46,265 nt of DNA from Candidatus Nitrotoga sp. CP45 (GTDB lineage: Bacteria; Pseudomonadota; Gammaproteobacteria; Burkholderiales; Gallionellaceae): positions 1 to 46,265 of the forward strand of contig CAMCFJ010000023.1 of NCBI GenBank assembly GCA_945874105.1, read 5' to 3'. A program made the translations under genes and the position numbers. The first letter of the stretch is position 1, and each line of letters begins with the position of its first letter. Shown here in pieces: positions 1 to 46,265 of this stretch. Below the pieces are notes generated by a model. The model made no database searches. It had not been told where the DNA came from and saw only the letters and a list, made by a program, of their open reading frames with translations.

Positions 1-134
1 AACGACTGTGCGGCAGCTCGATTGCTTTTGATGACATAACTTTGGTAGTTAGGGATAGCGACAGCGGCAAGAATGCCTACAATTACCACGGCAACTAACA
101 ACTCAATCAAGCTAAATCCTTTTTTGGTTTTCAT
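1..134 (-). CDS. Type IV pilin (PilE/PilA-like), N-terminal part, cut by window edge
   Basis: Only the first ~44 codons are present; the gene continues beyond position 1. The protein opens MKTKKGFSLIELLVAVVIVG, a short basic prepilin leader cleaved after the Gly before Phe, with Glu at +5, followed by the hydrophobic N-terminal helix and a conserved IPNYQSYV segment. Such proteins are processed by PilD and built into type IV pili. A good ribosome site (AGAGGA) lies 5 nt before the ATG. The ATG overlaps the stop of the upstream DUF3135-like gene in an ATGA arrangement, which suggests translational coupling. It is a second pilin, separate from the pilE-like gene at 1010. Whether it is a major or a minor pilin cannot be told from the fragment. 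Confidence 0.85.
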   Translation of the reverse strand, partial: MKTKKGFSLIELLVAVVIVGILAAVAIPNYQSYVIKSNRAAAQS

Positions 135-445
135 TTCGTCCTCTTTCCAGGTGAGCAATGAGATGATGCGCTTGTTGATTCGCAATCCTTTCCCACAAGG
201 GTGTTCAACGAATTATTTAAATCCATGAACGCATCCCACATCAGGGTTGATAGGCGCAAACAGAACTTCAGCGGGGTGCCCGCACATATTCTTTCCATGT
301 CAATACGGCATTGCAACCCTCGCAGGCGGCGAACATTGTCGCTACTCGATATTTGACTCTCGATAACAGCACGCCGCTGCTGCTCAAAGTCATCCGGAGC
401 CGTTCTCGCCAGCATTGTCCAGGAATCAAAATCGAAGTTATCCAT
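131..445 (-). CDS. DUF3135-like small protein
   Basis: This small protein of about 104 residues matches my memory of the DUF3135 family: an N-terminal FDSW..LARTAPDDFEQQRR stretch, then RRLRGLQCRIDMERI and a C-terminal CLRLSTLMWDAFMDLN stretch. The family has no known function. The reading frame stays open upstream to 538, where an ATG has a modest AGGTAG ribosome site. I chose the ATG at 445 because the conserved domain starts immediately after it, but that start has no clear ribosome site, so 131-538 is a real alternative. Its stop overlaps the ATG of the pilin at 134, which suggests co-translation and a possible link to pilus function. The family assignment is from memory of the motif. Confidence 0.65.
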   Translation of the reverse strand: MDNFDFDSWTMLARTAPDDFEQQRRAVIESQISSSDNVRRLRGLQCRIDMERICAGTPLKFCLRLSTLMWDAFMDLNNSLNTLVGKDCESTSASSHCSPGKRTK

Positions 446-538
446 TAATTTAATTTTAATTGTATTCAACGGTGAAAGTCTAGGCTTGGAATTAACTTCA
501 ATCTGTGCGGTGGGGAACATAGCAGACTGATTACCCAT

Positions 539-1009
539 GAACCAGCTACCTGAGTTTTTCTATGGTCTGAAGCGTTGGGCCTCGATGGAACATCCGATGG
601 AAATTGGAACATACAGGCGACAACTAGTATCACGACCTGTTAATTGCGAAACATACGTTGCATGGTGTGGTGCTCAGTTACGACAGCCCTCTCTCCAACT
701 CTCTCCCGCAAGCGGGAGAGAGGGTGGTCGTCCCCTCTCCCGCTTGCGGGAGAGGGTTAGGGAGAGGGTAATTACCGCAACTCAGCTGCCATTAGAGAAA
801 TTAAATCGAGAATCAGGGCATTATTTCACGCGCACTATTCGGCATGGACGTTGTACCGAGCCATGTGAAATCTACAAGGTGAACAGATATTGCGAGGGTG
901 AGTGATGTTTAATGCGGTAGGCTGAAAAAAAGATGGACTTGAACGTTTTAAAACTTGAAACTGAAATGCAAACCAACCACCGGCTTTAGCTGATGACTAG
1001 TTTGGTGTC
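539..1009. other. Intergenic stretch holding MITE copy 1
   Basis: About 470 bp separate pilE from the DUF3135-like gene. The middle (624-792) is a MITE copy listed separately. The open frame across 537-905 is produced by the repeat and shows no protein-like composition. I see no other gene or clear terminator here. Confidence 0.6.
624..792 (+). repeat. MITE copy 1 (long type, right end missing)
   Basis: It begins CTAGTATCACGACCTG and runs through the two core hairpins (around CCCGCAAGCGGG and CCCGCTTGCGGG) to CCGCAACTCAGCTGCCA. There the similarity to the other copies stops, so the right terminal inverted repeat is lost. It carries the ~35 bp segment GCATGGTGTG...CAGTTACG found in long-type copies. 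Confidence 0.85.
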
Positions 1010-1444
1010 TTACCAAGACGCAGAGCCTCTCATCCGCTCGCCGGTGGAAGTGATTGAGATGTCACCATCGCCGACCTGCATGGATCCCGAAGCGGGAGTT
1101 GCTGTTAGGGTGAATGCCTGTCCTGGGGCGTTGGGTGTGACCGTAATATCATATTTTAGGTCATTGGTTTGCCCTGATGTCTTGCCAAGTCCGCCAGCTG
1201 AATTTCCGTTATACGCAGCAGTAATACTCGCCGCATAGTCATTGGAATTCAGGTAAATTTTTTCCTGCCGGTTAGCCAATTGCACAAGCTCGGTCTGTGC
1301 GGCTTCCCTACTGGCGCGAATAATATACTGGCTATATGCAGGCAGAGCTATTGCAGCAAGAATGCCAATAATGACCACCGTGATCATTAGTTCGATCAGT
1401 GTGAATCCATGCTGATTTGAAGCACGCCGCATATATTCTTTCAT
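1010..1444 (-). CDS. pilE: Type IV pilus minor pilin PilE
   Basis: The product is a ~144-residue type IV pilin-like protein with leader MKEYMRRASNQHG, cleavage before FTLIELMITVVIIG, Glu at +5 and a hydrophobic helix ending IALPAYSQYI. The rest is a typical minor-pilin globular domain with a REAAQTELVQLANRQEKIYL segment common in PilE proteins next to pilY1. PilD would cleave it and it would join the pilus tip complex with PilV, W and X. The open frame extends to 1516, but the ATG at 1444 gives the normal short leader and follows an AGAG ribosome site. It is last in the fimT-pilVWXY1E operon, 82 bp after pilY1, so it is probably co-transcribed. Confidence 0.88.
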   Translation of the reverse strand: MKEYMRRASNQHGFTLIELMITVVIIGILAAIALPAYSQYIIRASREAAQTELVQLANRQEKIYLNSNDYAASITAAYNGNSAGGLGKTSGQTNDLKYDITVTPNAPGQAFTLTATPASGSMQVGDGDISITSTGERMRGSASW

Positions 1445-1526
1445 TGCATTTTCTCTTTGATAGTTGAAATCTGGTTCAGGGGCAACACTGCCGCACCGGA
1501 ACCATACCGTTATCACAAACCATAAA

Positions 1527-4500
1527 TCAGTTATTCAGAAGTTCGCTCCACGATAGGCGGCCAGTTTTTGCCTGACTACCTCTTTCATCGCCGCCTGACA
1601 CCACATCTCCTTTCGAGTCGGCAACTGTGACCGTTGTCGTCGAGCCATCCGGACTAACGGTCACAATCGTTACCGTTCCATCGCTGTTCTTGGTTTTGGT
1701 GATAGTTTGTCTCGTGCTATTAGCATAGGTGGTGACAGTGGTCGTGACGAGGCCGACAGTGGTTGTGATGACCGAGACCACGTTACTGGTGGAGCGGAAA
1801 CTGCCGAGAGCCGGATCGGCCGACCCTGCCGCTGGTACCAGATATACACTTGGATCTGATGGGGTAAGGTCCAGCGGTGGCGACTTGCTCCAACCTGAGA
1901 CGCCATAGCATATGCCGTTCGGATGATGCCAGTAGGTGGCATACTCGGTTAGTACGTACGTTTCAAAATCTGCCGCCTTAACACGCCAGCCGTATTCTGG
2001 ACGGCCAGCAACGTTCAGCTCAAGTGCACTGGCGGGAGTCGTATCCTTGATGATCTGGATCACCAGAGCGCCGTTGTGGCGTGCGCCAGTAGTTGTACCG
2101 TTGACACCGGGTCCATCGACGCCATTAACGGGTGGCATCACTGGCTGAAACAGAGTTTCTCCTTTGCTAGGGGTAGAGTCCCAAACACAACTATATTTCG
2201 TTGGTTGCAGACCAACGCGGACGTCCCCGTTCCCCCACCAATCCTTGGGCGTGAAAGCATCTACCGGCATATTCCATTCAAGCGTCTGAACATTCGCCCG
2301 AGTATATGTAGGGGCATTTGCGATCACGTTCGCGGCGACTGTCTCGCTCGCCAGATTATTGTATGTTTTCACGCTGGTATGGGCGGCACCACCAATTGAC
2401 AGGGTTGCCGCCGGGCTGAGATATTGATTATGAACCAACACCTTGAAACCGGTAGCAGTGCTGGTAATGCCGTTTGACAGGTTGAGCGTGGTACTGCTGG
2501 CATTAAGCATATTGACGCCAGTGACGTTGAAAATATCATCGTATTCATGGAAGTGCTTATTGGTAGGACAGTCGACGAAGGTGTCCGTGCCAGCGACCAC
2601 ATTGCTACCCCCGGTGACATGTGTAATGGTGATATCGGAGTTTGATAGACCAGCGGGTGTCGGTAAAGTGACGGTCCCGTTCCACGCCGATCCCTTTGCT
2701 TTCGCGGTAATAGTGACAGTGCCCTTGTTTCCGCTGGTGCTGATGGAAACATCATAGTTTGCCGAACCGGCAGTGCCCACCCAAGAGGCCAACTCCGTAT
2801 CTTTTTTGCTTCCCGGCACCCCCGACTTGATGGTCTCGGTTCCCACTTTTATAGTGAGCGTTCCAGTCACATTCTTGGCGCTGCTACCATAGTCGAACAC
2901 CACCTTGCCGGTCGCCTTGGCACCCGAACTGCCGCCGCTGGTCGAATAATTGCAAATTTTACTTGGTGGCGGGCCGTAAAAAATGTCCACGTCGAAGTGA
3001 CCTCCAGACACACCGCGATCGGCAGTGGAGGCAGGGATGACGACATCCGGGTTCTGATTCACCAGCGTGGTATTGAGTGTTGCCAACTGAACCAGGATGG
3101 GATGAGAGCCAACGCCATTGCTGATAAATTTGCCAACGGGGATACCGGAAGCGCCGGCATTCAGGTCAGCGGTCGTCTTGCCGCTTGGGATGGTATCTCC
3201 CGTCACGTATTTCACCCGATCAGCATCGGTGAGCAAATGGTCGCCGTTGAGGTCGAGAAAAGGGCTGTTGATTGTGCTGCCGGACATGGAGTCCAACTCC
3301 ATTAGCCAGTTCTCGCCATTCGGTGTTGGAGAAACGTTAGTGATGGTCGGATTGGTGGAATTGAAGTAAAAACGGCCATTTTCCGTGTAAACGGTGTCGC
3401 CTATCACGCGCTCGCCGCCGACGGGAAGCGCAACCTGCCAGCCCTTGTGATGTCCGACTCCGGCTGTCCAGTCCGGCTGGTTGGCCGTCGTCGCCACCCG
3501 TACACGCGTGGTGATCAACCCGTTTACATAAGACCTCTCGGCCAGGGTCTGGGTCAACATGCTTGTATTGGCTACCGGCGCACCATCCCATATGCCATAG
3601 GCATAATGTACCGCGGTATCGGTCTTGTCGGCATCCGTAAACATCCTGCCGGTGGCGAAATTGACCATGTAGCCGCCGTAGGGGTGCGCGACCACCGACG
3701 GCGCCATGGTGATAGCTTGAGCGGGTGAGGTAGTGTAGAGCAGGCTTGCACTCCAGCTACTTGCGCTACTGTTGGTCAGGTCGAATTTCCACAGCTTACC
3801 GTCGATATCCCCCGCATAACAGTAATCAATCCGACCATCACCGGTGCTGTCGATGCAAAGCGGAGTCGACAGGCCGCCATTTCCAGCCCCGGAAGTACCG
3901 ATTTCACGGATCAATGAACCATTCGCGACATCAACGACAAACAGGGAAGATGCGCCAGTAGAGTTGTAGCCATTACCCAGGATAACCGCAGACTGGCCAC
4001 TGCCACTGTTAACCTTGGTGATAACCGGCGTGCCGTAGGTGTGCCCTAGATTGGCGAAAGACGTTGATGTTGCGTTGTTGATTTTTGTATTCGTAATTTC
4101 CCACAGGATATTCGCCGCAGCCTCAGTTTCAGAAGTCGGAATCGGATTTGTCACATCAAGGGCAAACAGACCTCTGCCGCCGGCACCCAGACTGCTAACC
4201 AACACCGTCTTGCTTGCGCCTGATATCACCACCTTGCCCACATTCAAGCCACCATCGATAAAATATGTGTGTACATAGGGGTCAACCTTGAGAGCAGACA
4301 AGTTCGACAGGAGCATCGACGGTACGTACGCCCAAAGTTCATTGCCACCTGTCGGTTTTGCGTTGAAAGCATGCAGCATGCCGTCATTAGCACCGACGAA
4401 CAGCACCGGAGAGCCGCTGTTGGCCAAATAGTAGGGTCGTGAATGGACAATGTCGCCCAGTGTTGATGTTCTGGTTCGGAACGTGCCGCCGCTGGCTAGC

Positions 4501-4940
4501 TCGTTGGTGCGTTGGCCACGAACGTAATCGAGGATCGTGGCATTGCCGATTGAGCTCTGTTGCGCTGAGGAAAGGCTCGCCCAGCGGAAAGGTATTTTTG
4601 TGCCGTCATCTTTCATCGTTACAATGAATCGGCCGGTATTGTAATCCTGTGCATCCAGGTGTGGCGCCGCGCCGCCACTCCACCATTCCGCCGCAGTATT
4701 GATTTCCCCAGCCGTACTGACCGGGTAGGCATAAACATTGCCGTTCCAGTTTTCTCTCTGGTAATCTGACTTGAAGACTATTTCATTTCCGCTGGTCAGC
4801 TTGTAGTTGGTAATTTCCAGCTGCGCGACGTATCCAATCGGCTGCGCTGAGGGAGTAAAGGCGGTCGCAGCGATAACAAACCCTGCCGTCATGACGATTG
4901 CTACCAGTGCGGTGAGCTTCCAGATTGATTTTGATGTCAT
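1527..4940 (-). CDS. pilY1: Type IV pilus assembly/adhesion protein PilY1
   Basis: The protein has 1137 residues and a Sec signal peptide (about residues 1-25). The conserved PilY1 beta-propeller spans about 160-540: LGDIVHSRP (161-169), VGANDGMLHAF (182-192), an acidic calcium-binding loop D364-S-T-G-D368-G-R-I-D372 followed by YCYAGDIDGKLWKFD, and FATGRMF (428-434). A second acidic loop, DLNGDHLLTDAD, lies downstream. The N-terminal von Willebrand A region of many PilY1 proteins is absent. Beyond the propeller lies a long Ser/Thr/Gly-rich, Ig-like stretch, then a Thr-rich tail ending GRLSWSELL, a usual PilY1 terminus. Known PilY1 proteins sit at the pilus tip, control retraction in a calcium-dependent way and mediate adhesion. 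It lies 19 bp after pilX in the minor-pilin operon. Confidence 0.93.
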   Translation of the reverse strand: MTSKSIWKLTALVAIVMTAGFVIAATAFTPSAQPIGYVAQLEITNYKLTSGNEIVFKSDYQRENWNGNVYAYPVSTAGEINTAAEWWSGGAAPHLDAQDYNTGRFIVTMKDDGTKIPFRWASLSSAQQSSIGNATILDYVRGQRTNELASGGTFRTRTSTLGDIVHSRPYYLANSGSPVLFVGANDGMLHAFNAKPTGGNELWAYVPSMLLSNLSALKVDPYVHTYFIDGGLNVGKVVISGASKTVLVSSLGAGGRGLFALDVTNPIPTSETEAAANILWEITNTKINNATSTSFANLGHTYGTPVITKVNSGSGQSAVILGNGYNSTGASSLFVVDVANGSLIREIGTSGAGNGGLSTPLCIDSTGDGRIDYCYAGDIDGKLWKFDLTNSSASSWSASLLYTTSPAQAITMAPSVVAHPYGGYMVNFATGRMFTDADKTDTAVHYAYGIWDGAPVANTSMLTQTLAERSYVNGLITTRVRVATTANQPDWTAGVGHHKGWQVALPVGGERVIGDTVYTENGRFYFNSTNPTITNVSPTPNGENWLMELDSMSGSTINSPFLDLNGDHLLTDADRVKYVTGDTIPSGKTTADLNAGASGIPVGKFISNGVGSHPILVQLATLNTTLVNQNPDVVIPASTADRGVSGGHFDVDIFYGPPPSKICNYSTSGGSSGAKATGKVVFDYGSSAKNVTGTLTIKVGTETIKSGVPGSKKDTELASWVGTAGSANYDVSISTSGNKGTVTITAKAKGSAWNGTVTLPTPAGLSNSDITITHVTGGSNVVAGTDTFVDCPTNKHFHEYDDIFNVTGVNMLNASSTTLNLSNGITSTATGFKVLVHNQYLSPAATLSIGGAAHTSVKTYNNLASETVAANVIANAPTYTRANVQTLEWNMPVDAFTPKDWWGNGDVRVGLQPTKYSCVWDSTPSKGETLFQPVMPPVNGVDGPGVNGTTTGARHNGALVIQIIKDTTPASALELNVAGRPEYGWRVKAADFETYVLTEYATYWHHPNGICYGVSGWSKSPPLDLTPSDPSVYLVPAAGSADPALGSFRSTSNVVSVITTTVGLVTTTVTTYANSTRQTITKTKNSDGTVTIVTVSPDGSTTTVTVADSKGDVVSGGDERGSQAKTGRLSWSELLNN

Positions 4941-4959
4941 GATGTTCCCGATGAATAAG

Positions 4960-5496
4960 TTAGCAATTTAGAACGCTGTAAATCACTTGGACGAATTTCG
5001 TGGCACCGCGGCTGCTTGTACCGCGAGCAATGATTCTGTAGGTGTTGACCTGATTGCAGCCGCTGGTCATTCGGCCGCCCAAACCTGCTCCTGAGGATTC
5101 CAGTTTCTTGTCCACGGCTATCTGCCCAATCAAATAACGCTGGTTGACGTCGCTGCCCACTATCGAGTTAGTCTCATCCCAGCTCATTGTCAACGGATAC
5201 ATGGTGGTGATACTCGAATCAGGGTACATACCCGCCGTGCCGCGGCTAGAATTAAAGCCCGTATCCTGGTAGTTGGTTCCGGTAGAAAGCCAGCGTTCGG
5301 CACTCACAATGGCCGCTTCCGCTTGGTTGAAAGCAGCCTCCTGAAATTGCAGGTTGCTGGACAGGCTGAGCTGACTTTTCGATAGCTGCATGGCCGACAG
5401 TCCCAGAAGCATCACCATGACCATCATTATCAAGGTCGTTAATAGCGAGATGCCGCGTTGACGTTTACTTACACAGTACCCTCTTGTCGATTTCAT
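4960..5496 (-). CDS. pilX: Type IV pilus minor pilin PilX
   Basis: The protein has 178 residues. A basic leader MKSTRGYCVSKRQRG is followed by ISLLTTLIMMVMVMLLGLSA, a prepilin helix without Glu at +5, as is usual for PilX/GspK-like minor pilins. The next segment, FQEAAFNQAEAAIVSAERWL, is typical of PilX. The C terminus has two Cys (SGCNQ and the final residue) that could form the family's disulphide. PilX belongs to the initiation/tip complex with PilV, W, E and PilY1. A GGAG ribosome site precedes the ATG, and the gene follows pilW by 21 bp and precedes pilY1 by 19 bp. Confidence 0.9.
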   Translation of the reverse strand: MKSTRGYCVSKRQRGISLLTTLIMMVMVMLLGLSAMQLSKSQLSLSSNLQFQEAAFNQAEAAIVSAERWLSTGTNYQDTGFNSSRGTAGMYPDSSITTMYPLTMSWDETNSIVGSDVNQRYLIGQIAVDKKLESSGAGLGGRMTSGCNQVNTYRIIARGTSSRGATKFVQVIYSVLNC

Positions 5497-5517
5497 GATT
5501 GTCGCTCCTTCAACACG

Positions 5518-6627
5518 TCACATGTTTCTGAGTCGAATGACGGTACTAAACACTTCTCGCCGATAGTGATCGTCTGGGTTGGGGGGTATAGTTTTGTCCC
5601 CGAGCGTGAAGGTTGTCGTGTTGCGGTAACCTGGTTCAGGTTTTGTTGCACGTACAAGAATCCAAACCCGAACTGTCGAAACATCGTTCCATTGGCTAGG
5701 GGTAACCGTCGCGCTGATGGAATCAGCATTGTAAAACTGTGTGTTCAGGTCGGTGGTAAAGCGGCCATATTGAATTTGCATGTCTTCGACGTTGCTTGCC
5801 ATTAGCGTAGGCGTTAAGGCAGGGCCGGCGCTTAACGCAAGCCTGTATAGCCCCGGGATTCTGGGGTTTTCAGTCACAGAAGATGAAAATGGACTGACAT
5901 AGTAAACGGTCGATTCCAGTGCATAGTCGACGTTCGGGGTCTGCGTGAAGAGCGGTGGTTGGGGGCTACTAGGGGGGCTACTAGCCATGAATACCTCGCC
6001 CCGTTCGTATGCCGAACGGACATACAGTTTATTCGGTTCTAATGGAGTTATGGTCAGCGCCGCGTGTCGTACCACGAGAACGTCGCCAGTAGAGTAATTC
6101 GCAGACGGGATGCAGGTGGCCGAGAAAGGATTGGCGTCGTTGCTGCCCCACACTCCCTGGCTCAAGTTGATTGAAAAACCGGTTGCGCAGTCGCCTGTAA
6201 CCGCCCCTATAGTAGTAGTCGGAATGCTCGGCGGAGCCCATGTTAACCCTCGGTATCCAGCATGCAGTAAATCACGTCGCAAAATCTCGATTGCGTAGCG
6301 GCCATTGGTTGAAATTTCCGATGCCGACGCGATGGTTATCTCACTCGACAAACTTGTCACAAACATCGCACTGACGCTGATCAGAATCAACAAAGCAATC
6401 GTAGAAGCGACCATGAATTCCACGATCGTAAAACCTCGTTCGCCACGTGGTGCGTAACACACTACAGGTGAGTGCAACGCATTCAGGCAATGCTGAACAA
6501 GTCCCTCCGTTCGGGCTGAGCCTGTCGAAGTCATTTGCGAGTCATTGATTTGCAGGGTGTCCGTTTCGACAAGCTCAACGTGAACGGACTTGTTCAGCGT
6601 AGCCTTAATTGATTGTTTGATTGTCAT
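5518..6627 (-). CDS. pilW: Type IV pilus minor pilin PilW with repeat-extended leader
   Basis: The 369-residue product has the prepilin site RGERG|FTIVEFMVASTIALL with cleavage after Gly65 and Glu at +5, followed by a PilW-type body that contains EILRRDLLHAGYRG. The leader is abnormally long, 65 residues where about 5-30 is usual. Residues ~7-50 (through VELVETDTLQ and TSTGSARTEG) are encoded by a ~130 bp REPIN-like repeat at 6479-6610 whose second copy lies between genes at 23456-23585. The ATG at 6627 sits 11 bp after pilV. Starts beyond most of the repeat (Met32, or GTG at codon 56 giving a 10-residue leader) are possible but lack a clear ribosome site. The protein would join the minor-pilin tip complex. 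Confidence 0.88.
   Translation of the reverse strand: MTIKQSIKATLNKSVHVELVETDTLQINDSQMTSTGSARTEGLVQHCLNALHSPVVCYAPRGERGFTIVEFMVASTIALLILISVSAMFVTSLSSEITIASASEISTNGRYAIEILRRDLLHAGYRGLTWAPPSIPTTTIGAVTGDCATGFSINLSQGVWGSNDANPFSATCIPSANYSTGDVLVVRHAALTITPLEPNKLYVRSAYERGEVFMASSPPSSPQPPLFTQTPNVDYALESTVYYVSPFSSSVTENPRIPGLYRLALSAGPALTPTLMASNVEDMQIQYGRFTTDLNTQFYNADSISATVTPSQWNDVSTVRVWILVRATKPEPGYRNTTTFTLGDKTIPPNPDDHYRREVFSTVIRLRNM
6479..6610 (-). repeat. REPIN-like repeat, copy A, inside pilW
   Basis: This imperfect inverted repeat of ~130 bp has outer ends ATTAAGGCTACGCTGAACAAG and its inverse ATTCAGGCAATGCTGAACAAG. Inside are two facing GTTCGGGCTGAGCCTGTCGAA-type arms. It is close to identical over its core to copy B at 23456-23585. 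It lies in the 5' coding part of pilW and stays in frame. Confidence 0.85.
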
Positions 6628-6638
6628 TATGAAAACTG

Positions 6639-7163
6639 CTAAACAACCTTGACTGCTGTGAGCGAGACGGTTTCTCCTGTCCCGGTGGTTGCGTAATGAA
6701 TGGAGTTGGCATTGTCACGCCGATCCTGCCAGGTCAAGACAATTGTAAAGGTCGACATACCCGACGACGGGGTATCTGGCAGCCGGGTAATTGTCCAGGT
6801 TGCACCAGGCAATGCTGCGGCAACTCTCGTTTGCCACAATGCCAGGTCGTAGGATGCCAAGGCTGTTGATGTGCAACTGTTATTCATACAATCGGTACCT
6901 ATCGCTGCCGGAGTAGAAGCAGCTGCAACTTCATAGCTTCCCGCTTGCGCTTGTACTTTGTTGTTTTCAATGCGCTCAGTGATTTCATCCGATAATAAAA
7001 CTGCCTGCATACGTAAAGCTGCGCCTTTGTTGAATTTTAAAGCACTCGATTGCAAACCGACCTGACCCAATAGCACAATGGCAATCAAAGCTAATGAAAC
7101 GAGTACCTCCAGCATGGCAAAGCCAGTTTGATTTTTTGCAGAACTGCAATTATGGATAGTCAT
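6639..7163 (-). CDS. pilV: Type IV pilus minor pilin PilV
   Basis: The protein has 174 residues. Leader MTIHNCSSAKNQTG is followed by FAMLEVLVSLALIAIVLLG, a prepilin helix with Glu at +5 and the MLEVLVSLAL signature of PilV/GspI-type minor pilins. The globular part has a Cys pair (DCMNNSC) and ends with a beta-rich segment (TWTITRLP, FTIVLTWQDRR), as in PilV. It is the second gene of the operon, 19 bp after fimT and 11 bp before pilW. It is expected to act with PilW, PilX, PilE and PilY1 to prime pilus assembly after PilD cleavage. Confidence 0.9.
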   Translation of the reverse strand: MTIHNCSSAKNQTGFAMLEVLVSLALIAIVLLGQVGLQSSALKFNKGAALRMQAVLLSDEITERIENNKVQAQAGSYEVAAASTPAAIGTDCMNNSCTSTALASYDLALWQTRVAAALPGATWTITRLPDTPSSGMSTFTIVLTWQDRRDNANSIHYATTGTGETVSLTAVKVV

Positions 7164-7182
7164 AATCGACCATTGTCTTTCT

Positions 7183-7728
7183 TTATATTCTGCTGCTTTT
7201 GATTAATCCGGACGCAGCAATGGTTGTCAGAGCCGTTTCGCCAGCCCCACCTTGAATCGTCACAGTTACCGCCGTCGCGGACGTTCCCTCTGGATTAAAA
7301 CGAATTGGGGCTGCTGAACCTGTAATAGCGGCAGATGCCGCTGCAACTTTACTATTAACTCGGATCGGATTGGGCAAGGTATCAGTTGAGGGGTCGCAAA
7401 CACCATCGGCATTTTGGTCATAGCAAACTATCCAGCCATTGGTACCCCAATCGGTAGATGCCGCACAATCAGTTCCAGCGACATTTTTGCTGCAAACCAG
7501 AACCCGACGGTTCAATTTGATTGCTTCGCTACGTGCCTGTTGCAGGCTAAACGCAAGGGCGCTGGAAATAGAATTGATTCTGATTTTTCTGATCATACTG
7601 GCAAATGATGGTGCTGCAGCTGCTGCAAGGATAGCCGCAATGAAGACGGTGACCATGGCTTCGGTCAAGGTAAATCCACGATACCGACGGGCAATGCCCA
7701 TTCGCATGTCATTTTTTGTTGCATTCAT
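7183..7728 (-). CDS. fimT: GspH/FimT-type pseudopilin
   Basis: The protein has 181 residues. A basic leader ending RYRG precedes FTLTEAMVTVFIAAILAAAAAPSF, a prepilin helix with Glu at +5 and the Ala-Pro-Ser end usual in FimT/FimU/GspH proteins. The following LAFSLQQARSEAIKLNRRVLVC and GWIVCYDQNADG segments match the GspH domain. In related operons this protein is part of the minor-pilin set, and FimT homologues can bind DNA during uptake. It is the first gene of the operon; a 16-codon open frame with its own ribosome site ends 20 bp before its ATG. FimT and FimU are hard to separate by eye. Confidence 0.88.
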   Translation of the reverse strand: MNATKNDMRMGIARRYRGFTLTEAMVTVFIAAILAAAAAPSFASMIRKIRINSISSALAFSLQQARSEAIKLNRRVLVCSKNVAGTDCAASTDWGTNGWIVCYDQNADGVCDPSTDTLPNPIRVNSKVAAASAAITGSAAPIRFNPEGTSATAVTVTIQGGAGETALTTIAASGLIKSSRI

Positions 7729-7748
7729 TTTGGCGCCTCATAATAAGC

Positions 7749-7796
7749 TTAGTGTTTTCTGACATCGGCCAGACTGAAACCTTCTTTAGCTTTCAT
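7749..7796 (-). pseudogene. 16-codon pilin-leader relic or leader peptide
   Basis: The frame reads MKAKEGFSLADVRKH then stop. Its ribosome site and start (GAGGGCGAAATGAAAGC) closely resemble those of the pilin at 1-134 (GAGGACGAAATGAAAACC), and the peptide mimics that pilin's leader MKTKKGFSL. It ends 20 bp before the fimT ATG. It is either the stump of a lost pilin gene or a leader peptide that couples translation into fimT. Confidence 0.45.
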
Positions 7797-7855
7797 TTCG
7801 CCCTCATCTTGAGTGACCATAGTAAAGTACTCAGGACTTGGATTTCCACACCCAT

Positions 7856-7896
7856 CCGATTAGCGGTGACATGCAACCGATTAACGGTGTCATGGC
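7856..7896. repeat. Direct repeat pair CCGATTARCGGTG, 22 bp period
   Basis: CCGATTAGCGGTGACATG is followed 22 bp later by CCGATTAACGGTGTCATG (16 of 18 bases equal). Two-turn spacing of like sites fits either a transcription-factor array or the repeated terminal sites of an IS21-type element whose body is gone. Neither is proven. Confidence 0.4.
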
Positions 7897-8080
7897 ATTT
7901 ATTTTGAATATCCAATATTTTGTCTCGACCGGAATAACATTGCCGTCTGGTTAAACAAAAGGGTGCTCGCAATATTGGATTTTAGAGGTGCTCTTAAGCA
8001 GTAGATGCTGCAATAGCTGGGGGATGTTTGAGGTTGTTTTGAGCTAGCGAAGGGCAGCATCAATTCAATTTCAGTATGCC

Positions 8081-8291
8081 CTAGTATCGCGACCTGTTAA
8101 TTGCGAAACATACGCTGCATGGTGTGATTCTCAGTTACGCCAACCCTCTCTCCAACTCTCTCTCACAAGCGGGAGAGAGGGTGATCGTCCCCTCTCCCGT
8201 TTACGGGAGAGGGTAATTACCGCAACTCAACTGCCATGCTGCAGGTAAATCCAAAATAATATGTTTCGTTATTTACGATTTGAAATACTAG
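8081..8291 (+). repeat. MITE copy 2 (long type, complete)
   Basis: Both ends are present: CTAGTATCGCGACCTG at the left and ATTTGAAATACTAG at the right. The first core hairpin is partly decayed (CTCACAAGCGGGAG) and the second is the CCCGTTTACGGG variant. The stretch TTAGGGAGAGGG seen in other copies is missing. Confidence 0.9.
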
Positions 8292-8360
8292 AGCGGAACA
8301 CTTAAAGTCACAAATAACTGCTTGTACTAGGTTCAATTTTACAGCATATACAGATAATAA

Positions 8361-9842
8361 TTAGTCCATTACAGAAAAAATGACTCCTACTGCTTTCCAT
8401 TCTTTGATCTCTGCCTGTAACGCAGCTTCTGTGAGCGGATTTTGCTCAATCCATTTTGTATCAAGTTTAATGCGATACTCATTGCCGCTTCTTTTCAATT
8501 GTATTTTAGGCAAAGTCACATCCATGCGACTACGACAAAACAAAACCGCCAGACGCAATGCTAATATTGCGCTCCAATCTTGTATTTTCCCCGATAATTT
8601 TTGCACGTTGGAAAGCGACCCGCGTTGCGCTCTAACCAGCAACCCAAGCTGAGACTGCTCCATTTTAGAAAAACCTGGCATATCAGCGTTTTCCAAAATG
8701 TAAGCTGCATGTTTGTGATAACCGCCATGTGCGATGGAAATACCTATTTCATGCAACCTGGCCGCCCATTGCAACTGCTGTTGCACCGCGTCAACATCAA
8801 CGTCAAAGCCCTGCTCCACTTGTTTGAAAAGCGACAGTGATAAATCCTCAACACGCTTGGCTTGTAATGGATCAATATGGTAGCGCCGCATGAATTGGCT
8901 CACAGTGAGATCGCGTATATCCTGATGATGCAAACGACCCAACAGGTCATATAACACCCCTTCTTTCAGGGCGGCGCTCGCTATGCTCATATGCTGAATA
9001 TTCAATTCAGTGAAAACTGCCGACATGATGGCGAATCCACCAGGCAGGACAGGAATGCGATCAGGTTTCAGCCCAAGCGTCTCCAGCCGCTTGCATTCTC
9101 CTGCTTTCAGTAACATGGAACGCAGTTTTGCCAACCCCTCTGCCGTTATACCTTCTTTGCACCAATCATTTTGCTTTAACAAATCTGCCAATGCACGTAC
9201 GGTGCCAGATGACCCGATCGCTTCTTGCCAATTGCCGCTGGAAAAATCAAAACGAATTGTTTGCAACTCCATGCGCGCAGCGAGTTCCGCTTGCTGCATG
9301 GCATCTTTGGTAATTTTACCGTCACCAAAAAACCGCTTGCTATAGCTAACGCAGCCCATATACAAGCTTTCCATTCGAAGCGGTTCCAATCCCTTGCCAA
9401 TCACGCATTCGGTAGAACCACCGCCGATATCAACCACCAATCTATGATTTCGCGATGGCGGCATGCAATGTGCCACGCCCAGATAAATTAGCCGCGCCTC
9501 TTCTCGACCAGCGACTATTTCGATCGGAAATCCCAAGGCATCTTCTGCTTGTTCAAGAAAAGCGGGGGCATTTTTAGCCAGCCTGAAAGTATTTGTACCC
9601 ACCGCCCTTACAGCATGGCTGGGCAAGCCGCGCAAACGCTCGCCAAAACGCTTGAGGCATGCAAGGGCACGTAGTTGGGATTCGTCATCCAGGAAATTGT
9701 CCGGCGTTAACCCCGCAGCCAGACGAACTGTTTCTCTCAAGGAATCGAGTGGATATATCTGATCTTCCACCACTCGCGCGACTTGCAGCCGGAAGCTATT
9801 GGAACCCAAATCCACTGCGGCAATAGTATCGTATGCTTGCAC
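8361..9842 (-). CDS. ppx: Exopolyphosphatase (Ppx/GppA family)
   Basis: The protein has 493 residues, near the usual Ppx length. The actin-like ATPase fold is shown by DLGSNSFRL (11-19), the AGREEAR segment with the likely catalytic Glu (114/115) and VVDIGGGSTE (136-145). A C-terminal HD-type helical domain contains RLHEIGISIAHGGYHKHAAYI. Family members remove terminal phosphates from polyphosphate or hydrolyse pppGpp; Ppx is the likelier role because ppk1 and phoU lie nearby. Translation starts at GTG (9840-9842) after an AGG ribosome site. It is transcribed away from phoU, downstream of the histone-tail gene at 10408 with a ~100 bp gap. Ppx and GppA cannot be fully separated by eye. Confidence 0.92.
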   Translation of the reverse strand: MQAYDTIAAVDLGSNSFRLQVARVVEDQIYPLDSLRETVRLAAGLTPDNFLDDESQLRALACLKRFGERLRGLPSHAVRAVGTNTFRLAKNAPAFLEQAEDALGFPIEIVAGREEARLIYLGVAHCMPPSRNHRLVVDIGGGSTECVIGKGLEPLRMESLYMGCVSYSKRFFGDGKITKDAMQQAELAARMELQTIRFDFSSGNWQEAIGSSGTVRALADLLKQNDWCKEGITAEGLAKLRSMLLKAGECKRLETLGLKPDRIPVLPGGFAIMSAVFTELNIQHMSIASAALKEGVLYDLLGRLHHQDIRDLTVSQFMRRYHIDPLQAKRVEDLSLSLFKQVEQGFDVDVDAVQQQLQWAARLHEIGISIAHGGYHKHAAYILENADMPGFSKMEQSQLGLLVRAQRGSLSNVQKLSGKIQDWSAILALRLAVLFCRSRMDVTLPKIQLKRSGNEYRIKLDTKWIEQNPLTEAALQAEIKEWKAVGVIFSVMD

Positions 9843-9946
9843 AGTAATTACCTATCAATACGAGGTTAGCCACATACTCGGCAATGTGACAAAACCCTCT
9901 GAACAACGACACGTCGCATGGAACAAAAGAACATCATGACACCCAC

Positions 9947-10408
9947 TCAATGTTTAGGTGGCCGGCCTGTTTTGAGTATTTCCACTCGCCCTACAACATT
10001 AACCAATTCAGGATCAGACAGCTTTAACAAGCAAACCAAACCTGCTCGCAGCAATTCACTTTTCTTCACATGAACACCAACCGACAGGCACTTCTTCTTT
10101 AATGCGGCGAATTGCGAGTACTCATTTTCCGGCATGCTGAAACTATCACGCACCATTTTAATTTTTTTAGGCTTATCTGCCTTTGATAACTTCTCAGCTC
10201 TAACTGTTTTTGTAGGTGTTACAGCAGTCTTTGCGACAGAATTCTTAATTGCCACTTTAGTCGCCACCTTTGCAGGAGTCACTGCTTTGGCTGTTGATGC
10301 AGGCTTGGCCCTAATATTTGCAACCACTTTAGTTGGCAATGATCCCGTAGCAGCTTTAGGCTTGGCTGCAGGTTTGGCTTTAACAGTATTTTTTGCTTTT
10401 GTAGTCAT
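9947..10408 (-). CDS. Lys/Ala-rich tail plus ribbon-helix-helix-like DNA-binding protein
   Basis: The protein has ~153 residues in two parts. Residues 1-85 are a low-complexity Lys/Ala/Thr/Val/Pro stretch (AKPAAKPKAA-type repeats), like histone H1 tails and the nucleoid proteins AlgP and PhaF. Residues ~88-153 look like a ribbon-helix-helix fold: a strand RDSFSMP, helix EYSQFAALKKKCLSVG, then KKSELLRAGLVCLLKL. The C terminus KTGRPPKH resembles an AT-hook. The ATG at 10408 follows a GGAGCG ribosome site; a longer frame would use TTG at 10420. It sits between ppx and the divergent phoU. AlgP-type proteins are known to associate with polyphosphate granules and the nucleoid, so a similar role is an inference from composition and context only. 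Confidence 0.8.
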   Translation of the reverse strand: MTTKAKNTVKAKPAAKPKAATGSLPTKVVANIRAKPASTAKAVTPAKVATKVAIKNSVAKTAVTPTKTVRAEKLSKADKPKKIKMVRDSFSMPENEYSQFAALKKKCLSVGVHVKKSELLRAGLVCLLKLSDPELVNVVGRVEILKTGRPPKH

Positions 10409-10608
10409 GGCTCGCTCCAAATTAAATGAGAATTTAAAAAAATGCTACCCGTGCAGGTTAGCATGACAATGCTATATCATAAAGATATAAACGGTTTATA
10501 TCAATATAAAAACACGAGCGACAATCTGGCTTCATTTCGTCAAATCGTCATAGAGCGGACGTAATGCCAAAGAAAAACACAATCCGAGTCAAGCATTTGT
10601 TGCTTTAC

Positions 10609-10626
10609 CTGTAACAAAATCGTCAC
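10609..10626 (+). promoter_or_regulatory. Possible Pho box upstream of phoU
   Basis: CTGTAACAAAATCGTCAC agrees with the PhoB consensus (two CTGTCAT-like 7-mers, 11 bp period) at 12 of 18 positions, and each half keeps its core. It lies 51 bp before the phoU ATG, a fitting place for PhoB control. Confidence 0.45.
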
Positions 10627-10676
10627 AAAGAGCGAGTAGTATCACCACAAACTTCTATCCAAAAAGGATCTCAATC

Positions 10677-11384
10677 ATGATCTCCACTGAACATACCTCC
10701 AAGCAATTTGATGCCGAACTGGATGCGGTGAGGGCGCAAGTATTGCAAATGGGTGGATTGGTGGAAAGTCAGATACGGCTCGCTATTGAGGCGCTGATTA
10801 GTGACGATGTAGCGCTAATGGAGCGCGTTATTAACGATGATCATCGCATTAACGCGTTGGAAGTACAAATTGACGAAAGCTGTAGCCAGATTATTGCTCT
10901 CCGCCAGCCTGCCGCAGGTGACTTACGCATGGTGCTGACGGTGGTCAAGACTATCACTGACCTTGAGCGTATTGGCGATGAGGCGGCAAAAATAGCACGC
11001 ATGGGCAAATTGGTATCGCAGAAGAAAAGTCTTATCCTGCCACGTTATACGGAGATCAAGCTAATCGCCGAACTGGCTCTGGACATGCTACACAAATCAC
11101 TGGATGCCTTTGCTCGTCTTGATCTTATCCTTACTGCCCAGGTGGTGCGCCAGGATGAGTTGATCGATGAAGAATTCCGCTCCATCATGCGCTATCTCAT
11201 CACCTACATGATGGAAGACCCGCGCACCATCTCCATTGCGCTGGAAATTCTGTTCATCGCCAAGGCCATCGAACGTATCGGTGATCATGCCAAGAACATG
11301 TCCGAATATGTGGTTTATATGATCAAGGGCAAGGACGTGCGCCATGTCACCGTGGAAGAAATTGAGCGCGAAGTTTTAGGGTGA
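10677..11384 (+). CDS. phoU: Phosphate-signalling protein PhoU
   Basis: The protein has 235 residues, the standard length. It shows the two repeated three-helix bundles with the metal-binding E-x3-D signatures: DLRMVLTVVKTITDLERIGDEAA near 82-104 and FIAKAIERIGDHAKNMSEYV near 193-212. PhoU represses the PhoR/PhoB response through the Pst transporter and limits polyphosphate accumulation. No pst or phoBR genes are in the window, so this phoU stands apart from the usual operon and is grouped with polyphosphate genes. An AAGGA ribosome site precedes the ATG, and a possible Pho box lies 51 bp upstream. It is followed by the acyltransferase gene 19 bp downstream, so the two may be co-transcribed. 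Confidence 0.94.
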   Translation: MISTEHTSKQFDAELDAVRAQVLQMGGLVESQIRLAIEALISDDVALMERVINDDHRINALEVQIDESCSQIIALRQPAAGDLRMVLTVVKTITDLERIGDEAAKIARMGKLVSQKKSLILPRYTEIKLIAELALDMLHKSLDAFARLDLILTAQVVRQDELIDEEFRSIMRYLITYMMEDPRTISIALEILFIAKAIERIGDHAKNMSEYVVYMIKGKDVRHVTVEEIEREVLG

Positions 11385-11403
11385 TTTGCCAGGACGAAAT
11401 AAC

Positions 11404-12234
11404 ATGACCATCATAAACCCCACATCTAACAGCTGCGAAACGCCACATCAAGCACAGCAATTGACCAGCATCCCAACTGCCTGCTTCCGAGGCTTGCGCA
11501 TAGTGATCCATATAATTTATGGAATGCTACTTGTCAGTGTTTTTCCGTTGCTGAACAAATCAATTCAACAGCATATCGTTCAATACTGGTCACGCAAATT
11601 TCTGGATTTACTACACGTTGGTTTGGAAACGTATGGTTGTTATCATCACGCAACTTCGCAGGGCCGCCTGATTGTTGCCAACCATATCTCCTGGCTGGAT
11701 GCTGTTGCCATGAACGCAGTGCTTCCGGCATATTTTGTCGCCAAATCTGAAGTTGGCGATTGGCCGTTCCTGGGCTGGATATTGCACCGAATTCACACCC
11801 TGTTTATTAAGCGTGACATCCGACAGGAGACAGTACGCATTAACAGCCAAGTTAGAGGAATACTGGAACAGGGAGATCGTATCGCCATATTCCCGGAAGG
11901 CACTTCCACCGATGGCACTAAACCGGGCCATTTTCATTCGTCGCTACTGCAAGGCTCTGTTGATATTGGATCCCCTATTTGCCCGGTTGCTATCCGCTAT
12001 CATGATGGCACTGGCAGGGCTAATGGCGATGCAGCTTTTATAGACGACATGACATTTATCGAGTCACTATGGAAAATTCTGTGCAGCCCTTCCCTGCATG
12101 TGACTCTAGTTTATTTACCTGCAATCACATGCACGGGGAAAAACCGTCGTATGCTGGCCTCAGAGGCACGAGAAGCAATCCATGCGACCCTGACCAATCT
12201 TTCATCCAACCATGCCAGCCATATAACGGAATAG
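11404..12234 (+). CDS. PlsC-type acyltransferase (possibly OlsA-like)
   Basis: The 276-residue protein has the glycerolphosphate acyltransferase hallmarks: motif I NHISWLDA with catalytic His94 and Asp99, and motif III FPEGT (163-167). One hydrophobic segment near the N terminus (about 33-52) suggests an inner-membrane anchor. The reaction would move an acyl group to lysophosphatidate (PlsC) or to lyso-ornithine lipid (OlsA). An OlsB-like gene follows at 12599 with only a MITE between, which favours ornithine-lipid synthesis but does not prove it. The frame opens at a TTG (11386); I chose the ATG at 11404, which has an AGGA ribosome site. It follows phoU by 19 bp. Confidence 0.85.
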   Translation: MTIINPTSNSCETPHQAQQLTSIPTACFRGLRIVIHIIYGMLLVSVFPLLNKSIQQHIVQYWSRKFLDLLHVGLETYGCYHHATSQGRLIVANHISWLDAVAMNAVLPAYFVAKSEVGDWPFLGWILHRIHTLFIKRDIRQETVRINSQVRGILEQGDRIAIFPEGTSTDGTKPGHFHSSLLQGSVDIGSPICPVAIRYHDGTGRANGDAAFIDDMTFIESLWKILCSPSLHVTLVYLPAITCTGKNRRMLASEAREAIHATLTNLSSNHASHITE

Positions 12235-12245
12235 CGTCACAATCG

Positions 12246-12434
12246 CTAGTATCACGACCTGTTAATTGCGAAAACCCTCTCTCCAACTCTCTCCCGCAAG
12301 CGGGAGAGAGGGTGATCGTCCCCTCCCCCGCTTGCGGGGGAGGGTTAGGGAGAGGGTAATTACCGCAACTCAACTGCCATGCTGCGGGTAAGTCCAAAAC
12401 AATATGTTTCGTTATTTACGATTTGCAATACTAG
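12246..12434 (+). repeat. MITE copy 3 (short type, complete)
   Basis: It runs from CTAGTATCACGACCTG to ATTTGCAATACTAG. It lacks the ~35 bp GCATGGTGTG...TTACG segment of the long type. Both hairpins are perfect (CCCGCAAGCGGG, and CCCCCGCTTGCGGGGG with a compensated extra C/G pair). It separates the two acyltransferase genes. Confidence 0.92.
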
Positions 12435-12598
12435 CGTCATCTTGCAGTTGAACCACCCCGCTGTTGCTCAACACGGGTTTCACTCCAGAAATTTCGCAGT
12501 CAAATAACGCGCACATTTCATCAATTCTTAATCTCCCTGTAATTCTTCTGCAACAAGCCACCGCTAATCTTGTCTTTATCCCACACATGGAGACAACG

Positions 12599-13348
12599 AT
12601 GTTAAATCTTAACCAAAAACAGCACCTGCCGCATAACCAGCTTACCCTCAGCATGGCTAGAACCGACTCGGAAATTGAGGAAGCGCAACGTCTGAGATAT
12701 AAAGTATTTGCTGAAGAAATGGGTGCCAGTCTGGCCAGCGCACATGAAGGACTTGATCGTGACATTTTCGACCCTTATTGCGATCATTTGCTGGTTCGCG
12801 ATAACAGCACCAACAAAGTAATCGGTACCTATCGAATATTACCCCCCGACCGCGCTCGAACCATCTGTGGCTACTACGCAGAATCCGAGTTTGACCTGAC
12901 GCGCTTGGATCACCTGCGCGACCGCATGGTTGAAGTCGGCCGTTCCTGCGTGCATTCAAATTACCGCGATGGCGCGACCATCGCCCGACTCTGGAGTGGT
13001 CTCGCTGACTACATGCACAAGAACAACCATGAATATCTGATTGGTTGCGCCAGCATCAGCATGAACGATGGAGGGCATTGCGCAGCCAGCATTTTTAAAA
13101 AATTGAACACGCTTTATGCGGCACCCGCTGAATATCGCGTATTTCCCCGCTGTCCGTTGCCGCTTGAGGCACTGGACAGCACACTGGACGTCAAGATCCC
13201 TCCGCTTATTAAAGGCTATCTACGCTTGGGCGCATACATCGGCGGCGAACCTGCCTGGGATCCGGATTTCAACACCGCCGACTTATTCATCTTGTTGCCC
13301 ATGTCCAGGCTAAACAAAAAATATGCCAAACATTTTATCCGCCCATAG
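12599..13348 (+). CDS. GNAT-fold N-acyltransferase, OlsB/COG3176 'hemolysin-like'
   Basis: The 249-residue protein fits the OlsB/COG3176 family: LRYKVFAEEMGA near the N terminus, a DPYCDHLLVRD segment, then VIGTYRILPP, VEVGRSCVHSNYRDG and LIGCASIS. In this family OlsB joins 3-hydroxyacyl-ACP to ornithine to give lyso-ornithine lipid; other members are N-acyl amino acid synthases. The frame stays open to 12464, but the ATG at 12599 has a GGAGA ribosome site at the right distance and begins next to the domain. The PlsC-like gene upstream could supply the second acylation. The phosphate-related neighbours fit phosphorus-free lipid synthesis, which is an inference. Confidence 0.8.
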   Translation: MLNLNQKQHLPHNQLTLSMARTDSEIEEAQRLRYKVFAEEMGASLASAHEGLDRDIFDPYCDHLLVRDNSTNKVIGTYRILPPDRARTICGYYAESEFDLTRLDHLRDRMVEVGRSCVHSNYRDGATIARLWSGLADYMHKNNHEYLIGCASISMNDGGHCAASIFKKLNTLYAAPAEYRVFPRCPLPLEALDSTLDVKIPPLIKGYLRLGAYIGGEPAWDPDFNTADLFILLPMSRLNKKYAKHFIRP

Positions 13349-13691
13349 ACGACAACCACAGTTCTTGCTGCTCCGTTTGCGACAGACTTGGCGAGGTTTG
13401 CCATATATTGGACTACAGCATGGCGTTGTTGAATCCTTCAGAATTTAGCCAAAGACACCACCACATTTCATCTTTTTTCTAGACTTTGACGAACGCCGGC
13501 ATGCATTAATTTGTCATTTCGTGGCCATACGATGCAGCCCTGTCTGCGCCAGCCAGTGGGTAGACGCCACCTTCGCGAGGTGCCCTACACTAGTTTCGAG
13601 TGGCCTGAGTGGCTATACTTCTGTGACCTCGCTTTCAAACTCCATGTTTCACCGCATGTTACCCCAAGGCATTTTATTATCTACCGCGCCC
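13349..13691. other. Intergenic stretch before the CYTH-CHAD gene
   Basis: There are ~340 bp with no gene I can support. The CYTH-CHAD frame remains open back to 13521, but that extension (Ser/Cys-rich, no domain) looks non-coding. TTGACG near 13484 could be a -35 site, but its partner is poorly spaced. Confidence 0.4.
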
Positions 13692-15179
13692 ATGCCCACA
13701 GAAATCGAGCTGAAACTGACCATATATCCGGCACATGTCGGGCGCTTGCGGCGCCATCCTGTGCTGGAAACATTGGTGCAGGACAAACCTCGCCGCCACA
13801 AGCTCCACAACGTTTATTTTGATACGCCCGAGCAGGATTTGCTGCGAGCGGGCTTTGCCCTCCGCTTGCGCCGAATAAGCGGGCGCTGGGTGCAGACGGT
13901 TAAGGGTGGCGGGAGCGCGGAGGGAGGACTGCACCAGCGCAACGAGTGGGAATGGCCGGTGCTAAGCGGGAAGCCCGAACCGGCGCCGAGGACTGCGCCT
14001 GACCTCGCACAACTATTGACGCCCGAGTTGCTGGCGCGGTTGCGCCCGCTGTTTGTTACTGATTTCTGGCGCACTGCCTGGCAGCTCCGAACAGCGCAGG
14101 GGGCCGAAATCGAACTGGCGCTGGATCAGGGCAAGGTGCATGCGGGCGACAGGTGCCAACCTATCAGCGAAGTGGAACTCGAACTCAAGGCGGGCGAGAC
14201 GGCGAGCCTGTTCGAGGTAGCTCTGGCCATCCAGAAACAAGTGCCGCTCTGGGTAGAAGACCTAAGCAAGGGTCAGCGCGGCTATTTGCTATGCAGCGGA
14301 GAAACGCCGCCACCGCGCATGGCGCAGCACGTGGCGCTGTCGCCGGAGATGCCGATTGCACAAGCGTTTCAGCGCATTGCCGGGGAATGCCTCGCGCAGC
14401 TCCAGGGAAACGTGGCGGAACTGGGGCAAGACCCGGAATACCTGCACCAGGCGCGCGTCGCGGTGAGAAGATTGCGTTCGGCGCTGAGCCTGTTTGGTGT
14501 CGTGCTTCCCGAGACGTTCGCCGATGTCGTGAAGGAGTTGCGCTGGCTCATGGGCTACCTGGGGCCAGCTCGGGACTGGGACATATTCGTTACCCAAACG
14601 CTGGCGCAGATTGCTGAACAGCTGCCCGACAGTCGAGCGCTGGCAAGGTTCCAGGCGAATGCCGCCGAATTGCGCGATGCCCACCGACTGGCAGCACTCG
14701 AGGCCATCCTGTCGCAGCGCTACACCACATTGATACTAACGCTCGGCTTTCAACTCGCGTGCCAGGCAGAACCTCCAGGAGAATCCGTTACGCTTGGCGA
14801 ATTTGCCACGCGGACTCTCACCCGACAACATAAACACGTGCGCCGCAAAGGTCAGCGCCACGCTGCGCTGAATACGGGTAAACGTCATGCGCTGCGTATT
14901 GCCGCCAAGAAGCTGCGCTACGCGGCGGAATTTTTTGCTGGCATCTACCCGCATAAGCGCGCGCGTCTCTACCTCGCGGCACTGGCTGCGCTGCAGGATG
15001 TGCTCGGCGCACTGAACGACGCTGCAGTCACGCAGCGGCTGCTCACCGAACTGCCTGCACCGCGCGGGCAGGCGGCTGGCATCGTCAGCAGATGGACAAC
15101 CTGCTCCAGCCAAGTAAGCTTGCAACAATTTCATCAGGCGTGGCGGAATTTCACGCTGCAGAAGGTATTCTGGAAATAA
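13692..15179 (+). CDS. CYTH-CHAD domain protein (inorganic triphosphatase-like)
   Basis: The 495-residue protein has two domains. CYTH (about 1-205) starts with the ExExK signature E4-I-E6-L-K8 and has YFDTP, LRLRR and EVELELK strands of the triphosphate tunnel fold. CHAD (about 222-480) carries the conserved basic helices HQARVAVRRLRS (His252) and LRIAAKKLRYAAEFF. CYTH domains hydrolyse tripolyphosphate or related substrates, while CHAD domains bind polyphosphate and target granules in other bacteria. The ATG at 13692 was chosen because CYTH begins there; no strong ribosome site is visible and the frame is open to 13521. Base composition is richer in GC than its neighbours. It stands 76 bp before sixA. 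Confidence 0.9.
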   Translation: MPTEIELKLTIYPAHVGRLRRHPVLETLVQDKPRRHKLHNVYFDTPEQDLLRAGFALRLRRISGRWVQTVKGGGSAEGGLHQRNEWEWPVLSGKPEPAPRTAPDLAQLLTPELLARLRPLFVTDFWRTAWQLRTAQGAEIELALDQGKVHAGDRCQPISEVELELKAGETASLFEVALAIQKQVPLWVEDLSKGQRGYLLCSGETPPPRMAQHVALSPEMPIAQAFQRIAGECLAQLQGNVAELGQDPEYLHQARVAVRRLRSALSLFGVVLPETFADVVKELRWLMGYLGPARDWDIFVTQTLAQIAEQLPDSRALARFQANAAELRDAHRLAALEAILSQRYTTLILTLGFQLACQAEPPGESVTLGEFATRTLTRQHKHVRRKGQRHAALNTGKRHALRIAAKKLRYAAEFFAGIYPHKRARLYLAALAALQDVLGALNDAAVTQRLLTELPAPRGQAAGIVSRWTTCSSQVSLQQFHQAWRNFTLQKVFWK

Positions 15180-15255
15180 TGCGGCGTCTGGGGACAAATG
15201 TTATTGTTTCTTCACATCGCGTGGAGTGGCTGTTTAATCATCGGAGGACTGTGCT

Positions 15256-15708
15256 TTGGATCTGATTTTATGGCGGCATGCAGATGCCGAGGACGGCATG
15301 CTGGACGACGCACGCAAACTTACCGCAAAAGGCGAAAAACAGGCTCAACAGATGGGGCGATGGCTCAAATCCAATCTTCCAGAGGGTGCGCGCATTCTAG
15401 TCAGCCCGGCAAAGCGTGCGCAGCAGACGGCAAGCGCCCTGGGCCGGGAGTTCGAGACCACAAGAGAAGTCGGCACAGGAGCATCCGTCATATCGGTACT
15501 GGCTGCAGCAGGCTGGCCAAATGCCAAAGGTGCGGTGGTTGTGGTCGGCCATCAGCCAACCTTGGGACGCATAGCTGCTGCGTTGCTGTCGGGCGTCGAG
15601 GCTGACTGGAGCATCAAGAAGGGCAGCGTGTGGTGGTTTAGCAACCGCTTACACGATGACGAAAACCAAACCATACTGCGTGTGGTGATGTCGCCGGAAT
15701 TTCTTTAG
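15256..15708 (+). CDS. sixA: SixA-type phosphohistidine phosphatase
   Basis: The 150-residue protein is a short histidine phosphatase of the SixA type. The catalytic motif is RHADAED (LWRHADAE, His8), followed by LTAKGEKQAQQMG, the SPAKRAQQTA segment and the second catalytic His in VVVGHQPTLG. SixA removes phosphate from histidine phosphotransfer or PTS domains. Translation starts at TTG (15256-15258), since a GGAGG ribosome site lies 8 nt before it and the protein starts directly with the domain. It follows the CYTH-CHAD gene by 76 bp; the two often neighbour each other. Its substrate here is unknown. Confidence 0.88.
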   Translation: MDLILWRHADAEDGMLDDARKLTAKGEKQAQQMGRWLKSNLPEGARILVSPAKRAQQTASALGREFETTREVGTGASVISVLAAAGWPNAKGAVVVVGHQPTLGRIAAALLSGVEADWSIKKGSVWWFSNRLHDDENQTILRVVMSPEFL

Positions 15709-15803
15709 GTCATTAAGTCCATACCGCTTCTAAAAGCTCCGTTACTTATAATTTTCTTGACATGCACCCGTGTCACATCAGGTCGAAATGGCTCCCATTT
15801 GAC

Positions 15804-16027
15804 CTAGTATCGCAAATCGTAAATAACGAAACATATTGTTTTGGATTTACCCGCAGCATGGCAGTTGAGTTGCGGCAATTACCCTCTCCCTAACCCTCTC
15901 CCGTAAACGGGAGAGGGGACGGCCACCCTCTCTCCCGCTTGCGGGAGAGAGTTGGAGAGAGGGTTGACGTAACTGAGCATCACACCATGCAACGTAATGT
16001 TTCGCAATTGTCAGGTCGTGATGCTAG
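15804..16027 (-). repeat. MITE copy 4 (long type, complete, inverted)
   Basis: This is the longest and best copy at 224 bp. The left edge is CTAGTATCGCAAATCGTAAATA and the right edge, read inverted, is CTAGCATCACGACCTG. Terminal inverted repeats of ~32 bp are imperfect. The hairpins are CCCGTAAACGGG and CCCGCTTGCGGG. It lies in opposite orientation to the other five copies. Confidence 0.93.
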
Positions 16028-16107
16028 GCATTGAGTTCATCAACTGCTTGCAAATCTTTCTCTTTGAGTGCGCCCATATATTCTTGATGGGCAGATAAAA
16101 GTATTAT

Positions 16108-16134
16108 AAAAAAGGCCGCGTTATGCGGCCTTTT
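16108..16134. terminator. Rho-independent terminator, bidirectional
   Basis: AAAAAGGCCGC-GTTAT-GCGGCCTTTT forms a strong stem with A and T tracts on both sides. It lies downstream of the phytase-like gene on the minus strand and, from the plus side, beyond sixA and MITE copy 4. Confidence 0.85.
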
Positions 16135-16200
16135 CATTAATGCATATGCATCGGAAACCTAATATTTATTGGTTACCGAGCAGAAGATGGCATCTATCTA

Positions 16201-17577
16201 CTACCTGCCGCCATGTAAATCGCAATCTTCTTCGGCTTCATCATGAGTTGAATGACTAAATTTTTGCGCAGAGAATGAATTCAAATCTGACTCATCAATC
16301 GAGAATACAAAAAACTGGTTGGGGTTATCGATACCGTCAACAGTAGGCAGAAAATCGTTGTCATTAGCTATAAATAAAGTGTGCTTATTTACACCATTGA
16401 TAACCATGTCAGGACCGAAAGCAACACCTTCAAGTTTGGCAGGAACGTGCGTTGAAGGAATACCGTTTGCGTTCAATTTGGCCAAGACATCCACAAACAA
16501 GGTTTTGCTAACTAATGGAGTACCTGAGCCAATAGTAGGCGTGCTGATTTTGGTTGCGCCTGCGAGATCAATTTTGTACAGTTTTTTAACAACTGCTGCA
16601 TCGCCATTTCCCAAGCCGCTACCATCACGCTCATCAACTAAAAACTCGTGTTCATTAATGGCCAAAATATCGCTGACACTACTGCCATCAGTCAATTTAT
16701 ATGCATATTCATTAGTTACTCCAGTGGCGATATCGATCGTAATAATTCGCACATATTTTTTTGTATCCTGACTCAGGTTTTGCTGCATCATGCCAACCAA
16801 TGTCTTGCCATTTGGAGTAATAGCCAGGCCTTCCATACCTTTATTTGAAATTCGACCGATGGTGTTGCCTAATATTTCGTCAGCTCCTTGTGCATCTAGC
16901 GTATTGATAGCAAAGTATGCGGGCAGCGTGAAGGCTTTAATACGTTTACCACTTGAGCGATCGAATTGATAAACATAAGGGCCGTATTCATCTGTGATAA
17001 ATACGCTTTTGCCATCATTGGATACGCGGATACCTTCAGGATCCAAGCGAGCATTTTTTGGGTTAGTGGATGGTTTTGTTGCGTCAAAATTATCTGAACG
17101 ACCGCTAAAATAAAATTTATCTTCGTTGTTTATAACAGGCGCTCCATTAACACCGTATGCAAGTTGCGACTTGCTGAACAGCAAAGTGGTATCTGTCAAA
17201 AACGGTGACACTATGTAAGGCAAGGAACCAATGATTGATGAATCGTAGCGAGGATTAGGTGCCAAAGACAAACTGAAAGTTTGAAAACGAGGGATGTAGG
17301 AAGTCGTATCATCAACATCTATATTGTAGGCTGTAGCATTTGGGCCGCGATCAGGGAGAGCAAGAAAGGTATTGCCCCCAGCGTAAGCTAAACCAGAACC
17401 AACGCCACCCAGAAGGTTTCCAGCAACGCCGTTTTCAAGATGTGCAGCGGTTTTTGTTGCCATATCCTGGTATGTGCCACTGACTTGACCAATTCCGATA
17501 AGATTTATATCTGCTTGAGCAGCTGAGACCACGAAAAAAGGTAACAGTAAGAATGGAATAAGATGATTGTTTTTCAT
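16201..17577 (-). CDS. Secreted phytase-like (esterase-like) beta-propeller protein
   Basis: The 458-residue protein has a Sec signal peptide (1-22, cut after AQA). The body matches the phytase-like domain (PF13449 type): LALPDRGPNA near 72-81, RLDPEGIRV and FITDEYGPYVYQFD near 180-210, NKGMEGLAITPNG near 245, and LEGVAFGPDM with LFIANDNDF near the C terminus. It is predicted periplasmic or extracellular. The family includes phosphoesterases but most members are uncharacterised, so the substrate is open. The C terminus is acidic and His-rich. It is transcribed convergently with sixA and ends at the strong terminator at 16108. Phosphate scavenging would suit the neighbourhood. Confidence 0.8.
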   Translation of the reverse strand: MKNNHLIPFLLLPFFVVSAAQADINLIGIGQVSGTYQDMATKTAAHLENGVAGNLLGGVGSGLAYAGGNTFLALPDRGPNATAYNIDVDDTTSYIPRFQTFSLSLAPNPRYDSSIIGSLPYIVSPFLTDTTLLFSKSQLAYGVNGAPVINNEDKFYFSGRSDNFDATKPSTNPKNARLDPEGIRVSNDGKSVFITDEYGPYVYQFDRSSGKRIKAFTLPAYFAINTLDAQGADEILGNTIGRISNKGMEGLAITPNGKTLVGMMQQNLSQDTKKYVRIITIDIATGVTNEYAYKLTDGSSVSDILAINEHEFLVDERDGSGLGNGDAAVVKKLYKIDLAGATKISTPTIGSGTPLVSKTLFVDVLAKLNANGIPSTHVPAKLEGVAFGPDMVINGVNKHTLFIANDNDFLPTVDGIDNPNQFFVFSIDESDLNSFSAQKFSHSTHDEAEEDCDLHGGR

Positions 17578-17951
17578 AAAGATCCTCGAAAAGTAAATTT
17601 AACGAAGCTTTGATTATCACCGGTCAATATTTCACGAATATTACGGGTTTTGTGCCGACCCACAAACATATCCGATAAGCCGGGAGTAATCATCCTTATT
17701 CAGTCTTATATGCTGCATATTAAGAATTTTTCTTAGATATCGTAAAGGAACAATTTGACGAGGAGACATAGATTTATACGCCAGCATCGAACAATCTAAC
17801 AACCGTTTTATTTTCCATTCACATTGCACTTAGAATCAGTGAAAGGACACGCACAATTTCCAATACAAGCTTTGCGACCTTCGCAGAAAATTAAAATCGT
17901 GTAGCATTCACAAAACTTTTTAAACCAAATATTCAAAAGAAAGCACCTCAC
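17578..17951. other. Divergent intergenic region, phytase-like gene / parA
   Basis: About 370 AT-rich bases between two divergent genes should hold both promoters. A 62-codon minus-strand frame (17641-17829) has no features I recognise. I see no convincing operator. Confidence 0.4.
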
Positions 17952-18695
17952 ATGAAGATCATTGCCTGTTACAACATTAAGGGGGGTGTTGGTAAAACCG
18001 CAACGGCCGTCAATCTGGCCTATCTGGCAAGTCGAGAGGGTGCCCGGACATTGGTCATGGACTTGGATCCGCAAGGAGCAACTTCATTCTATTTTCGTGT
18101 TAAACCCAAGATAAAAGGTGGCTTGAAAACGCTAATGGATGGCAAGCAAGGTTTGGATGAGCTCATCAAGGAAACTGATTATGCCAATCTCGACCTTATT
18201 CCTACGGACTTTTCCTTCCGCAATATGGATCTGTTTTTGGAAGAAGCAAAAAAACCAACGCGCCAATTACATAAATTGCTTAGGAGCCTGGATGACGACT
18301 ATGACGTTGCTTTTCTGGATTGTCCGCCCAGTATTTCGCTCGTATCTGAAAACGTATTTCAGGCGGCTGACATGTTATTAGTGCCGACCATTCCTTCTAC
18401 TTTATCGTTGTTGACGTTCAACCAGATTATGAAGTTTTGCAAAGAAAATAATCTGGATGATCTTCTGGTGATTCCATTTTTCTCCATGGTGGACACACGC
18501 AAACAGCTACATCGGCTTATCGTTGAAAGGCCACCGAAAACTTTAGCCGGATTGCTTAAGACTACCATTCCCTATGCCAGCGATATAGAACGGATGGGAC
18601 TTAATCGCGCAGCCCTTGCCAGCTACGCTCCCAACTGTAGGGCCGCTCAGGCTTATGAGTCGTTATGGGCAGAAATTAAAGAACGCCTGAGTTGA
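17952..18695 (+). CDS. Orphan ParA/MinD-family ATPase
   Basis: The 247-residue protein has the deviant Walker A motif KGGVGKTA (residues 10-17) with the signature Lys, Walker A' LVMDLDPQGATS (about 34-45) and Walker B FLDCPPS (about 119-125). The length is that of small ParA proteins without an N-terminal HTH. Such ATPases move cargo (DNA, carboxysomes, chemoreceptors, PHA granules) over the nucleoid. There is no parB or centromere-like repeat near it, so it is unlikely to be the chromosomal segregation ParA. It sits between phosphate genes, upstream of the pyruvate kinase and ppk1, so positioning of polyphosphate granules is an attractive but untested idea. Confidence 0.88.
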   Translation: MKIIACYNIKGGVGKTATAVNLAYLASREGARTLVMDLDPQGATSFYFRVKPKIKGGLKTLMDGKQGLDELIKETDYANLDLIPTDFSFRNMDLFLEEAKKPTRQLHKLLRSLDDDYDVAFLDCPPSISLVSENVFQAADMLLVPTIPSTLSLLTFNQIMKFCKENNLDDLLVIPFFSMVDTRKQLHRLIVERPPKTLAGLLKTTIPYASDIERMGLNRAALASYAPNCRAAQAYESLWAEIKERLS

Positions 18696-18779
18696 TGTTT
18701 TTATTCTGTAACGAGGGAGCAATTCAGGTAGAAATTTAATCTCCTACCTTCCTGAGAAAAAGCCATGGCACCACTTGGC

Positions 18780-18982
18780 GGATTCAACTCTGAAGTGCAA
18801 CTTTTGTAAGCGAATTTAGGTGGCGAGCTGCGTTAACATCGAGCCACTTAAACGACCAAGTAAAAGGAACACAGATGAAGCAATACGCGCAACTCGACCA
18901 CGAGCAACGATACCAGATTTATTTGTTAAACGTGTTTATAAGCAGGCAGGACTTGACTGATAGGCTACTGGCAAGTAATTAA
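18780..18982 (+). pseudogene. IS30-family transposase remnant (5' end only)
   Basis: The 36-codon frame 18875-18982 begins MKQYAQLDHEQRYQIYLL, very like the start of IS30-family transposases (MKxYxQLTxEQRYQI). It then loses similarity and stops. An AAAGGAA ribosome site precedes it. The ~95 bp upstream, from GATTCAACTCTGAAGTGCAA, resemble the outer end of such elements. The rest of the element is gone. Confidence 0.6.
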
Positions 18983-19014
18983 ATCGTAACAGTCGGCGCG
19001 TAGCATTTAACTCC

Positions 19015-20922
19015 ATGAAAAATGCAAAACCATCGCATTCATTCCAAGCAGATAGCAAAACGAAGGAATATGCCGCGCTGGCGGCGAAAGTCGAGTCTAT
19101 CCGCAAGAGTTTGATCGGCCTGGAAACAAGCTGCCTGATAGCAATCTCAGGAGTAATTCCTGAGCAACGCGAAAGCGCACGCAACCTGCTGCATTACATC
19201 GCATTACGCCGTCATGATTTGCGTCCCCTGCAATCCCAGTTATCGCAACTGGGATTATCCTCGTTTGGACGATCCGAAGCGCATGTGTTGGCGAGCATTG
19301 ATGCGGTGCTTGCAGTGCTTGATCGGCTTTGTGGGGTGGAGCGCGCAGCTCAGGGAGCAGATACCACACCGAGTTTCATGAGTGGCCCAAGTTTGTTGCG
19401 TCACCATACTGAAGTGCTGCTGGGTCCGGGATCGTTAGAGTGTCAGGTCAGAATCATGGTCACTATGCCCAGTGTGGCGGCTAGTAACTACAGCTTGATT
19501 CGTGATTTGTTGACCCAAGGCATGGATTGCATGCGCATAAACTGTGCCCATGATGATAAGGATGCCTGGCAAAGCATGATTCAGCACTTGAGGCAGGCTG
19601 AACATGAAGTTGGGCGTACCTGCAAAATTCTCATGGATCTGGCAGGACCTAAGTTGCGAACCGGACCAGTTGAACCCGGATCTGCCGTAGTGCGTATCCG
19701 TCCAAAACGAGATGCCTATGGCAGGATGATTGCGCCAGCCAAGGTCTGGCTGTTTGACGAAACATCCAATCTTGTCCCGCCTTTGACAGCGGATGCAAGT
19801 TTACCTGTTTGTCCTAACTGGCTAAAGCGTCTATCCATTGGAGATAGCATTCAATTTGTAGATACAGCCGGCCGTAGCCGTCATCTGGAAGTAATTAAAA
19901 TTAATAAGCATGCAGTATGGGCGCAGTCGGCGAATTCGGCCTTTGTCGTTCCGGGCACAATACTGCAACATCTCCCTAAAATACATAAGTCATCGTCACG
20001 CGTGCATGAAACCAAGGTAGGTAATACTCCTCGACCAGAAGGATACATCCTGCTCCAGTGCGATGACATATTACTCCTCACCCCGACCTTACAGCTTGGT
20101 GTACCTGCAAAACTGGACAAAACAGGCCGAGTGCGCTCCCCGGCAAAAATAGGATGCACCCTACCAGAGATAGTTCAGGATGCCCGAATTGGGGATGCAA
20201 TCTGGTTTGATGATGGCAAGATAGGCGGTGTGGTTGAGCAAAATGATGCCGCAGGTTTGCTTGTACGTATTTTGCATGCAACACCTGGCGGCGTAAAGCT
20301 GCGCGGGGAAAAAGGGATCAATTTGCCAGACAGCCAGTTGCGCTTGCCTGCCTTGACTGAACAGGACCGCACAGATTTGCATTTTGTGGTTGAACATGCT
20401 GATCTCGTTGCCATGTCCTTTACTAGTTCTGCGCAAGATGTTATCGACCTGATTAAAGAAATCGACCGTATTGGCAAGCGCCATCCTGGCATCATACTCA
20501 AAATCGAAACACGAATTGGTTTTGAAAATCTGCCGGACATATTACTGGAAGCCATGCGCTCGTCCGCTGCCTGTGGAGTAATGATCGCTCGTGGTGATCT
20601 GGCGGTGGAATGTGGTTATCAACGACTGGCTGAGGTGCAGGAAGAAATTCTATGGATATGTGAGGCAGCGCATGTACCGGTAATTTGGGCGACTCAAGTA
20701 CTGGAAAATTTAGCCAAGACTGGAATCCCCTCTCGAGCAGAAATCTCTGATGCAGCTTTAGGAAATCGAGCTGAATGCGTGATGTTAAACAAAGGCGAGC
20801 ATATATTGCAGGCGCTGGAAACACTAAACGGTATTCTGTGCCGCATGCAAAGTCATCAAAACAAAAAAAATTCAATGATGCGCAAACTGAAGCTGGCCCA
20901 GTCCTTTCATTCACATTCCTGA
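19015..20922 (+). CDS. Unusual long pyruvate kinase-like protein
   Basis: The 635-residue protein contains recognisable pyruvate kinase blocks: RINCAH (174-179, the RxNxSH motif with Ser replaced by Ala), LMDLAGPKLRTG (206-217), GINLP, MSFTSSAQDV, the catalytic Lys in IILKIET, MIARGDLAVE and WATQVLENL...PSRAEISDAA. The architecture is odd. There is a ~140-residue helical N-terminal extension (ALRRHDLRPLQ and LSSFGRSEAHVLASIDAVL). The segment between motifs 217 and ~425 is about twice the normal B domain, and the C-terminal allosteric domain is missing. It lies between an orphan parA and ppk1. Phosphoenolpyruvate/ADP chemistry is likely, but the acceptor and regulation may differ from the glycolytic enzyme. 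Confidence 0.8.
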   Translation: MKNAKPSHSFQADSKTKEYAALAAKVESIRKSLIGLETSCLIAISGVIPEQRESARNLLHYIALRRHDLRPLQSQLSQLGLSSFGRSEAHVLASIDAVLAVLDRLCGVERAAQGADTTPSFMSGPSLLRHHTEVLLGPGSLECQVRIMVTMPSVAASNYSLIRDLLTQGMDCMRINCAHDDKDAWQSMIQHLRQAEHEVGRTCKILMDLAGPKLRTGPVEPGSAVVRIRPKRDAYGRMIAPAKVWLFDETSNLVPPLTADASLPVCPNWLKRLSIGDSIQFVDTAGRSRHLEVIKINKHAVWAQSANSAFVVPGTILQHLPKIHKSSSRVHETKVGNTPRPEGYILLQCDDILLLTPTLQLGVPAKLDKTGRVRSPAKIGCTLPEIVQDARIGDAIWFDDGKIGGVVEQNDAAGLLVRILHATPGGVKLRGEKGINLPDSQLRLPALTEQDRTDLHFVVEHADLVAMSFTSSAQDVIDLIKEIDRIGKRHPGIILKIETRIGFENLPDILLEAMRSSAACGVMIARGDLAVECGYQRLAEVQEEILWICEAAHVPVIWATQVLENLAKTGIPSRAEISDAALGNRAECVMLNKGEHILQALETLNGILCRMQSHQNKKNSMMRKLKLAQSFHSHS

Positions 20923-21307
20923 CGTCATATATATGTAACAAATATCGACTACTATTTGCAAATGTTATATTTTTTCATAGTCAAAAAGGCAAAGATTTTT
21001 AGCAGCAGTAGCTTGGCTTGCCAAAAAAATATTATGCTCCCACAAGACATATCGTGCGCACAGCTCACCAGTGACGCGCTGAGAACACCCTCGACAACCT
21101 TAACGAACACTTTAGAAAATGACCCCATCTTGTACACCGAACAGCGTGCAGCAATCATTGAATATACGCCTGCACAATCTTCTGCAAAGGGTGGGCTGAT
21201 ATCCGCTTTTAAAAATGACAGCAACGAAAATTATAAAAATTGACTGCGGCACGTTCAGAAAGTCTTTATGATCAAACCGACTTTCATGCGCAGCCTGGTA
21301 ACTATAA
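20923..21307. other. Intergenic stretch before ppk1
   Basis: About 385 bp lie between the kinase gene and ppk1. A 95-codon plus-strand frame (20956-21243; internal ATG at 21034) has no motif, signal peptide or good ribosome site, so I do not call it a gene. The ppk1 promoter should be here. I see no clear Pho box. Confidence 0.4.
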
Positions 21308-23404
21308 ATGAATCGTACAGCAGGTAAAGATTACCGCTCGCAGCATTTTATTAATCGTGAGCTAGGTCAACTTGAGTTCAACCAGCGCGTGTTGGCGCAA
21401 GCAGAAAATGCCAGCATCCCGGTGCTGGAACGTCTGAAATACCTGTGTATTGTCAGCAGCAACCTGGATGAATTTTTTGAAATTCGTGTCGCCGGGCTGA
21501 AGGAACAAATTGCTCTTAAAAGTGTTGCGTGCGGCCCGGACGGCATGGATGCGCACCTGACACTCAAGCATATACGGGAGCAAGCGCATCATCTCATCGA
21601 GCGACAATATCGCATATTGAATAGCGACATACTGCCTGTATTGGATATGCATGGCATCCGTTTCTTGCGCCGTACCAGCTGGAATGATGATCAACGCGCC
21701 TGGATCAAAAACTTCTTTTTGTGTGAGGTGATGCCGGTACTTACTCCAATCGGTCTTGATCCATCGCATCCTTTTCCTCGTGTACTTAACAAAAGTTTGA
21801 ATTTTGCTGTCGACCTGGCAGGCAAAGATGCCTTCGGGCGCAATTCTGCCAAGGCCATTGTGCAGGCACCGCGCGTGTTGCCCCGCACCATCTTGTTGCC
21901 ATCTGAAATTAGCGGTTGTGCGCATGGCTTTGTATTCCTTTCTTCTATTTTGCATGCTTATGTAGGCGAGCTGTTCGGCGGAATGGAAGTGTTGAGCTGC
22001 CACCAATTCCGTGTTACGCGCAATAGCAATCTGTTTGTGGATGAGGAAGAGGTGAAAAATCTACGTATCAGTTTGCAGGGTGAATTGCCACATCGGCACT
22101 TCGGCAATGCTGTGCGCCTGGAAGTTACAGACAATTGCTCGCCACAGGTAGCCACGTATTTGTTGCAGCAATTAGCGCTGGGACAGGATGACCTGTATCG
22201 CGTAGATGGCCCGGTAAACTTGGTGCGCCTGATGGGTATCCCCGACCAGGTAGCGCGCGATGATCTGAAATTCCCTGCTTTTGCTCCTGGCATACCCGGC
22301 AACTTGCTGAAGAAGGGCGCGGACATGTTCAAAGTCATCCGCAAAAGCGATGTACTGCTGCATCACCCTTTCCAGTCGTTCAAACCTGTCATTGATCTTA
22401 TCCAGCAGGCTGCCGCCGATCCAAATGTGGTTGCCATCAAACAGACCGTGTATCGCACCGGTGTGGATTCAGAATTAATGGAAGCACTCATCACCGCAGC
22501 CCAACTTGGTAAAGAAGTGACTGTCGTGGTGGAACTGCTGGCACGTTTTGATGAGGAAGCCAACATCAACTGGGCAAGCCGTTTGGAAGAAGTCGGGGCG
22601 CATGTGGTGTATGGCGTTGTTGGACACAAGACACATGCCAAGATGTTGATGGTGGTGCGGCGCGAGGATGGCAAGCTGCGCCGTTATGTACATCTGGGCA
22701 CCGGTAATTACCATCCGCGCACTGCACGGCTTTATACGGACTTCGGTCTATTCACGAGCAATGAGCAAATGTGTGCAGACGTAAATGAGGTATTTACACA
22801 ACTTACCGGTCTGGGCACTGCGGGCAAACTTAATTATTTGTGGCAATCGCCGTTTTCGTTACACAGCCAGATTCTGCGCGCCATTCAGAATGAAACCAAA
22901 CTCGCCAAGGCAGGCAAGCGCGCATACATTATCGCCAAGATGAACGCGTTACTCGAACCAGAAATCATCAAGTCGTTGTACGAAGCATCACGTGCCGGGG
23001 TCAAGGTGGATCTCATAGTACGCGGAGTATGCGCGTTGCGGCCGGGAGTGCCGGGACTATCCGAGAATATCCGTGTGCGCTCAATAATTGGTCGTTTTTT
23101 GGAACACACGCGCATATTCTACTTTCGCAATAATCTGGCGCATAACGTGTATCTGAGCAGTGCCGATTGGATGGACCGCAATTTTTTCCGTCGGATAGAG
23201 GTTTGTTTTCCAGTGCTTGACAAAAAGCTGAAAAAACGCGTGATCGATGAAGGACTGAAAACGTATATGCAGGACAATTTTCAAGCTTGGGAAATGGATT
23301 TGAATGGCCATTATCGAGCGAAGACCCCCCGCCGTTCTATACCGAAATGCGCGCAATCTTTGTTATTGCAGCAACTCGCCGATCCGTCGCCTGAGCCGCT
23401 ATAA
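21308..23404 (+). CDS. ppk1: Polyphosphate kinase PPK1
   Basis: The 698-residue protein has the full PPK1 length. The N-terminal domain carries FINRELGQLEFNQRVL and SSNLDEFFEIRVAGL (near 50-64). The catalytic core has VYRTGVDSEL, the KTHAK motif with the autophosphorylated His443 equivalent, RRYVHLGTGNYHPRTARLYTD, and a second conserved His in RFLEHTRIF near 600. PPK1 is membrane-associated and makes long-chain polyphosphate from ATP reversibly. It and ppx lie about 11 kb apart in a region of phosphate genes. The C-terminal tail after residue ~670 is short and basic. It is followed by a REPIN-like repeat. Confidence 0.97.
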   Translation: MNRTAGKDYRSQHFINRELGQLEFNQRVLAQAENASIPVLERLKYLCIVSSNLDEFFEIRVAGLKEQIALKSVACGPDGMDAHLTLKHIREQAHHLIERQYRILNSDILPVLDMHGIRFLRRTSWNDDQRAWIKNFFLCEVMPVLTPIGLDPSHPFPRVLNKSLNFAVDLAGKDAFGRNSAKAIVQAPRVLPRTILLPSEISGCAHGFVFLSSILHAYVGELFGGMEVLSCHQFRVTRNSNLFVDEEEVKNLRISLQGELPHRHFGNAVRLEVTDNCSPQVATYLLQQLALGQDDLYRVDGPVNLVRLMGIPDQVARDDLKFPAFAPGIPGNLLKKGADMFKVIRKSDVLLHHPFQSFKPVIDLIQQAAADPNVVAIKQTVYRTGVDSELMEALITAAQLGKEVTVVVELLARFDEEANINWASRLEEVGAHVVYGVVGHKTHAKMLMVVRREDGKLRRYVHLGTGNYHPRTARLYTDFGLFTSNEQMCADVNEVFTQLTGLGTAGKLNYLWQSPFSLHSQILRAIQNETKLAKAGKRAYIIAKMNALLEPEIIKSLYEASRAGVKVDLIVRGVCALRPGVPGLSENIRVRSIIGRFLEHTRIFYFRNNLAHNVYLSSADWMDRNFFRRIEVCFPVLDKKLKKRVIDEGLKTYMQDNFQAWEMDLNGHYRAKTPRRSIPKCAQSLLLQQLADPSPEPL

Positions 23405-23455
23405 TCGATTTGAATAAGATGCTATTGGATTTTCGCAGATAACGATCTTGAACAG

Positions 23456-23585
23456 GAGTTAATCCTACGCTGAACAAATCCGTTCGCGTTGAGCCTGTCG
23501 AAACGCACTCCCTGCAAATCAATAACTTGCAAATGGCTTCGACAGGCTCAGCCCGAACGGAGCGACTTGTTCAGCATTGCCTTAA
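23456..23585 (+). repeat. REPIN-like repeat, copy B
   Basis: This is an intergenic copy of the element found in the pilW leader, with ends TACGCTGAACAA and TTGTTCAGCATTGCCTTAAT. Two facing TTCGACAGGCTCAGCCCGAACGG-type arms flank a CTGCAAATCAATAACTTGCAAAT centre. It follows ppk1 directly. Confidence 0.85.
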
Positions 23586-23680
23586 TGCCAGTTCTACGCG
23601 GACACCGCGTCATTGCAACTGAACTACTGTTTTAAATTAATCGAGTTGGCAGTTTTATAAACTGCCAACGGAGTAGCATT

Positions 23681-25003
23681 ATGGTCATTCGTCGTACAAT
23701 CACCTGTTGGCTGCTGACTTGCATTGCGACTAGCGCCGCGCTTCCTCTCGCCTATGGGGATGAGGAAAGTTGGAACGCCAGGTTCCAGACTACCTACGTC
23801 TGGCAGGGCAAGTCACCATTCGATGCCGCCTACAACGGACGCAACAGCCTCTCTCCGGAGCGGGAAAAAAGCTATTCCTTCACTGCAACCGCTTTCCTCG
23901 GCGTGCGACCGTGGGCGGGAGGTGAGTTCTATTTCAATCCGGAAGTAGTTCAAGGCGTCCCTCTCTCCAACCTCACTGGGCTGGGCGGATTATCCAATGG
24001 CGAAATCGCCCGCACCTCTGGGCCCAAGCCAAAACTTTACATGGCTCGGGCCTTTTTGCGCCAAAGCTGGGGACTGGGTGAGATACAAGATGCAGTTGAT
24101 TCTGGTGCCAATCAACTGGCAGGAAAAATTCACCAGCGCCAAATAGTCCTCACCGTTGGCAAGCTTTCGGTAACGGATATATTCGACAATAACGCTTACA
24201 GCCACGATCCACGGACTCAGTTTATCAACTGGTCGCTCATGACCGCAGGCGCTTACGACTACGCAGCCGATGCGCGTGGTTATTCCTGGGGTGCCGCGCT
24301 GGAATATTTTTACGACGACTGGGCCTTGCGCGCTGGCCGCTTCATTCAGCCTAAATTGCCCAACCAGCTAGTCCTGGATCCGAATATATTCAAACACTAC
24401 GGCGATCAGATCGAAGCGGGACATGGGCATGTGCTTTTCGGTCAACCTGGCAAGATACGTCTACTGGCCTTCCGCAACCGCACTCTGATGTCAAGCTTCC
24501 AGGATGCGTCGGATTACGCCACGCTCCACGGCGGCGTGCCGAATATCAACACTGTGCGTAACGGTGAGCAGATAAAGTACGGCTTTGGCCTCAACCTGGA
24601 ACAACAGCTAATCCAAAATGTGGGTATGTTCGCCCGCGCCAGTTGGGCAGACGGTAAAACAGAAACCTATGCTTTCACCGAAATAGACAATTCACTTTCT
24701 GCAGGGGCAGTCGTCCAAGGCAGTGCCTGGGGTCGCACTCAGGACAGCGTCGGCATCGCACTCGTACAAAATGGACTGTCACGTCAGCGACGCGACTACT
24801 TGAGCGCCGGCGGCATCAGTTTTTTCATTGGCGACGGCGCACTCAACTACCGTCCGGAAAATATCCTGGAAACCTACTACAGCCTTGGCGCTATAAAAAA
24901 CACCTGGCTTACACTGGACTACCAACACATCCACAATCCCGCATACAACGCCGACCGTGGGCCGGTTTCCATCGGTGCTATTCGGCTGCGTGGGGTGTTT
25001 TAA
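23681..25003 (+). CDS. OprB-family carbohydrate-type porin
   Basis: The 440-residue protein has a Sec signal peptide (about 1-26, cut after AYG). The mature start, WNARFQTTYVWQGKSPF, and the C-terminal strands (YLSAGGISFFIGDG, NILETYYSLG, WLTLDYQHIHNPAYNADRGPV) match OprB-type outer-membrane porins (PF04966). It ends in a Phe preceded by alternating hydrophobics, the normal outer-membrane insertion signal. The family forms 16-stranded barrels for sugars and some anions or organic acids, so the substrate is not fixed. A ribosome site near ACGGAG precedes the ATG. It stands alone, 276 bp after ppk1 and 316 bp before the PhoX-like gene. Confidence 0.85.
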   Translation: MVIRRTITCWLLTCIATSAALPLAYGDEESWNARFQTTYVWQGKSPFDAAYNGRNSLSPEREKSYSFTATAFLGVRPWAGGEFYFNPEVVQGVPLSNLTGLGGLSNGEIARTSGPKPKLYMARAFLRQSWGLGEIQDAVDSGANQLAGKIHQRQIVLTVGKLSVTDIFDNNAYSHDPRTQFINWSLMTAGAYDYAADARGYSWGAALEYFYDDWALRAGRFIQPKLPNQLVLDPNIFKHYGDQIEAGHGHVLFGQPGKIRLLAFRNRTLMSSFQDASDYATLHGGVPNINTVRNGEQIKYGFGLNLEQQLIQNVGMFARASWADGKTETYAFTEIDNSLSAGAVVQGSAWGRTQDSVGIALVQNGLSRQRRDYLSAGGISFFIGDGALNYRPENILETYYSLGAIKNTWLTLDYQHIHNPAYNADRGPVSIGAIRLRGVF

Positions 25004-25319
25004 GGTCGAGTGACTGATGGCCGGATTAATGCTTCGTTCATTAATTACGTAACAAAAGCAAATGGTTTAACGGATGTGACTAAGTGCCTTTGGGTAGTTG
25101 CAAGCTCAGGCACCTGGGACGCCTTTTTTGAGATCGAAGTTACGATTCAGTTTTATAGTCACTTGAAAACACGAGTGACACACCTTTCAATAAATACAGG
25201 ATATTTAATATTCCTGTCATGTCGCTTAATTAAACTGGCTCCGCAGTAGTAATTCGGATAACTGCACCCATGTTTAATTTCAATAATCTGCTGTTAATGT
25301 TTAAAAAAGGAGTTTCAAG
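25004..25319. other. Intergenic stretch before the PhoX-like gene
   Basis: About 316 bp have no gene. CTGTCAT at 25214-25220 is a perfect Pho half-site, but the second half 11 bp on is poor (CTTAATT), so a Pho box is only suggested. A GGAG ribosome site precedes the ATG at 25320. Confidence 0.35.
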
Positions 25320-26789
25320 ATGAACTATATGCTCAAACGTTCTACGCTTGCTATTGCTCTTACTTCGATTTTTTTTTCAACGATTGCATTAGCTGATGAC
25401 CATATCAAGGGTTCCGACAACAAGGAAGACTTTGGCGCCATGACAGAGCACTTGCTGAACGCACAATCCGAGAAATTGTTCGGCTTCAATAAGCCGCTAC
25501 AAAAATCCGCACCAGCAACAACGGGACCCTATCGAGCGCTGGATCAGAAAGCATCAAGCCAAGTGCTTCTGGCTGAAGGTCTTAAAGCAGAATATCTGAC
25601 CCGTAACGCGGCTAATGCCACGGACATGATGGCGTTTTTCCCTGTAGATAAGCCTACCCATTTAATTACTTGTGTTGAAGGAGGCCGTGCTGAGCTCGCC
25701 CCTGGCAAGTACAACCCATCCGTTCAGAGTATTAACCTTGCAACAGGGCATGTTGAAACTCTCCTGCGCGGCATGAGCTCCTGCGACGGTATCCGTACGA
25801 CACCCTGGAACACCATTCTCGCCACTGAAGAGCGCAGTGATGGTGGCGCCTATGAAATACTTGACCCGCTGAATGTTCTTAACAAAACGGTCGAGAATCG
25901 AGCCACAGGAGCTACGACTGACCCAACCCACATTGCCAAACGTAATGCGCTGCCGACCATGGCTTGGGAGGGCTTGGCGATTCTGCCGTCCGGAGTGGTA
26001 ATCGCTGGCGATGAGCTGCGCCCGGGCACCCCTGCTGATGCCGATGGCGGCGCCATTTTCAAGTTTGTACCGCAAACGCCTCGAACCGGGAATGACAAAA
26101 TCGTAAATCTGGTTGATTCGCCACTTACCGCTGGCGCTGTTTATGCCATGCAGGTTTCCTGCGTGAATAACACTCAGCAGTACGGCCAAGGATGTGAAAT
26201 CGGCAATGCGGCTTGGTTGCCGGTCAATGCAGCTACTGCTCGGGCTCAAGCTTATACGCAAGGCGCAACCGGCTATTATCGCCCTGAAGACCTGCATCAG
26301 GATCTGATGTATACGGACTCTGCCAACCCGGATGCAGTCCGTTTCTGCTGGGCCAACACTGGCAATGAAGATGCATTTAACTTTGCTGAAGTTATTTGTG
26401 GTGTGGACGACAAACCGTTAATCGCCTCTGCTACCGTGCGCACTGTTGACGTGAATCGGTTTGTAGAAGGAGATACTGATTTTAATTCCTTTGACAACCT
26501 TGAATTTCAACCAAAAACTGGCAATTTGTACGTGATTGAAGATCACCCAAATGGTGACATTTTTGCTTGCCTGCCAGATGGTGCTGACCGCGATATCAAG
26601 ACAGATGGATGCGTAAAAATGCTTTCAGTGAAAGACTCAAGTGCTGAACCAACCGGCTTTATTTTCTCAGCTGATGGTACTACAGCTTATGTTTCTATCC
26701 AGCATTCAGACGACACGAATATGCCTATGGTAGATGGATATGGCACCGACGACATCATCAAAATAACGGGATTTAAAATCAAGAAATAA
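25320..26789 (+). CDS. Secreted PhoX-like (DUF839) protein, possible alkaline phosphatase
   Basis: The 489-residue protein has a Sec-type signal peptide (about 1-25, cut after ALA). The body shows the PhoX/DUF839 beta-propeller pattern: TEERSDGGAYEILDP, MAWEGLAILPSGVVIAGDE, YYRPEDLH, then DNLEFQPKTGNLYVIEDHPNGD and GFIFSADGTTAYVSIQHS. PhoX enzymes are calcium/iron-dependent phosphatases induced by phosphate shortage. Classical PhoX carries a twin-arginine signal; this one does not, and cofactor binding cannot be confirmed by eye. It could instead be a non-enzymatic DUF839 protein. A terminator follows at 26868. Confidence 0.75.
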   Translation: MNYMLKRSTLAIALTSIFFSTIALADDHIKGSDNKEDFGAMTEHLLNAQSEKLFGFNKPLQKSAPATTGPYRALDQKASSQVLLAEGLKAEYLTRNAANATDMMAFFPVDKPTHLITCVEGGRAELAPGKYNPSVQSINLATGHVETLLRGMSSCDGIRTTPWNTILATEERSDGGAYEILDPLNVLNKTVENRATGATTDPTHIAKRNALPTMAWEGLAILPSGVVIAGDELRPGTPADADGGAIFKFVPQTPRTGNDKIVNLVDSPLTAGAVYAMQVSCVNNTQQYGQGCEIGNAAWLPVNAATARAQAYTQGATGYYRPEDLHQDLMYTDSANPDAVRFCWANTGNEDAFNFAEVICGVDDKPLIASATVRTVDVNRFVEGDTDFNSFDNLEFQPKTGNLYVIEDHPNGDIFACLPDGADRDIKTDGCVKMLSVKDSSAEPTGFIFSADGTTAYVSIQHSDDTNMPMVDGYGTDDIIKITGFKIKK

Positions 26790-26867
26790 ATATTTCTTTA
26801 AAGACGAAAGAAATACATTTCAGTAGCAAATGGTTTTATTTCTGCTTTAAGTTAAATGCTAGTCCAG

Positions 26868-26894
26868 AAAGACCGCAGTTTGCGGTCTTTTTTT
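26868..26894 (+). terminator. Rho-independent terminator after the PhoX-like gene
   Basis: AAAGACCGCA-GTT-TGCGGTCTTT is followed by a T run. The stem is 9-10 bp and perfect. It ends the PhoX-like transcript and could also serve the convergent crcB transcript. Confidence 0.85.
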
Positions 26895-26968
26895 GCCTAA
26901 TAATCTATAAAGATTTCAAGCGGGAAATGGACGCGCTGAATAAATGCGGACGCTATGCCGGTTGTTTT

Positions 26969-27352
26969 TTATTGATGCAACCACTTGAAGGTCTGCATGC
27001 CCAGCACGGTCATCAACAATGAACCGCCAAGATGGGCGGCAATAGTTGCAACACTCCAGGCATATTGCCCGCGTGCCAGCAAAGTGACGGTTTCGGCAGA
27101 GAAGGTTGAGAAGGTCGTTAGCCCGCCGAGAAAGCCGGTGATGATGAACAAGCGCCATTCGGGCGACAGCTCCGGTTGCTGCATGAAGTAGGCCACGGCA
27201 AGACCAATGAGATAGCCACCAATCAAATTTGCGCTCAATGTACCCAGCGCCATATCTGGCAACGTAGCATTAAGCCACACACTTAACCCCCAGCGCAGCC
27301 ACGAACCGATGGCTGCGCCCAGGCCAACTGCGATAAAGGCATAGAGTGTCAT
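26969..27352 (-). CDS. crcB: Fluoride channel CrcB/Fluc
   Basis: The 127-residue protein has four hydrophobic segments and the Fluc signatures: GAAIGSWLRWGLS near the N terminus, GTLSANLIGGYLIG with the conserved Asn, and GFLGGLTTFSTFSAE (about 74-88) with the pore-lining Phe/Ser/Thr residues. Fluc channels work as dual-topology dimers that let fluoride leave the cell. The gene follows the ATP-grasp-like gene by 9 bp, so the two are co-transcribed. I see no fluoride riboswitch upstream of this pair. Confidence 0.95.
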   Translation of the reverse strand: MTLYAFIAVGLGAAIGSWLRWGLSVWLNATLPDMALGTLSANLIGGYLIGLAVAYFMQQPELSPEWRLFIITGFLGGLTTFSTFSAETVTLLARGQYAWSVATIAAHLGGSLLMTVLGMQTFKWLHQ

Positions 27353-27361
27353 GCGCGCATT

Positions 27362-28603
27362 CTAACCGATGACACGTACTGGCGCGAAACCACCGCCAGC
27401 TGTGCGAAAATTGGTGGTTTGCCCTTGGTACAATCGCGCGGCGATAAGCTGCACTTGGCCGTCATACACATAACAGCGTACATCCGATTTAAGCGCAACC
27501 GGCTCCGCACCTTCCAGGCATACCATGCGTTCGCCGGGAGGAGCCATGCGCTGCGCTATATAGCCTCCCTGCATGATTTCAGCAAACACCCGGTTCGTGA
27601 TACTGGCGCCACGATAAGTGCCCTTGCCGCCATAACCGGTGGCAGGCTTGAAGAACCACTGCTTGCGTTGCTGCCGCCACTGCTCAGGCTCTTGCGCGTC
27701 CACTAACCTGGTCTGCGGTATTCCCGTATTTAAAGTGGTAATCGTCGTCTCTGCCACACCCATCGCGCGCAGGCTGTCAGGTGCAGTGAGCAGGGCAAGA
27801 TTACGTTTGTCAGCATATAACGCGTAGACATGAGAATGCGGCGTGAGCACCACTTGATTGCTCTGGTAGGCAGCGCTTATGGCACTATATTTTTGCAAGG
27901 GAAAATCGGTCAGGCGGTTGTAAATCAGATCGATCTTGCGTTCACGGAGATAGAGGCCATCCGTTCGCGCCTCCAGTTCAGCCGGGTCTGCGATGAACGC
28001 TGCAATGCCCGCGCGTTCAAACAATTGCTGCATCAGCACAAACTCTGGATAAAAATATTGTTCGCATGGCTGCTCATCCACGATGGCGATGGTTTGCAGC
28101 GGCGCATCGCCCCGTTCCAGGCGCCATTCATTGCGAAACATATCGAGAAAAACTTGTTCCAAATTGTCAATCGCCGCAGGCTTGCCCGGCGCAACTACGT
28201 CACGCTGACTATGCAGTTGTAATGCATTGAACAGCGCCCCCCCAGCATTAGTGTTGATCTCAATAAGATGCACACCCTCGGCATTAAGATGAAAGTCGTA
28301 ACCGAAAAACACACCTTTGGCACGAGGTGCATATCGAGCGATGGCAGGTGCGTGTTGCAACACGGCATCGCGCCATGCAGATAGCGCCACAACCTGTTGG
28401 ATGGCCTCGATAACTGCGTGCATTTGCTCCACTTCTCCGCTGGAAATAAACAAAGGGACAGCGGCAAACAGGTGGGGGCAACGCTCATTGACACGCTGAT
28501 GCCAAACCTCGCCCTGCTCATGCAGGGTGCGTTCCAGTGCGCCACGATCCATAATGGCCGAATGGCAATCGCCGTTCAGTCCTTTGGCAGTTTCAATACT
28601 CAT
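27362..28603 (-). CDS. ATP-grasp-like protein of unknown function
   Basis: I do not recognise a named family for this 413-residue protein. Visible pieces suggest an ATP-grasp-type ligase: IEINTNAGGALFNALQ near 113-128, YPEFVLMQQLFERAG, IDLIYNRLTDF, YADKRNLALL, and WFFKPATGYGGKGTYRG (about 317-333), whose KP..GxGGKG pattern resembles the nucleotide-binding loop of ATP-grasp enzymes. It ends with a beta segment, RCYVYDGQVQLIAARLYQGQTTNFRT. No signal peptide or membrane segment is seen. It lies 45 bp after the thiolase gene and 9 bp before crcB, so it may share a transcript with both. Peptide- or amine-ligating activity is an inference. Confidence 0.7.
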   Translation of the reverse strand: MSIETAKGLNGDCHSAIMDRGALERTLHEQGEVWHQRVNERCPHLFAAVPLFISSGEVEQMHAVIEAIQQVVALSAWRDAVLQHAPAIARYAPRAKGVFFGYDFHLNAEGVHLIEINTNAGGALFNALQLHSQRDVVAPGKPAAIDNLEQVFLDMFRNEWRLERGDAPLQTIAIVDEQPCEQYFYPEFVLMQQLFERAGIAAFIADPAELEARTDGLYLRERKIDLIYNRLTDFPLQKYSAISAAYQSNQVVLTPHSHVYALYADKRNLALLTAPDSLRAMGVAETTITTLNTGIPQTRLVDAQEPEQWRQQRKQWFFKPATGYGGKGTYRGASITNRVFAEIMQGGYIAQRMAPPGERMVCLEGAEPVALKSDVRCYVYDGQVQLIAARLYQGQTTNFRTAGGGFAPVRVIG

Positions 28604-28648
28604 GAAATATTTTCACTTTCCCAGCCCGGATGTTTCATAACGCCCAGG

Positions 28649-29848
28649 CTAAAAGGCTTCGAAAATTCCGGCAGCGCCCATGCCGGTACCAATACACATG
28701 GTAACCATGCCGTATTTCTGTTTGCGCCTGCGTAACCCATGCAGCAAGGTAGCAGTGCGGATTGCGCCGGTGGCACCCAGTGGATGACCCAACGCTATCG
28801 CCCCACCCAGTGGATTTACTTTGGCGGGATCCAGGGCGACCTCCTTTATTACAGCCAGTGATTGCGCGGCAAAAGCTTCGTTGAGTTCGATCCAGTCGAT
28901 GTCGTCCAGTCGCAAACCGACTTGACGCAACACACGCGGAATAGCTTCTTTCGGGCCGATGCCCATAATCTCCGGGGGCACGCCCGCCACAGCAAAACCG
29001 AGAAATTTTCCTATTGGCGTCAGGTTGTAACGCTTCAGCGCGGCCTCGCTGACCAGCAACACCGCGCCCGCACCGTCCGACATCTGCGAAGTGTTGCCCG
29101 CCGTAACCGAACCATACTGCGCAAACACGGTTTTGAGTTTAGCCAGCGCCTCCATCGAAGTGTCTGCACGTGGACCTTCATCCTGCTCCGCCATACTGGT
29201 ATGCACGCTCGTTTCGCGACTAAATAAATCTGGCACATGGCTCAGAATTTGATACGGCGTAATTTCTTCCTTGAATTCATTATTCGCAATAGCTTGCAAG
29301 GCGCGGCGGTGGCTCTCGCAGGCGAAGGCATCCTGTGCTTCGCGGCTTATCTGCCAGCGTTCCGCCACCTTCTCAGCAGTCAGCCCCATGCCATAAGCGA
29401 TGGCGATATTCTCATCGCGCGCAAAAATGGCTGGATTCATCGCAATTTTATTTCCCGTTATCGGCACCATACTCATGCTCTCGGTACCGGCCGCAATCAT
29501 CACGTCCGCTTCGCCGAGGCGAATTCGGTCTGCCGCGAGTGCCACAGCCTGCAACCCGGAAGAACAGAAGCGGTTAACGGTCAGTCCGGGCACAGAATTC
29601 GGCAAGCCAGCCAACAGCAATGCAATTCGCGCCACATTCATGCCCTGCTCAGCTTCCGGCCTGGCACAGCCGGCGATGACATCGCCCACTGCGGCAGGGT
29701 CAAGTGAGGGACATTGCCCCATCACACTTTTCAGCACGTGCGCCAGCAAATCGTCAGGCCGAGTGTTGCGGAACATGCCACGCGGCGCCTTGCCCACCGG
29801 GGTGCGAGTGGCGGCAACGATATAAGCTTCCTGAATTTGTTTGGACAT
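28649..29848 (-). CDS. fadA: Acetyl-CoA C-acyltransferase (thiolase, FadA/FadI type)
   Basis: The 399-residue protein has all thiolase hallmarks: nucleophile Cys95 in NRFCSSGLQ, the [17 protein letters not shown] block with His355, and the second Cys385 in [10 protein letters not shown]. The last motif normally reads CxGGGxG; the Gly-to-Thr change here is minor. It performs the last step of beta-oxidation, cleaving 3-ketoacyl-CoA with CoA. It lies 54 bp after the FadN-type fusion gene and probably forms an operon with it. Confidence 0.93.
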
Positions 29849-29902
29849 GAATTACTCCTAATTAGGAAATGCCAGATAAGGGCGGGGGATTGTAAAGCGC
29901 CT

Positions 29903-32389
29903 CTAATTTCGCAATGGTTTGCTATTCCTCAACGTGTACTCAATGCGTTCCTGCGTCTTGTCCATCGCCAGCAACTCAAGGAAATTGCGTCGCTCCAGAT
30001 CAAGCAGCCATTGTTCATCAACCATGCTGCCGACTTCCACGTCACCACCGCACATCACCTCAGCCACGCGGCAGCCAATAGCGTAATCATGCTCCGAGAT
30101 GAATTCCCCTTCCAGCATGTTGACCATGGATGCCTTGAAGGAGGCAATACCCGTCCTGCCCGCTACCGGAATCTGACGCTGTATCAGGGGCGGGCGATAA
30201 GCCGTGGCTACCAGCGCCAATGCTTCTTGCTTGGCCACATGCAGCAATTCAAAGTGGTTCATCACGATGCGATCCGAGGCTCGCAAATAGCCCATCTCGC
30301 GCGCCTGCTCTGCGCTCTTGGATACTTCACTCATGGCGATATTCTGAAAATAGCGGCGCAGGAACGGAAAAATATCGCCGCCCTTTGCTTCCGCCGCCGC
30401 GCGTTGCGTCATTTCCTTGCAGCCGCCTCCGGAAGGCAGCAAGCCGACACCGGTTTCTACCAGCCCGATATAACTTTCCAGCACAGCAACGATACGCGTG
30501 CAATGAATCGAAATTTCACAGCCACCGCCCAGCGCGAGACCGTCTACCGCCGCGATAGTAGGCACCTGCGCATATTTCAGGCGCTGCGACATCCGCTGGA
30601 ATTTGATGATTACGTCTTCTACACGAGGTACATTGCCGGTTGCCGCATTGACGATCTCGCTTAATCCACCGCCGCCCGCCACGGTATATTTGACGCGTTG
30701 CACCGCGCCTTTAAACTTGCCGAAAAACCCACCGGATTGTTCTTCGCCAACCTTCTGCACCCCTTGCATCATTTGCAACAAATCTGCACCGGCTGAGAAT
30801 GGAGGGGCGGTCTGCCAAATTATTAGTGCAAGCCAGTTTTCCTCGGCTTCGTCCAGCGCGCGCAGAATGCCGTCCAGCAATTCGCTGCTGATGATATGCA
30901 TCTTGGATTTAAAACTCAGGATGGCGATATCGTTGCCGCTGTGCCACATACGCACCGTTTCGGTCTCGAAAATCGTTTCGCCATATTGCGTTTCCTCGCC
31001 CGGCAATCGGTCTGGAAACTCCTGACGGCGATATACCGCTAGCGTCGAGCGTGCCTGATATTGATTGCTGCCCGGCGAGAATGAGCCCTGTGCGCCATGC
31101 ACCTCATTACGCGTTGCCTCGGTTACCCAGTCTGGCAGGGGTGCTGACGACATTGTCCTGCCCGCTGCAATATCCTCATTGAGCCAGCCCACTACGTTTT
31201 GCCAGCCTGCCGTCTGCCAGATTTCGAACGGCCCACTGTCCCAGCCGAAACCCCAGCGCACGGCAAAATCCAGATCACGCGCATTATTGGCGATGCCTTC
31301 CAGATGGATCGCGCAATAGTGAAATAAATCGCGAAACACCGCCCACAGAAATTGCGCTTGCGGTCGCGTGCTGGCACGCAGGGCGGCAAGTTTTTTCGCC
31401 CAATCGCGTTCGCGCAACATGTCTTTCACCGCATCATCCAACTTGTCATCCGACAAGCGATAAGTCTGCAAATCCAGATCGAATACATGAATTTTATTAC
31501 CGACTTTCTGATACACGCCGCGCTTGGATTTCTGCCCCAGCGCGCCCTCCCCTACCAGCTTGCTCAGCCAGTCCGGCAACGCGAAATGTGTGTGCCAGGG
31601 ATCGTCTGCAAGATTATTGCGCATGGTGTCGACCACATGTGCGAACACATCCAGCCCAACCACGTCCAGGGTGCGGAAAGTAGCGCTTTTGGGGCGTCCC
31701 AGATAGCGGCCAGTCAGGGCATCCACGGTATCGAAGGCCAGCCCCAAGCGCTGCGCATGATGCAGCGTGGCCAGCAGAGAAAATACACCGATGCGGTTGG
31801 CAATAAAGTTGGGCGTGTCCTTGGCGCGCACCACGCCCTTGCCCAGAGTGGAGACAAGAAACTCTTCCAGCTTGTCCAGCAGTACAGCGTCGGTACCGAT
31901 GCAGGGAATCAGCTCGACCAGATGCATGTAGCGCGGCGGGTTAAAGAAATGAATTCCGCAGAATCGATGGCGCTGCGCTTCTGGAAACGCCTGAGCCAGC
32001 TCGTTGATAGACAGCCCGGAAGTGTTGCTGGCGAAAATGCAATCTGCGCCGAGATAGGGGGCGACCTTGCGGTAAAGATCGGACTTCCAGTCTATGCGCT
32101 CGGCAATCGCCTCAATCACCAGATCACAGCCACGCAGCAATTCGAGGTGCTGCCCGTAATTTGCAGGTTGAATAGTGGTCAGCTTGGCAGGTGATGCCAA
32201 GGGACTGGGTTCGAGCTTCTTCAAGCCTTCCAGCGCCTTGGTCACATTGCCATTGGGATCACCCTCTTTGGCAGGCAACTCGAACAGCAATGTCTCCACA
32301 TTGGCGTTGATCAGATGCGCGGCAATCTGCGCGCCCATTACCCCTGCGCCCAATACCGCGACCTTACGTATAATAAAATTCTTAGGCAT
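29903..32389 (-). CDS. 3-hydroxyacyl-CoA dehydrogenase / enoyl-CoA hydratase fusion (FadN type)
   Basis: The product has 828 residues. It begins with a Rossmann NAD-binding domain (VAVLGAGVMGAQIAAHL, about 10-26) and the 3-hydroxyacyl-CoA dehydrogenase core with the IHFFNPPRYMHLVELI motif. The enoyl-CoA hydratase-like domain follows in the C-terminal third (AGADLLQMMQG; ALGGGCEISIHC; GLLPSGGGCKEM). The order is the reverse of E. coli FadB and matches the FadN family. It carries out hydration and dehydrogenation in beta-oxidation. The frame opens at 32422; I chose the ATG at 32389 because the domain starts there and a GGGGA stretch precedes it, though close. MITE copy 5 lies upstream. Confidence 0.9.
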   Translation of the reverse strand: MPKNFIIRKVAVLGAGVMGAQIAAHLINANVETLLFELPAKEGDPNGNVTKALEGLKKLEPSPLASPAKLTTIQPANYGQHLELLRGCDLVIEAIAERIDWKSDLYRKVAPYLGADCIFASNTSGLSINELAQAFPEAQRHRFCGIHFFNPPRYMHLVELIPCIGTDAVLLDKLEEFLVSTLGKGVVRAKDTPNFIANRIGVFSLLATLHHAQRLGLAFDTVDALTGRYLGRPKSATFRTLDVVGLDVFAHVVDTMRNNLADDPWHTHFALPDWLSKLVGEGALGQKSKRGVYQKVGNKIHVFDLDLQTYRLSDDKLDDAVKDMLRERDWAKKLAALRASTRPQAQFLWAVFRDLFHYCAIHLEGIANNARDLDFAVRWGFGWDSGPFEIWQTAGWQNVVGWLNEDIAAGRTMSSAPLPDWVTEATRNEVHGAQGSFSPGSNQYQARSTLAVYRRQEFPDRLPGEETQYGETIFETETVRMWHSGNDIAILSFKSKMHIISSELLDGILRALDEAEENWLALIIWQTAPPFSAGADLLQMMQGVQKVGEEQSGGFFGKFKGAVQRVKYTVAGGGGLSEIVNAATGNVPRVEDVIIKFQRMSQRLKYAQVPTIAAVDGLALGGGCEISIHCTRIVAVLESYIGLVETGVGLLPSGGGCKEMTQRAAAEAKGGDIFPFLRRYFQNIAMSEVSKSAEQAREMGYLRASDRIVMNHFELLHVAKQEALALVATAYRPPLIQRQIPVAGRTGIASFKASMVNMLEGEFISEHDYAIGCRVAEVMCGGDVEVGSMVDEQWLLDLERRNFLELLAMDKTQERIEYTLRNSKPLRN

Positions 32390-32439
32390 ATCCCCGTTTC
32401 CAAAAACAATAAAAGAAGGCATTCATTAGTCAGGTGGCA

Positions 32440-32618
32440 CAATGATCAGTTACGCCAACCCTCTCTCCAACTCTCTCCCGCAAGCGGGAGAGAGGGTGAT
32501 CGTCCCCTCTCCCGTTTACGGGAGAGGGTTAGGGAGAGGGCAATTACCGCAAATCAACTGCCACGCTGCGGGTAAATCCAAAACAATATGTTTCGTTATT
32601 TACAATTTGCGATACTAG
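32440..32618 (+). repeat. MITE copy 5 (long type, left end missing)
   Basis: Similarity starts at TGATCAGTTACGCCAACC and runs to ATTTGCGATACTAG. The left CTAGTATC terminal repeat is absent. The hairpins are CCCGCAAGCGGG and CCCGTTTACGGG. Confidence 0.88.
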
Positions 32619-32619
32619 T

Positions 32620-32671
32620 GGTTCGACAAGGCCTTCAGTCCTGAGCAAAGTCCAAGGGTCACCACGAACGG
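32620..32671. repeat. REP-like segment (GGTTCGACAAGGCCTTCAGTC type)
   Basis: GGTTCGACAAGGCCTTCAG...CCTGAGCAAAGTCCAAGGGTC is shared, with small changes, with 37340-37398. It is a member of the widespread GTTCG/CGAAC repeat class. Confidence 0.65.
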
Positions 32672-32736
32672 TTAAGCGAACAGTATTTAGTGTAGGCGCA
32701 CGTTGCTGCAAGAGGGTCAATGCTGGTTATCCCTAT

Positions 32737-34542
32737 TCAGTGCCCTTGATAAAGCTGTTCAATTTCTTTAGCAAAGCGCTCCACTACGGATCTACGTTTA
32801 ACCTTCAGGGTGGGTGTCAACAGTCCGTCATCTATGCTCCACGGCTCGGCCAGCAGCAATACCCGGCGAACCTTGGCATAACCCGGAAATTCCTTTATCT
32901 GGTCGGCGATGCGCTGCAACACTTGTTGCTCGAGACGGGAATGATGCAACGATTCCGTCAGATCCGGACGCACGCCGGCCTCTTGCGCAAAGGATGTCCA
33001 GTTAGCCGGATTCACTACTGCCAGCACAACCAGGTAGGGGCGACCTTCGCCATGCACCATCACCAGATCGAATAATCGGTCGCGCAGAATGGCATGTTCC
33101 ATGTCCGCCGGAGGAATTTTTTCACCGTTGGACATCACGATAATTTCCTTCAGATGCCCCGTGATAGTGATATGTCCTGACTCGCTCATGGAAGCAAGAT
33201 CGCCACTGTCTAGCCAGCCATCCGCATCAATCATGGCACGTGTTGCCTCGGCATTATTCCAGTAACCCAGCATCACATTCTGCCCTCTCACCAGCAACGC
33301 GCTCTGATCGTTGATGCGCACTTCCACACCCGGCAAAGAAAGGCCAACACTGGATGGAAAGTTGTTATTCACGCGATTAGCGCAAACAACAGGACTGGTC
33401 TCGGTCAGGCCATAGCCTTGCAAAATAGGCAAGCCAAGTGCAATAAATACGCGTGATATTTCTGGCTGCAAAGCTGCTCCACCGCACAAAGTCAGGCGCA
33501 GCCGTCCACCTAAACGCGCCATGACCTTGCTCGCAACCAAGTGATTAAACAACGGCCAAAGCAATAAGAATGGATGCCAGCCAGCACGCCCCTGTTCGTG
33601 CTCAAAACGACGCCAACCTACATTGACCGCCAAAGCGAATAACTTGCGCCGCAGCGGCGACGCCTCTTCCAGCTTGGTGCGAATCGCCCCATAGATGCGC
33701 TCAAAAATGCGAGGCACAGAAACCAGAATAGTGGGACGAATAATTTTTAAATCCTCCGACAACAACTGAACGGAGCGCGCATAGGCAACCGTGACACCCG
33801 CCATCACGCAGATGTAATAACCCACCGTACGTTCGAAGGCGTGAGAAAGCGGCAAAAAAGACAGCATGGTGTCCGCACCAGAAACGGGGCAGGTCAGCAA
33901 GGCCGCATGGGCGTCAAACAAAATATTGCGATGTGACAGCATCACTCCCTTGGGGCGGCCCGTGGTACCCGATGTGTACATGATCGTGGCCAGCGCATCC
34001 CGCTCGCGCACCTGCTCTTCGACCAAAACCGCATGCGCGGGCAGCCACTCCTCCGCACATTGCAAGCGCGCCTCATCATGTCCGACTATCCTGTCCAGAC
34101 TGATCATGCGCTGTATACATGGCAGCTGTGCGCACCCGCTACGCAATTCTTTCCATTGTTCTGAACTTTCGAACAACAGCACCTTCACGCCCGCATCCTT
34201 GATGATATAGGCCACACTGTCCTGCCTGTCCTCAGTGTATAGCGGCACCACAACGAGGCCGAGCGATAACGCCGCCTGATCGAACAATACCCATTGCGGG
34301 CAGTTGCGCAACATGATGCCGACACGGTCGCCCACTGCCAATCCCTCACTCATCAGTGCCGCCTGCCAGCGCGCCGTTTGATCGCGCGCCTGTGCCCATG
34401 TCATCGATAGCCAAGCATTGTCATTCGTATCGAAATAACGGTAGGCAATAGCCTCAGGCGTGCGTTTCACACGCTCGACAAACAACCCATGCAAGGTGAC
34501 TGCCTGTTCCGGCGTGATATTGTGGTCTTGGTTATCCGGCAT
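32737..34542 (-). CDS. Long-chain acyl-CoA synthetase (AMP-forming)
   Basis: The product has ~601 residues. The adenylate-forming signature is IMYTSGTTGRPKGVMLSHRN (P-loop, near 190), followed by FLPLSHAFERTVGYY, GYGLTETSPVV, LVRGQNVMLGYW, DGWLDSGDLA and the C-terminal domain with GHLKEIIVMSNGEKIPP and LTPTLKVKRR. It activates fatty acids to acyl-CoA, feeding the FadE, FadN-type and thiolase steps next door. The frame opens at 34578; the ATG at 34542 has a perfect GGAGGG ribosome site. MITEs lie on both sides (copies 5 and 6). Confidence 0.93.
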   Translation of the reverse strand: MPDNQDHNITPEQAVTLHGLFVERVKRTPEAIAYRYFDTNDNAWLSMTWAQARDQTARWQAALMSEGLAVGDRVGIMLRNCPQWVLFDQAALSLGLVVVPLYTEDRQDSVAYIIKDAGVKVLLFESSEQWKELRSGCAQLPCIQRMISLDRIVGHDEARLQCAEEWLPAHAVLVEEQVRERDALATIMYTSGTTGRPKGVMLSHRNILFDAHAALLTCPVSGADTMLSFLPLSHAFERTVGYYICVMAGVTVAYARSVQLLSEDLKIIRPTILVSVPRIFERIYGAIRTKLEEASPLRRKLFALAVNVGWRRFEHEQGRAGWHPFLLLWPLFNHLVASKVMARLGGRLRLTLCGGAALQPEISRVFIALGLPILQGYGLTETSPVVCANRVNNNFPSSVGLSLPGVEVRINDQSALLVRGQNVMLGYWNNAEATRAMIDADGWLDSGDLASMSESGHITITGHLKEIIVMSNGEKIPPADMEHAILRDRLFDLVMVHGEGRPYLVVLAVVNPANWTSFAQEAGVRPDLTESLHHSRLEQQVLQRIADQIKEFPGYAKVRRVLLLAEPWSIDDGLLTPTLKVKRRSVVERFAKEIEQLYQGH

Positions 34543-34584
34543 GATTACCCTCCTCACTATCTGGCGCCCGTCGTTCAAATAATA

Positions 34585-34772
34585 CTAGTATCACGACCTG
34601 TTAATTGCGAAAACCCTCTCTTCAACTCTCTCCCGCAAGCGGGAGAGAGAGTGATCGTCCCCTCCCCCGCTTGCGGGGGAGGGTTAGGGAGAGGGCAATT
34701 ACCGGAACTCAACTGCCATGCTGCGGGCAAATCCAAAACAATATGTTTCGTTATTTACGATTTGCGATACTC
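34585..34772 (+). repeat. MITE copy 6 (short type) overlapping the fadE 3' end
   Basis: It runs from CTAGTATCACGACCTG to ATTTGCGATACTCG; the final CTAG is changed to CTCG. The hairpins are CCCGCAAGCGGG and CCCCCGCTTGCGGGGG. The last ~22 bp lie inside the fadE reading frame and supply its stop codon. Confidence 0.92.
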
Positions 34773-37204
34773 GACTCTGCCGCCAGTTGTTCCGGTGCAA
34801 AATCATCCACCATGATGACCTTGCGTTGTAACGCATGGTCGCGCTCCAGCAGTCGGGCTTCTTCGGCATTGATGAATCCTTTGTGAAGTGCTTCTGCAAT
34901 GCACATCAAATCGCTCATGGCCGTGACCTGCCCGGCCTTGTGCGCCGCATCCACTTTTGCTTGCACGGGTTCGCACTGCAACGTGCTGAGTAACGCAGCT
35001 TCCAGCGCTCCAACCGCGTCATTTTCATCATCGGGCAAATACATGCCCGCAGTCAGGCGGTCACGCGCAGCGCCCGGTTGCTGCAACAGCACTGACACTT
35101 CATGCCCCAGCTCATCCGACGGTGGTGCCAGATTTTTCCCCCTTGGAAAAATAAGCGCGCGCAAAAACAGCGCGGGAAGACGGCCGGAAAAGTTATGCAG
35201 CACGCCATCAAACGCCATCTGAATCCTGTACAGAGCATCCTGTATGGCCCAGTGCAGCAACGGCAGATCTTCGACGGGACGGCCATCATTCTCGAAGCGT
35301 TTAAGCGTGGCCGAACACAGATACAACTGGCTCAGCACATCGCCCAGCCGGGCAGAAATTTTCTCGCGCCGCTTGAGATTCCCACCCAGCATCAGCATGG
35401 ACAAATCTGCTGCCAGCGCAAATGCAGCTGAATAGCGCGTCAATTGCTGGTAATAACGCTTTGTATTCACACCCCCCGGCACCGAAATGCCACGCCCATC
35501 GGTAAGACCAAACAAGCAAGCCCGTATCGCATTGCTTAGGCTCAAACTAATGTGGCCAAGCAGGGCGGCATCAAAATTTAGTAGCGCACGTTGCGTATCA
35601 CTATCTTGCGCCGCCTGTATTTCCTTAAGCACATAGGGATGAGAACGGATCGCGCCCTGCCCAAAAATCAGCAGGCTGCGCGTCAGGATATTTGCGCCTT
35701 CCACCGTAATGGCGATGGGATTCTGCTGGTGGGAACGCCCCAAGTAATTGCTCGGCCCCAGGCAAATCCCCTTGCCACCATGCACGTCCATCGCATCATT
35801 GATAACCGTGCGCGCGCGCTCGGTACAATGATATTTAACGATGGCGGAAATCACGGACGGTTTCTCGCCCATATCCACCGCTAATGCCGTTAGTGAGCGT
35901 GCCGCATCCATCATATAAGCGTTACCGCCAATTCGTGCCAGCGCTTCTTCCACGCCTTCAAATTTACCGACAGGTAGCTTGAACTGCTTGCGCACTCGGC
36001 TATATGCGCCACAAGTTCGCACTGCCAGCTTCACTCCGCCGGTGGCGCAGGCCGGCAGCGAGATTGATCGCCCAGCTGCCAAACACTCCATCAGCATGCG
36101 CCAGCCCTGCCCGATATGATCCATTCCTCCAATAATATATTCCATCGGGATGAACACATCCTGGCCCGAAGTGGGGCCGTTCTGAAATGCCGAATTGAGT
36201 GGAAAATGACGACGCCCGATCTGCACGCCGGGCGTATCTGCAGGAATCAGCGCAAGGGTAATACCGTGCTTTGCCTGCTCGCCAAGCAGACTGTCCGGAT
36301 CATGCAATTTAAAAGCAAGGCCAAGCAACGTCGCTACCGGTGCCAGTGTGATGTAGCGTTTTTCCCACGTTACCCGTATACCGAGCACATTTGATTGCCC
36401 GTCGAATTCGCCGTAGCACACGATGCCATAATCAGGAATCGATCCTGCATCGGAGCCAGCGGATGGCCCGGTCAACGCAAAACAAGGTACCTCTTTGCCC
36501 TGTGCCAATCTGCGCAGATATTTCTCTTTTTGCTCAGCCGTGCCATAGCGCATGAGCAACTCTGCCGGACCCAATGAATTCGGTACCATCACGGTTACGG
36601 ATGCAGTAATGCTGCGTGAAGCAATCTTGGCCACCACGGCGGAATGCGCCAGCGCAGAAAATTCCAGCCCGCCATATTCCTTGGGAATAATCATGCCGAA
36701 GAAACCATTATCTTTGATGTACTGCCATACCTGCGGCGGCAAATCCTGGCGCACATGAGTAATGTCCCAGTCGTCCAGCATGGCGCACAAAACTTCGGTT
36801 TCATTATCGAGAAAGGATTGCTCCGCTTCAGTGAGCGTCGGCTTGGGGTAACTCAACAACTTGCGCCAATCAGGGTGGCCACTAAAGAGATCGCCGTCCC
36901 ACCAAACCGTACCCGCATCGAGTGCCTCCTGCTCGGTTTGCGAAATATGGGGAAGTGTCGTGCGAAAAATTTTCAGTATTTTACTGCTCACAAACTTGCG
37001 ACGCAGAGAAGGAACGCCCAGCACTGCTGCAATCACGGCCAGCAAGATAATGGCAACTTGAAAAAGATCAGCGGAAAGTTTGGTTTGGATAGCGATGACA
37101 AAAACAAAGACTGCCGTCGCCAACAACCATCCCCATATGGAGGATCGAAAAAACGCCAACAAAATCATTACGGCCAGCATCACTAGCAAAGTCAATATAA
37201 CCAT
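34751..37204 (-). CDS. fadE: Acyl-CoA dehydrogenase FadE
   Basis: The ~817-residue protein has the FadE layout: two N-terminal hydrophobic segments (1-60), then an acyl-CoA dehydrogenase core (about 120-520) with DNGFFGMIIPKEYGG, FALTGPSAGSDAGSIPD, TWEKRYITLAPVA, LMECLAAGRSISLPA and VHGGKGICLGPSNYLG, and the DUF1974 C-terminal region (about 540-790). It performs the first, FAD-dependent beta-oxidation step at the membrane. Two in-frame ATGs exist; I chose 37204 because the AAAGG ribosome site is correctly spaced for it. The last residues SSIANRK and the TAA stop come from MITE copy 6, so the native C terminus was probably altered by the insertion. Confidence 0.93.
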   Translation of the reverse strand: MVILTLLVMLAVMILLAFFRSSIWGWLLATAVFVFVIAIQTKLSADLFQVAIILLAVIAAVLGVPSLRRKFVSSKILKIFRTTLPHISQTEQEALDAGTVWWDGDLFSGHPDWRKLLSYPKPTLTEAEQSFLDNETEVLCAMLDDWDITHVRQDLPPQVWQYIKDNGFFGMIIPKEYGGLEFSALAHSAVVAKIASRSITASVTVMVPNSLGPAELLMRYGTAEQKEKYLRRLAQGKEVPCFALTGPSAGSDAGSIPDYGIVCYGEFDGQSNVLGIRVTWEKRYITLAPVATLLGLAFKLHDPDSLLGEQAKHGITLALIPADTPGVQIGRRHFPLNSAFQNGPTSGQDVFIPMEYIIGGMDHIGQGWRMLMECLAAGRSISLPACATGGVKLAVRTCGAYSRVRKQFKLPVGKFEGVEEALARIGGNAYMMDAARSLTALAVDMGEKPSVISAIVKYHCTERARTVINDAMDVHGGKGICLGPSNYLGRSHQQNPIAITVEGANILTRSLLIFGQGAIRSHPYVLKEIQAAQDSDTQRALLNFDAALLGHISLSLSNAIRACLFGLTDGRGISVPGGVNTKRYYQQLTRYSAAFALAADLSMLMLGGNLKRREKISARLGDVLSQLYLCSATLKRFENDGRPVEDLPLLHWAIQDALYRIQMAFDGVLHNFSGRLPALFLRALIFPRGKNLAPPSDELGHEVSVLLQQPGAARDRLTAGMYLPDDENDAVGALEAALLSTLQCEPVQAKVDAAHKAGQVTAMSDLMCIAEALHKGFINAEEARLLERDHALQRKVIMVDDFAPEQLAAESSIANRK

Positions 37205-37941
37205 TACCATCCTTTCTTATTCTCAGGGCAACCTCTATAGACCCTGAAAATAGATATCTCCTTGACGCACGCAGCATTACGTTTCAGCAAACCAATTACC
37301 GTTCGCGGTGAGCTTGTCGAACCGCTGGTTCCGCGCCAGCACTGGCCTTCGACAATACCTTCAGTCCTGAGCAAAGTCGAAGGGTCAGGCCGAACTGCGT
37401 CTTCTCGTTATATGGTGAATCGATCCGTTACGTGCGTGAAGTGGATACCCACTATCCTGAATTTTCCATCCCGGCAAAGGAACGGCCACATTTTTAGAGG
37501 TTCCTCTATACCTAAACATGCGGAACTTTAACGTCAGTATGCCTTGCTGACAATGTTTAACTTATTGCATGCGCTCTACCGCCTCTTCTAAATCAATACA
37601 AATGCAAATCCAAAGGCAAATCAATTGCCACACGCGATTGACAACGCACATCTCAAAATCAGAATCAGTCGCCATCTATCGCCTCGTTTGCCACTTCTAT
37701 CGATTTCTATTGGCATCGCCTTGAAAAAGGGTACAGAATTAGCCCGTTCACGCTTTGAAACATGGCTAAATTCACACTAACTGACAATCTTGGTTAATTT
37801 GATATTTTGTTGCCGGGATTGTCATGATTAAGTTCGGACAATTTATGGATCACGCAAACAGGGGACGTCTCTCGAATGGCACTTATCATTGGAATAGGAC
37901 TGATGTGTTTTTCGGAATGAATGTGCGTTACACTTAGCCGT
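37205..37941. other. Long intergenic stretch, fadE / HD-GYP (divergent)
   Basis: About 735 bp lie between divergent genes. It holds a REP-like repeat (37299-37398) and AT-rich DNA with no protein-like frame. Both promoters should be here; I cannot place them with confidence. Confidence 0.45.
37299..37398. repeat. REP-like inverted repeat
   Basis: CCGTTCGCGGTGAGCTTGTCG faces CCTTCGACAATACCTTCAGTC...AAGTCGAAGGGTCAGGCCGAAC across a short centre. The right half is shared with 32620-32671. The type is related to the arms of the REPIN-like elements in pilW and after ppk1. Confidence 0.7.
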
Positions 37942-39564
37942 ATGAAAACAAAGATTCCTTCCAACAATCTCAGGGTCGGCATGTTCGTTTCTGATCTTGA
38001 TCGATCATGGCTTGACACGCCCTTCCTGCCTCAGGGGTTCCTGATCGAGAACAATGAACAGATCAAACAATTACAAGAATATTGTAAATTCGTTTTAATC
38101 GACTGGGATAGTTCAACTCAAGGACTTCAAACAGCGAAACCTGCCTCCAAAGGGAAAGCGGAGCAAGACAGACGCGATTCCATCACACCACCGCCCACAA
38201 GCTTTAGTCATGCTCCCGACAGCACAACTCAATCTTCTATCGCCGACCTTCCGGCACCCGAATCAATCAAGGAAAAGCCGGCTGAGGTGCAGGTGCCTGG
38301 TGCCCTGACTATTAAAGATGCGGTGTCCGAACCGGCAGAATTGAGCCAATCAACTCTCACCGGCACAACCCCACAGAACATCAACAAGCATCTCCTCGCG
38401 ACTTCAGAGACGCAGGTTAAAGCAGGATTGTCGGCCTCACTTTCCGGCAAAATAAAAGATTTTTTTAAATTCAAATCAGACTCCCAAGATAAATCTAGCG
38501 CTCAAAAAAATGTTATCGATTCTGATCGGAGCCCTGCGACACCGGAAAGGCAGATTGTGAATGTCAAGCGACCTGGCTTTATCCCTGCCAGCATCGAGTT
38601 AACAACATATAACGATATCAGACCGGTCGAGGAGGAGCTTGCTCCAGCCAGTAAAGCTTATACGCTCACAGAAGAAGTACTGCGTGGCCTTGTTCAAGAC
38701 ATTCGCTCCGACAAGAATATCGACACCAAAGATCTGGAGATAGCGATTCAAGAAATAGTGAACAGCATGGTGCGAAATCCTAATGCGCTGATGTTGGTCA
38801 TGCGATTACGTCAACAGGACAATGACAGCTATGGATACGGGCTCCATACAGCCGTTTATCTGATTGCGCTGGGTCGACACATAGGCTTGCCCAAAGACTT
38901 TCTCGAGCGTCTGGCCATTACCGGATTGTTGCTTGATATTGGAAATATAAAGTTACCGAGCGGACTGTTGCAAAAGAAAGACCGGCTGACTTTGAATGAA
39001 TTTGAAACGATCAAAGGCCACGTACGTTTGGGCCTTGAAGTTCTTAAAGAGGTGCCTCATCTGCATACCGACATTTTGGAAGGTGTCGCCCAACACCATG
39101 AACGAGAAAACGGGAGCGGCTACCCTGCAGGATTATCCAGAGATAATATCAGCCTGTTCGGACGCATGGCGGCAATCGTTAATTCATTTACCGCACTGAC
39201 CAGTACCCGTTTTCATACCAAAGCCGTGTCTGCCCATGAAGCATTGAAAAATATCAGCACTATGAGCGGCGAATATTACCTTGACTCAATGGTCGAGCAA
39301 TTCATCCAGACAATCGGCATTTTTCCGGTTGGCTCCTTGGTGGAACTATCCTCTGGCGAAGTCGCAGTCATCATCAGCCAGGGCAAGGTACGTCGACTTA
39401 AACCGCGCGTACAGATCATTAGTGGCCCAGACAAAACTCCGTTGCAGCATCCCACTACACTAGACTTACTTTTTCAGCCCGCAACTTCAGTGGCAGTTCA
39501 TATTCTGCGCGGCCTGCCAACTGACGCTTTCAATCTCAATGTCCGAGAATATTACCTGGCATGA
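37942..39564 (+). CDS. HD-GYP domain protein with degenerate HD motif
   Basis: The 540-residue protein starts with a DUF3391-like domain (MKTKIPSNNLRVGMFV; about 1-60), followed by a Pro/Ser/Thr-rich linker (~65-230) and an HD-GYP domain (~250-450). HD-GYP enzymes cleave cyclic di-GMP. Here the metal-binding His of the HD pair is Leu (GLLLDIGN, Leu331-Asp332) and the following Lys is Asn, while HHERENGSGYPAGL keeps the HHxxxxxxGYP part. Activity may therefore be lost or changed, leaving a sensor or scaffold. The ATG at 37921 has a CGGA site and is an alternative start; 37942 fits the domain start better. It is divergent from fadE and followed by a GGDEF remnant. Confidence 0.85.
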   Translation: MKTKIPSNNLRVGMFVSDLDRSWLDTPFLPQGFLIENNEQIKQLQEYCKFVLIDWDSSTQGLQTAKPASKGKAEQDRRDSITPPPTSFSHAPDSTTQSSIADLPAPESIKEKPAEVQVPGALTIKDAVSEPAELSQSTLTGTTPQNINKHLLATSETQVKAGLSASLSGKIKDFFKFKSDSQDKSSAQKNVIDSDRSPATPERQIVNVKRPGFIPASIELTTYNDIRPVEEELAPASKAYTLTEEVLRGLVQDIRSDKNIDTKDLEIAIQEIVNSMVRNPNALMLVMRLRQQDNDSYGYGLHTAVYLIALGRHIGLPKDFLERLAITGLLLDIGNIKLPSGLLQKKDRLTLNEFETIKGHVRLGLEVLKEVPHLHTDILEGVAQHHERENGSGYPAGLSRDNISLFGRMAAIVNSFTALTSTRFHTKAVSAHEALKNISTMSGEYYLDSMVEQFIQTIGIFPVGSLVELSSGEVAVIISQGKVRRLKPRVQIISGPDKTPLQHPTTLDLLFQPATSVAVHILRGLPTDAFNLNVREYYLA

Positions 39565-39574
39565 TCCGACCTTG

Positions 39575-39926
39575 CCAATAGCGCTCAAAGCATACCGGCA
39601 GCGATCAAGATTCTTTCCGAATTGCATAATCCCTTCTTAATCCCCTCATTGTCGATGATTTTCAAGTAACGCTACGTCCACATATCGGCATTACCCATTG
39701 TCCAGAATTTGGCCGTGATTCAGGTCAATTATTGATGTGTGCCAACATCGCATTGGACATCGCCGCAACCAATGAACAGGGATACCATGTCTATCAGCCA
39801 GAAGATCGAATTGAGACAGATGCACATAGCGGTCTCGACATTGAACTTGACGAAGCAACCAAAACAAACAAGAACTTCATAATGCGTCATGGAACTCGTC
39901 CTCGCGTGGGGGGTGAGGTTCTATGT
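39575..39926 (+). pseudogene. Frameshifted C-terminal remnant of a GGDEF domain
   Basis: Two frames together give the end of a diguanylate cyclase domain. The first has AAIKILSELHNPFLI and then runs to a stop. The next frame continues with DDFQVTLRPHIGITHCPEFG and LLMCANIALDIAATNEQGYHVYQPED, which matches the GGDEF tail pattern (SIGIa..p..., AdiAl..Ak..G...y.vY). The GGDEF active-site part is absent. It directly follows the HD-GYP gene, so a former neighbour or fused cyclase domain has decayed. Confidence 0.7.
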
Positions 39927-40188
39927 TGAACTCGGCTCGTCGAAGGGGACTGGCTGATTACGATGCACAAGGATGTTTGCTTGCGAAAAAATCCCAGACC
40001 CTGCGCAAGTCCGCTGCAGCGGCTAAAAACATGAGAAATGAAAAACGGACAGATTATGTGCTGTAAAACCAGTCAAAAAATTTCGTTGCTGACGCCTTAA
40101 TGCTCACTAAGAGCAGGATTTATGAACAGAAAAAAATTTGACAATTTCACCAGTCTGCCTACAATTCGCTCCTCAGATTTTTTCTTTT

Positions 40189-40264
40189 GGGTTGTTAGCT
40201 CAGTTGGTAGAGCATCGGACTCTTAATCCGTTGGTCGAGTGTTCGAGTCACTCACAACCCACCA
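40189..40264 (+). tRNA. tRNA-Lys (anticodon CTT)
   Basis: The acceptor stem GGGTTGT pairs with ACAACCC, with an encoded CCA end. The D arm is GCTCAGTTGGTAGAGC, the anticodon loop CTCTTAA (anticodon CTT) has stem TCGGA/TCCGT (outer T-T mismatch), and the T arm is GAGTG-TTCGAGT-CACTC. The DNA to its right is accessory in character, so it is a plausible integration site. Confidence 0.95.
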
Positions 40265-40271
40265 AAAAATT

Positions 40272-40303
40272 AAAGACTTGCAGTGATGCAGGTCTTTTTT
40301 TGT
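40272..40303 (+). terminator. Terminator after tRNA-Lys
   Basis: AAAGACTTGCA-GTGA-TGCAGGTCTTT is followed by a T run, with one G-T pair in an 11 bp stem. Confidence 0.85.
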
Positions 40304-40414
40304 GTATTATTAAATGACGCAGGAGTGGTGCAGGATTTGTCAGTCAACGCAGTAAGCATTCGTTTTGTTAAACATGAAACGAAGGTGAGCGATGGAACAG
40401 ATAATCAAGGGTGG

Positions 40415-40756
40415 CTACTCTACTTCCGGCAATTCAAACCAATCAGTTGTGTAATTAGGTGACTGTTTCTCTCTGCGCATCGCCCAACGATGCTTTATGC
40501 CAGAGGCGGCCAAGGTTACGCTCCCTTTCCCCATTTTCTTATTGATCACATCCAGGGTGCGCATCATGTTGACTGACTTGGCCTGCTTGTCTGTGTCGTC
40601 AAATAGCGTAGCTTGAGCCGAGTCCTTACGCTGTAGCCCCATCAACAACACGCCGCTTTTCTTGTAGTGCAAGCCACTGCGATAGATTTCCTTCAAGCCC
40701 TTGAGCGCGGCACCGATGAGTTCCATCGTATCGTCGCTGGGTTGATTCAATTGCAC
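40415..40756 (-). pseudogene. umuC: UmuC C-terminal fragment (DUF4113)
   Basis: The frame encodes only the last ~113 residues of a UmuC-type DNA polymerase V subunit: IYRSGLHYKKSGVLLMGLQ, TLFDD, MRTLDVINKKMGKGSVTLAA and the terminal SPNYTTDWFELPEV. A stop lies just upstream in frame (near 40771) and the catalytic palm and fingers are missing, so this is a 5'-truncated remnant. It is the first recognisable sequence after tRNA-Lys, pointing to past insertion or recombination. Confidence 0.85.
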
Positions 40757-40846
40757 GATGGTCGATCCATTATATTAAGGGGTGTCTTCCTTAAATGGAT
40801 TGGTATGGAGATAAACCGAAATGCTGGCAACAACGGCTTCAATTCG

Positions 40847-41080
40847 TCAATATCGATTCCACCCGGCCATGCCCGGTTCACCGGCCACAGTCGCGCCGGA
40901 CAGCAACAGCGCAAGGCCAAGCGGCACAGTTTGGTCAATGCGGCTGGCAAAGAAAGGCCAATACGGCCACGCCTTGAACAGATTGGCAAACCATTCCCGC
41001 ACTTCTGGGATAGCCTCAAGTTCGCGGGGATCGTCGTCGTAGCCGTGGAACACCAGCGTTACCGTACCCTCGGCGCTCAT
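40847..41080 (-). CDS. Small hypothetical protein, possibly a remnant
   Basis: I do not recognise this 77-codon frame. It begins MSAEGTVTLVFHGYDDDPREL and contains IPEVREWFANLFKAWPYWPFF, a Trp/Tyr/Phe-rich pattern that looks like real coding sequence. The open frame extends to ~41160 without a good start. Another frame to the left (40756-40880) reads IDIDELKPLLPAFRFISIPIH, so a frameshift may have split a longer gene. It lies between the umuC fragment and the XRE gene on the same strand. Confidence 0.4.
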   Translation of the reverse strand: MSAEGTVTLVFHGYDDDPRELEAIPEVREWFANLFKAWPYWPFFASRIDQTVPLGLALLLSGATVAGEPGMAGWNRY

Positions 41081-41415
41081 GGCGGATGAACGGTCACTGG
41101 ATAGGCTTTTGAGCGCGGTCAGCACTTCCGATATATCGCCTGCGGTGTTCGCGGCAGAATATCAAACGATAATAACTTGCTGGTCTTTGGCGGGGGGGAA
41201 GCGAAGGGTAGGCATTAGCGCTTGCAATAGCTATGACACGAGCGAGTATAGCGCAGCATTGTTATATACCGTGTTGCTGTGTGGCAACGGACATACGACG
41301 CGCTGTGGGATTGGTGATTTAGCTATTCCGCTGCAACCGATTCAGAACCTTGGCTATTTCCAGCAAGGTGCGTTGGTTGTCTGTCGTCAGGGTGCGGAAG
41401 TGCTGGATTACACGG

Positions 41416-41751
41416 TCACTTTGTGGGCTTACCGCCTAACTCGACTGCGAAATCGAACATAGCTTGGCGTTCCTTTTCCTTCGCAAAGGAGTAGATACGC
41501 ATGATTTCGGCAAGTCTATCGTCTTCGCAAAAGAAGTAGGCGACAGGCACATTCAAGAATCTGGCAATATTTTCAATGACAGGGAAAGGTGGCTCGTGTA
41601 CGCCATTCTCGTATCGGCTCATTCGCGCACTGCTACACCCTTCGTCCAACCCAATCATCACACCAAGCCGGTCTTGCGCGATGCCAGAGCGCAACCGGGC
41701 CTCACGAAGGCGGCGACTAAAGACGGATTTGGCAGGAGGCTGTTTAGGCAT
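41416..41751 (-). CDS. XRE-family HTH regulator, probable controller of the R-M system
   Basis: The 111-residue protein has a Cro/C1-type HTH (about 10-70: FSRRLREARLRSGIAQDRLG, SARMSRYENGVHEPP, IENIARFLNVPVAYFF), then a helical tail. It is divergent from the BcgI-like restriction-modification genes, with a 69 bp gap that carries a perfect palindrome over the likely promoter. Controller proteins of this kind delay restriction until methylation is complete. Just after its stop, another frame (41320-41415) reads VIQHFRTLTTDNQRTLLEIAKVL, which looks coding, so the protein may once have been longer or a small gene may follow. Confidence 0.85.
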   Translation of the reverse strand: MPKQPPAKSVFSRRLREARLRSGIAQDRLGVMIGLDEGCSSARMSRYENGVHEPPFPVIENIARFLNVPVAYFFCEDDRLAEIMRIYSFAKEKERQAMFDFAVELGGKPTK

Positions 41752-41759
41752 CCTGTGAT

Positions 41760-41820
41760 GTTCGTAGATTGTTTTCGCTTATACTCTACGAATATCGTAG
41801 ATTTGTGTGGGGCGTAGATA
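41760..41820. promoter_or_regulatory. Divergent operator/promoter of the R-M system
   Basis: A perfect palindrome TCTACGA-ATA-TCGTAGA lies at 41785-41801. It overlaps a good -10 hexamer TATACT (41780-41785) that reads toward the methylase gene. Half sites TTCGTAGA (41761) and GCGTAGATA (just before the ATG at 41821) flank it. This is an operator layout for the divergent XRE protein. Confidence 0.65.
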
Positions 41821-43713
41821 ATGGCTGAGCGTATTACTGAAAATCTAGTTAGAGACCAGTTGAGGAAACTTGGTTACTACGATCAAGATAACGGCATATC
41901 CGTTGAGGAGCAGAAGTCTGAGATTGCCAGGATAAAAACTCTTCTTTCCAAAGCAAGTAAAAACGAAAAAGGAAACAAGGGATACCCTGAGTTCATTATT
42001 TCCAACACCAAAGACACAAATTTCTTAATTGTTTTTGAGTGCAAGCCGGACGCAAAAAAACACGAGAGTCATAATCGCGATAAGACAGTAAATTTTGCTG
42101 TTGATGGCGTGTTGCATTATGCAAAGCACCTGTCAAAACAATATACCGTCCTTGCGGTCGCTGTCAGCGGTACAACAAAGAGTGCGCTTAAGATTTCAAA
42201 CTTTCTCTGTCCTTGCGGCTCGACCAGTTATAAGAATTTAGTCAACGAATCTGGCGCAAGCGTTGACACGTTGATTTCATTTGATGACTATTATCGTTTA
42301 GCATCCTTCGATCCAGAGGTAGAAAAGAAACGACATACAGACCTGCTCGCTTTTTCCCGTGAGCTACATGAGTTGATCTGGGCGAAAGCCAAGGTGTCTG
42401 AGGAAGACAAACCGTTACTTGTTAGCGGAACGCTCATTGCGCTGATGAACGATGCGTTTATGAAAACCTTTAATTCGCTTTCGCCAGAGGATATTCAAGA
42501 TGCATGGATGGGTGCAATCAAGAAGGAGTTGGATAAAGCCGACATTCCTCAAGGCAAAAAAGATACGATGTTGCAGCCGTACTCAACCATCGCGGTACAC
42601 CCCAATCTAGCCAAACCTGACTCTAAGCTGGCAAAGGAATATCCTGACGGCGTATTCAAGGAGATTATCTCCAGAGTCAATAAAAACGTTTGGCCGTTCA
42701 TCAGCATCTACCACGATTTTGATGTGGTTGGTCAGTTCTACGGCGAATTCTTGAAGTACACGGCGGGCGATAAAAAAGCATTGGGGATCGTACTTACGCC
42801 ACGCCACGTTGCAGAGCTGTTTTCCTTGATTACAAATGTCAGCCCTAAAGATAAAGTTCTGGACATCTGTGCAGGCACAGGGGGTTTTCTAATCTCTGCG
42901 ATGCAGCACATGCTAAAAACTGCAATCACTGATGCAGAGAGAACCGATATAAAAAAGAACAGGCTGATTGGTATCGAAAATAGCCCGAAGATGTTTGCCT
43001 TGGCCGCCAGCAATATGATTTTGCGCGGGGATGGCAAGGCAAACTTGCATCAAGGAAGTTGTTTTGATGATGCCATCATCAAATCAGTAAGAAAGATGAA
43101 GCCTAACGTGGGTATGCTGAATCCTCCTTACGCTCAGTCCAAAAGCGATTCTGAACTACATGAGTTGTATTTTGTTAAACACATGCTGGATACGCTTGAG
43201 GTCGGCGGTACTGGGGTTGCAGTCATTCCAGTTAATTGCGTAGCTTCTCCACACAAAGCGAAAGAGGAGCTTCTAAAGCATCACACGCTGAAGGCGGTCA
43301 TGTCGATGCCCAGTGAGCTATTCTATCCAGTTGGGATCGTGACATGCATTGTTGTATTTGAAGCGCACAAGCCCCATGCAAAGACTGGCAAGAAAACATG
43401 GTTCGGATACTGGCGTGATGATGGTTTTATTAAGACTAAACACATGGGGCGTATTGATGGTAATGGCGCATGGGCAGCAATTCGAGATCGTTGGATTGAG
43501 TCCTACTTAAATAATGAAGTACATGCAGGTGAGTCTGTGACAGCAATGGTGACTGCCGATGATGAGTGGGTTGCTGAAGCATACCTAGAGACGGATTACA
43601 GCAAAATCACGCAAGCAGATTTCGAATCAGAAGTGCGGAAATACGCAATTTATAAGCTACTGGGGAGCACAATTTCAGAGGATCAGGGGAGCGACAATGT
43701 TGATGGTGAGTGA
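41821..43713 (+). CDS. BcgI-like restriction-modification subunit (nuclease + N6-adenine methylase)
   Basis: The 630-residue protein fuses two activities. An N-terminal PD-(D/E)xK-like nuclease region has P56-E57 in YPEFII and E73-C-K75 in VFECKPD. An N6-adenine methyltransferase region has motif I DICAGTGGF (from Asp348) and motif IV NPPY (from Asn434). The architecture and length are close to the BcgI A subunit (type IIB enzymes that cut on both sides of their site). No helicase/HsdR gene is present, so it is not a classical type I system. The gene following is a specificity subunit that overlaps by 17 bp. Start ATG 41821 lies next to the operator. Confidence 0.85.
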   Translation: MAERITENLVRDQLRKLGYYDQDNGISVEEQKSEIARIKTLLSKASKNEKGNKGYPEFIISNTKDTNFLIVFECKPDAKKHESHNRDKTVNFAVDGVLHYAKHLSKQYTVLAVAVSGTTKSALKISNFLCPCGSTSYKNLVNESGASVDTLISFDDYYRLASFDPEVEKKRHTDLLAFSRELHELIWAKAKVSEEDKPLLVSGTLIALMNDAFMKTFNSLSPEDIQDAWMGAIKKELDKADIPQGKKDTMLQPYSTIAVHPNLAKPDSKLAKEYPDGVFKEIISRVNKNVWPFISIYHDFDVVGQFYGEFLKYTAGDKKALGIVLTPRHVAELFSLITNVSPKDKVLDICAGTGGFLISAMQHMLKTAITDAERTDIKKNRLIGIENSPKMFALAASNMILRGDGKANLHQGSCFDDAIIKSVRKMKPNVGMLNPPYAQSKSDSELHELYFVKHMLDTLEVGGTGVAVIPVNCVASPHKAKEELLKHHTLKAVMSMPSELFYPVGIVTCIVVFEAHKPHAKTGKKTWFGYWRDDGFIKTKHMGRIDGNGAWAAIRDRWIESYLNNEVHAGESVTAMVTADDEWVAEAYLETDYSKITQADFESEVRKYAIYKLLGSTISEDQGSDNVDGE

Positions 43714-44647
43714 GTTGTTTGATGTCCAGTATGGTCACTCATTAGAGCTGAATCGGCTAACTCAATCAAGCCAAAACAAAGGTATCGCATTTGTATCTCG
43801 CAAGATGGGCGATAACGGAATATCCGCTTACGTTGCGCCTGTCTCTGGGATTGAACCATCACCGGCTGGCATACTCACCTCTGCACTTGGCGGCAATGGT
43901 GTTCTTTCAACCTTTCTGCAAGAGACGCCTTTTTATTCTGGCAGGGATGTGGCGCACTTAACTCCTTTGAAAGAATTAACCAAGCAACAAATGCTCTATT
44001 ACTGCGTATGCATAAAATCAAATCGATTTCGGTACAGCTATGGCCGACAAGCAAATCGCACACTTAAGGAAATTCTGATTCCAGAGCTGCATGAAATTCC
44101 TGAATGGGTGAGCGAAGTTAATCCAGATATGTATGCGGGTACTAACAGTCCTGCGATGAATACCCCACCTACCACATTGGATACATCATCATGGTTACCG
44201 TTCATTCTGAAGACGCTGTTCGACATCCAAAAAGGTAAACGGCTGACAAAGGCAAACATGGCGCGAGGAGTTATTCCGTACATCGGATCAACAGACTCAA
44301 ATAATGGCATTACAGCCTATGTTGGACAGGTGGCGATTCATGAGGCAAACACAATCTCGTTGTCATACGATGGTTCAGTTGGAGAGGCTTTCTACCAGCC
44401 AGCGCCATTTTGGGCTTCGGACGCCGTAAATGTGTTTTATCCTAAGTTTGAAATGACGCCAGAGATAGCACTATTCTTCTGCACAGTTATTCGCCAAGAA
44501 AAATATCGGTTCAACTACGGGCGCAAGTGGCATCTGGAACGTATGCGTGAATGTGTCATCAGGCTGCCGGTTAGAAAAGATAGAAAACCTGACTTCGATT
44601 TTATGAAGCGCTACATTAAATCACTGCCTTACAGCTCTCAGATTTAA
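43697..44647 (+). CDS. Specificity (S/B) subunit of the BcgI-like system
   Basis: The 316-residue protein contains two related target-recognition halves. The first has LFDVQYGHSLELNRLT and GISAYVAP near the start; the second has LFDIQKGKRLTKANM and GITAYVGQ near 170-210. Each half ends in a FRYSYGR or FRFNYGR-like segment. This is the usual type I S / BcgI B layout for a two-part recognition site. The length is near BcgI B (about 340). It overlaps the upstream gene by 17 bp, so the two are co-translated. DNA target cannot be read from sequence by eye. Confidence 0.82.
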   Translation: MLMVSELFDVQYGHSLELNRLTQSSQNKGIAFVSRKMGDNGISAYVAPVSGIEPSPAGILTSALGGNGVLSTFLQETPFYSGRDVAHLTPLKELTKQQMLYYCVCIKSNRFRYSYGRQANRTLKEILIPELHEIPEWVSEVNPDMYAGTNSPAMNTPPTTLDTSSWLPFILKTLFDIQKGKRLTKANMARGVIPYIGSTDSNNGITAYVGQVAIHEANTISLSYDGSVGEAFYQPAPFWASDAVNVFYPKFEMTPEIALFFCTVIRQEKYRFNYGRKWHLERMRECVIRLPVRKDRKPDFDFMKRYIKSLPYSSQI

Positions 44648-44726
44648 CAAATCAATGGTGGACAACGGTGCGTTGAAGCTGCTGATGTGTATGTCCAGAA
44701 TTAACCTGATAGTTTCGTGTGCGTAA

Positions 44727-44741
44727 AATTGACGTACAATT
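44727..44741. promoter_or_regulatory. Palindrome upstream of the toxin-antitoxin pair
   Basis: AATTG-ACGTA-CAATT is a perfect 5 bp inverted repeat overlapping TTGACG, a possible -35 box, 29 bp before the antitoxin ATG. Ribbon-helix-helix antitoxins usually repress through such sites. Confidence 0.5.
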
Positions 44742-44769
44742 GCGATGTCTATTTTTAAGAGGTTTTGCC

Positions 44770-45036
44770 ATGCCGACCACCCTAACCAATGAATCCGCCC
44801 GGATCAATCTGCGCACCAGTGCCGAAGCGAAGGCGATGATCGAACGAGCCGCTGCGCTAATGGGTACAACGGTTTCCAGCTTTATGTTGCAAAATGCTTT
44901 TGAAGCTGCGCGCCGGATTGTGTCGGAGACCGATACGCTGTTGCTGACCCAGCGGGACTTTGAGGCGTTCACCGCATCCATCGAGAAGCCCCCCAAACCC
45001 AAGGCTGCTTTACGCAAATTGATGGCGCGCCGTTAA
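44770..45036 (+). CDS. DUF1778 ribbon-helix-helix antitoxin (TacA type)
   Basis: The 88-residue protein matches DUF1778 antitoxins: ARINLRTSAEAKAMIERAAALMGTTVSSFMLQNAFEAAR, then a C-terminal tail with LLLTQRDFEAFTASIEKPPKP, the segment that wraps and blocks the toxin. The ATG at 44770 has an AAGAGG ribosome site; the frame opens at 44719 but that extension is unlikely. It is followed 3 bp later by the GNAT toxin, a standard TacAT/AtaRT gene pair, and likely represses its own promoter at the palindrome 44727-44741. Confidence 0.9.
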   Translation: MPTTLTNESARINLRTSAEAKAMIERAAALMGTTVSSFMLQNAFEAARRIVSETDTLLLTQRDFEAFTASIEKPPKPKAALRKLMARR

Positions 45037-45039
45037 GCG

Positions 45040-45534
45040 ATGGTTGCTGTCCAGTTGCTGGGGGCAGAGTATCGCCGCGAGGGGTTTGATTGTGCCGATG
45101 CGGCACTGAATGATTTTTTGGTGCGACAGGCCGGGCAGCAACAACGGCGTGGTTTCGGCAAAACCTATGTGGCACTGGCTGACGATGGCGTGAGCGTCAT
45201 CGGGTTTGTCACGGTGAGCGCCGGTCAAGTTGCCACTTCCGCATTATCTTCCCAGGCTAAATTGCCGCGCTATCCCGCTCCCGTTCTGCGTATTGGACGT
45301 TTGGCGGTGGATGCGCGCTATCAGGGCAAGGGAGTGGGTCAGGATTTGCTGGCGTTCGCGTTGCGTCTGGCCGTGGAGTTCTCGCAACGGGTGGGGTTGT
45401 ATGCCGTGGTGGTGGATGCCAAGCATGACAAGGCAAAAGCGTTTTACGTGAAGCTGGGGTTCATTGTTTGCGTGGATAATCCGCTGTGTTTGTATTTACC
45501 GGTCGCTACGCTGGAGCGGGCGGCTGCGGTGTAG
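45040..45534 (+). CDS. GNAT-family acetyltransferase toxin (TacT type)
   Basis: The 164-residue protein shows the GNAT fold typical of TacT/AtaT toxins: FDCADAALNDFLVRQA near the start, VIGFVTVSAG, the acetyl-CoA-binding LAVDARYQGKGVGQDLL (Q/RxxGxG/A), then VDAKHDKAKAFYVKLGF with the conserved Tyr. Known members acetylate aminoacyl-tRNAs and stop translation. It lies 3 bp after its DUF1778 partner, so the pair is translationally linked. The tRNA target is unknown. Confidence 0.9.
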   Translation: MVAVQLLGAEYRREGFDCADAALNDFLVRQAGQQQRRGFGKTYVALADDGVSVIGFVTVSAGQVATSALSSQAKLPRYPAPVLRIGRLAVDARYQGKGVGQDLLAFALRLAVEFSQRVGLYAVVVDAKHDKAKAFYVKLGFIVCVDNPLCLYLPVATLERAAAV

Positions 45535-45863
45535 ATTTCGCCTGGCCTGTATTCGTCTTCAGCTCCACCGCAAAACTCCTTCAGTTCAATCTAACCCACG
45601 CCGCGCCTAGCAGACGCGCCAATGCTGCCGCCAGCGATTGCATCGAAAACTTTCATCACGAATATGCCGATGTCCGGCTCCTTGCTGGATCGATGCCGTG
45701 CAACGCTCAAATCCCCCCTAGCCCCCCTTTTGCAAAGGGGGGAATGTATCGTCATCGCGCGAATCAGGTCTAATGGATTATCCAGGTTAGTTAAACTTTT
45801 TCTCGACATTTATCCGATCAGGTTATATATTACTCGACATCGAATAATATTTACCATAAAACA
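45535..45863. other. Intergenic stretch after the toxin-antitoxin pair
   Basis: About 330 bp without a supported gene. It carries a hairpin CCCCCCTTT-TGC-AAAGGGGGG (45722-45742), a motif found dispersed in many bacterial genomes and possibly a terminator, and the direct repeats upstream of the HTH gene. Confidence 0.5.
45802..45840 (+). promoter_or_regulatory. Direct repeats CTCGACAT, 31 bp apart
   Basis: CTCGACAT occurs at 45802-45809 and 45833-45840, 31 bp apart (three helical turns), 24 bp before the HTH gene start. Such spacing on one DNA face suits an autoregulator. Confidence 0.4.
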
Positions 45864-46106
45864 ATGATCAGTTGCCGCTTATCTACCATCCTGGGCGCGA
45901 AGCGTCTCAAAGTATCCGATGTGTGCCGGGCGACGGGAATAGCCCGCGCTACGATGGATCGCTACTACTACGATAAGGTGAACAGCTTCGACCGCGAAGT
46001 GCTATCCAGGTTGTGCGATTTCCTGCAAGTAAAGCCGGGTGATCTGCTTGTGCTAGTGGAGCAAGGGAAATTGTTTGATACGAGTTCAATTCTGCTAGAG
46101 GAATAA
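45864..46106 (+). CDS. Small Cro/C1-type HTH protein
   Basis: The 80-residue protein is almost entirely an HTH domain: MISCRLSTILGAKRLKVSDVC, ATGIARATMDRYYYDKVNSFD, VLSRLCDFLQVKPGDLLV. It matches the YozG/HTH_26-type small regulators frequent on plasmids and integrative elements. It stands 4 bp before another gene that runs off the window, so the two are co-transcribed. Two direct repeats upstream may be its operator. The regulated genes are unknown. Confidence 0.82.
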   Translation: MISCRLSTILGAKRLKVSDVCRATGIARATMDRYYYDKVNSFDREVLSRLCDFLQVKPGDLLVLVEQGKLFDTSSILLEE

Positions 46107-46110
46107 AGGC

Positions 46111-46265
46111 ATGACCGAACGCGAACTCAAACTATTGCTCAATGCCAATGCCATCAAGCGCATCCAATTGCATTACGCCGTCATGGCGCAAGGCTACATG
46201 ATCGTCGCCGACGGCAATCCGCTGGAAACCAGCAAGCGCGAAACGCGGGAATTCAAAACGCTGGA
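46111..46265 (+). CDS. Partition-associated-like small protein, cut by window edge
   Basis: Only 51 codons are visible, starting MTERELKLLLNANAIKRIQL and running through MIVADGNPLETSKRETREFK. The pattern (a short basic N terminus, then a G-x-PLE..R...R.FK stretch) recalls the small ParC-type partition-associated proteins of plasmids and integrative elements, but this is from memory and the end is missing. A GGAATAAAGG stretch lies before the ATG. It pairs with the HTH gene 4 bp upstream and supports the mobile nature of the right end. Confidence 0.5.
   Translation, partial: MTERELKLLLNANAIKRIQLHYAVMAQGYMIVADGNPLETSKRETREFKTL

Follow-up and report, generated by a model that had tools for sequence, protein, structure and literature searches.

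A non-autonomous IS630/Tc1-mariner-type element of Candidatus Nitrotoga as the probable vehicle of an inverted pair of triplex-type motifs

Here we describe a short repeated element of Candidatus Nitrotoga sp. CP45, one copy of which lies at 15804-16027 of the window, i.e. of the whole 46,265-nucleotide stretch of DNA analysed, which represents contig C23 of an assembly (G000) of 2.5 Mb in 50 contigs. The element is very probably a non-autonomous MITE of the IS630/Tc1-mariner type, which served as a vehicle spreading a pair of triplex motifs through this genome. In favour of its status as a MITE are the inverted ends, the number of copies, the empty sites found in relatives and the existence of an insertion sequence (IS) with the same ends, and its role as a carrier of triplex-type motifs is directly visible. 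As far as the available part of PMC4666352 goes, paired palindromes of the triplex type had not previously been linked to any mobile element. Their residence on a transposable shell provides a concrete, testable means of spread.

The mechanism that we propose is as follows. Two ends of approximately 31 bp, resembling those of an IS630-type IS, enclose DNA that has no relation to this IS. Excision of the MITE and its insertion at CTAG would be carried out by a transposase provided in trans, with duplication of TA (or of CTAG). The cargo is an inverted pair of intrastrand-triplex motifs, which may form triplexes in the cell, and the core may be maintained by selection or by templated correction.

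When the copy 15804-16027 was used as a query against its own assembly, 57 matching pieces were obtained, corresponding to approximately 31 places and a few short core fragments. The six copies that the original prediction had recognized in the window were refound independently, each at its own coordinates, and four of them have both ends (Table 1). We fetched and examined 30 places of the genome (C4:46340 was left out): 21 have both ends as judged by the end pattern, and L026 has them as well, with a deletion inside one end. The two predicted length classes are represented by 15 long (typically 223 bp) and 11 short (typically 189 bp) copies, which differ by 34 bp, the remaining four being left unclassed. 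Mean pairwise identity of the 22 extracted two-edged sequences is 0.916 (0.854 to 0.989). The ends are imperfect inverted repeats of approximately 31 bp beginning with CTAG-TATC, in good agreement with the approximately 30 bp proposed from the window: a 31-base end pattern (up to 3 mismatches) matches the genome 41 times and its reversed control never, and all 41 matches fall at places found by the whole-element search. Inverted ends are thus conserved over many copies in the genome. No transposase gene was found in any copy examined, again as predicted. The element is therefore short, non-coding, bounded by terminal inverted repeats and present in many copies, as is typical of MITEs. Its sequence at 15804-16027 folds better than 200 of 200 shuffled versions (z -7.9 as DNA, -10.5 as RNA). 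An Rfam scan of the window returned tRNA only and no other family, and a terminator scan of 15600-16300 returned one site, lying outside the MITE.

Table 1. MITE copies and their parts in the window, and the state of clean empty sites in relatives
Feature	Position	Strand	Remarks
MITE copy, long class, without right (B) end	624..792	+	
MITE copy, long class, both ends, right unit minus 12 bp	8081..8291	+	
MITE copy, short class, both ends	12246..12434	+	empty in 9 relatives
MITE copy, long class, 224 bp	15804..16027	-	CTAG at either edge; position of ends: A, 16027; B, 15804
B terminal inverted repeat, 31 bp incl. CTAG	15804..15834	.	end-pattern search
Core, two inverted triplex-type units	15882..15964	.	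motif named in PMC4666352 (available part)
A terminal inverted repeat, 31 bp incl. CTAG	15997..16027	.	end-pattern search
MITE copy, left (A) end lost	32442..32618	+	
MITE copy, short class, both ends	34585..34773	+	overlaps 3' end of acyl-CoA dehydrogenase gene 34751-37210 (-)
Empty site	12246		nine relatives without element; tetramers such as CCAA, CTAA
Empty site	15804		G010 CTAG, G014 CGAG; by eye; right flank agrees for ~10 bases only
Empty site	34585		G015 CTCG, G010 TTCG
Empty site	C24:32279		five relatives, all CTAG
Empty site	C24:44215		G015 CTAG; left flank aligned over 33 bases only
Empty site	C24 tandem pair		G014 TTAG, G010 CTAA, G006 CTAG
Empty site	C12:61214		CTAG, TTAG
Empty site	C3:44379		seven relatives: six CTAG, one TTAG
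Empty site	C27:5771		TTAG, CTAG
Empty site	C9:41700		CCAG in two relatives

All six copies of the window are intergenic or situated at a gene end, as had been noted from the window, with the correction that the 34585 copy reaches into the end of an acyl-CoA dehydrogenase gene. This copy provides the last codons and the stop of the gene, whose product ends with SSII-stop in G015 and with SSIANRK-stop in our genome. The copies are also clustered: seven of the approximately 31 are found in a 16.3-kb part of contig C24 (Poisson P 2e-9), all seven belonging to the short class, which has 11 members in all. The six copies of the window give P 3e-5, for a window that was picked because of these copies. 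Local hopping is the likely origin of the C24 cluster, since relatives align along this stretch yet lack copies at the resolved sites. Among 60 relatives, full-length matches to the MITE occur in G015 only, among the matches listed, while the A-end pattern matches 7 of 158 genomes of the family, our own included. A wider contig scan relied on one exact 28-base A end, a probe that would miss diverged copies. One copy of the MITE, with a single longer palindrome, is present in CAMDAX010000181.1 (labelled Nitrosovibrio).

The comparison of filled and empty sites that had been advised together with the prediction covered 22 of about 30 MITE sites, and at 10 of them relatives have a clean empty site with a single CTAG-like tetramer (Table 1). 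At eight further sites (8081, 32440, C24:38103, C24:39867, L005, L008, L027 and L029) both flanks were found with DNA extra or missing, although C24:38103 is perhaps clean too, with ATAG in G010. For the last four, one flank only was found (624), or no contiguous flank pair among the matches listed (L004, L007 and L010). The L027 site is filled both in our genome and in G015, and this insertion therefore predates their split. Because relatives have one tetramer and our genome has one on each side, the duplicated target would be either 2 bp (TA) or 4 bp (CTAG) long. The two copies of the C24 tandem pair have one CTAG in common (edges TTAG, CTAG and CTAG) and, over a TTAG site of the G014 type, fit TA duplication without any mutation. 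A 4-bp duplication would account for C27:5771, where TTAG stands at either edge and also in G015. At 34585, L026 and L027 the tetramer of the relative has no TA and is found on one side only; plain duplication, be it of TA or of CTAG, would not yield this without a further mutation. In G015 (L193, contig C68), the site of our tandem pair is occupied by a different repeat, beginning with CTAGTAGATCGTT.., which would seem to represent a second insertion at that CTAG; similar sequence is found near L004 and L011 in our genome.

A candidate source of the transposition functions was found among related bacteria. A search of 120 genomes of the family for paired MITE-type ends revealed pairs 1148 or 1197 bp apart at five places in G006 and once each in G066, G029, G140 and G115, as well as a pair in G129 at a looser match. 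The insertions of G029, G140 and G115 have their flanks in common and therefore look like one inherited insertion. The IS630-type ISs of G006 (L083-L087) occur in both lengths, 1148 and 1197 bp, within one genome. We examined the transposase of two elements, L084 (a G006 copy) and L089 (the G029 copy), and both carry between their ends an IS630-family transposase gene made up of two overlapping ORFs. The ORFs of L089 match the NCBIfam IS630 model (NF033545) with 3.1e-38 and 3.4e-17, the second below the curated cut-off, and Pfam DDE_3 is matched with 3.5e-25; L084 behaves alike, its larger ORF scoring above and its smaller ORF below the NF033545 cut-off. The IS ends differ from those of the MITE at several of 31 positions, and their similarity scores are 18 and 23 for the G006 IS and 15 and 19 for the G029 IS, as against no more than 10 for seven other IS630-type loci (G010, G014 and G133). 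An autonomous IS with the same ends, which the original prediction had recommended seeking, thus exists in relatives but was not found in our own genome: the assembly yielded no intact IS630 transposase, only two hits below the cut-off, and the helper is therefore absent, lost or not assembled.

The IS630/Tc1-mariner family inserts at TA, which is duplicated (PMC2170065, available part), and IS630 itself prefers the TA of CTAG as its target, to judge by the title of Tenzen & Ohtsubo 1991, which the same paper cites. The MITE resembles IS630 and ISY100 in the transposase family of the IS with matching ends, in the CTAG target (IS630) and possibly in the TA duplication described for ISY100; it differs from them in having no transposase and an interior unrelated to the IS. 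The parent had originally been sought in the IS5 family, some members of which would duplicate a 4-bp YTAR target. CTAG at both edges and the TTAG tetramers of C27:5771 are what such a parent predicts, but the tandem pair over the TTAG of G014 is explained by TA duplication (although G010 has CTAA and G006 CTAG there), and it is an IS630 transposase that lies between the matching ends in both full-length elements tested. We have therefore dropped the IS5-family parent, which now appears extremely improbable. A related element with ends beginning CTAGTGTCGC.. and a different palindromic core was observed in G023, G011 and G078 (L072, L074 and L078), the last of these genomes having 28 matches to its ends.

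The core of the MITE consists of two units, CCCTCTCCC-loop-GGGAGAGGG-TTA-GGGAGAGGG and CTCTCTCCC-loop-GGGAGAGAG-TTG-GAGAGAGGG, in inverted orientation. Each comprises a pyrimidine 9-mer, a 6-base loop, a purine 9-mer, a 3-base linker and a mirrored purine 9-mer, that is, the pyrimidine-purine hairpin and mirror-repeat third strand that characterize the TMECO type, and by this layout it is a predicted intrastrand triplex motif. The left unit is free of mismatches in most copies, and the right one has 0-2 mismatches in 19 copies; the two adjacent palindromes predicted for the core are thus confirmed as inverted hairpins, though not as perfect ones in every copy. In the available part of PMC4666352, the E. 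coli motif is described as forming a triplex in vitro and as widespread and always intergenic; its authors report that they found no link between it and mobile elements, and they do not settle how it spreads. Both the layout (CCCTCTCCC-loop-GGGAGAGGG-TTA-GGGxGAGGG in E. coli) and the intergenic position agree, and TMECO sometimes occurs in inverted pairs too. Unlike TMECO, the pair described here sits in a MITE, and its third strands are on the outer side, whereas those of the two E. coli pairs examined, around which no shell was obvious by eye, are on the inner side. Titles and abstract openings, among the matches listed, contained no report of a triplex motif in a MITE.

Similar core doublets lacking the MITE ends are present in other genomes, i.e. 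the core is an independent repeat, a point that the original prediction had missed, and it is for this reason that we regard the MITE as having acted as a vehicle for the motif. Around eight such doublets, inverted repeats gave z of at most 1.8 in seven cases and 3.5 for L032, which is perhaps enclosed in another shell; the test is a weak one, as elements with known ends may also score low (L080 0.4, L238 1.4, L240 -0.8; copy 15804 3.6).

The occurrence of the core without MITE ends in relatives could also mean that the hairpin pair moves on its own, like a REPIN mobilized by a Y1 transposase, and merely prefers CTAG ends as a landing site, and genes or gene fragments of Y1 transposases are indeed present in our genome. 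Such movement would leave empty sites lacking the core alone, but those observed lack the whole element including its ends, and all end matches coincide with whole-element places. Moreover, the inverted hairpin pair of a REPIN is bounded by GTAG and CTAC, whereas the core of our genome lacks GTAG at its edges, and the CTC hairpin flanks only 5 of 30 Y1-transposase loci examined, several of which overlap. On the same count, a RAYT origin of the CTC core appears unlikely. Core-free shells beside shells with a precisely inserted core were not seen in the copies examined. Movement of the hairpin pair by itself is thus very unlikely, and transposition of the entire MITE is the reading that we retain. 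As regards REPINs and other GTAG-bounded REP doublets, the core shares with them the inverted hairpin pair and the dispersed occurrence, alone or within other sequences (PMC3116915 and PMC3733652, available parts).

Most of the core is nearly invariant. We compared 19 of the extracted copies, leaving aside L013, L026 and L027 on account of their partly deleted cores. The left hairpin, taken together with both third strands, departs from the consensus at only 5 of 816 letters, compared with 110 of 2155 in the shell (P 1.5e-10, a descriptive value, because the right hairpin was excluded after the differences had been viewed and the copies are related). The direction is the same in 19/19 copies, and the contrast, with the right hairpin likewise excluded, is found in G/C columns and in A/T columns when these are taken apart. 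Once the right hairpin, which is no more constant than the shell, is counted in, the core deviates at 43 of 1272 letters (P = 0.02 against the shell). No stem pair of the left hairpin is ever lost, and two stem pairs of the right one show coordinated double changes (TA/CG 10:9 and 7:12), with four unpaired stem cells in total. Mean pairwise differences are 0.011 and 0.024 in the third strands and 0.08-0.11 in parts of the shell. Nine copies of our genome with a changed right hairpin retain the old third strand; hairpin and third strand are both changed in a single case, L031 of G015.

This constancy may have no function at all and reflect gene conversion or template switching between palindromes instead of selection, an explanation to which we give almost an even chance. 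Coordinated changes of stem pairs, such as those of the right hairpin with its few unpaired cells, are a known product of quasi-palindrome correction. However, the third strands, located outside the hairpins, are nearly constant as well, and correction within hairpins is therefore insufficient, although conversion between copies could explain their constancy. Known insertion sites, together with near-invariant cores in variable shells, allow one to ask what the palindromes do.

Homologous ends also enclose other cores. In G133, a genome of another genus, ten loci have the same ends without the inverted pair found in our genome, and contain two kinds of REP-type palindrome, complete or partial, GTAGGTTGGGTTA.. 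and GTAGGGCGGGT.., the former of which is also present in G157 and G132. GTAG cores between homologous ends thus occur in three genomes (G133, G157 and G132; loci L092, L163 and L080). Three of the ten loci (L093, L096 and L097) have a single CTC hairpin between REP parts, which is of the triplex type in two of them. L093 (G133:C185), with a triplex-type hairpin within a REP doublet within a MITE, represents a three-level nest. A 198-bp element of G133 matches our genome by its end regions only (within bases 1-48 and 168-198), while its core (approximately 54-161) matches G133 at many further places. Among 12 such places that were fetched, four are doublets without such ends, five have a second end sequence, CTAGTGTTT.. 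(both ends in one of them), and three have a third kind, CTAGTACC.. (both ends in two, with TTAG at the other edge of the third). The CTAGTGTTT.. and CTAGTACC.. shells were found through the core, so that the frequency of REP cores among shells is not readable from these counts; the first shell, with MITE-type ends, was found by its ends only.

The same ends thus surround unrelated, GTAG-bounded REP doublets that also exist alone and beside two other kinds of CTAG end, and the shell therefore has the appearance of an IS630-type vehicle whose palindromic cargo can be exchanged. This suggests that Tc1/mariner-type MITEs can carry REP-type repeats along. As a tentative and more general proposal, plausible in itself but on balance doubtful, IS630-type shells might be general vehicles of palindromic repeats in the family, their cores being exchanged and the function of the cargo keeping the core constant; the proposal covers three kinds of CTAG-ended shell and at least three unrelated palindromes (the triplex motif and two GTAG REP types). 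If true, it would supply a route by which the triplex motif spreads, with cargo useful to the cell or to transposition. The closest precedent that we found for a REP doublet in a shell is that of the GTAG-15 dimers of A. variabilis, which lie inside long palindromes (PMC3733652, available part). The bacterial MITEs NEMIS, ERIC and Nezha resemble our element in being short and gene-free, with inverted ends and strong secondary structure; unlike here, the available part of that paper does not describe them as having unrelated cores swapped between homologous ends.

Two other repeats were observed in the window. One of approximately 122-130 bp is present as inverted copies at 6479-6608 and 23459-23588, and also in several genomes of the genus. 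The other, a 48-bp sequence beginning TTCGACAAGGCCTTCAGTCCTGAGC.., occurs at 32622-32669 and 37348-37395, and is perhaps part of a dispersed family.
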